Shown here: one piece after another, positions 1 to 55,509 of the stretch
Position numbering within the stretch: the stretch's first letter is position 1
Layout of the letters: each line of letters opens with the position of its first letter
Assembly: GCA_012719395.1 (NCBI GenBank)
Contig: JAAYAL010000013.1
Span: forward strand, 1-55,509
Source of the DNA: Gaiellales bacterium
Lineage (GTDB): Bacteria > Actinomycetota > Thermoleophilia > RBG-16-64-13
Direction of reading: 5' to 3'
DNA length: 55,509 nt
The notes under the pieces: generated by a model
Database searches by the model: none
Seen by the model: the letters and a program-made list of their open reading frames with translations, nothing else
Told to the model about the DNA's origin: nothing
Made by a program: the position numbers and the translations under genes

Positions 1-106
1 GGCGTTCCGCAGGGCGCCGATGTGCGGAAGTCCTGCCCTTGGGCGCTGGTCGTGGGCAGGCTGACGCCCTGCGGGCGGCGTGCGGGCTGGTGTGTGAGCA
101 GATCCT

Positions 107-1182
107 TCAGGCCGGAAGCGGCGGCGGCAGGGCCCGCAAGGCGGAGAGCGCCCGCAAGAAGGACTCCTGCCAGGGCCATGCTGCCGGCAGAGCTAGGAGC
201 AAGCGCCGGGCCCGCCGGGTGATGCGTCCGGGAAGCGAAAGGAAGCGCTTCCTGAGCGTCTCGGTGGTGAGGCGGCCTTGCCCCATCATCCGTGTCACCC
301 AGCGCCCCAGGTTGTGAGCCATGACCTGCAGAGAAAGCCAGGCGGCATTGGCACCGAACTTGCCCGAGGGCAGGTGATTCAGGCCCACACCAAACTTCAG
401 ATCACGGATCACGTTCTCGATCTCGGCGTGGCGGCGGTGATCAGCTTCGAGGGTAAGGGTGTCACCTCTGCGATCGGTCACGAAGGCGTGGTAGGCGTAG
501 GTGGTGAAGAGAGCCAACTGACTGCCCGGGCTGGGAGGCACCCAACGCACGATGAGGCGGAAGCTCTGTTTGCCCCCAAAGGGGGTGTAGGGGAACTCGG
601 CCACGGCCGCCCCGGCAAAGACGTAGGGGATGGGCGGCCAGACTTGCTCTGGTAGCGCGGCGATCCTGGCCTGAAGGCTGCGGTGGAGCGGCAGGGTGAT
701 GGAGAAGCGCACTGCCGCCGGCCTTCTTCAGGCCGTAGGTCTCGCAGATGGTGGAGTCGAGGTCAATGGTGAGCGGCCCCTCTCCCGGTCCCGCCCCCAC
801 CCGCCAGGCCCGCTTAAGAGCCTGGCGGCTGACCACGTCCAACTGCAGGGCATGGCCCCATCGAAAGGAGCGCAGGAAGGTGCCCAGGGTGGAGGGGGCT
901 CGTACCTCGTGGCCCAGTACCGCGGCGCTCTTGCCTGAGCGCAGCTGGTCGGCGTCCTCGATGCAGTCGCCACCGGCCAAGCGCGGAGGCGATGAGGGTG
1001 AGCGCCTTCACCCCGGCGTTGCCCCGACCCGGGGCCCCCCCGAGATCGACCGCTCGGTCGAAGAGGTCGCGCAGGCCCAACTTCTCGGCCAGCATGGCCG
1101 GCAAAAGCAGGCCGGCGTCGGCAACCGCGTGAGGGTCCGAGAAGGCTACTGACAGGCGCTCGAGGCTGTGGGAAGATTGCAT
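107..1182 (-). pseudogene. Decayed IS1380-family transposase
   Basis: Remains of a DDE transposase read in three successive minus-strand frames. The N-terminal part (about 1182-1000) has the family's opening, with ADAGLLLPAMLAEKLGL and GRGNAGVKALTL. The middle part (about 980-730) contains GGDCIEDADQLRSG, APSTLGTFLRSF and the catalytic-Asp segment LTIDLDSTICETYG. The C-terminal part (about 715-107) contains AFVTDRRGDTL, AEIENVIRDLKFG and LPSGKFGANAAW. Between ICETYG and RFSITL, family members normally have roughly 100 more residues, so about 300 bp are deleted with a frame change near 715-725. A second frameshift lies near 980-1000. The copy cannot make an active enzyme. I could not define terminal inverted repeats or a target duplication. 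Family assignment is from recall of conserved motifs. Confidence 0.8.
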
Positions 1183-1598
1183 CTGACAGGTGCCTCTCTT
1201 TTCGGGTGTTTGTGACGTGTCGTAACTCACATTTTCCCAGGAAAGAGGGCACTTGTCTGCTACTTAGGACCTGATGTCACCCTGCGGCGTCGGTGGATTC
1301 CGGCTTAGCCGGCTGCCGAGCAACCGGCGGACCGCAGACGGAAACCCGCACTCGCGGCCATCCCCGGCAACCCTACCGTCCAGGCGCGCCGCCACGCGGG
1401 TGCAATCGCGGTTGCCCCGGTTCAGATGGCCCCACGTGCTGGACTAAACCAGGCAGGGAGAGGCCACCCATGAGGCGGCGGCCGCATCGCCTTACTAAGA
1501 GTCTATGCCCATCCCCGCCGTCTTTTGCCTTTCCTTACGGCCTTCCCACTAACCTATGCCGCAGCAGATTCGGGCAACCCCATGCAGGAGGAGTGCGC
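1183..1598. other. Intergenic segment with nested inverted repeats
   Basis: No coding region is convincing here. Two nested arm pairs are visible: GGCCATC at 1356-1362 with GATGGCC at 1425-1431, and GGCAACC at 1366-1372 with GGTTGCC at 1410-1416. The apex holds a CGCG/CGCG mini-stem at 1395-1410. A separate 5-bp hairpin, CCGGC-TTA-GCCGG, sits at 1300-1312. The segment ends at a well-formed ribosome binding site for the small membrane protein that follows. It could be a structured 5' leader, but it matches no riboswitch class I can recognise. Confidence 0.4.
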
Positions 1599-1751
1599 AT
1601 GGCCTTTCATCTGGGCGGTTGGAACATCGTCTTCGTCATCTTTGTGGTCATTCTGATCGGCGCCGCTTTCTACTTCGACCGTCAGACTGCGGCCGCCACC
1701 AAGGGCCAGGATGAGGCACCCACGTCGGGCGCGCCGTTGCGCAAGAAATGA
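1599..1751 (+). CDS. Small single-pass membrane protein, 50 aa
   Basis: A short gene beginning at an ATG preceded by AGGAGGA at good spacing. The product starts MAFHLGGWNIVFVIFVVILI, giving one hydrophobic helix over residues 9-25. A polar, Lys-ending tail of about 25 residues follows. There is no signal peptidase site and no recognised family. The strong Shine-Dalgarno and the clean helix support a real gene, and the length alone makes it easy to miss. It stands between the IS remnant and a convergent Ig-like gene remnant, so it has no operon partners to suggest a role. Function unknown. Confidence 0.6.
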   Translation: MAFHLGGWNIVFVIFVVILIGAAFYFDRQTAAATKGQDEAPTSGAPLRKK

Positions 1752-1788
1752 GACCGCCGTCGGCGCGCGGAGCTGCCGTCGCCCACCC

Positions 1789-2065
1789 CTGCAGGTGCAC
1801 GCTGTCCACGTCCGCGCCGCTGACGGCCAGATCGAACTCAATGCTCACCTCGTGGTCCAGCGGCACCTCCGTAGCCCCGGGGGACGGGAGACGATGTTGG
1901 GCAGTGTCGCGCTGGTAACGCTCCACGCGTAAGGCATGTCGGCCAGTCGCGTCCAGCACGGGTCGCCTTATGCGGCCCCAGGATGCGGCCGGTGAGGTGC
2001 ACCAGGTACGTGATGCCCGGCTTGAGGTCCTTTTCCAGGACCAGGTTGAGTACCTGTCGGTGTCG
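1789..2065 (-). pseudogene. Remnant of a Big_5-type Ig-like repeat protein
   Basis: Two minus-strand pieces in different frames look like neighbouring parts of a bacterial Ig-like (Big_5) surface protein. The upstream piece (about 2065-1973) reads VLNLVLEKDLKPGITYLVHL, the typical end strand of such a domain. The downstream piece (about 1959-1789) contains SPGATEVPLDHEVSIEFDLA, the typical opening strand. The frames change near 1965. No start codon or signal peptide remains. The upstream piece is also overrun, in another frame, by the tail of the GGDEF/EAL gene. I infer a deletion or rearrangement joined the two genes. Confidence 0.5.
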
Positions 2066-4550
2066 AAGCGAGCCCCGAGGAGGTGGGCCCAGGGCCGGCG
2101 CAGCGCTCTGCGTGGTGGCGCAGGTAGTGCTCTCGCTGACGGGAACGGTCGGGCCAGTAATCCGTCGCGGAGTAGCGTGAGAACGCCCATCGTTCCAAGT
2201 CGTCGGCCGGCATGGGGGGACCGACATAGAATCCTTGAATGCAGTCGCAGCCAAGTTCTCGGGCGCATGCGAACTCTTCAGCCGTCTCGACTCCCTCGAT
2301 CGTCACGGTGAGGCCGAGTTCGTGGGCCAGGGTGGTGGTCGAACGGATGATCGCACGATGGTCGCGCCGCGTATTCACGTCGCGCACGAAGGAGCGATCG
2401 ATCTTCACATCGCTGACAGGAAGCTGGCTCATGTAGGACAGAGACGAGTAGCCCGTCCCGAAGTCGTCGATCGCCAGTCGCACGCCCAGCCCGCGCATCG
2501 CTTCGAGGACGCGCCGCGCCTGCTCTGGGTCCCTCATGACACTGGTCTCGGTGATCTCCAACCACAGGCCATCAGGTGAGACGCCGGCTCGGCGGAGGCT
2601 CTTCTCCACCACGCTTGGGAGCGTGGGATCCCGCAAACTGATAGCCGAGAGGTTCACTGCAACACCCACGCCGGATCCCTGCCCTCCCTTTCCACCAAAC
2701 GTGTGGAGAGCCGCATCCAGTGCCCACTGGGTGAGCAGCGGCAGCCAGCCGTTCTGCTCGGCCAATGGGATGAACTCCGAGGGTGGGATCATCTCGCCAT
2801 CGCTACGCTGCCAGCGTGCCAATGCCTCCACCCGGACCAAGCGCCCGCTAACCGCGTCGATCTGCGGCTGGTAGTGGAGTTCCAGTGATCCTTCTCTGAT
2901 CGCTGTCTGAAGGTCCGCAACCAGTGCCAGCCGCTCGCGGGTGTCGGAGTCTGTATCAGCCCGATAGACTCGCAAGCGCTGGATGTCTTCCCGGGCTGCG
3001 GAGCAGGCGACTTCTGCTCGGCGCAAGAGTTCTTCTGCATCCGAGCCGTGCTGCGGGGAGGTCGCTATGCCGATACTGACCGACAGCAAGACCTGTTGCC
3101 CGCCCACGTGGAAAGGCTCGGCGAGTTGTTCCCTCAGGAGTCCAGCTGTCGACAGCGATGCTACTTCATCCTGGCCGGCCAGCACCACGGCGAACCGGTC
3201 ACCTTCCAGGCGAGCCGGATAGATGGCGCCCCCGGCATTCGCGGTGAGTCGGTCCGCGAACTGGCGTAGCACTATGTTTCCAGCCTCATAACCCAAGGTG
3301 CCGTTGATCACCCGGAAGCGGGTGAGATTCAGCGCCAGCACGCTGAGAGGTTGGGTAGCGCAGGTGGGCGTGGACTCATCCAATAGTTGGGCTATCAGAC
3401 TGCGGACGGCGGGGCGGTTGGGCAGACCAGTGAGTTGGTCATGCAGACTGCTGTGTATCAGCTTCTCCTCCAGCCGCTTGCGGAGCGTGATGTCGCGCAT
3501 CACCAGCACCCGACCGATCGGATTCCCCCCATTTCCAATCGGGGACGCGACGATCTCGAGCCAGCGCTTCGACCCACTCACGTCGGTGATCATTGTCTGA
3601 ATCGGCACCGTATTCCGCTCTGCGCCGCCGGCGCTCGCAACCATCTGCTTGATGCCTGCGAAAAGGTCGAACACCGATTCGCCAACCAGCGCCTTCTGCG
3701 ATCTGCCCAGTATTCTTTCGGCGGAGAGGTTGGCCGCCACCACTGCCCAGCGCTGGTCAGTGACAACGACGACATCGCGCATGTCCCGCAGCATGGTCGC
3801 GTTGGCCATGGGCACAAGCGCCGGTGTGGTGCAGAGCACATTGTGGCGTGAGAGGCCCAGCCACACCAGAGCCCCGCAAGCAGCGATAGCCGCCGGCGTG
3901 AGGTCGATCCCCCCGAGGACGTCGCCCTTCAGCAGGCGCAGGATGCTTGCCCCGGTTGGAATCAGCACAGCGCCGATGAGGATGACGATCTGCGAGAGAA
4001 AGGCAACGCCGCGGCGGCGCACCACGCTAGACAGGAGAACAACCGCGCCGCCAAGCGTACACGAGAACGAGTAAGCCGCCCACACAGTGAACCATGGGCC
4101 ATGTTCAACGAGCAAAGGTTGCCCGATCCCTGGGGCGGACGGGTAGATCGCGGACCACATGTATGGGCAGTCCGGAGCGGCGAAGACAAAAACCACGGTG
4201 ACGAACGGGATGATGGCAAGCATTCCTAGGACAAGCGCACGAAGCTTCCGCTGCGAGGGCCAAAAGCCGGCGTATCCCAGCGCGAAGAGGAGCCAGCTTG
4301 GCGCCGTCACCGCGATTCCCAGGTACCTGTGCTTGGCCGACAACAAGATGGCAGCGGTGGAGGTGGAGCAGACCTCCGCCACGGCGCACGCAACCCACAC
4401 CGCAGCGCCCAACATGTTCACGCCGAGGAAGAGCCCTCCTGGGACGTGGCGCCGCCGCCACGCGAGGCGTGCGGCCATTGCCGCAAACGTGAGCGCGATG
4501 CCTGAAGCCACGGAATAGACACTGAGTGCGACTGCCTCCGTGGTGACCGT
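1968..4550 (-). CDS. Membrane-bound 7TM-PAS-GGDEF-EAL protein (c-di-GMP turnover)
   Basis: A cyclic-di-GMP signalling protein of about 860 residues. The N-terminal ~230 residues are seven hydrophobic helices of the histidine-kinase 7TM sensor type. A PAS domain follows (IGRVLVMRDITLRKRLEEKL at its end). The GGDEF domain has SSLHDQLTGLPNRPA, but its signature is LEGDRFAVVL, so cyclase activity is doubtful. The EAL domain keeps RVEALARW, EITETSVM, IDDFGTGYSSL, KIDRSFV and TIEGVET, so phosphodiesterase activity is likely. The start is the ATG after GGAGAGGGG; an upstream extension to 4679 is less likely. After RYSATDYW the last ~60 residues are low-complexity read-through of a frameshifted Ig-like remnant, so the native C-terminus is probably lost. 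Confidence 0.85.
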   Translation of the reverse strand, partial: TVTTEAVALSVYSVASGIALTFAAMAARLAWRRRHVPGGLFLGVNMLGAAVWVACAVAEVCSTSTAAILLSAKHRYLGIAVTAPSWLLFALGYAGFWPSQRKLRALVLGMLAIIPFVTVVFVFAAPDCPYMWSAIYPSAPGIGQPLLVEHGPWFTVWAAYSFSCTLGGAVVLLSSVVRRRGVAFLSQIVILIGAVLIPTGASILRLLKGDVLGGIDLTPAAIAACGALVWLGLSRHNVLCTTPALVPMANATMLRDMRDVVVVTDQRWAVVAANLSAERILGRSQKALVGESVFDLFAGIKQMVASAGGAERNTVPIQTMITDVSGSKRWLEIVASPIGNGGNPIGRVLVMRDITLRKRLEEKLIHSSLHDQLTGLPNRPAVRSLIAQLLDESTPTCATQPLSVLALNLTRFRVINGTLGYEAGNIVLRQFADRLTANAGGAIYPARLEGDRFAVVLAGQDEVASLSTAGLLREQLAEPFHVGGQQVLLSVSIGIATSPQHGSDAEELLRRAEVACSAAREDIQRLRVYRADTDSDTRERLALVADLQTAIREGSLELHYQPQIDAVSGRLVRVEALARWQRSDGEMIPPSEFIPLAEQNGWLPLLTQWALDAALHTFGGKGGQGSGVGVAVNLSAISLRDPTLPSVVEKSLRRAGVSPDGLWLEITETSVMRDPEQARRVLEAMRGLGVRLAIDDFGTGYSSLSYMSQLPVSDVKIDRSFVRDVNTRRDHRAIIRSTTTLAHELGLTVTIEGVETAEEFACARELGCDCIQGFYVGPPMPADDLERWAFSRYSATDYWPDRSRQREHYLRHHAERCAGPGPTSSGLASTPTGTQPGPGKGPQAGHHVPGAPHRPHPGAA

Positions 4551-4891
4551 CATCCCCTCTCCAGTGCCACGCTGCCATCCCCACGGATGTTGGGCACTAT
4601 CACCAGTATCGGCAGGAACGGCGCCAACCATGACTCCAGTCCCTTGGTGCGCCCACGTACTGGACGCTCCCGCTGCCATGCCTGCCGATCACTCCCTCAC
4701 GCGCCCCGGCGGCGGCGCGAGGCGGGCTTGCGGGTCGACCGCTCGCGGCACGAACGAGCCTGTCAGAGAGGCCGCGAGATTAGCAGATCCGGGGCCTCTG
4801 CGTCATCCCCAATCAGTTCGTCGTCCGTCCGTACCTCGCTCAACTGTTTCAAGCGGCTTGCCGATTCCGACCCGCCACCAATCGGACTCGA
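4551..4891. other. Intergenic region, no gene assigned
   Basis: About 340 bases between cobD and the GGDEF/EAL gene. One minus-strand frame (about 4875-4770) stays open and ends DDELIGDDAEAPDLLISRPL before a stop, but it has no ATG and no ribosome binding site. It may be the tail of a lost gene. A TGCTAATCT element at about 4786-4778 resembles the extended -10 motif seen elsewhere in the window and could serve the GGDEF/EAL gene. Nothing else is recognisable. Confidence 0.3.
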
Positions 4892-5872
4892 TCAACCGGC
4901 CGACCGCAGTCGTTGATCAAACCGCTCCGGGACTGCTCTCCACCGAGGCAGCACGAAGAAGAAAGTGGCCAAGCCGGAAGTCGCCCACATCAGACTGACC
5001 GCACGAGCGATGTCGTTGATCTCGAGGGGTCTTCTCGGCTCGCCGAAGAAAGGCGCAGAAACCTGCCGTCCGGCCCGGCACACGGGTCCTTCAAGTCGTA
5101 CCCCCGAAGCGCCGGCGAAGGCGGCCTCGGCAAGCCCGGAATTGGGGCTGGCGTGCTTCTTGGCATCGCGACGAACTGCGGCGATCGCTCCCCTCGGGCT
5201 ATACCTCAGGATGGCGGCAGCCAGAACCGTGCAGGGCACGGCCAGTCGAGCGGGAAGATAGTTGGCCAGATCGTCGAGCCTGGCCGATGCCCAGCCAAAT
5301 CGTAGGTAACGGGCGTTCTTGTATCCGAATATCGAATCGAGCGTACTAGGAGCTTTGAAGGCGATGACAGCCGGTGCCCCACCAACGAAGGCGTGGAAGA
5401 GCGGAGCGACGACACCATCGGTGGTATTCTCGGCCACACTCTCGACTGCCGCCCTCACTACGCCATCGACACCGAGGTTGGCGGTGTCACGCCCCACCAT
5501 GCGGCTCACGGCTTCCCTCGCGCCCGGCAGGTCTTGACTTCGCAGCCGTTGTTGAACTCGCTCAGCGTGATCCGCAAGGTCCCGCGCGGCCAAGCACGTG
5601 TAGATGAGGCCAATGGAAACCAGATCGCCGACGCGGGGATCAAGCCGCCGGGCGGCACGCTCAAGAGTCAGGGCGGTCGCAGTGCTGGCAGAGACGACAA
5701 TAGCGGCCACCATAACACCGGCCGCCTTCTCGTTCGGGATGCGGCTGCGGCAGGGAGCCTCGACAACGGCTGCCAGCCGGCCGATCAGCCGCACCGGGTG
5801 CGGCATAGACGGAGGGTCGCCGATGAGGACGTCGATAACAGACGCGCACAGTACCTTCTGCCACAACTTCAA
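4892..5872 (-). CDS. cobD: Adenosylcobinamide-phosphate synthase CobD/CbiB
   Basis: Membrane enzyme of cobalamin synthesis. It attaches the aminopropanol (or its phosphate) to adenosylcobyric acid to give adenosylcobinamide (phosphate). The 326-residue product has the family's LIGDPPSMPHPVRLIG opening, the SVAENTTDGVVAPLFHAFVG segment and the TLDSIFGYKNARYLRFGW and ARLDDLANYLPARL blocks. Several hydrophobic stretches fit a multi-pass membrane protein. Family members usually read NTLDSM where this one reads PSTLDS, a small departure. It follows hemD by 57 bases on the same strand, so the two were probably one tetrapyrrole operon. The B12-dependent glutamate mutase operon at 53-55 kb is a possible consumer. 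Confidence 0.9.
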   Translation of the reverse strand: MKLWQKVLCASVIDVLIGDPPSMPHPVRLIGRLAAVVEAPCRSRIPNEKAAGVMVAAIVVSASTATALTLERAARRLDPRVGDLVSIGLIYTCLAARDLADHAERVQQRLRSQDLPGAREAVSRMVGRDTANLGVDGVVRAAVESVAENTTDGVVAPLFHAFVGGAPAVIAFKAPSTLDSIFGYKNARYLRFGWASARLDDLANYLPARLAVPCTVLAAAILRYSPRGAIAAVRRDAKKHASPNSGLAEAAFAGASGVRLEGPVCRAGRQVSAPFFGEPRRPLEINDIARAVSLMWATSGLATFFFVLPRWRAVPERFDQRLRSAG

Positions 5873-5929
5873 GACTGCTCCTCACCTCATCGCAGTGGTA
5901 GCGCTTGGGCTCACCACAAGCCCTGCCAT

Positions 5930-6625
5930 CTACCGTCCGAGTTGGTCGGCGATCAACCGCACCAGTTCCCGCGCTCCCGCCTCTCTTGCCTTCAGGTCCA
6001 CTTTGATGCCAAGCATGATCGCTTCGTCTGAGGCCGACTCACACGTAGCGACAACCAATTGCCGGCAAACGGCATTGCCCGGGTAAGTGTCCACGAAGGC
6101 CCGTGCCGCCCCAGTGCCGACGAGAACCACAGCATCATGGTCGTCCAGAAAGGGCACGGGGAAGCGTTCATCCACCTCGTAGGAGTACAGCGGAAGAGGA
6201 TCGACGACCGAAGAGACGTCGCTTGGTTGCGCTGGTGCGATGACCCGCAACACCACTTCTTCGATCTCTTCCACGCTGCCAACGACCAGCACGCGCCCCA
6301 GCGGCTTGTGAATGGGCGCATCGAACTCATGGTCGACTCTGAGTCGTGACCGTCTCAGCCGGGTGCGCGTGGTTTCATCGATCACGCCAAGACGGCATCC
6401 CGTCAATGCCCGAACGTCGGTGCCTTGCTGCTCCAACTGCCCCAGCAGCACGTCGACTGCCTGGGGTGACGTGAACACGACCTGGTCGGCCGCCCGCAGG
6501 CGGCTGAGGAGGTCGGGCTGCGCGACCTCCGGCTGGATCGTGAGTAGAGGGACGACTGTGACCTCGGCCCCCGCCTCGGAAAGTGCCCGAGCCAGATCAA
6601 GAGTACAAGCGAAAGCACGAGGCAC
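5930..6625 (-). CDS. hemD: Uroporphyrinogen-III synthase domain (HemD), 5' end compromised
   Basis: Closes hydroxymethylbilane to uroporphyrinogen III, the branch point to heme, siroheme and B12. Homology begins upstream of the GTG used here: the same frame reads CLAGKRILVPRAFACTLDLA, and the GTG is the Val of ILVPR. Open frame extends back to about 6688 without any ATG or GTG. One base further out of frame lies the end of a SUMT (CobA) domain, so this was the C-terminal half of a CobA-HemD fusion. The body (LLTIQPEV, VVFTSPQAVDVLLGQL, AVVLVGTGAARAFV) is intact. Whether it is still translated, from GTG 6625 or by frameshifting, is open. Confidence 0.75.
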   Translation of the reverse strand: MPRAFACTLDLARALSEAGAEVTVVPLLTIQPEVAQPDLLSRLRAADQVVFTSPQAVDVLLGQLEQQGTDVRALTGCRLGVIDETTRTRLRRSRLRVDHEFDAPIHKPLGRVLVVGSVEEIEEVVLRVIAPAQPSDVSSVVDPLPLYSYEVDERFPVPFLDDHDAVVLVGTGAARAFVDTYPGNAVCRQLVVATCESASDEAIMLGIKVDLKAREAGARELVRLIADQLGR

Positions 6626-6687
6626 GAGGATGCGCTTCCCTGCCAGACACCCCTGGCGGTGCCAAATGACGGTATCGCGGAGCCCTA

Positions 6688-6870
6688 CCCCTCACCGACG
6701 ACGAGCGTGGCGGGACTGCGCAGCCCTGCAGCGGCCGCGCGGGCCGCGATGTCGCTCAAGTCACCAACCACCACACGCTCACCCGGCGTGGTACCTCGCT
6801 CGATGACTGCGGCCGGGGTGCTCGTATTCCTCCCCTCGCTCTTCAGTTGGCGGTGAAGGTCGGGGTCGAT
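6688..6870 (-). pseudogene. cobA: C-terminal fragment of uroporphyrinogen-III C-methyltransferase
   Basis: Only the last ~55 residues of SUMT remain. They include STPAAVIERGTTPGERVVVG and DIAARAAAAGLRSPATLVVG, the conserved end of the CobA/SUMT fold. It stops at a TAG right after VVGEG. Shifting one base in the GGGGTAGGG run continues as GVGLRDTVIWHRQGCLAGKR, straight into HemD, so a single-base indel separates the two domains. Upstream of about 6870 the homology ends and sequence of the integrase-side segment begins. The methyltransferase active site is therefore lost at this locus. Confidence 0.7.
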
Positions 6871-7045
6871 GAGGCAGTGCACGAAACTGCGCTGCCTGTC
6901 CCCCTGCGGTGTCCGGTCTGACACGGTGCCCCTCCTTGCAGTGGTCTGGGAACACCATGACAACAGACCTGTTTGCTGTCAACAACTGTGATTCACGTTG
7001 GCCGCAGCGTCGAAAAGATGATGACTAGGTTGCATTCAAACGCAG

Positions 7046-7051
7046 TATATT
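7046..7051 (+). promoter_or_regulatory. -10 element of a leaderless promoter
   Basis: TATATT lies exactly six bases before the ATG of the XRE-like regulator, and no ribosome binding site is present. The predicted transcription start coincides with the A of the ATG. No good -35 is visible. The same geometry occurs at rsmI and dinB. Confidence 0.45.
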
Positions 7052-7057
7052 GCGGAT

Positions 7058-7441
7058 ATGGACACCAACAACAATGTTTTCAGTTATGCCCACGAGAGTT
7101 TCGCGGAGACAGCGAACGCTCTTCTGCGGGCGCAGACGGGAAGGCCCAAGCCGTCCTATGCCGGTCTGGTGCGGGCGGCCGTGCAGCGCGGGTGGCCCTA
7201 TACGCCGCAGTACCTGTCGCAGATGCTGTCCGGCGACCGCGCGCCCACCATGGAGGCCATGGAGATCGTGGCCCCGCTTCTAGGCGTGCGGCCGGACTAC
7301 TTCCGCGAGTACCGGGTGGAGCGGGTGCGTCGCTGGTTCATCGAGCACCCCGCCCTGGACGACCACTTCTACGAGCAGATTGCCGCCTTCGTGGCAGGGG
7401 TTGTCCCGCAAAGAGCACCTCACCCAGGCGCACTGCGATAA
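7058..7441 (+). CDS. XRE-like helix-turn-helix regulator of the integrated segment
   Basis: A 127-residue DNA-binding protein. Residues ~33-75 (YAGLVRAAVQRGWPYTPQYL, LSGDRAPTMEAMEIVAPLLG) form a lambda-repressor-like HTH. The RPDYFREYRVERVRRWF segment after it is common in small actinobacterial XRE proteins. It sits just before the integrase on the same strand, where excision or integration regulators of mobile elements are often found. Past the last recognisable part (AAFVAGVV), another frame reads on to HCDNCGSTWLF and a stop, a CxxC-like tail. A frameshift near 7400 may therefore have replaced the original C-terminus. Confidence 0.65.
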   Translation: MDTNNNVFSYAHESFAETANALLRAQTGRPKPSYAGLVRAAVQRGWPYTPQYLSQMLSGDRAPTMEAMEIVAPLLGVRPDYFREYRVERVRRWFIEHPALDDHFYEQIAAFVAGVVPQRAPHPGALR

Positions 7442-7475
7442 CTGCGGCTCGACCTGGCTGTTCTAGGCCAGCGTG

Positions 7476-8639
7476 ATGGCAGGACGCCGCGCCCAGGGGG
7501 AGGGCAGCATCTACTTCCGCGAGGAGCGCGGGCGCTGGTACGGCGAGCTCGATCTTGGCTGGCGGGAGGGCCGGCGGGTCCGTAAGGCCGTGAGCGGCCG
7601 CACTCAGCGCGAGGTGCAGGTCAAGTTGGCCGATCTTCGGCGCCGCTATGCCCAGGGCCTCCGCATCGACCGCGACCAGCAGACGGTGGAACAGTTCCTC
7701 ATACGCTGGCTCACTTGGAAGGATGCCCACGTCCGCCCCCGTAGCGCCGCGAGCTATCGCACCTACGTGGAGGGCCACGCCATTCCCGCGCTGGGCAAGA
7801 CCCGGCTGATGGCCCTGAGCGTGGACGAGGTGCAGGCCATGTTGGACCGGCGACGCGATGTTATGAAGCCCCGCAGCGTCCAGCATCTGCGCGACATCCT
7901 GCGCGCCGCCCTGAACGATGCGATCCGTTGGGGGGAGGTGGAGCGCAACGTGGCCACCCATGCCCGCGTGCCGGAGGGGAAGAACGAACCACGGGTAGCC
8001 GCCTTCACCAAGGATGACGCGGCAGCCCTGCTCTCGACCATGGCCGGTCACCGCATGGAGCGCCTCTTCCGCCTGGCCTTGGCCTTGGGCCTTCGCCGCA
8101 GCGAGATATGCGGCCTGCGTTGGGAAGCGGTGGATCTCGACCGCAAGTCGCTGTCCGTGGTGCGCACCTACCAGCGGGCGCCCAAACAGGGCCTGCACCT
8201 GGAGGAACCCAAGAGCCCCACCAGCCGCCGCGAGATTGCTCCCCTGTCCCAGTTCGCCCTGGAGGCCCTGCGTGCGCAGCGCCGCCTGCAGGCCGGAGAG
8301 CGCCTACCGGCGGCCAACAGGTGGCAGGACGGCGGTTACGTGTTCACCAATGAGTTCGGCCGCCCCTACGATCCCGACCGCGTAACGCACGAGTTCAAGG
8401 CCGTGGCCCGGGCGGCGGGCCTGCCCGACCTGTCCTTCCATAAGTTGCGCCACGCCGCCGCTACCATGATGCTGGCCGAGGGCGTGTCCCTGAAGGTGGT
8501 GCAGGAGGTGTTGGGCCATGCCTCCTACCACGTCACCGCCAACATCTACGGCCACGTGGTGCCGGAGCTTCGGCAGGCTGCCGCCGATGCCGTGGACCGA
8601 AGTTTGGCCGACCACTTGGCCGACCAGTCCGAAGGCTGA
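7476..8639 (+). CDS. Tyrosine recombinase / phage-type integrase
   Basis: Site-specific recombinase of about 387 residues. The N-terminal AP2-like arm-binding part contains GEGSIYFREERGRWYGELDL. A SAM-like core-binding domain follows (~65-155), then the catalytic domain. Catalytic residues seen are the Arg in LGLRRSEICGLRW, HKLRHAAATMMLAEG (HxxR), LGHAS and the nucleophile Tyr in ANIYGHV, so it appears complete. A GTG directly before the ATG is an alternative start. It runs toward the 3' end of tRNA-Leu, 47 bases away, the usual arrangement for elements integrating at a tRNA 3' end. Apart from the XRE gene no other element genes remain. Confidence 0.9.
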   Translation: MAGRRAQGEGSIYFREERGRWYGELDLGWREGRRVRKAVSGRTQREVQVKLADLRRRYAQGLRIDRDQQTVEQFLIRWLTWKDAHVRPRSAASYRTYVEGHAIPALGKTRLMALSVDEVQAMLDRRRDVMKPRSVQHLRDILRAALNDAIRWGEVERNVATHARVPEGKNEPRVAAFTKDDAAALLSTMAGHRMERLFRLALALGLRRSEICGLRWEAVDLDRKSLSVVRTYQRAPKQGLHLEEPKSPTSRREIAPLSQFALEALRAQRRLQAGERLPAANRWQDGGYVFTNEFGRPYDPDRVTHEFKAVARAAGLPDLSFHKLRHAAATMMLAEGVSLKVVQEVLGHASYHVTANIYGHVVPELRQAAADAVDRSLADHLADQSEG

Positions 8640-8686
8640 CACTTCGGGATGCAACGGTTGCCGAGAAAACTCCTGCAAATACGAGG

Positions 8687-8768
8687 TGCCGGAGGCGGGA
8701 CTCGAACCCGCACGGGCTTAGCCCTACGGTGTTTAAGACCGTTGCGTCTGCCATTCCGCCACTCCGGC
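8687..8768 (-). tRNA. tRNA-Leu (anticodon UAA)
   Basis: The minus strand folds as a class II tRNA. The acceptor arms are GCCGGAG and CTCCGGC. The anticodon stem ACGGT/ACCGT has loop CTTAAAC, so the anticodon is UAA. A long variable arm (AGGGCTAAGCCCG) and the T arm GCGGGTTCGAGTCCCGC follow. The CCA is not encoded. Its 3' end faces the integrase gene and is the likely attachment site. I found no second copy of the 3' segment within the window, so the other attachment site is lost or outside. Confidence 0.95.
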
Positions 8769-8781
8769 ACGGCCGCCGCCT

Positions 8782-8790
8782 ACTCTAGCA
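8782..8790 (-). promoter_or_regulatory. Extended -10 promoter of tRNA-Leu
   Basis: On the minus strand TGCTAGAGT lies about 13 bases before the mature 5' end of tRNA-Leu. The TG-N-TAGAGT form is an extended -10. Nearly the same nine bases occur before metG and before the aldolase operon. No clear -35 is seen. Confidence 0.5.
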
Positions 8791-8882
8791 CCCCGCGCCA
8801 CGCCCGGCGCCATGCAACCTGCTACCGGAGCGCAACCCAGAGGAGAGACACGCCGGGTCAGGCTGCCGTGTGGGAGCCCGCT

Positions 8883-10394
8883 TCAGGCGGCGCCCCGCTG
8901 GGAGGCGGCTCGGCCGGCGTTGGTGAGGATGATGCCGTCCAGGATGTCGCGCTCCGAGACCAGCAGCAGACTGTACTCCAACGCATCCATGGCCGCGAGC
9001 AGTATGTGCGCGCCGGCCACGATGACGTCCGCACGCCCGGGTTGCATGTAGGGCAGGGCCCGGCGCACCTCAGAGGGAACGGCCGCCATTTCCTCCGCCG
9101 CCCCCTCCACCTGCGCACGGTTGAGCATGGTCAGATGGACCACTTCGGGCCGGTAGCAGTCCAGCTTGAGACTGTGCGCGGCCAGCGTGGTGGCCGTCCC
9201 CGCCACCGCCACCAGCGCGGCGGCACCCTTGAAGTCGGCGGCCGCCCGGCCAACCAGACGCAGTGCCTCCTCGCGCACCGCGGCCCGCTCTCCGGCCGCC
9301 GGTGGATCCGAGCGGATCCAGTCTTCGGTGGCCCGGACGCATCCCAGTTCCAGGCTCACGGCGACCAGCCGATCGTCATCCACCCAGCGCACCAGTTCAG
9401 TGCTGCCACCGCCCACGTCCAGCAGCACCACGTCGCCGGGGATATCCAGCGTGGCACCGGCGTAGGCCATCAGCGCCTCGACCCTCCCTGTGGCCACTCC
9501 GGCCGTCACCCCAAACGCGGCCCCCAAGTCTTGCATGAAGGCCGCTCCGTCGGCGGCCCGCCGTGTGGCGCTGGTTCCCACCACGGTCACCAACGATGCC
9601 CCACGCGCCCGCGCTTCGGCCACGTAGCGCTCCACCGCCTGCCGGGTACGCGCCTTGGCCTCCTCGCCCAGCAACCCCCCCTCCGTGAGACCCTCGCCCA
9701 AGCGCGTGACCTCGGCACGCCGCACGACCGGCACCGGGATAAGCCGGCCATCCTCTTGCCGCAAATCCGCCACCAGCAACCGCACGGAGTTGGTCCCTAC
9801 ATCGAGGGCCGCCCGACGCTCCACCTGGCCCTCGCCCCTCAGGCAACCGGCATCCTGGCACCAGAGGTCCCCCATATCAGCCAACAGACTCCTCCATGTT
9901 TCGATGGTGCCCGCCACCTCGCTGAGCGCTGCCAGCAACGCCGCCGTCAGCGCGTGTAGGCAGGTGAGCGTGGTCGGGTCGGCGGCTCCACCCACCCCCC
10001 GCTCCAACACCCGCCCGCCATCCACCTGCTCCTCCACCTTCTGGCCGGGCGGCAGGAGTGTCTGACGCTGAGCCCGGCACACGTCGTCCAGACGGAGCAG
10101 CGCGGTGCGCAACCCGGGCTCCTCGGCCACCCGCTGTCGCAGTCGGCGAACGCCGCCGGCGGCCTCCAGGGCCGCCACGCGCGAGCACGCCGAGGGGCAG
10201 GTCAGGTAGAAGCCGGTGGGGAACGGAGTCCCGTCCTCCAGATAGGGACGGGTGGACACCACCGCCGGGCGGCCGTGCGGACACCACACCGCCACCCCGG
10301 CCAAGCCCCGCGGGGATCGACCCAACTGGCGGGCGATGACGGCGCGTGCGGCCTCGTCAATCTCCCTCCCGGGCAGTTGCGCCTTCCCAGGCAC
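8883..10394 (-). CDS. DUF501-Ppx/GppA fusion phosphatase
   Basis: A 503-residue protein joining two families that are adjacent separate genes in most Actinobacteria. Residues ~10-185 are DUF501: VIARQLGRSPRGLAGVAVWC, TPFPTGFYLTCPSACSRVAA and a later LTCLHAL, ending near a CQDAGC pair. Residues ~192-503 are the exopolyphosphatase/GppA domain: ALDVGTNSVRLLVADL, GTSATRRAADG, VLLDVGGGSTELV, and VAVAGTATTLAA. The second half should hydrolyse polyphosphate or pppGpp; DUF501 has no known activity. The GTG start follows GGGGTGGAGT. The junction shows no stop or frameshift, so I read it as a true fusion. Confidence 0.9.
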   Translation of the reverse strand: MPGKAQLPGREIDEAARAVIARQLGRSPRGLAGVAVWCPHGRPAVVSTRPYLEDGTPFPTGFYLTCPSACSRVAALEAAGGVRRLRQRVAEEPGLRTALLRLDDVCRAQRQTLLPPGQKVEEQVDGGRVLERGVGGAADPTTLTCLHALTAALLAALSEVAGTIETWRSLLADMGDLWCQDAGCLRGEGQVERRAALDVGTNSVRLLVADLRQEDGRLIPVPVVRRAEVTRLGEGLTEGGLLGEEAKARTRQAVERYVAEARARGASLVTVVGTSATRRAADGAAFMQDLGAAFGVTAGVATGRVEALMAYAGATLDIPGDVVLLDVGGGSTELVRWVDDDRLVAVSLELGCVRATEDWIRSDPPAAGERAAVREEALRLVGRAAADFKGAAALVAVAGTATTLAAHSLKLDCYRPEVVHLTMLNRAQVEGAAEEMAAVPSEVRRALPYMQPGRADVIVAGAHILLAAMDALEYSLLLVSERDILDGIILTNAGRAASQRGAA

Positions 10395-10429
10395 TCACTC
10401 CACCCCAGGGGGGCGCGACTCCCCTTCCC

Positions 10430-11416
10430 TCATTCGATCAGCCCCGCGAACTGGCCCACCGACAACCCGGGCTGCACGCGCACCCGCGGCAGGACCATGG
10501 GCGTGGCCGGACTGGACTCCTTGCCGGGATCGGTGGTGACGGCCAGCAGATAGCCGGCATCACGGGCAGCCTCCTGGACACGCTGGTCATACGATCCCGC
10601 CGGATAGCACAACACGAACGTCGCTTCCCCCAGTGACTGCTCGATCGCGCGTTTTGATTCCCTCAGCTCCGTCTGGAGCCGCTCGTCCGTGCAGGAGGGT
10701 AGATCCGGATGAGTGGCGGAGTGAGATTGCACCGACATGCCGGCCTCGCGCATCTCCGCGAGCTGCGCCCAGGTGAGGTAGCCCGGCTTACCGATCTCGG
10801 AGGTGATGATGAAGAAGGTCGCGGTCAATCCGTATTGCTTGAGGATAGGGAAAGCATGAGTGTAGAGGTCCGCGCCACCGTCGTCGAAGGTGAGTAGCAC
10901 GCGTGGCGTGGGGAGTGCGGAGATCCCGGCCATGGCCCGGTACAGCTCAGCGAAGTCGATGGTTTCCACACCGTGCTCAGCCAGATAGGCCGCCTGCGCT
11001 CTGAATTCGCCCGTGGCAACGGTGAGCGACGCAGCGTAAGGCCCCATCTCCGTGGGCGGCTCATCATCCACGTAGTGGTACATGAGGATGGGCGCGTGAA
11101 CCGCCGCGCCTGCTGCGGGCAGGGTGGCCGGCAATTCCGGGGCATCCCCCGCGGGCTCCACCGGCTCAGTGGTGACCGTGACGGGACCACGATGCCCACC
11201 GGTCCCAACACTCGGATCAGCGCCGCCGGACGAGGTGGCGACGGTGCCGGCGGCCACCACCCCGGCCGAGCGCGACGGATCGCCCCGCGCAACCAGGGCC
11301 CCTACCAGGGCCACGATCCCCGCCACCAGGACCAGGAGGGCCACAGAAGCGATGCGACGGCCCCTAGAAGAGGCGGCAGAGGAACGCAACGAGCCTCTCC
11401 AGCGGCCCGGCGTCAT
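10430..11416 (-). CDS. Membrane-anchored polysaccharide deacetylase
   Basis: NodB-fold hydrolase, probably removing acetyl groups from cell-wall or exopolymer amino sugars outside the cell. An N-terminal membrane helix (VALLVLVAGIVALVGALVA) is followed by a Ser/Thr/Gly/Pro-rich spacer of ~60 residues. The catalytic domain then starts at APILMYHYVDD. Metal and base residues are visible in LLTFDDGGADLY and SHSATHPDL, and the later FVLCYPAGSYD motif is also present. The start is chosen at the ATG giving MTPGRWRGS, overlapping the DivIC-like gene by ~50 bases; the ATG four codons upstream is possible. The domain is about normal length at 328 residues overall. Confidence 0.85.
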   Translation of the reverse strand: MTPGRWRGSLRSSAASSRGRRIASVALLVLVAGIVALVGALVARGDPSRSAGVVAAGTVATSSGGADPSVGTGGHRGPVTVTTEPVEPAGDAPELPATLPAAGAAVHAPILMYHYVDDEPPTEMGPYAASLTVATGEFRAQAAYLAEHGVETIDFAELYRAMAGISALPTPRVLLTFDDGGADLYTHAFPILKQYGLTATFFIITSEIGKPGYLTWAQLAEMREAGMSVQSHSATHPDLPSCTDERLQTELRESKRAIEQSLGEATFVLCYPAGSYDQRVQEAARDAGYLLAVTTDPGKESSPATPMVLPRVRVQPGLSVGQFAGLIE

Positions 11417-11825
11417 CCGCGGGCCCATCTGCACCGGCATCGTTCTGCAGCGAGACACCTGGTGTGCCTTCCTCCTCGCCGGGTAGACCGTCCACGATGA
11501 ACATCTCCTCACCCGGTCGCACGTAGCTGAGGTCTTGTCTGGCCTGGACCTCCAGACGAGAGGGATCTGAAGCCCCATTCACCTGTCCCTGCAGTGCTTC
11601 CAACTCCACCTGCAGTTGGGCAACTTGCTCCCTCTCCCCGGCCAGCGCCTCTCTGGCCTCCAGATAGTTGGTGACCGGTCCCTTGTTGGCTACGACCACG
11701 ATCAGCAGAAGGAGGGCAACCACGCCCACGTACACGATGCGCCGGGTCCGGGCGCGACCCTTGCGACTACGCGCCGGACGGCGCTTTGCCTTGCTGGTGG
11801 GGGATGGTGTGGCGTGAGGTGCCAT
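11364..11825 (-). CDS. DivIC/FtsB-like septum formation protein
   Basis: A bitopic division protein of 153 residues. A basic N-terminus (SKAKRRPARSRKGRARTRR) precedes one membrane helix (IVYVGVVALLLLIVVVANKG). A coiled coil (REALAGEREQVAQLQVELEA) and the family's tail segment ARQDLSYVRPGEEMFIVDG follow. FtsB/DivIC partners with FtsL and FtsQ in the divisome. The acidic ~35-residue tail is poorly conserved and overlaps the next gene. Position between pyk/eno and the Ppx gene matches the actinobacterial neighbourhood. The start codon is uncertain, since an ATG four codons upstream also exists. Confidence 0.85.
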   Translation of the reverse strand: MAPHATPSPTSKAKRRPARSRKGRARTRRIVYVGVVALLLLIVVVANKGPVTNYLEAREALAGEREQVAQLQVELEALQGQVNGASDPSRLEVQARQDLSYVRPGEEMFIVDGLPGEEEGTPGVSLQNDAGADGPADDAGPLERLVAFLCRLF

Positions 11826-11887
11826 AGCTCTATGCATGACTCCATATTTCGTCCAGCACGGTCCCAACTCCTGCCCGCATCACCGCG

Positions 11888-13318
11888 CTACGCCTTTTCC
11901 ACCTTGATGAGGTTGGTGGCACCAGCCGTGTTGGCACGGACGCCGGCGGTCAGCACCAGCAGTTCTCCTGGAGTGATGAGACCGCCCGCGCGCGCGGCTG
12001 CCACGGCCTGTCCCAACGTGCCATCCGTGTCCTCGGCCCGCGGCACCAGGAGCGGGACGACCCCGAACGTCAACGCCAACTGGCGGCAGACCTGCTCGCT
12101 CGGCGTAACCGCCACAATGTGAGTGGAGGGACGATAACGTGCCACCTGTCGGGCAGTGGCGCCGGTCTGGGTGGGCGTGATGATGGCGTCAGCCCTCAGG
12201 CTCTGAGCCAGTTGCACGGCGGCACGGCTGATGGCCTGCGAGACGCTGGGTGCATCCTCTTGCTCCGGCAGCGGATCGGCAACGAACAGAGGCAGAGCCG
12301 CGAGATCCTCTTCCGCTACCCGCACAATCCTATCCATGGTGGCCACGGAACCAGCCGGGTGCCGGCCGACCGCGGTCTCGGCCGACAGCATCACTGCCGA
12401 GGTGCCGTCGTACACGGCGTTCGCCACGTCGGAGGCCTCCGCACGAGTGGGAGTGGGGCTGTTCACCATGCTCTCCAGCATCTGAGTAGCGGTGATAACC
12501 TCCTTGCCGTGCCGCAACGCGGTCCGGATGATGCGCTTCTGCCAGCGAGGAACCTGCTCGGCCGGGATCTCGACGCCCAAGTCGCCTCGCGCCACCATGA
12601 CCGCATCCGCCACGGCCACTATCTCGTCCATGCGCTCCAGCGCCTCGTGCTTCTCGATCTTGGCCACCACCCGTGCCCCGCAGCCACACCCCTCCAGTTC
12701 GCGGCGCAGCATGACCACATCCTCCGGACGCCGAACGAAGGAGAGACAGAGGAAATCCGCCCCCTCCCCCGCGGCAAAGCGGATATCCTTTCTGTCCTTC
12801 TCCGTCAGTGGCGGCACGTCCAGGAGCGTATCCGGCAGGTTGACCCCCTTGCGATCGGTGAGGGTGCCACCAGCCTCCACCAGGCAACGAGCCTCCCGGC
12901 CTTTCAGCGCCACCACGCGCAGCCGAACGCGTCCGTCATCCAGCAACACTCGGGCGCCCGGAGTGAGATCTCGCGCCAGGTCCGGAAGCGTGACAGGCAG
13001 CCGCAGCGGTGTGCCCAGGGTGCCATCGTTGGGGAAGAGGGTCACCTCCGACCCGGTGGCAACATCCACCCCACCCGGCGAGAAGCTTCCCAGCCTGATC
13101 TTGGGTCCTTGGAGGTCTAGGAGAAGCGCCACCGGCTTTCCCAAGTTCTGGGCGGCACGGCGGACGAAGCCCAAGGTACGACGATGACCGGCGTAGTCAC
13201 CATGGCTCAGGTTGACCCGGACCACATCCGCCCCCGCCGCAATCACGGCATGCACGGCCTCCGCCGTGCCGGTAGCCGGCCCCAGGGTGGCCACTATCTT
13301 GGTGGAGCGACCCCTCAC
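11888..13318 (-). CDS. pyk: Pyruvate kinase
   Basis: Last step of glycolysis, making pyruvate and ATP from phosphoenolpyruvate. The 476-residue product begins at GTG behind AGGAGG (VRGRSTKIVATLGPATGTAE). It shows RVNLSHGDYAGHRRTL, the B-domain region, VMVARGDLGVEIPAEQVP, ATQMLESMVNSPTPTRAEA and the SAVMLSAETAVGRHP active-site segment. The C-terminal allosteric domain is present (ADAIITPTQTGATARQVARY). It lies directly after eno, separated by a long hairpin. The pairing of two consecutive glycolytic steps suggests joint transcription. Confidence 0.95.
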   Translation of the reverse strand: MRGRSTKIVATLGPATGTAEAVHAVIAAGADVVRVNLSHGDYAGHRRTLGFVRRAAQNLGKPVALLLDLQGPKIRLGSFSPGGVDVATGSEVTLFPNDGTLGTPLRLPVTLPDLARDLTPGARVLLDDGRVRLRVVALKGREARCLVEAGGTLTDRKGVNLPDTLLDVPPLTEKDRKDIRFAAGEGADFLCLSFVRRPEDVVMLRRELEGCGCGARVVAKIEKHEALERMDEIVAVADAVMVARGDLGVEIPAEQVPRWQKRIIRTALRHGKEVITATQMLESMVNSPTPTRAEASDVANAVYDGTSAVMLSAETAVGRHPAGSVATMDRIVRVAEEDLAALPLFVADPLPEQEDAPSVSQAISRAAVQLAQSLRADAIITPTQTGATARQVARYRPSTHIVAVTPSEQVCRQLALTFGVVPLLVPRAEDTDGTLGQAVAAARAGGLITPGELLVLTAGVRANTAGATNLIKVEKA

Positions 13319-13334
13319 GCGCCCTCCTGGATAC

Positions 13335-13375
13335 GGAGGCGGCGGGCGGGGCTCCCCGCCCCGCCCGCCGCCTCC
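13335..13375 (-). terminator. 18-bp perfect hairpin between eno and pyk
   Basis: Arms GGAGGCGGCGGGCGGGGC (13335-13352) and its exact complement (13358-13375) enclose a 5-base loop. It starts 18 bases past the eno stop and ends about ten bases before the pyk Shine-Dalgarno. No T-run follows on the minus strand, so a simple intrinsic terminator is doubtful. An mRNA stabiliser, processing site or partial attenuator are alternatives. Confidence 0.6.
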
Positions 13376-13393
13376 TCGCACTTCGCGCGCCGA

Positions 13394-14743
<1,350 letters not shown>

Positions 14744-14795
14744 TCATCATATCGTAAACCGTGCCCCTCATGAACACACGCACGGCCGGGTCCGG

Positions 14796-16088
14796 CTAAC
14801 GGCCGTCCCGTTCCTGTAAGCGCTGCTTGGCCTGCTGATAGTACTCTTCCTGCCGCTCCAGCCCGAGGCCGGCGAACTCCTCCCCCGCCTCCGCCGCCAA
14901 GATCTCAGCGCCGGACACCCGCTCACGGAAACGCAGAGAAGCCGCCCGCAGCGCCAGCTCCGGATCCACCTTCAGCTTGCGCGCCAGGTTGACCAGCGCA
15001 AACAGCACGTCACCCATTTCCTCCGCCACACGGAGCGGCGGTTGAGCCGGATGACCCTCCGTTCGGAGCGAGCTGCTCCGCGCCTGCAGCTCCTCCTCCA
15101 GCTCGCGCTGCTCCTCCCGCACCTTCTCCAACGGCCCGTATGCGTCCGGCCAATCGAAACCCACCTCCGCCGCGCGGGCCTGCAGCTTCTGCGCCAGCAG
15201 CAACGCCGGGAACGAGGCGGGGATGTGATGGAAGATGCCTTCCCGGCCCTCAGTGTGCCGCTTGATCTGATCCCAGTTGACCTTGACCTGCTCCGCGGTG
15301 TCGGCCACTGTCTCCCCGAAGATGTGGGGATGTCTCCTCACCAGTTTGTGGTGGATGCCGCGGGCCACCTGCCCCAGGTCGTAGCCACCGGACTCCTGGG
15401 ACACCGCCGCCAGGAAGTAGACCTGAAACAGGAGATCTCCCAACTCGCCTCGCACGTCTTCGTCGGCCACCGCCGGCACATCGACCCCGGCCCCGGCCGC
15501 GGCCCCGGCCGCCCACGCCGCTTGCCGCTCCACCGCGTCCACCAGCTCGTACGTCTCCTCCAATGTGTAGCGCACAATGCTCTGCCGGGTCTGCTTGCGG
15601 TCCCAGGGGCATTCCTGCCGCAGGAGCAGGGTCAGATCCTGCAATTGCCCCATTTCCCAGCCCAAGGCCTCGCGCACGAGATCCACGGACGCGGGCACGA
15701 CGGGGACTTCAGCGCCGTCCGACCCGTCAGCCCGGAGCTCCGCCACCCAGCGTGCACGATTGGCGCAAACGAGAAGGTGGGGAGCACTACGGGGAACGAC
15801 AGATGCAGGAGACCATGCAGAGGACCGCGTGTCCGCAGGCGACGCGGTGAGAGCGGCGTCCAGCTCAGCAGCCACGACCGGGGGCAGCTCCCAGGCCTCC
15901 AGTGGCGACCCACCCTTGGACACTACCGTCCGCAGGTGTTCCACTGCCTGCCAGGGCATCCCGCCCGGCTCACCCGATCCCAAGTAGATCACCGCCTGGT
16001 AGCGGGTGAGATCATTGACACGGGAGATGTCACGCCACAGGGAGGCCGCGCCTGGCTCCGCCGCCCGCCCTTCTCTCCACAATGTCAT
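14796..16088 (-). CDS. mazG: MazG nucleoside triphosphate pyrophosphohydrolase
   Basis: House-cleaning NTPase that cleaves (d)NTPs to monophosphates and pyrophosphate. Two MazG domains are visible. The first has PWDRKQTRQSIVRYTLEETY and GELGDLLFQVYFLA. The second has AEVGFDWPDAYGPLEKVREE and VAEEMGDVLFALVNLARKL. Each carries the EExxE and ExxD metal-binding helices. The ~150-residue N-terminal part shows no clear tetrapyrrole-methylase fold, unlike the YabN-type fusion, and its function is unclear. The start is uncertain: the ATG chosen has GTGGAGG some distance upstream, and an earlier start up to 16163 would still fit before the neighbouring stop. Confidence 0.9.
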   Translation of the reverse strand: MTLWREGRAAEPGAASLWRDISRVNDLTRYQAVIYLGSGEPGGMPWQAVEHLRTVVSKGGSPLEAWELPPVVAAELDAALTASPADTRSSAWSPASVVPRSAPHLLVCANRARWVAELRADGSDGAEVPVVPASVDLVREALGWEMGQLQDLTLLLRQECPWDRKQTRQSIVRYTLEETYELVDAVERQAAWAAGAAAGAGVDVPAVADEDVRGELGDLLFQVYFLAAVSQESGGYDLGQVARGIHHKLVRRHPHIFGETVADTAEQVKVNWDQIKRHTEGREGIFHHIPASFPALLLAQKLQARAAEVGFDWPDAYGPLEKVREEQRELEEELQARSSSLRTEGHPAQPPLRVAEEMGDVLFALVNLARKLKVDPELALRAASLRFRERVSGAEILAAEAGEEFAGLGLERQEEYYQQAKQRLQERDGR

Positions 16089-16181
16089 GCGACCAACCGC
16101 CTCCACGTGTCCCGAGAGAACTGCGGGCGGAGGGCAACCGCCCTCCGCCCGCGCCTCATCCAAGCCTGCTCCGTGCGCCGG

Positions 16182-17279
16182 CTACGGCGTGGTGGTCGTG
16201 GCGCCGGAAGTAGTGCTCGAACCTTCACCGGCCGCGCCCGCTGTCGGAGCCGTGGTGGTTGTGGTGGGCTCCCAGCCGGACTTGACGACCACACCCAGGT
16301 CAGTCTTGACCTGCGCCAACCACGCGTCCCACGCTGTTCTCTGCTCCTGCTTCAGGAGGAGGGCGGAGATGCTGTCGTGCACCTCGTCCAGAGTCTTCTG
16401 ACCCGCTGCCGTGATGTCCGTCACTTGGATGAGATGGTAACCGTAGGTGGTCTTGATGGGCTCGGATACGGCCAGCTTGTCCAATGAGAAGCAGGCCTCT
16501 TCAAACTCCGCCACCATCATGCCTTTCTGCACCTTCCCCAGGTCACCACCGAGGTCCTTGCTGCCGGAATCATCCGAGTACTGCTTGGCCATCTCGCCGA
16601 AATCCGCCCCGCCCACGATGTCATTGCGCACCTTGGTGGCCAGTTGCAGCGCCTCGCTCCAGTCGGCCTCCGTGGCCGCGGTGGTGGCGTCCGCCCCCAG
16701 TTCTCCCGGCGCGAACAGGATGTGACGGGTGGTGCGCGTCTCGTCCGTCACGAACTCGGCCGGGTTCTCATTGTAGTAGGCCTGGATCTGTTCCTCGGTG
16801 ACCGTGGCGTCCTTGGTCACCGTCTCATACACGCGGTTGTTGAGCAGGTTCTCGCGCAGTGTCTTCTGCAACGAATCAAGAGTGAGATTCTGGGCCGCCA
16901 AGGCCTGCTGGAAGGCAGACTCATCATTGCTGTACATCTGCTTGATGCTGTCGATCTGAGCCGTCACTTCTTCGTCGGTCACGCTGATGTTCATCTTGGC
17001 GGCGCTCTGAGCGACAACTTCCAGGTCCACCATGTATGACAGCACGCTCTTCTTGAAGTCGCCGTAGGCTTCGTCTTCCTTGGCAGGGACCTCACCCGAG
17101 TACTGCTTCTCAATCTCGGCCAAACGCGCCTCATATGCACTCTTGGTGATGATGGTCTCGCCTATCTTCGCCATGTCACTGCTTGACAGCTCGCCGGCCT
17201 CGGTGCAGCCCCCCACCACCAACAGGGACGCCAGAAGCACCATCAGCGCCGCTCCAACCACGGCACATCGCTTTCTCAC
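16182..17279 (-). CDS. SurA/PrsA-type peptidyl-prolyl isomerase lipoprotein
   Basis: Extracytoplasmic folding factor of 365 residues. The N-terminus is a lipoprotein signal (VVGAALMVLLASLLVVGGC, lipobox VGGC). A SurA_N-like helical domain spans ~40-190. The parvulin domain follows, with TTRHILFAP, GGADFGEMAKQYSDDSGSKD, GGDLG and PIKTTYGYHLIQVTDI. The last ~35 residues are Thr/Ser/Gly-rich and end in TTTTP, probably a flexible wall-spanning tail. The GTG start lies after GAGCGAGG; the frame is open further upstream but reaches into mfd. It is sandwiched between mfd and mazG, close enough for cotranscription. Confidence 0.9.
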   Translation of the reverse strand: MRKRCAVVGAALMVLLASLLVVGGCTEAGELSSSDMAKIGETIITKSAYEARLAEIEKQYSGEVPAKEDEAYGDFKKSVLSYMVDLEVVAQSAAKMNISVTDEEVTAQIDSIKQMYSNDESAFQQALAAQNLTLDSLQKTLRENLLNNRVYETVTKDATVTEEQIQAYYNENPAEFVTDETRTTRHILFAPGELGADATTAATEADWSEALQLATKVRNDIVGGADFGEMAKQYSDDSGSKDLGGDLGKVQKGMMVAEFEEACFSLDKLAVSEPIKTTYGYHLIQVTDITAAGQKTLDEVHDSISALLLKQEQRTAWDAWLAQVKTDLGVVVKSGWEPTTTTTAPTAGAAGEGSSTTSGATTTTP

Positions 17280-17322
17280 GTGAACCTCGCTCAGCTTCGA
17301 ACAGTAGAAACGGACTGCGGCG

Positions 17323-20300
17323 TCACGCCGCCTCGGAATCAGCCGGGCCCAGAATGCGACCGCCGGGCGGCCCGCCGGGCTGGAGCGTGAGTATATCATT
17401 GAGCACTCGCTCCACCAGGCTCCTCTTGCCCTGGGCCGCCCCCCGATGCGTGTAAGTCAGATGCCCCGAAGCGGGGACGTACGAGTAGAGACGATCACGG
17501 ATGCGCAGCTGTTCCCGCGAGCCCTTGGGCAACTCCAGACCGGTCACGCTCACCGAGTCCGGCCGAGCCGCCACCGCATCCGCCCCCACCTGCTGCAGGA
17601 CCACCCGCGCCTCGCCCAGGAAGATGAGGTTGTCCACGGGCTCCGGCACGGAACCGAAGCGATCCTGTAGTTCGTGACGCAGCTCGGCCAACTCCCCAAG
17701 GTCCTGCGCCCCGGCGATCCGTCGATGGAGATCCACCTTGGCCGCCTCGTAGCCGATGAAATCGGTGGGCACATAGGCGCTGATGCCGATGTCCACGCGC
17801 GGGATGCGCTCCGGCCCCGCTTGCCCGCCCTGCAGCATCTCGACCGTCTCCTGCAGCATGGACAAATACATCTCGAACCCCACCGCCGCGATGTGCCCCG
17901 ACTGCTCCTGGCCCAACAGGTTGCCCGCGCCCCTGATCTCCAGGTCACGCATGGCGATCTTGAAGCCGGAGCCGAGCTCCGTGTAGTCGGAGAGGGTGGT
18001 GAGCCGAGCCATGGCCTCCTCCGTGAGCAGGGCTTCGTCCGGGTGGAAGAGGAAGGCGTGGGCCACGCGGTGGGAGCGGCCGATGCGCCCCCGGATCTGG
18101 TAGAGCTGGGCCAATCCCAGCAGATCGGCCCGCTCCACGATCAGCGTGTTGACATTGGGGATGTCGATGCCGCTCTCGATGATGGTGGTGGTGACCAGCA
18201 GGTCGTAGTTGCCGCGCAGGAAGTCGAGCATCACGTTCTCCAGCGCGTTCTCCTTCATCTGCCCGTGCGCCACGCCTATGCGCAGGTGCGGCATCATCTC
18301 ACGCAGGCGCGAGGCGGCCTTGTCGATGGTCTCCACTCGATTGTGCAGGTAGAAGGCCTGTCCGCCCCGCTCCACCTCGTGATCCACGGCGCGCTTCACT
18401 ATCTCCGGCTCGAAGGTGCCCACGTAGGTCTGGATGGGATGGCGATCGCGGGGGGGCGTCTCGATCACCGTGATGTCGCGCACCCCGGCCAGCGACATCT
18501 GCAGCGTGCGCGGGATGGGAGTGGCAGACAGGGTGAGCACGTCCACCTTGAGCTTGAGGTTGCGGAGCGCCTCCTTCTGCACCACGCCGAAGCGTTGTTC
18601 TTCGTCCACGATCACCAGGCCCAGGTCCTTGGGCTTCACGTCCTGCGACAGCAGGCGGTGCGTGCCGATGAGCACGTCGATCCTGCCCGCCTGGAACTCC
18701 TTGAGGGCGGCACGCTGCTCCTTGGCCGAGCGGAAGCGGGACACCATGTCCACCCGCACCGGGTAGTCGCTGAAGCGCTCTTTGAAGCTCACGTAGTGCT
18801 GCTGGGCCAAGATGGTGGTGGGCACCAGCATCATCACCTGCTTGCCGTCCATGACCGCCTTGAAGGCCGCCCGCAACGCCACCTCCGTCTTGCCGTAGCC
18901 CACGTCGCCGCAGATGAGGCGGTCCATGGGGTGGCCGGACTCCATATCGTCCTTCACGGCATCGATGGCCTTCAGCTGGTCCGGCGTCTCCTGGTAGGGG
19001 AATGCGGCCTCGAAACGCCGCTGCCAATCGCCGTCCTCGTTGTACGCGTAACCGGAAGCCGTCTGCCGTAGCGCGTAGAGCTGCAACAGTTCTCCGGCCA
19101 ACTCGCGCACCGCCTTGCGCACCCGGCTCTTCATCTGGTCCCAGGCTTTGCCCCCCAGCTTGGAAAGGGACGGTGGCGTGCCGTGCGCCCCCACGTAGCG
19201 GCTGACTTTGCCGATCTGATCGTGGGGGATGTAGAGCATGTCGCCGTCGCGGAAGGCGATGTCCAGGTAGTCACGCGTGATACCGGCCACGGTGTTGGTG
19301 GAGATGCCCTCGAAACGGCCGATGCCGTGGTCCTCGTGCACCACGAAATCGCCGCGGCGCAGGTCACGGAAGGAGGTGAGCTCCGCCCCCACCACCAGGC
19401 GCCGCTCGGCCGACGCCTTGCGCCGCTTGGGGAAGAGTTGGTTGTCCGTGAGCAGAGCCAGCCTGAGATCAGGGACAATGAAGTGCCTGCGCAGCGCCAC
19501 CGGGAGGTAGGTGATGCCCGGCTTCTCCGGGACCTCCAAGCCGTCCCCCATGCGCCCACCGGTGCGGGTGAGCACGTACCGGCAGCGCTCCGCCTCCGAG
19601 CGCAGCTCGAAGGCCACCGCCACCCGGTAGCCCTCGCTCACCAGCCGCCTCAACGCCTCCTCCGCCTCCGGCAGGTTGGTGACGGCCAGATCCCCGGTAC
19701 TGCCGCGCACCTGGAAGGGAATCTCACCTCCGCCACCCAATAGATCAGCTCCGCGGCGCGCGCTGATCTCCCGGTGGGCTTCCTCCCAGCCGGAGTACAG
19801 CGCCCGGAGTGGGTCATTCGGCCCGTACACGTCATCCAGCCCGGCCAGGCAAACCTGCGCCGCGGCAGCCGTGCGCGCCGGTTCCAGGACCACCACCAGC
19901 GCCTCCGGCGGCATGAAACGCCAGAGCGCCCTCGCGTCGACTCCACCGTCTTCCAGCGCGGGCCAGAAGACCGCCGTCTGCCGGTCTCCCAGCGAGCGCT
20001 GGGTGTACACGGAGAAGGCGCGCAGGCTCTCCACTTCATCGCCCCAAAACTCGATACGCAGCGGATGTCTCTCCGTGGTGGGGAAGACATCGATCAGTCC
20101 ACCGCGCACAGCCACCTGTCCCGGGTCCTCCACCTGGTCCACGCGCTGGTAGCCCATGCCCACCAACGCACGCAGCAGAGCTTCAAACTCCTGCGCCCGG
20201 CCCACATGGACCTGCAGCGGACGACCTGCCCCCGGCGTCGCCGGCTCCAGCAGCGCTGCCGGATCCACCACGATCACCGGGCCACCGGGCTCCCCGCCGG

Positions 20301-20667
20301 CCGCGGGCATATGCCCGGACGGCCCACCCTCGCCCTGCAGGGCGGTCAGGGCCCTCGACCGCCGCCCTGCCACCCGCGGCGCCACCTCCCCTTCCGACCC
20401 ATACCAGAGGTCCCGCGAGGGGAGCTGCAGGACCTCCCGCGCGGCGAGATAGAGAGAGAGTTCCCGGGTCAGCTCCTCGGCCGCCTGCTCCGACGGGGTC
20501 ACGATCACCGCCGGGCGCTCCCGCAGCCCACGGTCGGTGAGAAGTCCGGCCGTCAGCAAGGGGTGGAGAAAGGTGGGAGCCGACAGCCGGCCGCGGCCGC
20601 GAGCCGCCGCCTCCGCCAGCTCTCGGAAGTGCTCCAGCCGCTCCAGGTACGCCGTCAGATGGGCCAT
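17323..20667 (-). CDS. mfd: Transcription-repair coupling factor Mfd
   Basis: Removes stalled RNA polymerase and recruits UvrA to template-strand lesions. It is a full-length 1114-residue protein. A UvrB-like N-terminal module (QLPSRDLWYGSEGEVAPRVA, GGLIDVFPTTERHPLRIEFW) comes first. The CarD-like RNA polymerase-interaction domain begins around DFVVHEDHGIGRFEGIS. The RecG-like motor has GDVGYGKTEVALRAAF (Walker A), MMLVPTTILAQQHY, IVDEEQRFGV and SATPIPRTLQMSLAGVRD, and the helicase C domain has IESGIDIPNVNTLIVERADL and QIRGRIGRS. The TRCF domain ends the protein. Its start codon overlaps the pth stop as TGATG, implying translational coupling. Confidence 0.97.
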   Translation of the reverse strand: MAHLTAYLERLEHFRELAEAAARGRGRLSAPTFLHPLLTAGLLTDRGLRERPAVIVTPSEQAAEELTRELSLYLAAREVLQLPSRDLWYGSEGEVAPRVAGRRSRALTALQGEGGPSGHMPAAGGEPGGPVIVVDPAALLEPATPGAGRPLQVHVGRAQEFEALLRALVGMGYQRVDQVEDPGQVAVRGGLIDVFPTTERHPLRIEFWGDEVESLRAFSVYTQRSLGDRQTAVFWPALEDGGVDARALWRFMPPEALVVVLEPARTAAAAQVCLAGLDDVYGPNDPLRALYSGWEEAHREISARRGADLLGGGGEIPFQVRGSTGDLAVTNLPEAEEALRRLVSEGYRVAVAFELRSEAERCRYVLTRTGGRMGDGLEVPEKPGITYLPVALRRHFIVPDLRLALLTDNQLFPKRRKASAERRLVVGAELTSFRDLRRGDFVVHEDHGIGRFEGISTNTVAGITRDYLDIAFRDGDMLYIPHDQIGKVSRYVGAHGTPPSLSKLGGKAWDQMKSRVRKAVRELAGELLQLYALRQTASGYAYNEDGDWQRRFEAAFPYQETPDQLKAIDAVKDDMESGHPMDRLICGDVGYGKTEVALRAAFKAVMDGKQVMMLVPTTILAQQHYVSFKERFSDYPVRVDMVSRFRSAKEQRAALKEFQAGRIDVLIGTHRLLSQDVKPKDLGLVIVDEEQRFGVVQKEALRNLKLKVDVLTLSATPIPRTLQMSLAGVRDITVIETPPRDRHPIQTYVGTFEPEIVKRAVDHEVERGGQAFYLHNRVETIDKAASRLREMMPHLRIGVAHGQMKENALENVMLDFLRGNYDLLVTTTIIESGIDIPNVNTLIVERADLLGLAQLYQIRGRIGRSHRVAHAFLFHPDEALLTEEAMARLTTLSDYTELGSGFKIAMRDLEIRGAGNLLGQEQSGHIAAVGFEMYLSMLQETVEMLQGGQAGPERIPRVDIGISAYVPTDFIGYEAAKVDLHRRIAGAQDLGELAELRHELQDRFGSVPEPVDNLIFLGEARVVLQQVGADAVAARPDSVSVTGLELPKGSREQLRIRDRLYSYVPASGHLTYTHRGAAQGKRSLVERVLNDILTLQPGGPPGGRILGPADSEAA

Positions 20668-21209
20668 CAGCCTTCTTCCTCCACCCAGTCCTCAACCAGA
20701 GAGGCGGCGGTGGCGATCATTGCCTCAACCTCTGCCGCAGGCTCAGTGAACGGGCTCAAGACCCAGTCCGCCAGATCAGTCCGAGTGTCCGCCGGGCGAC
20801 CCACCCCCACGCGCACCCGCCAGAAATCTCGGCTGCCCAGCACGCGTTCCATACTGCGCAGGCCATTGTGCCCCCCCAGCCCACCGCCCTGCTTCAGGCG
20901 CACATCGCCAAAGGGGATCTCCACTTCGTCGTGGAGAGCGATGATGCGGGAAACGGGAACGCGGAAGTGGCGCGCCGTCGGGCCGATGGAATCACCGGAG
21001 AGGTTCATGTAGGTCTGGGGCATGACCATGACCACATCCCGACCGCAAAGCTCCGCCTGCAGCAGCAGACCGGAGAAACGGCGGGCCCAGCGTCCCCAGC
21101 CGTGACGGCGGCACAACTCCTCGGCCACCATGAAACCGGCGCTGTGGCGGTGATAACGATACTGCGCCCCCGGATTCCCCAGAGCGGCTATGAGAAGAGG
21201 GCGGCTCAC
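20667..21209 (-). CDS. pth: Peptidyl-tRNA hydrolase
   Basis: Releases tRNA from peptidyl-tRNAs that drop off the ribosome. The 180-residue protein has LIAALGNPGAQYRYHRHSAG, MPQTYMNLSGDSI, LHDEVEIPFGDVRLKQGGG and GGHNGLRSM. The conserved Asn of GNPG, the catalytic His of YRYHRH and the Asp of HDE are present, though the usual HNAGF reads HSAGF. It is slightly shorter than typical family members. The GTG start follows prs by about 40 bases, and its stop overlaps the mfd start. Confidence 0.92.
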   Translation of the reverse strand: MSRPLLIAALGNPGAQYRYHRHSAGFMVAEELCRRHGWGRWARRFSGLLLQAELCGRDVVMVMPQTYMNLSGDSIGPTARHFRVPVSRIIALHDEVEIPFGDVRLKQGGGLGGHNGLRSMERVLGSRDFWRVRVGVGRPADTRTDLADWVLSPFTEPAAEVEAMIATAASLVEDWVEEEG

Positions 21210-21247
21210 GTCAGCATCGAGCGCCGGTGGGAACCGGCCTTCCCGGG

Positions 21248-22234
21248 CTAGAAGAGCTGATTCTCGCCCTGGAAGAGCGCGCTCACCGACTCGTTCATGT
21301 AGACGTTACGGATGGTGTCCGCCAGGATCTCCGCCGTGGACAGCACCGTGAACTTGTCCCGCTGACGGTCCACCCGCAGTGGGATGGTATCCGTCACCAC
21401 CAGCTCCTTCAGCGCCGAGTCCGCCACCCGGTCGTAGGCCGGATCCGACAACACCGGATGGGTCACGGCGGTATAGACAGCCTTGGCCCCGTTCTCCATG
21501 AGCGCTTCCGCGCCGTTGCAGATGGTGCCGGCGGTATCGATGATGTCATCCACGATGATGGCCGTCTTGTCCTTCACATCGCCGATCACACCCAGCACAC
21601 GGGAAACGTTGTGGGCCGGGCGCAGCTTGCTCATCATGGCGATGGACGTGCCCAAGCGGTCCGCGAAGCGCTTGGCCAGCTTGACCGCCCCCGCATCCGG
21701 GGCCACCACCACCGTCTCGCCCAGGTCCTTCATGTGGAAGTACTCGGCCAACATGGGGACGGCCGTCATGTGGTCGCAGGGCATGTCAAAAAAGCCCTGC
21801 AACTGCCCAGCATGAAGATCCATGGTGAGAACGCGGTTGGCACCGGCAGCCTGCAGCAGGTCCGCCACCAGCTTGGCGGTGATAGGCTCGCGCGGCCGGC
21901 TCTTCTTGTCCTGGCGGGAGTAGCCGAACCAGGGCATCACCGCGGTGATGCGCCGGGCGGAGGCCAGGCGAGCGGCCTGCGTCATGATGAGCAGCTCCAT
22001 GAGGTTCTCGTTCACGGGGCGGCAGGTGGACTGCACGATGAACACGTCCGCGCCCCGGATGCTGTCCTCGAACCAGCAGTAGATCTCGCCGTCCGCAAAC
22101 GTCTTGAGCATGACCCGTCCCAATGGGAATTCGAGCTTCTCCGCGATCTTGGCGCTCAAGTCCGGATTGCCTCTCCCCGAGAACACCATGAGCGGAGACT
22201 CGACGGACCTTGTAGCCAACCTGCCAACCAGCAT
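21248..22234 (-). CDS. prs: Ribose-phosphate pyrophosphokinase
   Basis: Makes PRPP from ribose 5-phosphate and ATP for nucleotide, His and Trp synthesis. The 328-residue product shows MVFSGRGNPDLSAKIAEKL, TFADGEIYCWFEDSIRGADV, the flexible-loop and catalytic segment PWFGYSRQDKKSRPREPITA, VLTMDLHAGQLQGFFDMPCD, and the PRPP-binding loop AIIVDDIIDTAGT. The ATG chosen has GGAAAGGG upstream; a GTG six codons earlier is possible. It follows glmU almost directly, the same coupling as in many bacteria where glmU and prs share an operon. Confidence 0.95.
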   Translation of the reverse strand: MLVGRLATRSVESPLMVFSGRGNPDLSAKIAEKLEFPLGRVMLKTFADGEIYCWFEDSIRGADVFIVQSTCRPVNENLMELLIMTQAARLASARRITAVMPWFGYSRQDKKSRPREPITAKLVADLLQAAGANRVLTMDLHAGQLQGFFDMPCDHMTAVPMLAEYFHMKDLGETVVVAPDAGAVKLAKRFADRLGTSIAMMSKLRPAHNVSRVLGVIGDVKDKTAIIVDDIIDTAGTICNGAEALMENGAKAVYTAVTHPVLSDPAYDRVADSALKELVVTDTIPLRVDRQRDKFTVLSTAEILADTIRNVYMNESVSALFQGENQLF

Positions 22235-22257
22235 CTCGAATACCCTTTCCACCCGCG

Positions 22258-23274
22258 TTACGGCGCGCCTGGACCGCCCAGCCAGCTGAATGGCGGCAGT
22301 ACCGTCCCTTCCTCGACCTCAGCATTTGCTACACAGCAGTGCGGCAGCCTGCACCGCCGCCCTACGATAGCACCATCCAGTGTGGTCCCCGGCCCGATCT
22401 CCGAGCCTTCGCCCACCACCGTGCGGCCATACAGGCTGGTGCCGGTCAGGAGGGTGACGTCCGGCTCCAACTCCACCGTGGCATGAATGGACACCGTCTC
22501 CGGATTCTCCACCGTTACCCCGGCCAGCATCCACTGCCGCAACAAACGGGCTTTCATGATGGCCTCCGCCTGCGCCAGCTCCACCCGGGTGTTGACCCCC
22601 AACACGTCGGTAGGGTCCGGTGCCGCGAACGCGCCCACCACCGCACCGCGCCGCGCCAAGCCCTCGATCACATCCGTAAGATAAACCTCGCCCTGAGCGT
22701 TAGTGTGTCCCACACTGCGCAGAATCTCCAGAGTCTCCACTGCCGGAAGCACGTAGATGCCACTGTTCACCTCATCCACAGCGAGCTCGTCCGCGGAGGC
22801 ATCGCGGTGCTCCACGATGCGGCGCACCTCACCGCGGTCGTCCCTGATCACTCGGCCGTAGCCGCTGGGATCCGCCAGACGCATGGTGAGCACGGTGGCG
22901 TCGCAACCAGAGGAGGCGTGGTCCTCCGCCAACTGCCGCAGGACGTCCCCCCGCAGCAGAGGCGTGTCGCCCGCGAGCACCATGAGTGCACCGCCCCCGA
23001 TCTCCCCCGCGGCTGCCAGCACGGCGTGGCCGGTGCCCTTCTGCACCTCTTGGAGCGCCGTGCGACACGCCGGAGGCAACACCGGCCTGACCAATTCGTG
23101 GCCGCTGCCCAGTACCACCACCGTCCGCTGCGCCTCCACCTGCGCCGCCGCCCTCAGCACATGGCTGATGATAGGCAAACCGCAGACCTGGTGCAGTACC
23201 TTGGGAGCGGAGGAACGCATGCGCGTGCCCAGACCGGCTGCAAGGACAACAATAGTGGAAAGCGGAGCGTTCAC
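22258..23274 (-). CDS. glmU: GlmU-type UDP-GlcNAc pyrophosphorylase, C-terminally short
   Basis: The N-terminal uridylyltransferase is complete: VVLAAGLGTRMRSSAPKVLH, QEVQKGTGHAVLAA, LAGDTPLLRGDVLRQL, DPSGYGRVIRDDRGEVRRIV, EVNSGIYVL and EVYLTDVIEGLARRG. The left-handed beta-helix starts (VENPETVSIHATVELEPDV) but ends after about four turns at residue 338. Full GlmU has about 450 residues, and its acetyl-CoA site and catalytic His lie in the missing part. The next gene begins within tens of bases, so no frameshifted remainder is present. I infer it makes UDP-GlcNAc from GlcNAc-1-P but cannot acetylate GlcN-1-P. The GTG start follows GAGGGC. Confidence 0.9.
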   Translation of the reverse strand: MNAPLSTIVVLAAGLGTRMRSSAPKVLHQVCGLPIISHVLRAAAQVEAQRTVVVLGSGHELVRPVLPPACRTALQEVQKGTGHAVLAAAGEIGGGALMVLAGDTPLLRGDVLRQLAEDHASSGCDATVLTMRLADPSGYGRVIRDDRGEVRRIVEHRDASADELAVDEVNSGIYVLPAVETLEILRSVGHTNAQGEVYLTDVIEGLARRGAVVGAFAAPDPTDVLGVNTRVELAQAEAIMKARLLRQWMLAGVTVENPETVSIHATVELEPDVTLLTGTSLYGRTVVGEGSEIGPGTTLDGAIVGRRCRLPHCCVANAEVEEGTVLPPFSWLGGPGAP

Positions 23275-23315
23275 GCCCTCAGCGGCACCCCAGCGAAACG
23301 TGTGTGGTCGAGAGG

Positions 23316-23388
23316 CTGGGGCGGAAGGATTCGAACCTCCGGAATGACGGGACCAAAACCCGTTGCCTTACCACTTGGCTACGCCCCA
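23316..23388 (-). tRNA. tRNA-Gln (anticodon UUG)
   Basis: The minus strand gives acceptor arms TGGGGCG and CGCCCCA. The anticodon stem ACGGG/CCCGT carries loop TTTTGGT, so the anticodon is UUG. The T arm GGAGGTTCGAATCCTTC contains one G-T pair. CCA is not encoded. It lies between ispE and glmU and has its own strong promoter. Confidence 0.95.
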
Positions 23389-23426
23389 ACGAGCCCGCCG
23401 CAGAAAGCCGTTGCAGCGGTCGCGAA

Positions 23427-23456
23427 ATTATAGGTGTCGGCGTACGGTATCGTCAA
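23427..23456 (-). promoter_or_regulatory. Sigma-70-type promoter of tRNA-Gln
   Basis: On the minus strand TTGACG (23456-23451) and a perfect TATAAT (23432-23427) are separated by 18 bases. The predicted start is ~30 bases before the mature tRNA. The -35 element overlaps the last codons of ispE. This is the best canonical promoter in the window. Confidence 0.8.
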
Positions 23457-24466
23457 GGAAGCGTCCGCGCGCGCAGGCTGGTGCGGCCCAATTCCCCGGC
23501 TTCCAGATGGGCATCTCCCGCCAGGGCTGCCTTCGCGAAGACCCCAAACATGGACGGCCCCGATCCGCTCATCATAGCGGCACCGGCTCCCAGTCCCTCC
23601 AGCATGACCCTGCGGAACAGCAGGTCGGGAACCAGGCGATATGCCGACCTCTCCAAGTCATTGCTCATTAGCTGCGCCACCCGCCGGCAGGCCGTCTCCG
23701 CGGGGAGCGATCGCCCCACCCACGCCTGCTCAAGAACACGCCAATCCCCCAGCGCCCGTGCGGCCCGCTGTTGGAAGGACTCTGGCTGTTCGCTTCCCAC
23801 GATCTCGTCGTAGGCACGATACACGGCGGCGCTGGACAGCTCCTCCTCCGGGAGCACCAGAAGCAGCGGAAGAGGCGGCAGGACGATTGGCTCAAGGTCG
23901 GTGCCAATACCGGAAGCCACCTGGCACCCTCCAGCGAGGAAGAAGGGGACATCCGCGCCCAGCCCGGCGGCCAGACGTCGCTGCTCATCACCGTTGAGAG
24001 CCCGACCCCCTGCCGGCCGCACCGCCGCCGCCGCGCCGGCCAGCGCTGCCGCCGCATCCGAGCTTCCACCCCCCAACCCCGCCGCCGTGGGTATGCGCTT
24101 GATGATCTCCACCCGGCCCCGGAAAGCGCAGCCGGTCGCGGCGGCCACCGCACGCAGTGCCTGGTGGGCGAGGTTGAGCTCGGAGTCCACTCCCGGGCAG
24201 ACCACCTCCACCTCCACGGCAGCGCCGGCCTCCAGTGACGCCGCCCGCCTCTGCAGGGGAGGGCTGATCTCCACATCCACCACCAGCGTGTCGTGCAGGT
24301 CCAGTGGCGCCATCACCGACAGCACCTCGTGATAACCATCCGGCCGCCGAGGCCCCACCAGCAGCAGCAGGTTGACTTTGGCCGGAGCCGTCAGGCGCTG
24401 ACGCCAACGCAGGGGTGCGGGCGAAGACGGGAAGGAAGACGCCGAGGGTGTCTCACGCGTGGTCAC
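23453..24466 (-). CDS. ispE: 4-diphosphocytidyl-2-C-methyl-D-erythritol kinase
   Basis: ATP-dependent GHMP kinase of the MEP isoprenoid pathway. The 337-residue product has TAPAKVNLLLLVGPRRPDGYH, the phosphate-binding loop IPTAAGLGGGSSDAAAAL, ADVPFFLAGG and the C-terminal GLGAGAAMMSGSGPSMFGVF. The first ~25 residues are a poorly conserved Ser/Pro-rich extension. The GTG start overlaps the ksgA stop as GTGA, a sign of translational coupling. The ksgA-ispE order is typical of Actinobacteria. Confidence 0.95.
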   Translation of the reverse strand: MTTRETPSASSFPSSPAPLRWRQRLTAPAKVNLLLLVGPRRPDGYHEVLSVMAPLDLHDTLVVDVEISPPLQRRAASLEAGAAVEVEVVCPGVDSELNLAHQALRAVAAATGCAFRGRVEIIKRIPTAAGLGGGSSDAAAALAGAAAAVRPAGGRALNGDEQRRLAAGLGADVPFFLAGGCQVASGIGTDLEPIVLPPLPLLLVLPEEELSSAAVYRAYDEIVGSEQPESFQQRAARALGDWRVLEQAWVGRSLPAETACRRVAQLMSNDLERSAYRLVPDLLFRRVMLEGLGAGAAMMSGSGPSMFGVFAKAALAGDAHLEAGELGRTSLRARTLP

Positions 24467-25389
24467 TGCTGCTCTCCCCGCGGCGTGGCGATCCGACCAA
24501 CCATACCCGGCGGAGTGGCCGGCGGCCGCAGGCCCCGGCTGCAGAATGCCTCCGCCAGAGCCAGATAGCCGGCAGGCGACACCTGCTCCGCCCGCAGAGT
24601 GGGAGCGAGGTCCGCGTCGCGCAGCACGGCCTCAGCCTCAGCCTTAGCCAAGCCGGTGGCGGCCGACAGCGAATTGACGATCATCTTCCGCCGCGAGGCG
24701 AAGGCGGAGTCGATCACCCAGCGCACCAGCACCGGGTCCCCTGCCGGCAGACCCCGCACCTTCCGCCGCTCCAGTGTGAGCAAGATGGAATCCACTCGGG
24801 GCACCGGGTAGAAGATACGCCGCGACAAAGGCCGCATCTCCTTCACCGAGGCAAAGAGCTGAACCCAGACTGAGATCCCACCGTAGATCTTGCTGCCCGG
24901 CGCCGCCGCCAGCCGTTCCGCCACCTCCCGCTGCACCATCACCACGTAGCGGCGCACCTGAGGCAGTCGGGCAACCGCTTCGGCCAAGAAGGGAGCGGCA
25001 ATGGAGTAAGGCAGGTTGCTGGCGCAGAGCGTGGGAGCGGGCTGCAACCGTTCCAGCTCGGCCGACAGCACGTCCTGGAAATGCAGACCCAGCCGCTCTC
25101 CCTGGTCCGCAAACACCCGCAGCAGCGACTCGCGCAGAGACCGATCCACCTCGAAGCTGTGCACGTAGCCGGCCTCGGCCAGCAGCGCCTCGGTCAGGAC
25201 ACCGAGCCCAGTGCCTACCTCCAGGATGACATCGGACGGCTGCGCCTGCACGCGGTCCAGAATGAGACGGAGGATGTTGTCGTCCACCAAGAAGTTCTGC
25301 CCCAGGCTGCGACGCGGGGTCACGCCGAAACGCGCCAGCCGAGCGAGCGTGGCCTGGCGCGGCGGCCACGCGACCGGCTGGGGGCTCAC
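24463..25389 (-). CDS. rsmA: 16S rRNA dimethyladenosine transferase RsmA/KsgA
   Basis: Dimethylates two adjacent adenosines near the 3' end of 16S rRNA, a late 30S maturation step. The 308-residue protein contains FGVTPRRSLGQNFLVDDNIL, the SAM motif ILEVGTGLGVLTEALL, the catalytic NLPYSIAAPF motif, and VMVQREVAERLAAAPGSKIYG. The GTG start overlaps the tatD stop as GTGA; a longer reading from 25425 is less likely. Actinobacteria often have rpf between tatD and this gene; here it is absent. Confidence 0.95.
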   Translation of the reverse strand: MSPQPVAWPPRQATLARLARFGVTPRRSLGQNFLVDDNILRLILDRVQAQPSDVILEVGTGLGVLTEALLAEAGYVHSFEVDRSLRESLLRVFADQGERLGLHFQDVLSAELERLQPAPTLCASNLPYSIAAPFLAEAVARLPQVRRYVVMVQREVAERLAAAPGSKIYGGISVWVQLFASVKEMRPLSRRIFYPVPRVDSILLTLERRKVRGLPAGDPVLVRWVIDSAFASRRKMIVNSLSAATGLAKAEAEAVLRDADLAPTLRAEQVSPAGYLALAEAFCSRGLRPPATPPGMVGRIATPRGEQQ

Positions 25390-26216
25390 GCCGGCTCTCC
25401 GTCCCCTTCGGCACCGCTGGACCACGCCCTCAGGCGCGGGTAGGCCACCAGCACGTTGGCCCTGACCTTCTGTGCCAATTCCTCCACGGCAAGGCCACGC
25501 TCCTGCGCCACCCGTTGGTAGGTGTGCACCACCAGTGCCGGCTCGTTGGGGTGCCCACGATGGGGCTCGGGCGTCAGATAGGGAGCGTCCGTCTCCAGAA
25601 GGAGCAGATGGTCCGGCACGGCCCTCAAGGCCTTTCGCAGAGGCTCTGAGGTCTTGTAGGTAACATTGCCGGCGAAGCTCAGGTACCAGCCCAGCTCGAC
25701 GAGTTCCTGTACCCTGTCCGGCAACGAGAAACAGTGCAGCACCACCGTCAGGCCGGCAGCGTGCTCCCGCAGCAGCGGAATGCTGCGCCGGTCCGCGTCC
25801 CGCGTATGGATGACCACGGGCAACGACAGCTCCCGGGCCAACGCCATCTGCTCCACGAACACCGCTTCCTGCGCCTCCCGGGGAGCACGATTGCGGTAGA
25901 AGTCCAGACCCGTCTCCCCCACCGCCACCACCTTGGGCTCAGCCACCAACTCCCGCAGTTGCCCCACGGTACCCGCCGGCGCCTCCCCCGCTTCATGGGG
26001 ATGGATGCCGACAGTGGCGAACACCTCGGGGTGGGCCCGCGCCAGCGCAACCGCCCGGCGCGAGGAGACCACGTCCGTCCCTGACTGGATCACCCACTCC
26101 ACGCCGGCAAGCCGCGCGCGACGCAGCTGATCCGCCACAGCCGCGTCGTTGTGATCCAGGTGAGTATGACCGTCGATGAACGGCGGCGTCTTGCCGCCGC
26201 CTGGGAGATCCGGCAT
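25386..26216 (-). CDS. tatD: TatD-family metal-dependent hydrolase
   Basis: Metal-dependent nuclease/hydrolase with a TIM-barrel fold. The 276-residue product shows all the metal ligands: FIDGHTHLDH, VGETGLDFYRNRAP, VIHTRDADRRSIPLL, LHCFSLPDRVQEL and LLLETDAPYLTPEPHRG. The ATG giving MPDLPGGGK is chosen because metG ends ten bases upstream. The role in this block is general nucleic-acid or tRNA quality control by analogy only. The stop overlaps the next start. Confidence 0.93.
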   Translation of the reverse strand: MPDLPGGGKTPPFIDGHTHLDHNDAAVADQLRRARLAGVEWVIQSGTDVVSSRRAVALARAHPEVFATVGIHPHEAGEAPAGTVGQLRELVAEPKVVAVGETGLDFYRNRAPREAQEAVFVEQMALARELSLPVVIHTRDADRRSIPLLREHAAGLTVVLHCFSLPDRVQELVELGWYLSFAGNVTYKTSEPLRKALRAVPDHLLLLETDAPYLTPEPHRGHPNEPALVVHTYQRVAQERGLAVEELAQKVRANVLVAYPRLRAWSSGAEGDGEPA

Positions 26217-26226
26217 GCCCGTTGGT

Positions 26227-27741
26227 CTAGACGTCGATGCGGGGGAAGAGGGGAGCACCAGCCGTCACCGCACCCCCGGCGGGCAACAGGCCCCACGCCG
26301 CCCTCTCCCAGGCCACCGCCGCCGCGTCCGGCTCCATGCCCAGGCGCGACATCATCTCCGCGCTGGTAGCGGGAATGAAGGAATGCAGCACCACCGCCAA
26401 GAAGCGCAGCCCCTCGGCCAGGTTCCACAACGTGTGGTCCAGAGCCGCGTCCTCGCCGGCCTTGGCCTGTTTCCAAGGTGCCCGCTCCTCCACAAAACGG
26501 TTGAGCCGCCGCACGAAGGTCCAGATGGCCTCCAAACCGCCGCTCAGATCGAAATCGCCCAGAGCCTTCTCCACCACCGCGGCCACCGCCGCCGCCTCCT
26601 CCGCCAGAGGCGATTCGCCCACCGGCGCCGCGGGCACCACACCCGCCCGGTACTTCCCGATCATGGACGCCGTGCGCGACATCAGGTTGCCCAGCTCGTT
26701 GGCCAGTTCCGCGTTGTAGCGGGCCTTGAAGCTGTCCTCGCCCACGACGCCGTCCTGCCCGAAGTTGACCTCGCGCAGGCAATAGAAACGGAAGGGATCC
26801 GCCCCGTACTGCTCGATGAGCGGGAAGGGGTCCATCACGTTGCCGCGGGTCTTGGACATCTTCTCCCCGCCCAGCTTGAGGTAGCCATGGATGAAGAGAT
26901 GCTCCGGCAATTCATACCCGGCCGACATGAGCAGCGCCGGCCAGATAATGCCGTGAAACTTCAGGATGTCCTGGGCCATGAGGTGGTAGGTGGGCGGCCA
27001 GAGGCGAGTGGTCAGATCCTGACCCACGGCGTACGACAGGGCGCTGGCGTAGTTGATAAGGGCGTCCACCCACACGTAGATGACCTGGGAAGCGTCCCAG
27101 GGTACGGGGATACCCCACTTCAGCGTGGCGCGGGAGATTGAGATATCGTCCAAGCCCTGCTCGATGAAGGAGAGAGCCTCGTTGTAGCGGTGACGGGGCC
27201 GGACGAAATCCGGGTGGGCCAGGTAGTGCTGACGCAGGCGATCCTGGTAGTCCGCCAGCTTGAAGAAGTAGTTCTTCTCCTCCATGAAGGTGGGAGCAGT
27301 GCCGTGGTCCGGGCAGAGACCGTCCACGAGGTTCTCTTCCGTGTAGTAGGCCTCGCAGGCAGAGCAGTACAGACCCGAGTAGGAGCTCTCGTAGATATCC
27401 CCCGCGTCGTAGACCTTCTGGATGAAGCGCTGCACGTAGGCCTCGTGCTGCGGGTCAGTGGTGCGGATGAAGAAGTCGTTGGTGGCGTTGACCTTGCGCA
27501 CCACTTCTTTGAACCTGGTCACCATCTGATCCGCGTGCTCGCGCGGCGTGATGCCGCGCTCGGTGGCCGCCATCTCCACCTTGTTGCCGTGCTCATCTGT
27601 GCCTGTGAGGAAGAAGACCTCGTCCCCCTTCTGGCGATGGAAACGCGAGACAACGTCCGCCCCGATAGTGGTGTAGGCGTGGCCGATGTGCGGCACGTCG
27701 TTGACATAGTAGATGGGAGTGGTGACGAAGAACTTACCCAT
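26227..27741 (-). CDS. metG: Methionyl-tRNA synthetase
   Basis: Charges tRNA-Met. The 504-residue class I synthetase begins FFVTTPIYYVNDVPHIGHAY, whose HIGH motif is intact. It continues with FFLTGTDEHGNKVEMAA, the connective insertion SGLYCSACEAYYTEENLVDG, and the KMSKTRGNVMDPFPLIEQYG loop. It ends shortly after the anticodon-binding helical domain and lacks the C-terminal EMAP-II-like tRNA-binding module found in many bacteria. The ATG chosen gives the conserved N-terminus; an upstream extension to 27828 is not. It is the first gene of a run with tatD, rsmA and ispE. Confidence 0.97.
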   Translation of the reverse strand: MGKFFVTTPIYYVNDVPHIGHAYTTIGADVVSRFHRQKGDEVFFLTGTDEHGNKVEMAATERGITPREHADQMVTRFKEVVRKVNATNDFFIRTTDPQHEAYVQRFIQKVYDAGDIYESSYSGLYCSACEAYYTEENLVDGLCPDHGTAPTFMEEKNYFFKLADYQDRLRQHYLAHPDFVRPRHRYNEALSFIEQGLDDISISRATLKWGIPVPWDASQVIYVWVDALINYASALSYAVGQDLTTRLWPPTYHLMAQDILKFHGIIWPALLMSAGYELPEHLFIHGYLKLGGEKMSKTRGNVMDPFPLIEQYGADPFRFYCLREVNFGQDGVVGEDSFKARYNAELANELGNLMSRTASMIGKYRAGVVPAAPVGESPLAEEAAAVAAVVEKALGDFDLSGGLEAIWTFVRRLNRFVEERAPWKQAKAGEDAALDHTLWNLAEGLRFLAVVLHSFIPATSAEMMSRLGMEPDAAAVAWERAAWGLLPAGGAVTAGAPLFPRIDV

Positions 27742-27787
27742 GTGACGGCACCCGGAATTGCGCGGTTTACCAGCGGGAATCCGGGCT

Positions 27788-27796
27788 ATTCTAGCA
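27788..27796 (-). promoter_or_regulatory. Extended -10 promoter of the metG operon
   Basis: TGCTAGAAT on the minus strand, an extended -10, lies about 47 bases before the metG ATG. The identical nine bases precede the aldolase operon, and a one-base variant precedes tRNA-Leu. Confidence 0.5.
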
Positions 27797-27895
27797 GATG
27801 CCCGCTCAGCGGCCCCGGACACGGGCACCCTGTGACTCCGGTCGCTGCCGCCGCGGGATTCCCGACGCGTGAAGGCTCCTGCTACAAAGTTCCTG

Positions 27896-28777
27896 CTACA
27901 GAGCCGCCGGTTCCTCGCCCCGTTTCGCAGCCAACACCAACTCGTAGGCCGCAGCGCGGCTCAGCTTGGTCCGCTCGGCGAGTTCTCTTGCAACTTCTCT
28001 TGTCCGTCTTCCATTACGCAGGCTTTCTTGCACCCAGGGGCCAATGGCTTCAGGAGTCAGGGGGGCCGCGGCCGCCTCCCCGCCAGGCACGCCACCGGCA
28101 GCGCTGAACCTTTCCCCCAAGGCCACCACCACCACGATCTCTCCCCGCACCGGTTCGCCCAGCGCCTCCCGCACCTGAGCCGGCATCCCCACCACCACCT
28201 CTTCGTACAGCTTGCTGAGCTCGCGGCACACTGCCACCTCGGCCTCCGGCGCCAGTTCTGACAGGACCGCCAGCGAACCCCGCACCCGCCGGGGTGAATC
28301 GAAAGCCACCAGCGTGGCCCGGGCGGCGGCAGCCTCGTTCAGCAGAAGGGCCAGCTCACGCCGGCTGCGCGGAAGGAAGCCGGTGAAGAGCGCCCGGTCT
28401 GAGGGCAGGCCGGAGATGGAGAGAGCCGCGGTGACGGCGGAAGGGCCGGGAACGACAGTCACCACGATCCCCTCGCGCCGGCAGGCGCGGACCAGGCGAA
28501 AGCCGGGGTCGGACAACGCGGGGGTGCCGGCATCCGACACCAGGGCCACCGCCGCGCCCACCCGCAGCAGACCCAGCATCTCGGCCAAACGCTGCTCCTC
28601 ATTGTGCTCGTGCAGGCTCACCAGGCGCGGGCCTTTGATCTGGAAGTGGGAGAGCAGCTTGAGCGTGCGACGAGTGTCCTCGCAGGCGATGACCTCCGCC
28701 CCGCGCAGGGTTTCCACCAGGCGAGACGAGGCATCGCCCAGATTCCCGATGGGAGTGGCGCACACATAAAGCGTCAT
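27896..28777 (-). CDS. rsmI: 16S rRNA ribose 2'-O-methyltransferase RsmI
   Basis: Methylates the 2'-hydroxyl of C1402 of 16S rRNA in the decoding centre. The 293-residue tetrapyrrole-methylase-fold protein shows YVCATPIGNLGDASSRLVET, IACEDTRRTLKLLSHF, LVSDAGTPALSDPGFRLV, VVPGPSAVTAALSISGLPSD and FDSPRRVRGSL. The C-terminal helical extension (RTREVARELAERTKLSRAAA) is also present. It lies upstream of metG on the same strand, as is common in Actinobacteria. No ribosome binding site precedes the ATG, and a -10-like hexamer sits six bases upstream, so the mRNA may be leaderless. Confidence 0.95.
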   Translation of the reverse strand: MTLYVCATPIGNLGDASSRLVETLRGAEVIACEDTRRTLKLLSHFQIKGPRLVSLHEHNEEQRLAEMLGLLRVGAAVALVSDAGTPALSDPGFRLVRACRREGIVVTVVPGPSAVTAALSISGLPSDRALFTGFLPRSRRELALLLNEAAAARATLVAFDSPRRVRGSLAVLSELAPEAEVAVCRELSKLYEEVVVGMPAQVREALGEPVRGEIVVVVALGERFSAAGGVPGGEAAAAPLTPEAIGPWVQESLRNGRRTREVARELAERTKLSRAAAYELVLAAKRGEEPAAL

Positions 28778-28783
28778 GGCCCG

Positions 28784-28803
28784 ATTGTACTTCGAGATAC
28801 AAT
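28784..28803. promoter_or_regulatory. Palindromic divergent promoter, rsmI / BMP transporter
   Basis: A 20-bp inverted repeat, ATTGTA-8 bases-TACAAT. Each arm reads TACAAT, a near-consensus -10, on one strand. The minus-strand copy lies six bases before the rsmI ATG. The plus-strand copy predicts a start near 28810 with a ~58-base leader before the lipoprotein gene. It could equally be a repressor operator. No good -35 is visible on either side. Confidence 0.45.
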
Positions 28804-28867
28804 GAGCCGGCCGGCATGCGTGGAAGCCCGGCAGTCAGTCCCATCCCGCAAGGAGGTCGATCCGGCC

Positions 28868-30148
28868 GTGATACTGAGGAAACACTCCTACCTCTTCCTG
28901 CTCTCCCTCCTACTTGTCATGCTCACCGTGTCGACAGCCGCCTGTGGAAGCGAGACCACCACCACTACAGCTGCTTCCACCGAGACCACGGCGGCCCCGA
29001 CGGAATCAAGCACCACCACCGCCACCTCTGCACAGGGACCCTTCACCTTCGGCATGCTGCTGGTGGGCCCCTACAACGACCGGGGCTACAGCCAGGCCCA
29101 TTACGACGCCGGCCTGTACGTGGAAGAGAACCTGCCCGGGGCCAAGATGGTTTACATCGACAAGGTCAACACCGCTGACCGTCCCGGCACCACCCCCGCC
29201 CAACTGGCGGAGGAGCTGCTGGCTCAAGGGGCAACGTTCATCATCTTCAACTCGGATGACATGAAGGACGGTGCCGTTGAGTTTGCCAAGGCTCACCCGG
29301 ACATCCCCGTCCTCCACGCCTCCGGCGATTCCGCCTGGAAGGAAGGCACCAACTACGCGGACCTGCCTAACTTGGGCAACGTCATGGGCGGTATGGAGTA
29401 CGGCAAGATGATTGCCGGCGCCGCGGCCGCCTTGACCACCCAGACCGGCCAGATCGGCTACCTGGGCCCGCTGATCAACGATGAGACGCGACGCCTGGCC
29501 GCTTCCGCCTACCTGGGCGCTAAGTACACCTGGACGGAGGTCCTGAAGAAGGATGCCAAGGATCTGCACTTCAAGGTGAACTGGATCGGCTTCTGGTTCA
29601 ACATCCCCGGCGTCACTTCCGATCCCACCCAGGTGGCGGATGACTTCTTCAACCAGGGCTGCGACGTGGTCATCTCCGGCATCGACACCACGGAAGCCCT
29701 GATAGAAGCCGCCAAGTTCACCAAGCAGGGCAAGCAGGCCTGGGCCATCCCCTACGACTTCAGCGGCGCCCCGGAGGAAGCCCCCGAAGTGGCGCTGGGC
29801 GTGCCCTACTTCAACTGGGGCCCCAGCTACCTGCAGCAGATCAAAGAGGCCAAGGAGGGAACCTGGGCACCGCGCTATGAGTGGCTGGCTCCCGACTGGA
29901 AGGACATCAACGACCCCGATAGCAGCGCCGTAGGCTTCATCAAGGGCGATGCCCTGAGCGCGGAGTCCTCAGCACAGGTGGATGCCTTTATCGCCGAACT
30001 GGCGGGCGGCCTCAACCTGTGGACCGGCCCGCTGAACCTTCAGGACGGAACCGAGTACCTCAAAGACGGTGAAGCTGCCACCGAGCAGCAGATCTGGTAT
30101 CTGCCCCAGCTGTTGGAAGGGATGGAAGGTCAGAGCGTCGCCGACTGA
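28868..30148 (+). CDS. BMP-family substrate-binding lipoprotein
   Basis: Solute receptor of a nucleoside-type ABC importer (PnrA/BMP family). The 426-residue product begins at GTG after AGGAGG. It has a lipoprotein signal (LFLLSLLLVMLTVSTAACG) and a Thr-rich linker of ~35 residues. The binding domain starts FTFGMLLVGPYNDRGYSQAH, then AQGATFIIFNSDDMKDGAVE and the IGYLGPLINDETRRLAASAY region. The paired ATPase and two permease genes directly downstream confirm the role. Substrates of the family are purine nucleosides or related compounds; the actual ligand cannot be read from the sequence. Long runs of C-ending codons suggest high expression. Confidence 0.9.
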   Translation: MILRKHSYLFLLSLLLVMLTVSTAACGSETTTTTAASTETTAAPTESSTTTATSAQGPFTFGMLLVGPYNDRGYSQAHYDAGLYVEENLPGAKMVYIDKVNTADRPGTTPAQLAEELLAQGATFIIFNSDDMKDGAVEFAKAHPDIPVLHASGDSAWKEGTNYADLPNLGNVMGGMEYGKMIAGAAAALTTQTGQIGYLGPLINDETRRLAASAYLGAKYTWTEVLKKDAKDLHFKVNWIGFWFNIPGVTSDPTQVADDFFNQGCDVVISGIDTTEALIEAAKFTKQGKQAWAIPYDFSGAPEEAPEVALGVPYFNWGPSYLQQIKEAKEGTWAPRYEWLAPDWKDINDPDSSAVGFIKGDALSAESSAQVDAFIAELAGGLNLWTGPLNLQDGTEYLKDGEAATEQQIWYLPQLLEGMEGQSVAD

Positions 30149-30170
30149 GCCGGCCGCTCGGCACGACCTC

Positions 30171-30205
30171 GCCGATAGGGGGAGATCGCGTCTCCCCCTA
30201 TCGGC
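30171..30205 (+). terminator. 15-bp perfect hairpin after the BMP gene
   Basis: GCCGATAGGGGGAGA and its exact complement flank the loop TCGCG, 22 bases after the lipoprotein stop and 27 before the ATPase start. No T-run follows, so complete termination is unlikely. Such hairpins commonly protect the 3' end of receptor mRNA and lower downstream expression. Confidence 0.65.
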
Positions 30206-30232
30206 TCTCGTGCACTACTGCGCGCACGTACC

Positions 30233-31708
30233 ATGGACGTAGAGATCAGGGACATCCACAAGCGCTTCGGCGCCGTGCGGGCCAACGCCGGAATCTCCCT
30301 GCGGGTCACGGCCGGCACCATCCAGGGAGTGCTGGGAGAGAACGGCGCCGGCAAGAGCACGCTCATGAAGATCCTCTCCGGCTTCCAACCGGCCGACCGC
30401 GGCGAGATATTGCTGGACGGTCGCATGGCGCACATCGGCTCGCCGGCCGACGCCATACGCGCGGGTGTGGGCATGCTGCACCAGGACCCCATGGACTTCC
30501 CCGCCTTCCGCGTCATCGACGATTTCCTGGTGGGGCGCCCCGGCGGGATCTCCCTCTCCCCCGGGCAGGCCCGGCGCGAGCTGCAAGCGCAGGCAGAGCA
30601 CTTCGGCTTCTCCCTGGAACCCAACCGGGAGATCGCGCGCATGACGGTGGGAGAACGCCAGCAACTGGAGTTGCTGCGCCTGCTGTGGCAGGGAGCGGGC
30701 GTGCTCATCCTGGACGAACCCACCACCGGCATCAGCGCACCCCAACGGGAGACGCTCTTTGCCATCCTGCGGCAGTTGGCCGCGGAAAAGAAAACGGTGC
30801 TGTTCGTGTCTCACAAGCTGGACGAGGTGGAGCGGCTCTGCCACCGCGTCGCAGTGCTCCGGCAGGGACGACTCGTCGGTGAGGAGAGCGCCCCCTTCGA
30901 CACGGCGCAGCTGGTACGTCTCATGTTCGGCAAGGAGATCGTGGTCAGCGCTCCCCGTAGCACGGCGCGGGAGGAGACCGTCCTCACGCTGGAGGGGATC
31001 GAGGTGGAGGACGCGCGCCTGCACGTGGGGCCCACGTCCCTCGAGGTGAGGGCAGGTGAAGTGCTGGGGCTGGCCGGCATGGAAGGCAGCGGGCAGTCTC
31101 TGCTTCTGCGGGTCTGTGCCGGCCTCATGTCCCCCGTGGCCGGACGCCTCCTGCTGGACGGGCATGACATGACGCATCGCCCCTATAGATCCTTTCACGA
31201 CCGCGGCGTGGCCTACGTCCCCGCCGCCCGCTTGGAACAGGGGCTGGTCCCCGGTCTCTCCCTGACGGAACACGTGCTGCTCTCCGAACGCCACCGCGGA
31301 CCGCTCATCGACTGGAAGCGTGGTCGCGCCAAGACCGCCCGCCGCATCCACGACTTCAACATACGTGGCGAACCCGACAACACCGTGGAGTCACTGTCCG
31401 GCGGCAACCAGCAACGGGCGCTCTTGGCGCTCGTCCCCGACCCCGCGCGCCTCCTGCTCTTGGAGCACCCCACACGAGGGCTGGACGTGGAATCCACCGT
31501 GTACATCTGGAGCAAGCTGAAGCAGAGGTGCACCCAGGGCACCGCCATCGTCTTCGTCTCTTCAGAGTTGGAGGAGTTGCTGCGGTACGGGGACCGCGTA
31601 GCCGTGCTGTTCTCCGGCCGCGTGTCCGCACCCGTATCCGCCGCTCTCACCTCCGTGGAGGAACTCGGCGAGCTGATTGGGGGGAAGGGCCTTGAACCGG
31701 CAGCCTAG
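30233..31708 (+). CDS. ABC importer ATPase, duplicated NBD (BMP/nucleoside type)
   Basis: A 491-residue protein with two nucleotide-binding domains, as in sugar and nucleoside importers (RbsA/NupA-like). The first has VLGENGAGKSTLMKILSG, HQDPMDFPAF and LILDEPTTGISAPQRETLF. Its signature is reduced to TVGERQQLELLRLL. The second has the family's degenerate Walker A (GLAGMEGSGQSLLLRV), a proper signature LSGGNQQRALLAL and LLLLEHPTRGLDVES with His after Glu. No Shine-Dalgarno is obvious before the ATG. The permease gene overlaps its 3' end. Confidence 0.92.
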   Translation: MDVEIRDIHKRFGAVRANAGISLRVTAGTIQGVLGENGAGKSTLMKILSGFQPADRGEILLDGRMAHIGSPADAIRAGVGMLHQDPMDFPAFRVIDDFLVGRPGGISLSPGQARRELQAQAEHFGFSLEPNREIARMTVGERQQLELLRLLWQGAGVLILDEPTTGISAPQRETLFAILRQLAAEKKTVLFVSHKLDEVERLCHRVAVLRQGRLVGEESAPFDTAQLVRLMFGKEIVVSAPRSTAREETVLTLEGIEVEDARLHVGPTSLEVRAGEVLGLAGMEGSGQSLLLRVCAGLMSPVAGRLLLDGHDMTHRPYRSFHDRGVAYVPAARLEQGLVPGLSLTEHVLLSERHRGPLIDWKRGRAKTARRIHDFNIRGEPDNTVESLSGGNQQRALLALVPDPARLLLLEHPTRGLDVESTVYIWSKLKQRCTQGTAIVFVSSELEELLRYGDRVAVLFSGRVSAPVSAALTSVEELGELIGGKGLEPAA

Positions 31709-32915
31709 CCAACCGGAGACCAGGCCGGAGACGGTCGGTGGGGACAACACCAGCACAACACCCGTCGCCGCCCACACGCCCCGATCGGCGCTTGGGCGCA
31801 CCGGGCTGAGCCGCGGCGCCCTCAACGTCGCGTTTCAGGCAGGCGCCTTTCTGGTGGCACTGGTCATCACCACCCTGGTGCTGCTGGTGGCTGGAGCGCC
31901 GCCCTTCGCCGCCTATGGAGAGATCGTCAGGGGCGCCGTGGGGTCGCTCCAATCGCTCGCCGATGTGACCGTGGCCTGGGTGCCGCTTGTCGTCTGCACC
32001 TTCGGCCTCCTGGTGACCTTTGCCGCCGGTCTATGGAACATCGGGGTCGAGGGGCAGATCATGCTGGGAGCCGTGTTCGCCACCCTGGTGCTGCGGTTGC
32101 TGCAGGACACAAACGCCCCGGCCTGGTTGGCATTGACCCTGGCCATCTCCGCCGCCATGGTGGGAGGAGGTCTCTGGGCCGTGCTGGCCGGTGTCCTGAA
32201 GGCGTTCGGCGGGGTCAACGAGATCTTCGGCGGCCTGGGCCTCAACTACGTGGCCACCGCCCTCAGCCTGTGGCTCATATTCGGGCCCTGGAAGCGGCCC
32301 GGCGTGGGATCCATGAGCGGGACTGAGCCCTTCCCGGAGCAACTCTGGCTCCCGCAGTTCAGCGGGCTTCGCTTGAGCCCTTGGGGGCTGGGGCTGGCCG
32401 TGCTGGCCGTGGTGATCGTGGGGGTGGCGCTGAGCCGGACCTACTTCGGGCTGAAGCTCAAGGCAGTGGGACGCAACATGCGGGCGGCTTTCCTGCTGGG
32501 AATCCCCACCTGGCAGTACGTGCTGGCGGCCTTCCTGGTCTGCGGGCTCATGGCAGGGCTGGCCGGAGGCATCCAGGTCACTGCCGTTTACCATCGCCTC
32601 ATCCCCTCCATCTCCAGCGGCTACGGCTTCCTGGGGCTGCTGGTGGCCATGCTGGTACGCTACCGCGCACTCTGGGCGGCGCCCGTGGCGCTCTTCTACG
32701 CCGCCCTCAATATCGGCAGCATCCAGTTGCCCATCGTACTCAAGCTCGACTCGTCCCTGGCGGGAGTACTGCAGGGCGTCCTGGTGCTATGCGTCATCCT
32801 GGCCGAAGGCGCGCGCCAGCGTCTTCTCCACCGACCCGTCTCCGAGTTGCCGGCTCCGCAGGAGCCCGGACGCGGCGCCCCTGAGCACGCGACACCCGTG
32901 GAGGACGCTCTATGA
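31692..32915 (+). CDS. BMP-type ABC transporter permease, subunit 1
   Basis: Inner-membrane permease of the BPD_transp_2 family, about 407 residues. After a ~45-residue polar N-terminus come many hydrophobic helices. Conserved segments include AAGLWNIGVEGQIMLGAVFA, GGVNEIFGGLGLNYVATALS and LGIPTWQYVLAAFLVCGLMA. The TTG start overlapping the ATPase gene follows GGGGGGAAGGG; a TTG five codons earlier is an alternative. It should pair with the next permease to form the channel. Its stop overlaps the next start as ATGA. Confidence 0.88.
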   Translation: MNRQPSQPETRPETVGGDNTSTTPVAAHTPRSALGRTGLSRGALNVAFQAGAFLVALVITTLVLLVAGAPPFAAYGEIVRGAVGSLQSLADVTVAWVPLVVCTFGLLVTFAAGLWNIGVEGQIMLGAVFATLVLRLLQDTNAPAWLALTLAISAAMVGGGLWAVLAGVLKAFGGVNEIFGGLGLNYVATALSLWLIFGPWKRPGVGSMSGTEPFPEQLWLPQFSGLRLSPWGLGLAVLAVVIVGVALSRTYFGLKLKAVGRNMRAAFLLGIPTWQYVLAAFLVCGLMAGLAGGIQVTAVYHRLIPSISSGYGFLGLLVAMLVRYRALWAAPVALFYAALNIGSIQLPIVLKLDSSLAGVLQGVLVLCVILAEGARQRLLHRPVSELPAPQEPGRGAPEHATPVEDAL

Positions 32916-33910
32916 CCGGCGAAGCCATCCTGGCCGGCCTGTCCGGCGTGCTGGCCGCGTCGGGACCGCTGGTCTTCGCCGCCATCGGGGAGACCATCTC
33001 GGAGCGCGCAGGCGTGATAAACCTCTCGGCCAACGGCGTGATCGTGCTGTCCGCCATGGGCAGCTTTGCGGTGGGCGTGGCCACCGGCAGCCTGCTGCTG
33101 GGATTCCTCACCGGTCTCCTTATCGGTGCGCTCGTGGCCTTGGTGGTGGCCTTCGGCAACATCACCCTCCGGCAAAGCCAAGTGGCTCTCGGCTTCGTGC
33201 TGGCACTTGTCTGCCGTGATCTGGCTTACTTTCTGGGCAACCCCTTCATGGGCGCCTCGGGGCCTCGGCTCAGCTCGCTTCCCATCCCCGGCCTCAGCCG
33301 GATCCCCGTGGTGGGTCAACTCTTCTTCGCACACAACCTCCTGACGTACCTCAGCTTCCTGCTCGTACCCGTGGCCTGGTACTTCATATTCCGCACCAGG
33401 CAGGGCTTGGTGCTGCGGGCGGTCGGAGAGCGCCCGGCCGCGGCTTTCGCCCGCGGGGCCAACGTCAACAGACTGCGCTACCTCTATACCGTGCTAGGCG
33501 GGGCGCTGGTGGGGCTGGCCGGTCCCATGTTCTCCCTGAGCATGAAGGCCGGATGGAAAGGCACCATCTCCGGATTGGACGGCATCGGCTGGATTGCGCT
33601 GGCCATCACCATCTTCGGCGCCTGGAGCCCGCTGAAAGTGGCACTGGGCGCCTACCTCTTCGGCCTATTGCAGTGGCTGGGCGTGGTGCTGCAGCCCCAT
33701 CTCTCCGGTATCCCCTCGCAGGTGCTGCAGGTGGCACCCTTCCCGCTCATGATTCTCACCCTACTGCTGGTCAACATAGGCAACGCGGAGTGGGTGGAAC
33801 GGATCCTGGCGGGGCTCCCTCCGCGGATCCGCCCCGCCGCCGCGGGGCTTCTGCGCGCCACGCGCGTCTCACCGCCGGGTGCTCTGGGTGTGCCCTTCGA
33901 GCGAGACTGA
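32912..33910 (+). CDS. BMP-type ABC transporter permease, subunit 2
   Basis: Second BPD_transp_2 permease of 332 residues. It shows the family's GPLVFAAIGETISERAGVIN and NLSANGVIVLSAMGSFAVGV, then GLVLRAVGERPAAAFARGAN and GLDGIGWIALAITIFGAWSP. Eight or more hydrophobic helices are evident. The ATGA overlap with subunit 1 couples translation. Its 3' end overlaps, tail to tail, the last 42 bases of the opposite-strand DUF4405 gene, so the two transcripts would be antisense there. Confidence 0.9.
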   Translation: MTGEAILAGLSGVLAASGPLVFAAIGETISERAGVINLSANGVIVLSAMGSFAVGVATGSLLLGFLTGLLIGALVALVVAFGNITLRQSQVALGFVLALVCRDLAYFLGNPFMGASGPRLSSLPIPGLSRIPVVGQLFFAHNLLTYLSFLLVPVAWYFIFRTRQGLVLRAVGERPAAAFARGANVNRLRYLYTVLGGALVGLAGPMFSLSMKAGWKGTISGLDGIGWIALAITIFGAWSPLKVALGAYLFGLLQWLGVVLQPHLSGIPSQVLQVAPFPLMILTLLLVNIGNAEWVERILAGLPPRIRPAAAGLLRATRVSPPGALGVPFERD

Positions 33911-34798
33911 GGTTGACCGCCGAGCCGGGAGCAGAGGCGCCGGGATGTCGCCGTAGGCGAGCTCCTCGGAGCATGTCTCCCGGGCGGTGCGTGCCGCTTC
34001 GCGGGCCTCCTGGCAGGCCGTGGAGCGCTTGCGCAGGAGACTCCGGTAGTATTTCAGGTGCCAGCCTATGTGGAAGAAGGATATGAGCGACATGACGATG
34101 CCCGTCTCCACGTGCCAGAAAAGCATGTCAACGGGCAGGTTGACGCGCCAGCCGTAGTTGAGCCGGATGGTGAGCAGCAGCCCCAGTACTCCCGTGACGA
34201 GGAAAGTCAGCAACAGCAGCACGTTCCAGATCTTGCGATGCGTGGCGCCACGGATGCGGCGGGTCCTGTAGAGGACAAAGCTGACGGCGTAGACGACGAA
34301 GAAGACCACAGCAATGGGGCTGACGTTGTACATCACGGTGGGAGTTGAAGCGGCTGCCGCGGGCGGGGCGATGGCGGCGTCCCCGCCTCCGCTCTGGGGC
34401 TCAGTAGCGGTTGACCCGGCACCGCTGAGGTCCCCACCCGGCCCGGAGGGGAGGGTGGTGCTGGTGCCCAAGCCGGTTGCAGCCAGCGCCATGGCTGCCA
34501 CATCGGCAACAGAGGAGCCGGTGGCGGAGGACGAGGCGGCCACGGAGGTTGCGGGGGAAGCAGCCACCGTGTCGGCAGTGGTGGACGACGTGGGTTCCGG
34601 CTGGGAGTGGTCACAGTAGCCGTCGCCGTTGGTATCGATGAAGCGAGAGCAGGCGCCGGTGCACAGCTCGGTCACGCCCTTGGGGCAGTCATCCCAGGCC
34701 ACCGCCGTGGCGGGCAGAACCAGGATCGCCAGGGCCAGCACCAATCCGACCACCATCGGCCACCATACCCGACCCAGGATGTGTTTTCCGCGCTGCAT
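33869..34798 (-). CDS. DUF4405-type membrane protein with Cys/Asp-rich exported segment
   Basis: A 309-residue protein starting after GAGGAG. A signal-like helix (VVGLVLALAILVLPATAVA) leads to an exported Cys segment, DDCPKGVTELCTGACSRF, followed by an EF-hand-like loop DTNGDGYCDHSQ. A low-complexity Ser/Thr/Ala/Gly linker of ~85 residues follows. The C-terminal domain has four hydrophobic helices (VVFFVVYAVSFVLY, LLLLTFLVTGVLGLLL and FWHVETGIVMSLISFFHIGW). Its His residues resemble a cytochrome b561-like DUF4405 unit that could bind heme. I infer a membrane redox or Ca-binding role; neither is proven. The tail is Arg-rich. Confidence 0.7.
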   Translation of the reverse strand: MQRGKHILGRVWWPMVVGLVLALAILVLPATAVAWDDCPKGVTELCTGACSRFIDTNGDGYCDHSQPEPTSSTTADTVAASPATSVAASSSATGSSVADVAAMALAATGLGTSTTLPSGPGGDLSGAGSTATEPQSGGGDAAIAPPAAAASTPTVMYNVSPIAVVFFVVYAVSFVLYRTRRIRGATHRKIWNVLLLLTFLVTGVLGLLLTIRLNYGWRVNLPVDMLFWHVETGIVMSLISFFHIGWHLKYYRSLLRKRSTACQEAREAARTARETCSEELAYGDIPAPLLPARRSTSVSLEGHTQSTRR

Positions 34799-34951
34799 GG
34801 CAAGGCTCCTCATCTTCGCGGGCTGCAAACCGCTCGTCGCCCGGTTGTCAACCACAGTTTCGAGCGAAGGTGTCAAGGAAGTATGAGTAAGCCTTGATCA
34901 AATACGAAAGAGAGTGGCGAATGGCGGCGCCGTGCGCGCCCACACCCAGGG

Positions 34952-36067
34952 CTACGTGCGGATCAGCTCGTACGAGCGGCTGCCCAGCCCGACCTCCTCA
35001 CCATGCTGCAGCTGGACCGTGGGGTCCACATCGTGAACATATGCGAATTTGTCGGCCGCCTCCACCCCGCGTCTGCCGAGAGCGCTGGCGGCGATGCCGA
35101 GCTGCGCGTTGCAGAGGTCATATCCCGCTTGGTCCAGAGCCACAGGGTCCCGGCCGGCCACGATGCCTACGTCGGGAACTAGGGCCGCGTCCGACCACGC
35201 GGCGCAGTCGCAGTCCGGCGTCACGTTGTTGATGAAGGTGACGCCCAGGAACTTGTGGCGCTTGCCATGAACCACGCCCAGCGCGAACTCCGCCATCTTC
35301 CGCTGCACCGTCCCCGCCTCCGCCTCCCAGGAGACAGCCACCGCGCCGTGCATGCAGCTGGTGACACACTCGCCGCACCCGATGCAGGAGTCACGGTCAA
35401 TCACGGCCACACCACCTTGCAGGGAAATGGCTTTCTGTGGGCACCACTCCATGCACCGCCCGCACCCCACGCACCGGCCCCGCTCCACTTCAGGACGGAC
35501 ATCCGAGTGCATCATCTGCTTGCCGGAACGGGGCGCGCAACCCATAGAGAGATTCTTGATCTGTCCACCGAATCCGCTCAGCATATGGCCCTTGAAGTGG
35601 GCCAGAGAGAGAAGGGCGTCCGCGTCCAGCACGCCGGATCCTATCTTTACCCGCTGGTAGATGCTGCCGGGAACGGCCACTTCGCGGTAGTCGTGGCCGC
35701 GCAGGCCGTCCACCACCATAAGCGGAGCACCAATGGTAGCGTAGGAGAAGCCGTTACTGAGGGCGGTGAGAAGGGTGTCGTGGCCGTTGCTGCGCGAGCC
35801 CGCATAGAGCGTGTTTGAGTCCATGACCACCGGCCGTCCGCCCACCTTCCTCACCGCTTCTACCACCGTGCGCACGTAGGCAGGGTGGATATAGCCCAGA
35901 TTGCCCAGTTCACCGAAGCTGAGCTTGATGGCCACCAGATCCCCGCGCGACACCACGTCCCCCAGGCCCGCGCGCTTCATCAGGCGAACCAGCCGGTCCA
36001 GGTTGCGGCGGCCGGCAGAGGCCCGATTGTCAACGAAGTGGACGGGCGCGCTCACTTCGTCCCTCAA
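34952..36067 (-). CDS. DUF362 protein with two [4Fe-4S] ferredoxin motifs
   Basis: Cytoplasmic iron-sulfur protein of 371 residues. The N-terminal DUF362 region (LVAIKLSFGELGNLGYIHPA, SLAHFKGHMLSGFGGQIKNL) is followed by two ferredoxin clusters: CVGCGRCMEWCPQKAI and CIGCGECVTSCMHGAV. DUF362 continues after them (CDCAAWSDAALVPDVGIVAG). Such proteins are common in anaerobes, and their electron partner is unknown. The TTG start overlaps the ROK gene stop as TTGA; a GTG four codons later is an alternative. The overlap implies cotranscription with the kinase. Confidence 0.85.
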   Translation of the reverse strand: MRDEVSAPVHFVDNRASAGRRNLDRLVRLMKRAGLGDVVSRGDLVAIKLSFGELGNLGYIHPAYVRTVVEAVRKVGGRPVVMDSNTLYAGSRSNGHDTLLTALSNGFSYATIGAPLMVVDGLRGHDYREVAVPGSIYQRVKIGSGVLDADALLSLAHFKGHMLSGFGGQIKNLSMGCAPRSGKQMMHSDVRPEVERGRCVGCGRCMEWCPQKAISLQGGVAVIDRDSCIGCGECVTSCMHGAVAVSWEAEAGTVQRKMAEFALGVVHGKRHKFLGVTFINNVTPDCDCAAWSDAALVPDVGIVAGRDPVALDQAGYDLCNAQLGIAASALGRRGVEAADKFAYVHDVDPTVQLQHGEEVGLGSRSYELIRT

Positions 36068-36993
36068 CCCGCGTCCGCTCCGCGCTGTTCCCAGGCCACC
36101 AGCCCGGCTCCTATGGCCCCGGCGGCGGTCCCAAGCTCCGCCTGCTCCACACGTACCCGGTCGCGAGCCGGAGGAAGGGGATGGCGACGCACCACGCGCC
36201 GAGCGGGACCCAGCAGCAACTCACCCAGATTGCCGAGGCCACCGCCCACGATGACCACCTCCGGGTCCAGCAGCGAGACCACATTGGATATCCCCACCCC
36301 CAACCACCAACCGATGGTCTCGAGCGATTGCATGGCGGCAGCACTGCCCTCCTCCGCCAAGCGACCTATCAGCTCGCCGGTGAAGGCGCCCCGCTCAAAC
36401 AGCCCCACGGTACGAAAACCGATGCGCTCAAAGCCGGGGGCCGCCACATACGCTTCCAGGCAGCCCTTCCCCCCACACCTGCAAGGGTCCCCGTGCGCAT
36501 CCACGATCATGTGCCCGATCTCGCCGGCACACCCGTGCGCGCCTCGATGAATCTTGCCCTCAATGAGCAGGGCGCCCCCCACCCCCGTGCCCAGGGTGAT
36601 CATGACGCCGTTGCGGACACCCCGCGCCGCGCCCAGGCGCGCTTCTGCCGTGAGGGCGGCGTTCACATCGTTGTCCAGCACCACGGGCAGGCCCACCTCA
36701 TGCTCTACCAGCGCGGCAAGAGGGTCGTCCTTGAGCGGAAGGTTGGGTGACACCACCACCGTGCCGGTGTCTCTGTCCACCGTCCCGGCACACGCCAGCC
36801 CCACGCCCACCACCGGCCCGGGCGCCGTGGCCCGCGCCTTGCGCACCGACAGGGCTATGGCCTCGACCAATTCATCCCTGTCCCGTGCCCCGTGGCGACG
36901 TTCCTTCACACCGCCCGCCACGGTCCCATCGGTCGCCACAAGAGCGGTGGCCACCTTGGTGCCGCCTACATCAACCCCCAGCGCGTGCTCCAC
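36064..36993 (-). CDS. ROK-family glucokinase-like sugar kinase
   Basis: Phosphorylates a hexose, most likely glucose or an N-acyl hexosamine. The 309-residue product has the ATP loop LGVDVGGTKVATALVA, the sugar-site segments LDNDVNAALTAEARLG and ITLGTGVGGALLIEG. The ROK zinc motif is HGDPCRCGGKGCLEAY, and AGEIGHMIVDAHG carries sugar-contacting residues. Length is normal for the family. The lack of an HTH domain argues against a NagC-type repressor. It precedes the DUF362 gene with an overlapping stop and start, and follows the L,D-transpeptidase gene by 30 bases. Confidence 0.9.
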   Translation of the reverse strand: MEHALGVDVGGTKVATALVATDGTVAGGVKERRHGARDRDELVEAIALSVRKARATAPGPVVGVGLACAGTVDRDTGTVVVSPNLPLKDDPLAALVEHEVGLPVVLDNDVNAALTAEARLGAARGVRNGVMITLGTGVGGALLIEGKIHRGAHGCAGEIGHMIVDAHGDPCRCGGKGCLEAYVAAPGFERIGFRTVGLFERGAFTGELIGRLAEEGSAAAMQSLETIGWWLGVGISNVVSLLDPEVVIVGGGLGNLGELLLGPARRVVRRHPLPPARDRVRVEQAELGTAAGAIGAGLVAWEQRGADAG

Positions 36994-37023
36994 AACCGCC
37001 TCCGTTGCCCGAGTCCATGAGGA

Positions 37024-38574
37024 CTAGCGAACGATATCAACCGGCGTGCCTACATACACCCTGTCGAAAAGGTCCTCGGCATCGGGAATATGCATACGGA
37101 TGCAACCATGCGAGTACCAGCCGCCTATGGACCAGTCACTGGGGGTACCGTGGATGCCCACGTAGGCTACCGACAGCCCCATCCAGCGCGTCCCCAACGG
37201 ATTGCCCGGACCAGGAGACACGGGCTCCAAATGCTCCGCCCAAGGCGATGGCGGCGGAGACCAGGTGGGATTTCTGGTCTTCACCATGATGCTGAAGCTC
37301 CCCAGCGGCGTGGGATACTCCGCCATGCCCACAGCCACACGGTAGGTCTTCACCACGCCCTTGTCGTCGTAGAGGGTGAGCGTGCAGTCTGAACGATCGA
37401 TGAGCACGTACCCCACCAAGCTGCGAACGGTGGCCTCATCCACCCTGCCGCTGACGGCGAGGCCGCGATCCCCCTGGTAGGCGGTCACCGCTGCCGTGGT
37501 GGTGGCATCGTACACAGCGGTGGGTGAGCCCTCAAAGAAGCCCTTGGCGGCCAGCAGCGTCTGCAACTGGTTGACGTCGGCTCCTGCCGCTCCCTGGCTC
37601 ATGGGCCGCCGCCCAAACTGCGCCGTGGAGTCCACCAGGAACTCCTGTGTGTGGGAATCGGAATGGCCGGCCGCGTCCCGGACCTCGATTCCCATGACGT
37701 GCGTGCCTTCGCTCAGTTCCCCCGTGGAAACGGCATAGCGACGCATGAAGGGATCCGCGCTACCCTGCTCCGCCTCCACATCGCTGACCGCCACTCTGGT
37801 GCCATCCACCAGAGCCGTGACGGACAGATGCTGGGGGAAATTGTCCTTCACGGCGAAGCGCACGTTGACGTCGACATCATCCAGGGTATCCTTGATCGCG
37901 GTCTCCATCTCCAAGACCGGCGCTGAGAAATCGGCGAAGGCTTTCCACTCCTTGTGACTGGTGTTGCCCACCGAGTCGGTGGCCTCCACCCGGATGATCC
38001 GCTCGCCCTCCGGCAGGGCCAGCAAGCCCTCCGCGGAATCCAGCCCTTCATCGAGCGAAGCGGGCACACCGTCCACCAAGACCTGCACCCGACCCGGCTC
38101 GTCCAGCACCACCCGGAATAGGTGGGGGGAACTGGGGATCCGCTCCGGCGGCGCGGGCGAGACTACCTTGATGATGGGAGCCGTGGTATCCACCGAGAAA
38201 GCCCAGTGGTGGGCAAGCCGCCGCGCAAACACGTTGTCAGACGTGTAGATCACCGTGACCGTGTGCCGGCCGTCCGCGAACTCGCGTACGGTGCTGACGG
38301 TGGACGGCGCGACAGTCAGGTCCTCCGGCGCGCAGGGGACGCCGTCTATTTCCAGCACCAAGCCGTCATCCTCCGGCGAGTAGCCGGGGATCTCCGCCGT
38401 GATGACCACCTGCGACGTGGCCGCGACGCTGCCGTCATCCGGGCTGACCGCTCCCAGGCTGGCGGCCGTCAGGTACTGCACCCCAAAGAAGGCGCCGGTC
38501 CCCAGCATGGCCAGCGCAAGCACAATCACTCCCCACCAGAACCAGCTCAGCCTCTTGAGGAACGAAGTGGCCAT
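37024..38574 (-). CDS. Membrane-anchored L,D-transpeptidase (YkuD) with PG-binding domain
   Basis: Cell-wall cross-linking enzyme of 516 residues. One membrane helix (WFWWGVIVLALAMLGTGAFF) is followed by Ig-like beta domains (~40-310), including TVTVIYTSDN and IRVEATDSVGNTSH. A PG_binding_1 domain follows (VNQLQTLLAAKGFF). The YkuD domain has LIDRSDCTLTLYDDKGVVKT and the catalytic site GIHGTPSDWSIGGWYSHGCI, with the nucleophilic Cys intact. No ribosome binding site precedes this ATG. In the same frame, 66 bases upstream, an ATG with a strong GGAGGAG begins a 17-codon segment ended by an amber codon. Confidence 0.92.
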   Translation of the reverse strand: MATSFLKRLSWFWWGVIVLALAMLGTGAFFGVQYLTAASLGAVSPDDGSVAATSQVVITAEIPGYSPEDDGLVLEIDGVPCAPEDLTVAPSTVSTVREFADGRHTVTVIYTSDNVFARRLAHHWAFSVDTTAPIIKVVSPAPPERIPSSPHLFRVVLDEPGRVQVLVDGVPASLDEGLDSAEGLLALPEGERIIRVEATDSVGNTSHKEWKAFADFSAPVLEMETAIKDTLDDVDVNVRFAVKDNFPQHLSVTALVDGTRVAVSDVEAEQGSADPFMRRYAVSTGELSEGTHVMGIEVRDAAGHSDSHTQEFLVDSTAQFGRRPMSQGAAGADVNQLQTLLAAKGFFEGSPTAVYDATTTAAVTAYQGDRGLAVSGRVDEATVRSLVGYVLIDRSDCTLTLYDDKGVVKTYRVAVGMAEYPTPLGSFSIMVKTRNPTWSPPPSPWAEHLEPVSPGPGNPLGTRWMGLSVAYVGIHGTPSDWSIGGWYSHGCIRMHIPDAEDLFDRVYVGTPVDIVR

Positions 38575-38586
38575 GGTGCACGCGGA

Positions 38587-38640
38587 CTACACGCGGGAAG
38601 CGGGAGTAGGCTTGCCAAAAGCCTTGCTATGCGACTTCAT
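38587..38640 (-). CDS. 17-codon upstream reading frame before the L,D-transpeptidase
   Basis: Starts at an ATG behind GGAGGAGGG, encodes MKSHSKAFGKPTPASRV and stops at TAG. It is in the same frame as the transpeptidase, whose own ATG lies 12 bases past the TAG without a ribosome binding site. It is either a leader peptide whose translation feeds the downstream start, or the original N-terminus cut by a nonsense change. Confidence 0.4.
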   Translation of the reverse strand: MKSHSKAFGKPTPASRV

Positions 38641-38684
38641 CTGGCCCTCCTCCGCGCACGGCACCCACATGAGAAACTGCGGTC

Positions 38685-38690
38685 ATTATA
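38685..38690 (-). promoter_or_regulatory. Possible -10 element for the L,D-transpeptidase gene
   Basis: A perfect TATAAT on the minus strand overlaps the asparaginase-fusion stop region. The predicted start is ~38678, giving a leader of about 100 bases that contains the small upstream frame. No convincing -35 is seen. Confidence 0.4.
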
Positions 38691-40239
38691 CCGACCCGCC
38701 CTGAGGCGCCGAGGGGGACGCGGCGCCTTCCACCTGATCTTTCGCCAGCAGGGCCTGTGTCCCCTGCTGATAGTGGCCCGGCACGAGCGCCAGACGCACG
38801 TAGCCCTTGTGCCGATAGAAGTCCTCCGCCGCGCTCCCCGCCCACACAGTGATGCACACCCGATGGCCCCCCCGACGCCAGGTCTCCCCCTCCACCGCCG
38901 TCAACAGCGCGCTTCCCACTCCCCGGCCACGTTCCGAGGCCGCCACCAACAGCTCGGTCAATTCCAGCACACCCCCCACCAGGTTGCCAGCAGCCACGCC
39001 CACCACCCGTCCCCCGCGTCGGGCGGCGGCGCCCAGGGGTTCGGTCGACCACGCGAACGATCGACCCAGACTCTCCCGTTCCGCCGCCGGCCATTCCCGC
39101 TCCAGGAACGCCGCCAGCGTAGGCCCGATCCGTTCCAGGCTCACGGTGACCCCCTGGGGAGACAACGCGCCCGGCTCCCGACAGGTCGGCGATACCATCA
39201 GCTCCACATCGCCCACGTCCTTCCCCAGACCATTCCTCAAACGGTGCTCTTCTTCCGGCCACACCCGGCCGGCAGCCTCCCGCATACCCCACTTCTGCAG
39301 CATGCCGGCCGCCACTGCCTGCAGGCGCGGACCAGGGTCGGCGGCCATCTTGACCACACAGCCCCTGCCACCACCCGGGCGGGCGTCCGAGCACACCCTC
39401 CCCATCCCCAGCACGCCGCCCGCCCCGATCTTGCTGACCACCGCCCCGGAAGCCGCCCTCATCACACGGGTATCGAGCCGCCCCTCCCCCGCCACCAGGT
39501 CAGGGTGGGCGATCATGGCATCGCGAAGCAGGGCCAGGGCCGGCGTGGCACCGGCGGCCAGCCGCGCGTACAACATGGCTCCCACGCGCGCCGGCACCCA
39601 CACCACCGGGACGCCGCACCCGTCAATGCCCCCATACAACGACTGCGGCGGCAGGCCCGTCTCCCGGGAGATGGTGGTGAAGATCAACTCCTGCACCGGG
39701 TGGAAGGGTTGGGAGTAGCCGGTTGGATTCACACGCAGATGACGCGCCAGCCCCAGCATGGCGGCATGCTTGCCTGAGCACATGTGGTGCTGCGGGCCGA
39801 AGGCCAGCCCGATGCGCTCCAGGCGGCGCGCCTCTTCCTCATCCAGCGGCAGGGCCGACCCACATTCCAGGTCCCGAGGTGAGAACCCCAGCCTGGCCAG
39901 GAGTCCCTCCACCACCTCGACCTGCTCCGCGGAACCGGCATGGGAGGCACAGGCAATCGCCAGTTCCCGCTCGCTGAAGGCCATAGCCTCCGCCGCTCCG
40001 CTCTCAACCAAGGCCAAGGCCTGAAACGGCTTGGCGGCCGAACGTAGATGCACGGGCGTGGCCGGGTCACCCACGGCAGCCACGACCATTCCTCCCGCAT
40101 CGGCCTCCACCCACACGCCGCGGTAGACGATCTCCGGCCGCCCTCCGCGGGTGAGTGCCAGAATCGGCTCCAGCCGCGCGTCCCACAGTTCGCCGGCCGA
40201 GGACTGACGCACGGTCACCCCACTTGTGGAGTCTTCCAT
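38686..40239 (-). CDS. Asparaginase II - GNAT acetyltransferase fusion
   Basis: A 517-residue protein with two unrelated enzyme domains. Residues ~20-340 are the asparaginase II family (PF06089-like): VYRGVWVEADAGGMVVAAVG, HLRSAAKPFQALALVESGAA, CASHAGSAEQVEVV, HHMCSGKHAAMLGLARHL and GIDGCGVPVVWVPA. Residues ~365-500 form a GNAT domain, with VAAGNLVGGVLELTELLVAA, the acetyl-CoA loop SERGRGVGSALLTAVEGE, and AEDFYRHKGYVRLA near the end. The reading frame is continuous. The first half probably hydrolyses asparagine or a related amide; the acetyl acceptor of the second is unknown. It is the last gene of a four-gene operon, 19 bases after the HD gene. Confidence 0.88.
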   Translation of the reverse strand: MEDSTSGVTVRQSSAGELWDARLEPILALTRGGRPEIVYRGVWVEADAGGMVVAAVGDPATPVHLRSAAKPFQALALVESGAAEAMAFSERELAIACASHAGSAEQVEVVEGLLARLGFSPRDLECGSALPLDEEEARRLERIGLAFGPQHHMCSGKHAAMLGLARHLRVNPTGYSQPFHPVQELIFTTISRETGLPPQSLYGGIDGCGVPVVWVPARVGAMLYARLAAGATPALALLRDAMIAHPDLVAGEGRLDTRVMRAASGAVVSKIGAGGVLGMGRVCSDARPGGGRGCVVKMAADPGPRLQAVAAGMLQKWGMREAAGRVWPEEEHRLRNGLGKDVGDVELMVSPTCREPGALSPQGVTVSLERIGPTLAAFLEREWPAAERESLGRSFAWSTEPLGAAARRGGRVVGVAAGNLVGGVLELTELLVAASERGRGVGSALLTAVEGETWRRGGHRVCITVWAGSAAEDFYRHKGYVRLALVPGHYQQGTQALLAKDQVEGAASPSAPQGGSV

Positions 40240-40258
40240 GGAACCGAAGCCCCGACCC

Positions 40259-40813
40259 CTACAGCCCCAGCTGGGGAGCGATGCCCTGCATCGCAGACAA
40301 CCCCAGCCCCAAGAATTGCTCCAGGGACATGCCGAATTCCTCGCAGCGCGCGATCTGCTCCCGATTGGCCCCCTTGGCGAAGGCCGGCTCCTTGAAGCGC
40401 TTCTTGAGGCTCTTCAGCGCCACCAGCTCCAGCTCCTTCTCCGGCCGGATGAGAGCCGCGGCCGTGATAAGGCCGGACAGGGGATCAGCCGCCATCAGCA
40501 CCCGGTCCAGGAGCGAACGGCAGCAGGAACCGTTGCCCTCGTTGTGGGCGCGCACAGCCTGCAGGACCTCTTCGTCCGCGAAGCCGCGCTCCGCCAGCCA
40601 CTCGGCACCACGCAGCCCGTGCGCCGTCATGTCCTCTGCGGTTTCCTCCACGTCCACATCATGCAGAAGACCGGCCAGTGCCCAGCGCTCCCGGTCGCCG
40701 CCCAGCCGCTCAGCCAGGGCGGCCATGATGGCTTCCGTTGCCAGCATGTGCCGTACCAGATTCTGGCTCTTGACCTTCTCCTCCACCAGCGCCAGGGCCT
40801 CATCCCGCGTCAT
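40259..40813 (-). CDS. HD-domain hydrolase
   Basis: A 184-residue metal-dependent phosphohydrolase. Helices carry VRHMLATEAIMAALAERLGG (His ligand), the HD pair in WALAGLLHDVDVEETAEDM, HGLRGAEWLAERGF and AVRAHNEGNG, then VLMAADPLSGLITAAALIRP. This pattern is common in stand-alone HDIG proteins of anaerobes. The ATG follows GGGAGGG and overlaps the Nudix stop as ATGA. The substrate is not predictable, but the Nudix neighbour hints at nucleotide metabolism. Confidence 0.88.
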   Translation of the reverse strand: MTRDEALALVEEKVKSQNLVRHMLATEAIMAALAERLGGDRERWALAGLLHDVDVEETAEDMTAHGLRGAEWLAERGFADEEVLQAVRAHNEGNGSCCRSLLDRVLMAADPLSGLITAAALIRPEKELELVALKSLKKRFKEPAFAKGANREQIARCEEFGMSLEQFLGLGLSAMQGIAPQLGL

Positions 40814-41361
40814 GTGTCCCTCCCAGGTATCGCCGCCTGCCAGGCCTGGCGGGCCAGATGCGTGGCCCGCATGATGTCCTCGCCCTTCCAAGGCGTCAGC
40901 CTCTTTCGCGAAAGCTCAACCCATTCCGGCACCCCCACCCAACGAGCCTCCTCCGCCTCTTCGGCGTCCAAGCGGAAGCCGGACAGGTCGGCGCCTCCCG
41001 CCGGACGGCAGGCCATGCCCACCGCCAACAGGCGCTCCCCCTTGTGGTAGGTCAGGTGAGCGAAGCAGGGACCGGCGGTGACCACCTGCACGCCGAGCTC
41101 TTCCCACATCTCCCGTCGCAGGGCATCCTCCAGCCCCTCGCCTTCCTCCAGTCTTCCGCCCGGCGGGGCCCACAAGCCCCCGGCCAGCGCCTCCTGCCCC
41201 GTATAGATGGGCGCCAGCCGCGGCGGCAGCCGCACCAGGAGCCAGCCTGCCTCCGCCTCGAGCAGCGCCACCACCGCCACCCGCGCATAGGGTGACCGCG
41301 GCGAACCGACGCCCACCGGCCCGCCCACGGAGATATCCACCGGACTCTCACCACGTACCAT
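40810..41361 (-). CDS. Nudix hydrolase
   Basis: A 183-residue pyrophosphohydrolase of nucleoside diphosphates linked to another moiety. The full Nudix box is present: GGRLEEGEGLEDALRREMWE followed by ELGV. The domain starts at ARVAVVALLEAEAGWLLVRL and includes YTGQEALAGGLWAPPGG. The ATG lies inside the last codons of the aldolase gene, 14 bases of overlap, so the two should be translated from one message. Substrate unknown. Confidence 0.88.
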   Translation of the reverse strand: MVRGESPVDISVGGPVGVGSPRSPYARVAVVALLEAEAGWLLVRLPPRLAPIYTGQEALAGGLWAPPGGRLEEGEGLEDALRREMWEELGVQVVTAGPCFAHLTYHKGERLLAVGMACRPAGGADLSGFRLDAEEAEEARWVGVPEWVELSRKRLTPWKGEDIMRATHLARQAWQAAIPGRDT

Positions 41362-41944
41362 GCTGCTCGCCCTTACTCCTGTACTCCACGGGTTTGATCC
41401 CCGCCAACCGCACCAGATAGACGATGCGCGCCGAAGCCTCAAAGGAACTGGTCCACCGGTAGGATTCCTCCAGCGCATTGCCCGTGGCGAACAAGCCGTG
41501 GCCGCGCAACATGCAGACCTTGTGCGAGCGGAGGGCCTCGCTCAGCAGTTCGGCCATCTCCTGCGACCCCACCGTCTTCTTCGCCGCCACCACCGGCACA
41601 CGATGCAAGGCGTACGAGCCTTCAGTATCGATGGGCACAATCTCATCCAACTCCAGCGACAGCACCACACCATGAGGCGGGTGCGTGTGCAGGATGGCCT
41701 GCGCCGAGGTGGCCTGGTAGATGGCACGGTGCACGAGGAGCTCGCTGGAAGCCAAGGCGGTGCCCGCATCGTCCTTGAAGAGGCCGGTCTCCACCAGGTC
41801 ACCCTGCGAGAGGTTGCCCAGCATGCTGCCCCGCCGGGTGATGACCAGCCTATCCCCAGTCCGCACCGACATGTTGCCGGCGTGCGAGCTGACCAGGCCC
41901 GCCAGGAAGCAGTCCCGCCCTATCTGCCCAAACTGCGCGTACAT
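41348..41944 (-). CDS. Class II aldolase/adducin family protein
   Basis: A 198-residue zinc enzyme related to fuculose-1-phosphate aldolase and sugar epimerases. Motifs are CFLAGLVSSHAGNMSVRTGD, ITRRGSMLGNLSQGDLVETG, the paired His of AILHTHPPHGVVLSL, and CMLRGHGLFATGNALEESYR with the third His. ASSELLVHRAIYQAT lies between them. The actual substrate is open; fuculose-1-P, ribulose-1-P type sugars or methylthioribulose-1-P are typical of the family. It is the first gene of the operon with Nudix, HD and asparaginase-GNAT. A ~250-base leader separates it from the likely promoter. Confidence 0.88.
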   Translation of the reverse strand: MYAQFGQIGRDCFLAGLVSSHAGNMSVRTGDRLVITRRGSMLGNLSQGDLVETGLFKDDAGTALASSELLVHRAIYQATSAQAILHTHPPHGVVLSLELDEIVPIDTEGSYALHRVPVVAAKKTVGSQEMAELLSEALRSHKVCMLRGHGLFATGNALEESYRWTSSFEASARIVYLVRLAGIKPVEYRSKGEQHGTW

Positions 41945-42388
41945 GGCGCCGTCCCTTCCTTGTGTCTTGCATGCGCTGCTCGTCTGTCCCCTTCCCGGGA
42001 GATACACGAAGGAGAAGGCGCTGCCGAGTGTGGAACAAAGACCGGCCGCCGTCCGGGAAGAAGTGAGGGAGACGTGGTCAGGACCGGCCTCGAGACGGCA
42101 GGCGCCGCGTCCCGGCGAGCAGCTGTTCTCCATCATCAGGATCTCCGCGCGCGTGCCCAGTACACGGTACCACTCACGGCCATGCCGGCCGCATGGCTGG
42201 ATTCTAGCAAAGGTGCTCGGGAAACCGGCCGGAAGGGGTGCGGGGCCCGACGCCCGGACCACGAAAGCCGGGCTGACTGCCTCTCCCGGACACCCGGGCA
42301 TGGAATGTGCCCTCAACGACGAACTGATGCGATACTGGACACCGCCGGTGACGGCCGTCGTACAACGAGGAGGTGAAGCGCGCGCGCC
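41945..42388. other. Divergent intergenic region, no gene assigned
   Basis: About 440 bases between the aldolase operon and the plus-strand zinc-ribbon gene. Open frames here show no start signals and no recognisable family. It holds the extended -10 of the aldolase operon and, at 42369-42374, GAGGAGG before the zinc-ribbon gene. The leader is unusually long for the window; no riboswitch was recognised. Confidence 0.4.
42201..42209 (-). promoter_or_regulatory. Extended -10 promoter of the aldolase operon
   Basis: TGCTAGAAT on the minus strand, identical over nine bases to the element before metG. The predicted start near 42194 would leave a leader of about 250 bases before the aldolase ATG. 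Confidence 0.45.
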
Positions 42389-43222
42389 ATGGCTCCCGCC
42401 GATAGTTTTCAATGCAAGAAATGTGGTGTGAAGAATCGCTCCGATCGACTGTTCTGCACGGGTTGCGGAGCGTACTTGGGCTCTCATGAGGAGCAGGTGG
42501 ACCGATTCCAGCCACCGGCGGCGACCCTCAGCCACGCCGCCACATCCGCACCATTGGCCAACAGAGGACGTGGACAGAGTCACCTCTTGGGGGTAGCCCT
42601 GCTCCTGTTCTTCCTGGGAGCCTGCGCGCTGGTCTTCTTCTTCGTGCAGGATCAGATCCAGGCCGTCCGCTCCACGGCCACGACAGGCCTTGTGGCCACC
42701 ACCTCCACCGCCCCCACCACTACCGGCAACGACGCCTCCCCCTCCTCCACCGCCGGCTCCACCACCACCACGACCCATGCCCGACTCATCCCCAGCCGGA
42801 CGGAAGCATCCTCCACTCTGGAAGCCAGCGAGGATTACAGCTACGCGGTGGGCAACCTGAGCGACGGTGACCTGAAGACGGTCTGGAGCGAAGGGGCGGA
42901 AGGTGAGGGAAAGGACCAGTGGTTGCTGTTCACCTTCAACCAGCCGGTGACCCTGGAACGAATAGAGGTGGCAAACGGCTATCAGAGAGATCAACAGCGC
43001 TTCTACGGCAACGCGCGGGTGCGCACCATGCGCATCGATTACTCCTCAGGCCAGAGCCAAGAGATCCAGCTCTTCGACGATATGGGCTACCAACAAGTGG
43101 TGCCGGCTCTGGAAAGCGGCCAGACGGTGACCTCCGTGAAGATGACCATCCTCTCCGTGTACTCCGGCGACGAATGGGAGGATCTGGGCCTGTCCGAGGT
43201 CAGGTTCGTAGGCTCGCGCTAG
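42389..43222 (+). CDS. Zinc-ribbon membrane protein with discoidin-like extracellular domain
   Basis: A 277-residue bitopic protein starting after GAGGAGG. The cytoplasmic N-terminus is a zinc ribbon, CKKCGVKNRSDRLFCTGCGA. A membrane helix follows (LLGVALLLFFLGACALVFFF), then a Thr/Ser-rich linker of ~50 residues. The outer domain (~130-277) resembles an F5/8 type C or NADase-type glycan-binding beta sandwich: LSDGDLKTVWSEGAEGEGKD, WLLFTFNQPVTLERIEVANG and TSVKMTILSVYSGDEWEDLG. I infer a surface sensor or adhesin-like role, with no catalytic site visible. Confidence 0.75.
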   Translation: MAPADSFQCKKCGVKNRSDRLFCTGCGAYLGSHEEQVDRFQPPAATLSHAATSAPLANRGRGQSHLLGVALLLFFLGACALVFFFVQDQIQAVRSTATTGLVATTSTAPTTTGNDASPSSTAGSTTTTTHARLIPSRTEASSTLEASEDYSYAVGNLSDGDLKTVWSEGAEGEGKDQWLLFTFNQPVTLERIEVANGYQRDQQRFYGNARVRTMRIDYSSGQSQEIQLFDDMGYQQVVPALESGQTVTSVKMTILSVYSGDEWEDLGLSEVRFVGSR

Positions 43223-43270
43223 TCAGCAGGGCGTCTTCGGCAGCGCCGCGAACCCACGAAGGGAGTCCCC

Positions 43271-43939
43271 ATGCGCAAGCTTGTCCTCTACCCGATGATG
43301 TTCGTGCTCTTTCTTGCCGGTATCGTCAGCTTTCCGGTTCTGGTGGCGCTGCGACCGTTCCACCGGCGGTGGGGAGCAACCCCGGACGAGGTCAGAGCAC
43401 CGATGCCCGGAGATGGGGAAGTCCCCAATGCCGTGTATCAGACCACGAGGGCCATAACCGTGCGAGCTCCTCAGCCGGCCGTATGGCCCTGGATCGCCCA
43501 GATGGGCTACCGGCGCGCGGGGTGGTATGGGTTTGACCAGTTTGACAACGACGGCGTCCCCAGCGCTGACCACATCATTCCGGACCTTCAGAACCCGCGG
43601 ATTGGAGAAGTGATTGGCGAAGAGGGACTCACCATCCGGGCAGTCAACCGCGACGTGTCACTCATTCTGTCGTTCTCCCATCCAAGAACAGTCTGGGTAT
43701 TCAAGGAGGGCATCTGGCCGAAGTTCGGCAGCAGCAGTCTGGCCTATGTGCTCTTTCCCGTCGACGAGAATCAAACAAGGCTGATTGTCCGTATGCGTTT
43801 CGGCATGCGAATCTTCTCGCTGCCGACGCTCTGGTGGCCGTTCTTTGAGATCGGCGACTTTCTCAATGCCCGAAAGCAGCTTCGCGGCATAAAGGACAGG
43901 GCTGAGGCTCTCGCACCCTCATGGGGAATGGACCAATGA
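43271..43939 (+). CDS. SRPBCC-fold membrane-associated protein
   Basis: A 222-residue protein with an N-terminal hydrophobic segment (LVLYPMMFVLFLAGIVSFPV). An SRPBCC/START-like domain follows: ITVRAPQPAVWPWIAQMGYR, AGWYGFDQFDNDG, and the strand SLAYVLFPVDENQTRLIVRM. These proteins bind hydrophobic ligands, but none can be named here. GAAGGGAG precedes the ATG. Its stop overlaps the next gene start as ATGA. Base composition is lower in GC than the neighbours, and with the following pseudogene it looks like a two-gene unit that has begun to decay. Confidence 0.75.
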   Translation: MRKLVLYPMMFVLFLAGIVSFPVLVALRPFHRRWGATPDEVRAPMPGDGEVPNAVYQTTRAITVRAPQPAVWPWIAQMGYRRAGWYGFDQFDNDGVPSADHIIPDLQNPRIGEVIGEEGLTIRAVNRDVSLILSFSHPRTVWVFKEGIWPKFGSSSLAYVLFPVDENQTRLIVRMRFGMRIFSLPTLWWPFFEIGDFLNARKQLRGIKDRAEALAPSWGMDQ

Positions 43940-44917
43940 ATCGGGTCGGCGCGTATCGGACGATCCCTTTCCCGCCACGTCGCAACCTTGTCATAGACAT
44001 CGTCGAGCTAGGAGCTCGGAAGCATCACCTGCCCGTCATGATCGAACTCGACGTCACCAAAGCGCGCGAGCATTTGCAGAGCCTGAAGGCGAGAACCGGG
44101 GAATCTCGTTCACTGGGTGGATGACGAAATGTATCGCGCAAGCGGTCAGCGAACATCCACAGATGCATGCCTTAACAGGGTGCTGAAGAATGACCGCTTC
44201 GCCGCCGGAGCGTGCTGGGTACGCGCCAGTCTCGAACGCAGGGAGCGCGAATAGCAGCGCTATTTGCGTGACCAAGGACACAGAATGGCGCCGCCCAGCG
44301 CGCTCCGGCGGCCGAGGTTGTTGTTTTTCAGCACCCTCTTAAGGCTGCGCAGGAGATCAATGATCATTTTCCACGACCTTGACGTTCTCGTAATGGTCAA
44401 TAAGATCACCAATGGCGAAGAGACTGTTCTGCCTTACGTAGTCAGAAGGGCGAACGAGAAGTCCGTGAGGCAGATCAGTGCCGAAATCCGCTCGGCTCAA
44501 TCCCGGCGCATGGTCGGCGGAGACATGGCCCTCGGCGAAGACCCATGGTTTGCTGGCATCTATTCACGGTTGCCAGAGTTTATGCGGCATGCGTTTGGCA
44601 GAATGCTGATGAACAATCCATTCTCCGTCAAGCGGAATAGCGGCACCGTTGGAATCAGCGCGGTGGGGATGGTTGCGAAGTTCAGCGGATGGGTTTTCCC
44701 GGTCAGCCCCCAGCCACTCATGTTTGCTTTGGGAGGCATCACACAAAAGCCTGGGGTGATCGGCGACCGCATATCGGTAAGAGAATACCTGAGTGCGTGC
44801 TTTCTCTTCGATCATGATGTCGTGGATGGCGCCCCTGTCGCTCGGTTCGCGTCGCGCCTGGCTGAACTGGCAGAGAGGGCGTTCGGCCTCTGCCAACCAG
44901 AGCAGCCCGATCAATGA
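43936..44917 (+). pseudogene. 2-oxoacid dehydrogenase acyltransferase-like (CAT fold) gene, doubly disrupted
   Basis: Starts FPPRRNLVIDIVELGARKHH and MIELDVTKAREHLQSLKART, the opening of a stand-alone CAT-fold acyltransferase. A one-base loss near 44098-44104 shifts the frame; the other frame continues ISFTGWMTKCIAQAVSEHPQ. A 163-bp insertion with a TTAA duplication then interrupts it. Removing the insert and one TTAA gives HPQMHALRLRRRSMIIFHDL in frame, then DVLVMVNKITNGEETVLPYV. The active-site region FDHDVVDG (HxxxDG) is intact near the end. The repaired protein would have ~270 residues. The ATGA overlap links it to the SRPBCC gene. Confidence 0.85.
44176..44338. mobile_element. 163-bp MITE-like element with TTAA target duplication
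   Basis: The ends are inverted repeats. AGGGTGCTGAA at the left matches TTCAGCACCCT at the right, and similarity continues ~37 bases inward to GCCGCCGGAGCG. The outermost base pair is mismatched (C/C). The flanks are TTAA at 44172-44175 and 44339-44342. The middle forms another near-palindrome (CGCGAATAGC, loop AGC, GCTATTTGCG), so the whole element can fold on itself. It has no coding capacity. Excision with one TTAA restores the host reading frame, which proves the borders. Confidence 0.88.
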
Positions 44918-45004
44918 GGCCTGTCAGCAGCCCCGGTAGGCCGCCCAGCCTGATGGAGCAGCCCCACGTGCCCCACGCGTCTCCCTCTCTGGCCGTCTTT
45001 TGCC

Positions 45005-45237
45005 TCATCTTGCCCCGTTTACGGTAGCGAGAGCTGGCTCTGCCAACAAGGTACTGAGTCTCACCAGGTTGAAGGCGGTGCGGGCGAGCGTGAAGACGGC
45101 ACTCACCTTTTCGAGGCCGCGATGCAGGAGCTTGCGCAGGCCGCCGTTGTCCTTCATCCAGACGAAGGGTTCCTCCACCTTCTTGCACCGCCGCTGCGAC
45201 GGCAGACCGCCGTGGCAACGGGGGCCTTCATGACTGT
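45005..45237 (-). mobile_element. 3' remnant of an IS5-type transposase gene
   Basis: The minus strand reads a transposase C-terminus: RRCKKVEEPFVWMKDNGGLR, then KLLHRGLEKVSAVFTLARTA and FNLVRLSTLLAEPAL before TGA. The KxxEExF(G/V)WxK and FTLxxxAxNLVRL pattern is typical of IS5/IS1182-like DDE transposases. Everything upstream is missing; its 5' edge abuts the dinB stop. An insertion followed by deletion is the simplest explanation. No terminal repeat was identified. Confidence 0.75.
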
Positions 45238-46406
45238 GCCGCTCCCCGCCTGACGGCGGTTTTGCCGTACTTCTCCCGGATGAGGTCCAGCTTCATGTTG
45301 AGCTCACGCAGGAGAGGCACCTCCTGATCGAAAAGGTCATCCTGCCAGGAACGGGGCACCAAATTGCTGAGACCCACGCCCAGCAGCCGAATACGGTAGC
45401 GCCGCTGCCTCCCCTGGCGGAAGAGCGCCAGCACTTCCCGAAAGAACACCTCATCCACATCCCGCGCCGGCAACAGCGTATGCGAGCAGGTATGGGTCAC
45501 GAAGTCCGAGTAGCGGATCTTGACCGTGACCGTACGGGCTTCCAACCGCCTGCGCCGCAACCGGCGGCAGACGTCTTCACACAGGCTGATGAGCGTGGCT
45601 TCCAACACCGCCGCATCCCCCACATCCTCGGGAAAGGTGGTCTCCCGCGATATGGACTTCACCGTCTCCCGTGGCGACACCCGCCGATGGTCCTGACCGC
45701 GCGCGGCCGTGGCCAGCATCTCCCCCCACTCCCCGAAGGACATCCGGAGCAGGCGCTCAGGCACGCGGGCCAGGTCTCCCACCGTCCGCACGCCCCGATC
45801 CTGCAGTTGCCCCAGGAGCGCCGGCCCCACCCCGGGTAGGCGCTGCACCGGCAACGGCGCCAGGAAGGCCGCCTCCGAGCCGGCGGGCACCACCGTGAAC
45901 CCATGAGGCTTCCGGAAGTCTGACGCCACCTTGGCCACCAGCTTGTTGGTGGCCAAGCCCACGGAGATACTCAGATGCAACTGCTCCTGAACCTCTTCCT
46001 GAATGGCGCGCGCCGTTCTTCTCACCGGCCCGAACAACCGCTCTGTACCGGTGAGGTCCACGTAGGCCTCATCCAGGCTCACCTGCTCCACCAACGGGGA
46101 ATAGCCACGCAATATAGCCATGAGCTGCTTGGAATACCGGTGATAGAGATGGTGATTGCCGCTGAGGTAGACACCATGCGGGCACAGCCGCCGGGCGGTG
46201 CGCAGCGGCATGGCCGAATGCACCCCGTATCTGCGGGCGATGTAGTTGGCCGTGGCCACCACTCCCCGCTCTCCACCGCCCACGACCACCGGTTGCCCAC
46301 GCAACGACGGATCCAGGTTCTCCTCCACACTGGCGAAGAAAGCGTCCAAGTCCAAATGGGCAACAGCACGGTACGAAGCCCGTGGACACGAGGGTGGTGT
46401 GCTCAT
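45228..46406 (-). CDS. dinB: DNA polymerase IV (Y family)
   Basis: Error-prone translesion polymerase of 392 residues. Catalytic acidic residues are in VAHLDLDAFFASVEE and QVSLDEAYVDLTG. YIARRYGVHSAMPLRTARRL, ISVGLATNKLVAKVASDFRK, the HhH segment LPGVGPALLGQLQDRGVRTV and the little-finger domain (VTVKIRYSDFVTHTCSHTLL) follow. It ends LIREKYGKTAVRRG, a normal C-terminus, at the edge of an IS remnant. A LexA-type box lies 15 bases upstream of the ATG and a -10 hexamer six bases upstream, so expression should be SOS-controlled and the message leaderless, although a GGGAG abuts the ATG. Confidence 0.95.
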   Translation of the reverse strand: MSTPPSCPRASYRAVAHLDLDAFFASVEENLDPSLRGQPVVVGGGERGVVATANYIARRYGVHSAMPLRTARRLCPHGVYLSGNHHLYHRYSKQLMAILRGYSPLVEQVSLDEAYVDLTGTERLFGPVRRTARAIQEEVQEQLHLSISVGLATNKLVAKVASDFRKPHGFTVVPAGSEAAFLAPLPVQRLPGVGPALLGQLQDRGVRTVGDLARVPERLLRMSFGEWGEMLATAARGQDHRRVSPRETVKSISRETTFPEDVGDAAVLEATLISLCEDVCRRLRRRRLEARTVTVKIRYSDFVTHTCSHTLLPARDVDEVFFREVLALFRQGRQRRYRIRLLGVGLSNLVPRSWQDDLFDQEVPLLRELNMKLDLIREKYGKTAVRRGAAQS

Positions 46407-46412
46407 ACTCCC

Positions 46413-46418
46413 ATTGTA
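46413..46418 (-). promoter_or_regulatory. -10 element of the dinB promoter
   Basis: TACAAT on the minus strand, exactly six bases before the dinB ATG, preceded by TA to give TATACAAT. The transcription start should coincide with the ATG. The LexA-type box ends three bases upstream. Confidence 0.55.
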
Positions 46419-46420
46419 TA

Positions 46421-46434
46421 CGAACATATGTTCG
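46421..46434. promoter_or_regulatory. LexA (SOS) operator upstream of dinB
   Basis: CGAACATATGTTCG is a perfect 14-bp palindrome matching the Gram-positive/actinobacterial LexA box (CGAAC-N4-GTTCG). It sits in the spacer between the dinB -10 and its expected -35, where bound LexA would block RNA polymerase. No lexA gene is in the window. Confidence 0.85.
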
Positions 46435-46503
46435 CACACAAGGTGCCTCCTGCGATTGCAGCGCAGCCGCCGGCCGCCGCAAGGCGCCCTCCCCTGGCGC
46501 CCG

Positions 46504-46887
46504 TCACCCCGACGGAGACCGGCACTTCCCGAAGTGCCGCGTGAAGAGATCCCCCAACAACACTTCGGCCTCCGCGTACAGAGCGCCATAGGCATCAACC
46601 AATTCCTCGGCCTCCTTGGTCAGGCGCGAGCCACCCCCGGAGGCACCCCCCACGCTCCTGTCCACCAAGGAGAAGCCGAGTCTGCCCTCCAGATCACGCA
46701 GGAGATGCCATGCCTTGTTGTAGGACATGCTCATCTCTGCCGCCGCCTGCCGCAGAGACCCCCGCTCCCGCACCAGCCGTAGCAGCTTCAGGGGGCCGAG
46801 GCCGAACGCTTTCCCACCCCGGTCCAACCACAACTTGAACCTCAGGGTGAGCTCATCAGGTGCACCGCTTCGTCCGTCCGCCATCAT
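46504..46887 (-). CDS. ModE-like winged-helix regulator (DNA-binding domain only)
   Basis: A 127-residue protein with the ModE/LysR-type N-terminal winged helix. Segments are LRFKLWLDRGGKAFGLGPLK, LLRLVRERGSLRQAAAEMSM, SYNKAWHLLRDLEGRLGFSL and SGGGSRLTKEAEELVDAYG. The molybdate-binding MOP domains of full ModE are absent, so it may regulate another process or use a separate sensor. The start codon overlaps the pgi stop in ATGATG, indicating coupling. No target operator is recognised. Confidence 0.85.
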   Translation of the reverse strand: MMADGRSGAPDELTLRFKLWLDRGGKAFGLGPLKLLRLVRERGSLRQAAAEMSMSYNKAWHLLRDLEGRLGFSLVDRSVGGASGGGSRLTKEAEELVDAYGALYAEAEVLLGDLFTRHFGKCRSPSG

Positions 46888-48299
46888 GCCCCCTTTCGCA
46901 GGCCGGCGACTTCGCGGGCCAGCGCCTCGTAGCCCGTGCGACCCATTAGTCCGTACGTGGCTTCCTTGCCCAACTCCACGCCGGGCTGGTCAAAGGCGTT
47001 TATGTCCAGCAGCTCGCCCATGAGGCCCGTGGCCACCTCCAGCATGTACAGCAGTTGCCCCAAGGCGTGCGCATCCACCCGCGGCAGGTCCACACGGATC
47101 GACGGCCGCCCCCGTCGTGCCAGCGCCCAGGCTGTAGCGCGCTGTTCCGCATTCAGGAGCTCGCCCAGGCCGTGGCCGCCCAGGTAGGCCAGCGCCGGCT
47201 TTTCCGCGTGAAGCTGTGGCATCGTCGCCTCCCGATCGAAGGAACCCACCCGCAGGAAGGTGACAACCTTGTCGTCCGGCCCCTCAACGTAGAGTTGAAC
47301 CTGAGAGTGCTGGTCCGTGGCACCGAGGGCCTCCACCGGCGTGGGCCCTACGTGGACGTCAGAGCCCCGCCGGTCCCTTGCTTTGCCCAGGCTCTCCGCC
47401 CATAGCTGCTTGAACCAATCGGCCACGAAGCGCAGACGCGCTGAGTACGGCATCATCACGCTGAGTCGCCGGGTGAAGGCTGTGTACTCAAGGTACTGGA
47501 CGCCCGCGAACAGCCCGGCCGGGTTGCGAAGGCCCGGGCTTTCCCTGATACGCCGGTCCATGGCGTCGGCCCCGGCCAGAAGGGCCGCCACGTCCATACC
47601 GCAGAGAGCCGCCGGCAGCACCCCCACCGGGGAAAGCACCGAGAAGCGGCCTCCCACCCCCGCGGAGATGGGGAAGGCCGGGATGCCCTCTTCCTCAGCG
47701 ATCTCCCGCAGGACGCCCTTCTCCGGATCGGTGGTGAAGACCATATGCTCGGCGACGGGGAGCCGGATCGCGGCTGGGCCGGCCTTGCCGGCCACATGTC
47801 CTTCCAGAATGTCCCGCACCAGCAAGTAGGCGGCGGCAGTCTCGGCCGTCCCTCCGGACTTGGAGACCACGTTGGTCAGCGTGCGCTCCCAGTCCAATAG
47901 GTCAAACAAGCCGCGGGTCTGATCAGGATCCACGTTGTCCAACACGAACAGGCGGGGTGTCCCCCCCCTCTCTTCCTTGCTCAGCAGGTTGTGGTAGGGG
48001 TGGAGCAGCGCACCTCCCAGCGCGATGGTCCCCAGGGCCGAACCGCCTATGCCCAACACCAGCAGATTGTCGAACCTTCCGTGACGCTCCTCCGCGAACC
48101 GCACAAGCCCGGAGACATCCTGGCCGGGCAGGTCCATCCAAGCCAGGTCGCCCGCCGCGCGACGCCCCTCCAACGCAGCCTGCGCCGCCGCCATCGGGCC
48201 GGCGCAGCCCTCCAACTGCCGCCCGGTGATCCCCCCGCTGCCTATCGCTTCCGCCAGCGCCAGAGTCACGTCCAGCTCGATCGCGTCTCTCTCGCTCAT
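46884..48299 (-). CDS. pgi: Glucose-6-phosphate isomerase
   Basis: Interconverts glucose 6-phosphate and fructose 6-phosphate. The 471-residue product contains LLVLGIGGSALGTIALGGAL, FVLDNVDPDQTRGLFDLL, TNVVSKSGGTAETAAAYLLV, GGRFSVLSPVGVLPAALCGM and the C-terminal FDQPGVELGK with the catalytic Lys. GGAGGAG precedes the ATG, which overlaps the glycosyltransferase stop as ATGA. The protein is shorter than the ~550-residue enterobacterial enzyme, in line with Gram-positive forms. Confidence 0.94.
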   Translation of the reverse strand: MSERDAIELDVTLALAEAIGSGGITGRQLEGCAGPMAAAQAALEGRRAAGDLAWMDLPGQDVSGLVRFAEERHGRFDNLLVLGIGGSALGTIALGGALLHPYHNLLSKEERGGTPRLFVLDNVDPDQTRGLFDLLDWERTLTNVVSKSGGTAETAAAYLLVRDILEGHVAGKAGPAAIRLPVAEHMVFTTDPEKGVLREIAEEEGIPAFPISAGVGGRFSVLSPVGVLPAALCGMDVAALLAGADAMDRRIRESPGLRNPAGLFAGVQYLEYTAFTRRLSVMMPYSARLRFVADWFKQLWAESLGKARDRRGSDVHVGPTPVEALGATDQHSQVQLYVEGPDDKVVTFLRVGSFDREATMPQLHAEKPALAYLGGHGLGELLNAEQRATAWALARRGRPSIRVDLPRVDAHALGQLLYMLEVATGLMGELLDINAFDQPGVELGKEATYGLMGRTGYEALAREVAGLRKGA

Positions 48300-49456
48300 G
48301 ACTCCTCCCACGCTTGCCATATGACTCGATCATACAATGGCGCCATATGGCCCCAGTCGTAACGGGCCACCCAGGCCCGCTGCCAATCCTCGGGCCACTC
48401 GCGCCCCTTCTCCACCGCCCGCCTCAGCAAAGGCACCATATCGTGGCCCTCGTAGAGCACCTCGCGCCGGGCTTCCAACGGGATCAGCTCCGGGTAGCTC
48501 AGCCGCTGCGGCAGGACCGGACGGCATCCGCAGTAAACGGCTTCCACCACCGCCTGCCCGAAGAACTCGTGCCTGGCAGCCGACACCACCACGTCCGCCG
48601 CCCACAACAAACTAGCGTACCGCTCGAAGGGGCGCACCTTGCCAAACTGGACGACGCGGTCGCCCAAAGCGTCCTTCAAGCCCTGCAGAGCCAACGGCGG
48701 CCTCCCGTGACCGGCCCCCGCGACGGCCACCCGAAAACGCCGCCCCTCGCGCGCCAACTCCAGCAGGGCCTCGGCCACCAGCTCCGGGCCCTTGTCGTAT
48801 TCCCAGCGTTGGTTCCACAGCACGAGCGGCCCCAGAGACGGGTCACCCCAGGGGCTCTCGCCTGCCCGGTACCGGTCGAAGCGGGCCAGGTCGCAACCCA
48901 AGGGAAGGACGGACGATTTGGCGGCCACCTCCTCCACCAGCCCGTGGGGCAGGCAGTCCGGGAGGCGGACCAGCAACTCCGGCACCGCCTGCAGGAACTG
49001 CGCTTGATGGAAGGCGCTGTTGAACAACACGCGATCGGCAGCAAGGGCCGTGGTGAGGTTCTTCCATCCGTAGCTGAGATCCCGGCTTTTCCCAGGGGGG
49101 AGAGGATAGGTCAGCTGATTCTCGTGGAAGTAGACCACGCAGGGCGCAGCGGCCACAGCCGGAGGAGCCAGGGTCTTGTACAGCGGCAGGTCCAGCATGG
49201 ACCCCGCGAAGACCACCTGGGGAGAACCTTGATTCAGCTGTGCTCGCGCCCGCGCTGCCAGTGCCAGCGCCCCCCCTTGCATGCGCCAGGACCAGTGCCG
49301 TCCGGGCAGGCCGTGCACCTCTATGGCATGCGCCGAATGTGCGGCCAAGCCCATTGCGAAATCGCGGTGTGAGCCTCCCAGGAAGGGCTCCACCGCCCAC
49401 ACCGTCAGTCCCGGGCCCGGCTCTTCCAGCCAGGGTAGGTACGCCGGCCGACTCAC
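48296..49456 (-). CDS. DUF3524 glycosyltransferase (tRNA-queuosine mannosyltransferase-like)
   Basis: GT-B glycosyltransferase of 386 residues. The N-terminal DUF3524 region has LTVWAVEPFLGGSHRDFAMG, GLPGRHWSWRMQGGALALAA, VFAGSMLDLPLYKTLAP and CVVYFHENQLTYPLPPGKSR. A group 1 transferase domain follows: VLWNQRWEYDKGPELVAEAL, VVVSAARHEFFGQAVVEAVY and GCRPVLPQRLSYPELIP. The animal member GTDC1/QTMAN mannosylates queuosine of tRNA-Asp; bacterial members are mostly uncharacterised, so the substrate here is inference. The GTG start overlaps the rhomboid stop as GTGA. It lies in a tight run with rhomboid and pgi. Confidence 0.85.
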   Translation of the reverse strand: MSRPAYLPWLEEPGPGLTVWAVEPFLGGSHRDFAMGLAAHSAHAIEVHGLPGRHWSWRMQGGALALAARARAQLNQGSPQVVFAGSMLDLPLYKTLAPPAVAAAPCVVYFHENQLTYPLPPGKSRDLSYGWKNLTTALAADRVLFNSAFHQAQFLQAVPELLVRLPDCLPHGLVEEVAAKSSVLPLGCDLARFDRYRAGESPWGDPSLGPLVLWNQRWEYDKGPELVAEALLELAREGRRFRVAVAGAGHGRPPLALQGLKDALGDRVVQFGKVRPFERYASLLWAADVVVSAARHEFFGQAVVEAVYCGCRPVLPQRLSYPELIPLEARREVLYEGHDMVPLLRRAVEKGREWPEDWQRAWVARYDWGHMAPLYDRVIWQAWEES

Positions 49457-50154
49457 ATCCAGGTCGGCTTTCGTCCGGTGAGGCTCCGATCGCGGAAGAG
49501 GAACACCAGTCCCATGCCCAACACAAAGCCGGCGACGTGCACCCAGAAGGCCACTCCTCCCATGCCGGCCTGCCCAGCAGCCAGCGAGGCTGTGCCTTGG
49601 AACAGCTGCAGCAGAAACCAGAACACCAAGACCACCGCTGCGGGCAGGTAGAACATGGGCCAGATGAAGATAGCCGGCACCAGCACCAGCACCCGCGCCC
49701 GCGGGTAGAGGATCAGGTATGCTCCCAGTACCCCGGCGATAGCCCCACTTGCGCCAACACCGGCCACGGTGGAGTCCGACGCCACCAGTATCTGTCCGAA
49801 GTTGGCCGCAACCCCCACCAGCAGGTAGAAGACGATGAAGCGCACGCGACCCATGGAGTCCTCGACGTTGTTGCCAAAGATGTAGAGGTAGAGCATGTTG
49901 CCCAGGAGGTGCAACCAGCCACCGTGGATGAAGATGGAGGTCACCAGCGTGGCCAGGATACGCGCGTCGAAAGCGCCCGAGCGAATGGTGCCTACCACGT
50001 CGTTGGGCACCGTCCCCCAATGCTGGATGAACTGATTGACCCCTTCCGAGCCCAGCATAAGCTCGTAGAGGAAGACCACCACATTGAGCAGGATAAGCCC
50101 GTAGGTCACGTAAGCCGTGCGGAGGGTGGGGATATCATCACGCAGCGGGATCAT
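49453..50154 (-). CDS. Rhomboid-family intramembrane serine protease
   Basis: A 233-residue membrane protein starting MIPLRDDIPTLRTAYVTYGL. Six or more helices are visible. FIHGGWLHLLGNMLYLYIFG carries the HxxxxHxxxN motif, GVGASGAIAGVLGAYLILYP the catalytic Ser of GASGA, and VAFWVHVAGFVLGMGLVFLF the catalytic His. The catalytic dyad is therefore complete. The ribosome binding site is weak. An upstream extension to 50259 would run into the divergent nfo gene and is rejected. Substrate unknown. Confidence 0.9.
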   Translation of the reverse strand: MIPLRDDIPTLRTAYVTYGLILLNVVVFLYELMLGSEGVNQFIQHWGTVPNDVVGTIRSGAFDARILATLVTSIFIHGGWLHLLGNMLYLYIFGNNVEDSMGRVRFIVFYLLVGVAANFGQILVASDSTVAGVGASGAIAGVLGAYLILYPRARVLVLVPAIFIWPMFYLPAAVVLVFWFLLQLFQGTASLAAGQAGMGGVAFWVHVAGFVLGMGLVFLFRDRSLTGRKPTWM

Positions 50155-50228
50155 GTGCAGCGAGAGCCGTGGAAGGATGAAGGCAACAGGGACCGCGAAG
50201 CCACGCGGGACCGCGGACCGGAGCAATC

Positions 50229-51206
50229 GTGAGCCCCACCCGGCCCGAGGCAGGCCCACTCATAGGCGGCCACGTCTCCACGGCGGGAGGCCTGCTCAAC
50301 GCCACGGCCAACGCCCAACGCATCGGGGCTGAGGTGATACAGATCTTCCCCAGCAACCCCCGCCAGTGGCGCTCCTACCCCTACACTGCGGAGGCACTGC
50401 GGGACTTTGCCCGCTCGCTCGCGCGGCATCGGCTCCCACTGTACGTGCATACCACCTACCTTCTCAATCTCGGCTCGCCGGACGAGGGCCTTCGCGCCAG
50501 GTCCGCACACTCGTTGGCCGAAGCTTACCGCTTCGCGGCGCGCTGTGGAGCCGCCGCCCTCATCACGCACGTGGGCTCTCATCACGGCGCGGGCACTGTG
50601 GCGGTGGCTCCCCGCGTTGTCCAGACCTGCATCGCGGCCCGTTCCGAAGCACGGTCATTGCTTGAGCGCGACAAGGCGGCCGAGGAGGGACGCCCCTCGC
50701 CGGGCGCCACCGCGTCGGGCACTCACGAGCCAGGCATGCTGCAGCGGTTTGAAGAGCTCCCCCTGCTCATGGAGACCGGTGCCGGCAGCGGCCGCATCAT
50801 CGGCACGCTGGAGGATTTGCACCTTCTGCTGACCCTGCTGGATCGGGCCGGGGTGCCCTGCGGCATCTGCCTGGACACCGCCCACCTGTTCGCTGCCGGC
50901 TTCCCTCTGCACACCACGGAGGGTGCGGAGACGCTGTTGGCATGCCTGCAGGTGCGGCAAATGCTGGGGCGGGTGGGAGCGGTGCACCTGAATGACTGTG
51001 AGACGCTCTTGGGCTCCAGGCGCGACCGCCACGCCAATCTGTGGGAAGGTCGTATAGGCCGGGTGGGACTGCAGGCCATGCTGGGACAGCCGGCGCTGAG
51101 GGCAGTGCCCTTCATCCTGGAAGTGCCAGGGTTCGACGGCCACGGGCCGGACCGGCGCAACCTGCTGAGGGCTCGGCGCATGCGCCGAGCCGCCCTGGGC
51201 AGGTGA
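50229..51206 (+). CDS. nfo: Endonuclease IV-like AP endonuclease
   Basis: Base-excision repair enzyme cutting at abasic sites. The 325-residue TIM-barrel protein has IGGHVSTAGGLLNATANAQR, FPSNPRQWRSYP, VHTTYLLNLGSPDEGLRARS, THVGSHHGAG, LLMETGAGSG, CLDTAHLFAAGFPL, VHLNDCETLLGSRRDRHANL and FILEVPGFDGHGPDRRNL, covering the zinc ligands. A ~30-residue insert (LLERDKAAEEGRPSPGATAS) lies between the third and fourth metal motifs. The GTG start follows GGAG. It is divergent from the rhomboid gene. Confidence 0.92.
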   Translation: MSPTRPEAGPLIGGHVSTAGGLLNATANAQRIGAEVIQIFPSNPRQWRSYPYTAEALRDFARSLARHRLPLYVHTTYLLNLGSPDEGLRARSAHSLAEAYRFAARCGAAALITHVGSHHGAGTVAVAPRVVQTCIAARSEARSLLERDKAAEEGRPSPGATASGTHEPGMLQRFEELPLLMETGAGSGRIIGTLEDLHLLLTLLDRAGVPCGICLDTAHLFAAGFPLHTTEGAETLLACLQVRQMLGRVGAVHLNDCETLLGSRRDRHANLWEGRIGRVGLQAMLGQPALRAVPFILEVPGFDGHGPDRRNLLRARRMRRAALGR

Positions 51207-51208
51207 GC

Positions 51209-51251
51209 ACTCCCAGGGCGCGGCTGCCGTCCGGCACCGCGCCCTGGGAGT
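51209..51251. terminator. Bidirectional hairpin between nfo and the sigma factor
   Basis: ACTCCCAGGGCGCGG and its exact complement form a 15-bp stem, with a 13-base loop that can itself pair (TGCC/GGCA). It starts three bases after the nfo stop and ends 19 bases before the end of the convergent sigma gene. No long T-run is present. The position fits a shared terminator. Confidence 0.7.
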
Positions 51252-51269
51252 CCGGCTGGCTCAGCCAGA

Positions 51270-52205
51270 CTAGGCCGTGTCGCGCAGTCGGCGGATGAGG
51301 CCGTTGAAACGCAGGCGATCGAGCGCCCTGGCCTCTATCTGGCGCACGCGCTCTCGGCTGATGTCCAGGTGGCGCGCGATGTTTCCCAGTGTCCAGGGAT
51401 CATCCCCGTCCAGACCATAGCGCAGCATGAGAACCTCACGCTCCCTCTCCGGCAGGTCATAGATGGCCTGAGCCAGACTGCGCAAACGCATCCGCTCAAA
51501 GGCCACGTCGAATGCAGGCGGCTGACTGTGATCCGGCACAACGGACAGCAGCTCATACCCCTCGCCCTCGGGGTCCGTGGCCACATCCAGGCTGAGCGGT
51601 GTTTCAGCCGCGTCAAAGAGCGTGCACAGTTCCTTCTCCGTGAGCCCCACTGCCTCCGCCACCTCGGCCATATCCGGCTCCCGCCCCAGCTGCTGTTGCA
51701 GCTCACGGGTGGTGCGCCGTATAGCAGACAGCCGTTCCACGATATGCACGGGCAATCGCACTGTGCGACCCTTGTCCGCCAATGCACGGGTGATGGCCTG
51801 CCTGATCCACCACGTGGCGTAGGTGGAGAACTTGTTGCCACGGCGCCAGTCAAACTTGGTGATGGCCCGCATGAGGCCGAAGTTGCCTTCCTGGATGAGA
51901 TCCGAGAAGCTCAGACCCCGACCGGTGTACTTCCGGGCGATCGACACCACCAGACGCAGGTTGGATTCGATCATGCGATGGCGGGCCTCTTCATCGCCCT
52001 GTTCGATGGCCTGAGCCAACTCCACTTCCTGGCGCGCGGTCAGCAGAGGCGACCGGCCAATGTCCTTCAGGTAGATCTGGAGCGACGGCTCCCGAGAATC
52101 AGACGAGGCTGGGGAATCACCCCCAAGCTGCTCCCGACTGCATGAGGTGTGTGGGGCGAGATCAAGTCCAGCGTGGTCACGTTCATCTGCAAGCATACCC
52201 GGCAT
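51270..52205 (-). CDS. Group 2 sigma-70 family RNA polymerase sigma factor
   Basis: A 311-residue sigma factor. Region 1.2 starts [20 protein letters not shown]. Region 2 has [40 protein letters not shown] and [20 protein letters not shown]. Region 3 has [20 protein letters not shown], and region 4 has [20 protein letters not shown] and [20 protein letters not shown]. Region 1.1 is missing and the N-terminus is short, so it is probably a SigB/HrdB-like accessory factor and not the main housekeeping RpoD. AGGAG precedes the ATG. Confidence 0.92.
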
Positions 52206-52250
52206 GTGTCTCTCCTACGTCGGTGAGGAGAATATGTCGTATCTCTAGTC

Positions 52251-52325
52251 ATACTATTACGATTCGACGCCGCACGCAAACAACGAAGCCCACAGAGCCA
52301 GCACTACTGTCAACAATACTATTAC
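52251..52325. repeat. 10-bp direct repeat upstream of the sigma factor gene
   Basis: ATACTATTAC occurs at 52251-52260 and 52316-52325, 65 bp apart, in an AT-rich pocket. Read on the minus strand each gives GTAATAGTAT, which includes a -10-like TAGTAT. The downstream copy has TTGCGT 17 bases before it, a weak -35. Tandem promoters or activator sites are possible. Confidence 0.4.
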
Positions 52326-52440
52326 CTGGAGACGGAAAAACCCCCTGCAAGGTTCCGCCGTGACCACCACTCTCCGCGGCCGGTCGCCACCTCACACGAC
52401 GTCTGGCTCCGTGCGTGAACGATCCCGGGCCGTCCCCCGA

Positions 52441-52758
52441 TCATCCCCTGTTGCGCGACCAGTACTCCTCCCAGAGCCGCTCCCGCTCCACCTTGGGAAT
52501 GGCGTGCCAGCGCACGCCCCGCACGGCTCCCTCCAGCGCGGCCAGCATACTGCGGCAGGGAGGGTCCTCCGGCCTGACTCCGCTGATGCGGAGGGCGGCT
52601 TCCACGGCCCCCGCCTGCCGCAGTTCCTGCGGCGTACTGATTCCGGCCCTGGTCAGCAGACCTGCTGTCGCCCTCCCGATATTGGGCAGGCCCAACAAGG
52701 CTTCAGGCACGTCATCCGCCGCCTGCCCTCCCCGCCCACCGCGACCCTCCGGACTCAC
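52441..52758 (-). CDS. TfoX C-terminal domain-like helix-hairpin-helix protein
   Basis: A 105-residue protein with one small HhH domain: LLGLPNIGRATAGLLTRAGI, then STPQELRQAGAVEAALRISG. The second half (AIPKVERERLWEEYW) is typical of TfoX_C proteins. The TfoX N-terminal domain is absent. The stand-alone form is common in Actinobacteria and Firmicutes and has no assigned role. Its start overlaps the flavodoxin stop by four bases, so the two are coupled. Confidence 0.8.
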   Translation of the reverse strand: MSPEGRGGRGGQAADDVPEALLGLPNIGRATAGLLTRAGISTPQELRQAGAVEAALRISGVRPEDPPCRSMLAALEGAVRGVRWHAIPKVERERLWEEYWSRNRG

Positions 52759-53258
52759 GGCAGCATCCCGGCCAGCTCCTCTCCCCAGCGGCGGGCCTTC
52801 TCCAGCTCACCCGCCCTGGCCGGCCCATATGATCCGGTCACCAGGAACCGCCTACCCTTGCCCACGGGCGTGAGCCCCTGTTGCTTGAGCACACGCAGGA
52901 TGAACCCGGTGGCGCTTCCCGGAGACCAGCGAAAGCCCGTGTCGAAGGCCGCTGCCCGTGCGTGCAAGGGCGGTAGGGCGGCAAGCCAGGAACGCAGAGA
53001 CGGATGTGCCAGGTCCGGCGGCGCGGGCGCCTTGGATGCCTGGGCGGCCAGATTCTGCCGCCCCTGCTCACCGGGCAGGCTGAACGCGTGAATGGGAGCC
53101 CCTACCACGAGAAGATCAGCAGCGGCCAGCACCTCGCCCACCGCTTCGTCCGTGGTCAAGACCGGCGTCCCCTCTCCAATCCCGTCGGCTATGGCCCGCG
53201 CCACCGCCGCCGTGGTACCCCAGAATGACTCGTAGACCACTACCGCCTTCACGTCCAC
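52755..53258 (-). CDS. Flavodoxin-domain protein
   Basis: A 167-residue FMN-binding flavodoxin-like protein. The phosphate loop region is [20 protein letters not shown], followed by [20 protein letters not shown]. The later part ([40 protein letters not shown]) matches stand-alone flavodoxin-fold proteins of Actinobacteria. It probably serves in low-potential electron transfer or as a reductase partner. The GTG start, or a GTG two codons later, follows AGAGGGGA. Confidence 0.82.
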
Positions 53259-53388
53259 TCCCCTCTACTCGCCGCCATGCTCACAGCAGTTGTCTGCTGC
53301 ACCTATGGTAGATCAGGTCGCGCTCGTGCCGGTCAGGCACCGCACGGCCGCCGCCGGCGCCGGCTACTCCGGTAGTATAGAAAGAGAA

Positions 53389-53910
53389 ATGGAGCCACAC
53401 GTGCCCACATCGCCGGAGGTGCCATCGCCTCGTCACCACGGGTGCCCGTCGGCCACCCCCGTCAACATAGTCCTGGGAGTGATCGGCGCCGACTGCCACG
53501 CCGTCGGCAACAAGATCCTGGAGATCGCCTTCCGCGAGGCCGGCTTTCGTGTGAACAACCTGGGTGTCATGGTGGCGCAGGCGGAGTTCATCGCCGCCGC
53601 CCTGGAGACGGATGCCCGCGCCATGGTCATCTCCTCCCTCTGCGGCCACGCTGAGATCGACTGTCGCGGCTTGAGGGAGCGCTGCCTGGAAGCGGGCATC
53701 GGCCACATCCTGCTCTACCTGGGTGGCAACCTCACCGTGGGCGAGACCGATTTCCCCACCGTGGAACGCAGGTTCCGGGAGATGGGCTTCGATCGGGTAT
53801 TCCCGCCCGGGACAGCCCCGGAGGAAGGCATCGCCGCACTGTGGGAGGACCTGAGAAGGAGAGGCTGCCGACAGCCGGCAGGCGACACGAAGGGACCGGG
53901 CCGTGCCTGA
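53389..53910 (+). CDS. glmS: Glutamate mutase sigma (B12-binding) subunit
   Basis: Small subunit of coenzyme-B12-dependent glutamate mutase, which converts L-glutamate to 3-methylaspartate. The 173-residue product carries the cobalamin signature [20 protein letters not shown] (DxHxxG). [40 protein letters not shown] and the PGTAPEEGI segment follow, all typical of GlmS/MamA. The ATG has a poor ribosome binding site. A GTG four codons later sits well after GGAG and may be the true start. TAGTATAGA before the ATG may be a -10. The next gene overlaps its 3' end. Confidence 0.9.
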
Positions 53911-55324
53911 GCTTCTCCTGGCAGACGTGGGCAGCACATTCACCAAGGTCTGCGTGGTGCACACCGACGAGCCCCGGCTGCTGGCGCGGGCCGCCGTCCC
54001 CACCACCACGGAGCCGGATGTCAACCAGGGGCTGGACGCCGCCTGCCGGCTGGCAGGCACCGCGCTGGACACGGCCCTCCCGCTGTTGGCCTCCAGCAGC
54101 GCGGCAGGAGGGCTGCGCATTGCAGCGGTGGGTCTGGTTCCCAGCCTCACCGCCAAAGCCGCCGAGATGGCCGCCCTGGGCGCGGGCGCCAAAGTGGTGG
54201 GTACCTTCCCCTATGCCCTCAACACCGACGACGAGAACCGCCTGCGCACGCTGGAGCCGGATCTCGTCCTGCTGACCGGCGGGACTGATGGAGGGGACAC
54301 CTCGCACATCGTGGGCAACGCTGAGGTCATCACGCGGACATTGCCCGCCGTCCCCGTGGTGGTGGCAGGGAACCGCAACGCACACGACGACCTGCGCCGG
54401 GTGCTGGATGGGCACCAAGGCCCGGTACGGTTCGCGGACAACGTCATGCCCGAGCTCAACCGGCTGAATCTGGGGCCGTCCCGTGACTGCATCCGGCAGC
54501 TCTTCTTGGAGAGAATCGTCATCGCCAAGGGAATGGGGCGTCTCAAGGCCCGAGCCGACCTGCTGGTGCCCACTCCCCAAGCCGTGCTGGAAGCCGTGCG
54601 CCTACTGGGACAGACTGCCGGCGGCCTGGGTGACTTCCTGGCTGTAGACATCGGTGGTGCCACCACCGATGTCTACTCCCACGGGGCGGGCCTTCCCTCC
54701 AACGCCGGAGTGGTCTACAAGGGCCTGCCCGAACCGATAGACAAGCGTACGGTGGAGGCGGACCTCGGCATGCGACACACCCTTTCCGGCGTGATGGCCC
54801 TGATTGACCTGGAGGGCCTCTGCGCCGAGCACGGCCTGCAGCCTGAGGAGGTCATGGCTTGGACCACACGGGTGGCAGCCGATCCCGGCGCCATCCCCCA
54901 CTCCACCCAGGAGACCGCAGCCGACACGGCCCTGGCCGCTGCAGCCTGCCGCCTGGCCGTGCAGCGGCACTGCGGAAGGTTGGAGGAGGTGTGGGGCCCA
55001 GAGGGGCGCGTCTTCCTCCAAGAGGGCAAGGATCTGGGGGACGCGGGCTGGGTGGTGGGCACGGGAGGGCCGGCCGCCTTCGGGCCGGCTCCCGAGGTCA
55101 TCCTGGCGGCAGCCCGGCGGAGAGCGGGCTCTGCATCCCTCCTTCCCCGTGCGCCCCGGTTCCTGGCAGATCGAGACTACCTGCTCTGGGCGGTGGGACT
55201 GCTGGCCCAAGCCGGTCTGGACGAAGCCGGGGCCCGTTTAGCGCTGCACCACCTCCGCGAAGTGCCCGGCGGCGATGCGCCTTCCTGCCGCCGCGTACCG
55301 GAAGGGACTCACCGAGGTGAGTGA
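53903..55324 (+). CDS. glmL: GlmL/MutL chaperone-like ATPase
   Basis: An ASKHA-fold ATPase normally encoded between glmS and glmE, thought to maintain or reactivate glutamate mutase. The 473-residue product has the two phosphate-binding segments [20 protein letters not shown] and [20 protein letters not shown]. It also has [40 protein letters not shown] and [20 protein letters not shown]. The GTG start overlaps the glmS stop. It is intact, with the glmE start inside its last codons. Confidence 0.92.
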
Positions 55325-55509
55325 GGTGGTCAATAAGAAATGGTCTCGCCGGCGTTTCCTGGCCGCCCGCCCGGCGGTGCTGGCCACCTGGCAGACGGGA
55401 GGGCAGGTAGAGAACCTGGATGAAGCCCTCTCCTACCAGCGCGGCATTCCCGAGCACAAGCGCTTCCACCTGGCCCTGCGCGCTGCAGACACCGGGGGCC
55501 GGACCCTCA
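55317..55509 (+). CDS. glmE: Glutamate mutase epsilon subunit, N-terminal part
   Basis: Catalytic subunit of glutamate mutase, cut off by the window end after about 64 codons. The visible part contains RFLAARPAVLATWQTGGQV, then ENLDEALSYQRGIPEHKRFH and ADTGGRTL, matching the beginning of GlmE/MutE. The GTG overlaps the end of glmL; a GTG three codons later is also possible. Gene order glmS-glmL-glmE is the classical arrangement. Confidence 0.85.
   Translation, partial: MSEVVNKKWSRRRFLAARPAVLATWQTGGQVENLDEALSYQRGIPEHKRFHLALRAADTGGRTL

Follow-up and report, generated by a model that had tools for sequence, protein, structure and literature searches.

The window, by which we mean the whole 55,509-nt stretch of Gaiellales bacterium DNA analyzed here, carries dinB on its minus strand, preceded by a gene for a ModE-like regulator (Table 1). 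The dinB product matched NF002751 with 381 bits (cut-off 371) as well as the Pfam profiles PF00817 (IMS, 1.1e-51) and PF11799 (IMS_C, 1.9e-29). It possesses the IMS palm domain and the IMS_C little-finger domain of Y-family Pol IV, and the name dinB, given to the gene in an earlier sequence-only reading, is borne out by these matches. The catalytic acidic residues D19, D21, D112 and E113 (DxD and SLDE motifs) are invariant in the family alignment, in which the protein shows 73–80% identity to its orthologues. In several genomes of the family (L021, L022, L025, L026, and L029), dinB is immediately preceded by the end of a glucose-6-phosphate isomerase gene; in the window (46504-48320) the ModE-like gene intervenes between the two, with all three genes on the minus strand.

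Table 1. Positions of the dinB promoter features and of the adjacent genes in the window.
Feature	Positions	Strand	Remarks
dinB, DNA polymerase IV, 392 aa from the ATG at 46406	45228-46406	minus	NF002751, Pfam IMS/IMS_C
Predicted start codon (ATG) of dinB, its A at 46406 being the predicted transcription start	46404-46406	minus	7th base after the -10; orthologues have ATG/GTG 6-8 nt after the -10
Out-of-frame ORF of 3 codons, ATG GGA GTA TGA	46403-46414	minus	overlaps the dinB start; matters only for a read-through transcript
-10 element TACAAT (TANNNT)	46413-46418	minus	register kept in 13/15 family orthologues with a box
LexA operator CGAACATATGTTCG	46421-46434	minus	within the -35/-10 spacer; type matches the boxes in the genome's own lexA promoter
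In-frame ATG inside the operator	46425-46427	minus	with an upstream transcription start, DinB would gain MFVYNGS; unusable in 8/11 leaderless-type family orthologues
-35-like TTGTGT	46436-46441	minus	17 bp from the -10; TTG at that place in 13/15 family orthologues with a box
ModE-like regulator	46504-46887	minus	upstream of dinB; TIGR00637 2.7e-17, below its cut-off; Pfam HTH_1; possible read-through source

Direct reading of the minus strand gives the order CACC-TTGTGT-GCGAACATATGTTCGTA-TACAAT-GGGAGT-ATG-AGC. The 14-bp sequence CGAACATATGTTCG (46434-46421) is a perfect palindrome, as the sequence-only reading had claimed, and is the sole exact copy of CGAAC-N4-GTTCG in the window vs. 0.06 expected from shuffles. 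The composite box-N2-TANNNT-N6-RTG, with up to two mismatches allowed, also occurred once in the window (0.02 expected). The box ends two bases (46420 and 46419) before the -10 element, instead of the three given in the earlier reading; the exact distance of six bases (GGGAGT) between TACAAT and the dinB ATG (46406-46404) was confirmed, and the end of the LexA box is 14 bp from that ATG. Because TTGTGT is located 17 bp from the -10 element, the operator falls wholly inside the spacer. The -35 element agrees with the consensus at TTG only and the promoter is GC-rich. A scan for consensus promoters and terminators detected nothing at the dinB promoter, since the scan requires a better -35 than the one present here. 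The predicted start A46406 is a purine flanked by pyrimidines, which is the preferred transcription start context in M. tuberculosis (PMC3898074). Upstream of the dinB ATG, a Shine-Dalgarno sequence at a usable distance is absent; the only similar run, GGGAG, ends 1 nt before the ATG and is not kept in orthologues. The ATG of the three-codon out-of-frame ORF is found at 46414-46412.

We read 16 dinB upstream regions of the same family. The box was present in 15 of them, and 13 of these 15 have retained TTG-N17-TANNNT around a box that sits in the spacer, the TANNNT being three bases past GTTC. In 11 of the 13, an in-frame ATG or GTG follows the -10 element after 6 nt (G000, G002, G003, G006, G011, and G012), 7 nt (G001, G015, and G017) or 8 nt (G010 and G016). 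The two others (G005 and G008) retain the promoter but their dinB is apparently leadered, and two further members (G009 and G014) have the box while the -10 is missing at that place; leaderlessness is therefore not universal for dinB in this family. The 6–8 bases from the -10 to the start codon are unconserved and lack a Shine-Dalgarno sequence in the orthologues. Only 3 of the 11 leaderless-type orthologues have an open in-frame ATG within the operator; in the rest that ATG is missing, out of frame or followed by a stop, which makes the start codon beyond the -10 element the common one for dinB.

The same layout was found across the class. In 399 genomes, box-N2-TANNNT-N(2-16)-RTG matched at least 141 distinct sites vs. 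1 for a reversed-pattern control. Among the class sites listed, the distance from the -10 to RTG was 6 nt at 41 sites, 7 nt at 32, 8 nt at 17 and 9 nt at 21, with at most 9 sites at each other distance. Of 30 class loci fetched, almost all that were complete had a long ORF beginning at the RTG. The products tested belong to DNA-damage genes: a Y-family polymerase, Rv2578c-type radical SAM proteins, a DEDD exonuclease/UvrC-like nuclease and a LysM/YneA-like protein. Pattern matches were found in 65 of 296 genomes from other classes of the phylum vs. 4 control matches. In 455 kb of the window's own genome (343 long ORFs), TANNNT ended 7 nt before 16 of 2223 candidate ATG/GTG codons vs. 3 of 1922 control codons, and other distances were near background. 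This signal is modest because the true starts are diluted among candidate codons. We counted it against our preferred explanation that the peak lies at 7 nt and the dinB gap is 6 nt. The genome-wide Shine-Dalgarno signal, taken at uncorrected gene starts, was weakly above that of control codons.

LexA blocks promoters until its RecA-stimulated self-cleavage. Family and class members share the spacing of operator, -10 and start codon but not the intervening sequence, which supports both LexA control and leaderless translation of dinB. We concluded, at a probability of roughly 0.87, that the dinB promoter is SOS-regulated, with the LexA operator between its -35 and -10 elements, and would give a leaderless mRNA. 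LexA on the palindrome would block RNA polymerase, and the damage-induced cleavage established for LexA would presumably free the dinB promoter. Judging from the spacing and its conservation, transcription probably starts at, or about 1 base from, the A of the dinB ATG, and the resulting mRNA would be translated without a Shine-Dalgarno sequence. The leaderless start proposed by the sequence-only reading thus appears well supported, by the kept spacing together with the lack of a Shine-Dalgarno sequence at a usable distance.

It is unlikely that dinB is LexA-regulated but leadered, with transcription from an upstream start or by read-through from the ModE-like gene, and with translation from 46406 or from 46427, the latter producing an extended DinB (MFVYNGSMSTPP...). 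A leadered transcript could arise by read-through, given that the ModE-like gene shares the strand of dinB and the scan detected no terminator-like site in the interval. In the window the reading frame from the operator ATG into dinB is uninterrupted, two family members appear leadered, and the dinB of another family in the class starts at an ATG within its box. However, upstream of the box the window has TTGTGT instead of a TANNNT at the distance used by that other family, neither ATG is preceded by a Shine-Dalgarno sequence at a usable distance, and the orthologues keep the post--10 start while most have lost use of the operator ATG. We judged from the family comparison that 46427 is unlikely to be the true dinB start.

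A start codon inside the operator is found elsewhere in the class. The second register TANNNT-N-CGAACNTATGTTC gave 42 matches vs. 0 for the reversed control in 299 class genomes. Loci with the layout TANNNT-N-CGAACN-TATG-TTC are L200-L229, L037, L041, L042, L044, and L045; the operator ATG opens an ORF in most of the fetched ones, and the proteins begin with M-F. They include DinB of another family, a second DinB type, LysM/YneA-like proteins, DnaE2 and small proteins lacking a Pfam match. The predicted placement of the start codon within the LexA operator in many class members is more unusual than the layout of dinB in the window, and a phrase search of the literature found no paper on a LexA operator overlapping a start codon. 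One could propose that LexA operators of leaderless SOS genes in the class occur in two registers, one holding the start codon, and that the window operator would act both as LexA site and as second start, so that damage-induced leaderless and read-through mRNAs would give different DinB N-termini. We regard this proposal as very unlikely.

The small proteins whose start codon falls inside the LexA operator (79–135 aa; L212, L214, L215, and L217-L224) are candidates for unknown SOS proteins. Several of them have a DAIDDMLLGDYDYV- or LEFSTLGEYGLE-like motif, and a Pfam search of four of them gave no match. In many promoters of the second register (L204-L207, L212-L223, and L260-L269), CGTCCG-N10-TANNNT is found upstream of the LexA operator; CGTCCG-N10-TANNNT-N-CGAAC gave 17 matches vs. 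2 controls. The geometry is equal to that of the mycobacterial PafBC element, TGTCGG-N10-TANNNT (PMC8151990), which suggests that these genes may be under joint PafBC-like and LexA control.

We examined the LexA boxes in the rest of the 2.43-Mb genome. The genome has one clear lexA gene, and its promoter carries two boxes of the dinB type, GAACATTTGTTC and GAACATACGTTC. GAACATTTGTTC sits in the 17-bp spacer of TTGCCA-N17-TATACT, in a register equal to that of dinB; lexA appears to be leadered, with the purine run GGGAGAAGAAGG preceding its GTG. Besides dinB, exact CGAAC-N4-GTTCG occurs at seven sites, of which only two, at dnaE2 and at rpoD/plsX, are in plausible SOS promoters (these gene names come from reading translated ORFs, without a family search), the others falling within reading frames. 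The dnaE2-like ORF (G000:C89, L007 1501-1602) carries a pair of LexA boxes separated by 89 bp, and the first occupies the spacer of TTGTCA-N17-TAGACT. The start region of recA showed no box in the 300 bases upstream. We excluded most of the genome's other exact and near-exact boxes from the regulon, among them exact ones inside reading frames; the GAAC-N4-GTTC sites L161, L166, L169, and L172 were also rejected, all four within reading frames. Between divergent rpoD-like and plsX-like ORFs there is a perfect LexA-type box (L003 1501-1514; G000:C45:26355-26368), one base before a TACAAT in the rpoD direction. With this box, the main sigma factor may be under SOS control.

The scarcity of plausible promoters among the other exact sites, and a reversed-pattern control that exceeded the forward count for genome sites with up to one mismatch, would fit a chance palindrome at a dinB outside LexA control. 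This is highly improbable, given that the box occupies the same place in nearly all dinB promoters of the family, across genera, matches the lexA boxes, and belongs to a composite so rarely expected in the window. The LexA control of dinB proposed in the earlier reading is therefore supported, by the lexA boxes of the same type and by the kept operator. Equally improbable is that TACAAT is not the -10 and that the box represses another nearby promoter: the GC-rich promoter and poor -35 would favor it, but TANNNT recurs at the exact distance from the box in the family orthologues and class sites counted above.

The dinB locus, read as a LexA-controlled and leaderless gene, offers a clean and conserved example of an SOS gene that would be repressed, and translated, without a 5' UTR. 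By comparison, this layout is common for damage genes of an uncultured actinobacterial class, and box-N2-TANNNT-N6-9-RTG is a sequence rule that helps to fix the start codons of SOS genes in that class. These promoters make it possible to test how the ribosome handles leaderless mRNA after DNA damage. The sequence-only reading called the arrangement a neat regulatory design, which is fair, although it is common in Actinomycetota and not special to dinB here.

An experimentally shown leaderless SOS gene is lexA of M. tuberculosis, whose transcription start coincides with its translation start (PMC2897130). Like the window dinB as predicted here, it is a LexA-regulated, leaderless gene of the Actinomycetota; the gene is lexA rather than dinB, and the window genome's own lexA appears leadered. 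Leaderless genes make up ∼20% of actinobacterial genes and are marked by TANNNT ∼12 bp upstream of the start codon (PMC3160421), and actinobacterial TANNNT precedes the transcription start by ∼7–12 bp (PMC3898074). The dinB gene resembles them in -10 pattern, distance and Shine-Dalgarno absence; those are general promoters, whereas at dinB the LexA operator fills the spacer between -35 and -10. The dinB/dinP gene is a known LexA target, for example in dnaE2-dinP of Streptomyces venezuelae (PMC9380542), which shares with the window a LexA-controlled translesion polymerase (predicted control in the window) and a box of the CGAAC-N4-GTTCG type. There, dinP is listed with dnaE2, whose box precedes the predicted start by 68 bp (PMC9380542), whereas the window dinB has its own promoter. 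Since lexA of M. tuberculosis is leaderless and dinB/dinP is a known LexA target, the window dinB is not new in kind; its layout of start codon and operator is a well-supported example of an already known kind.
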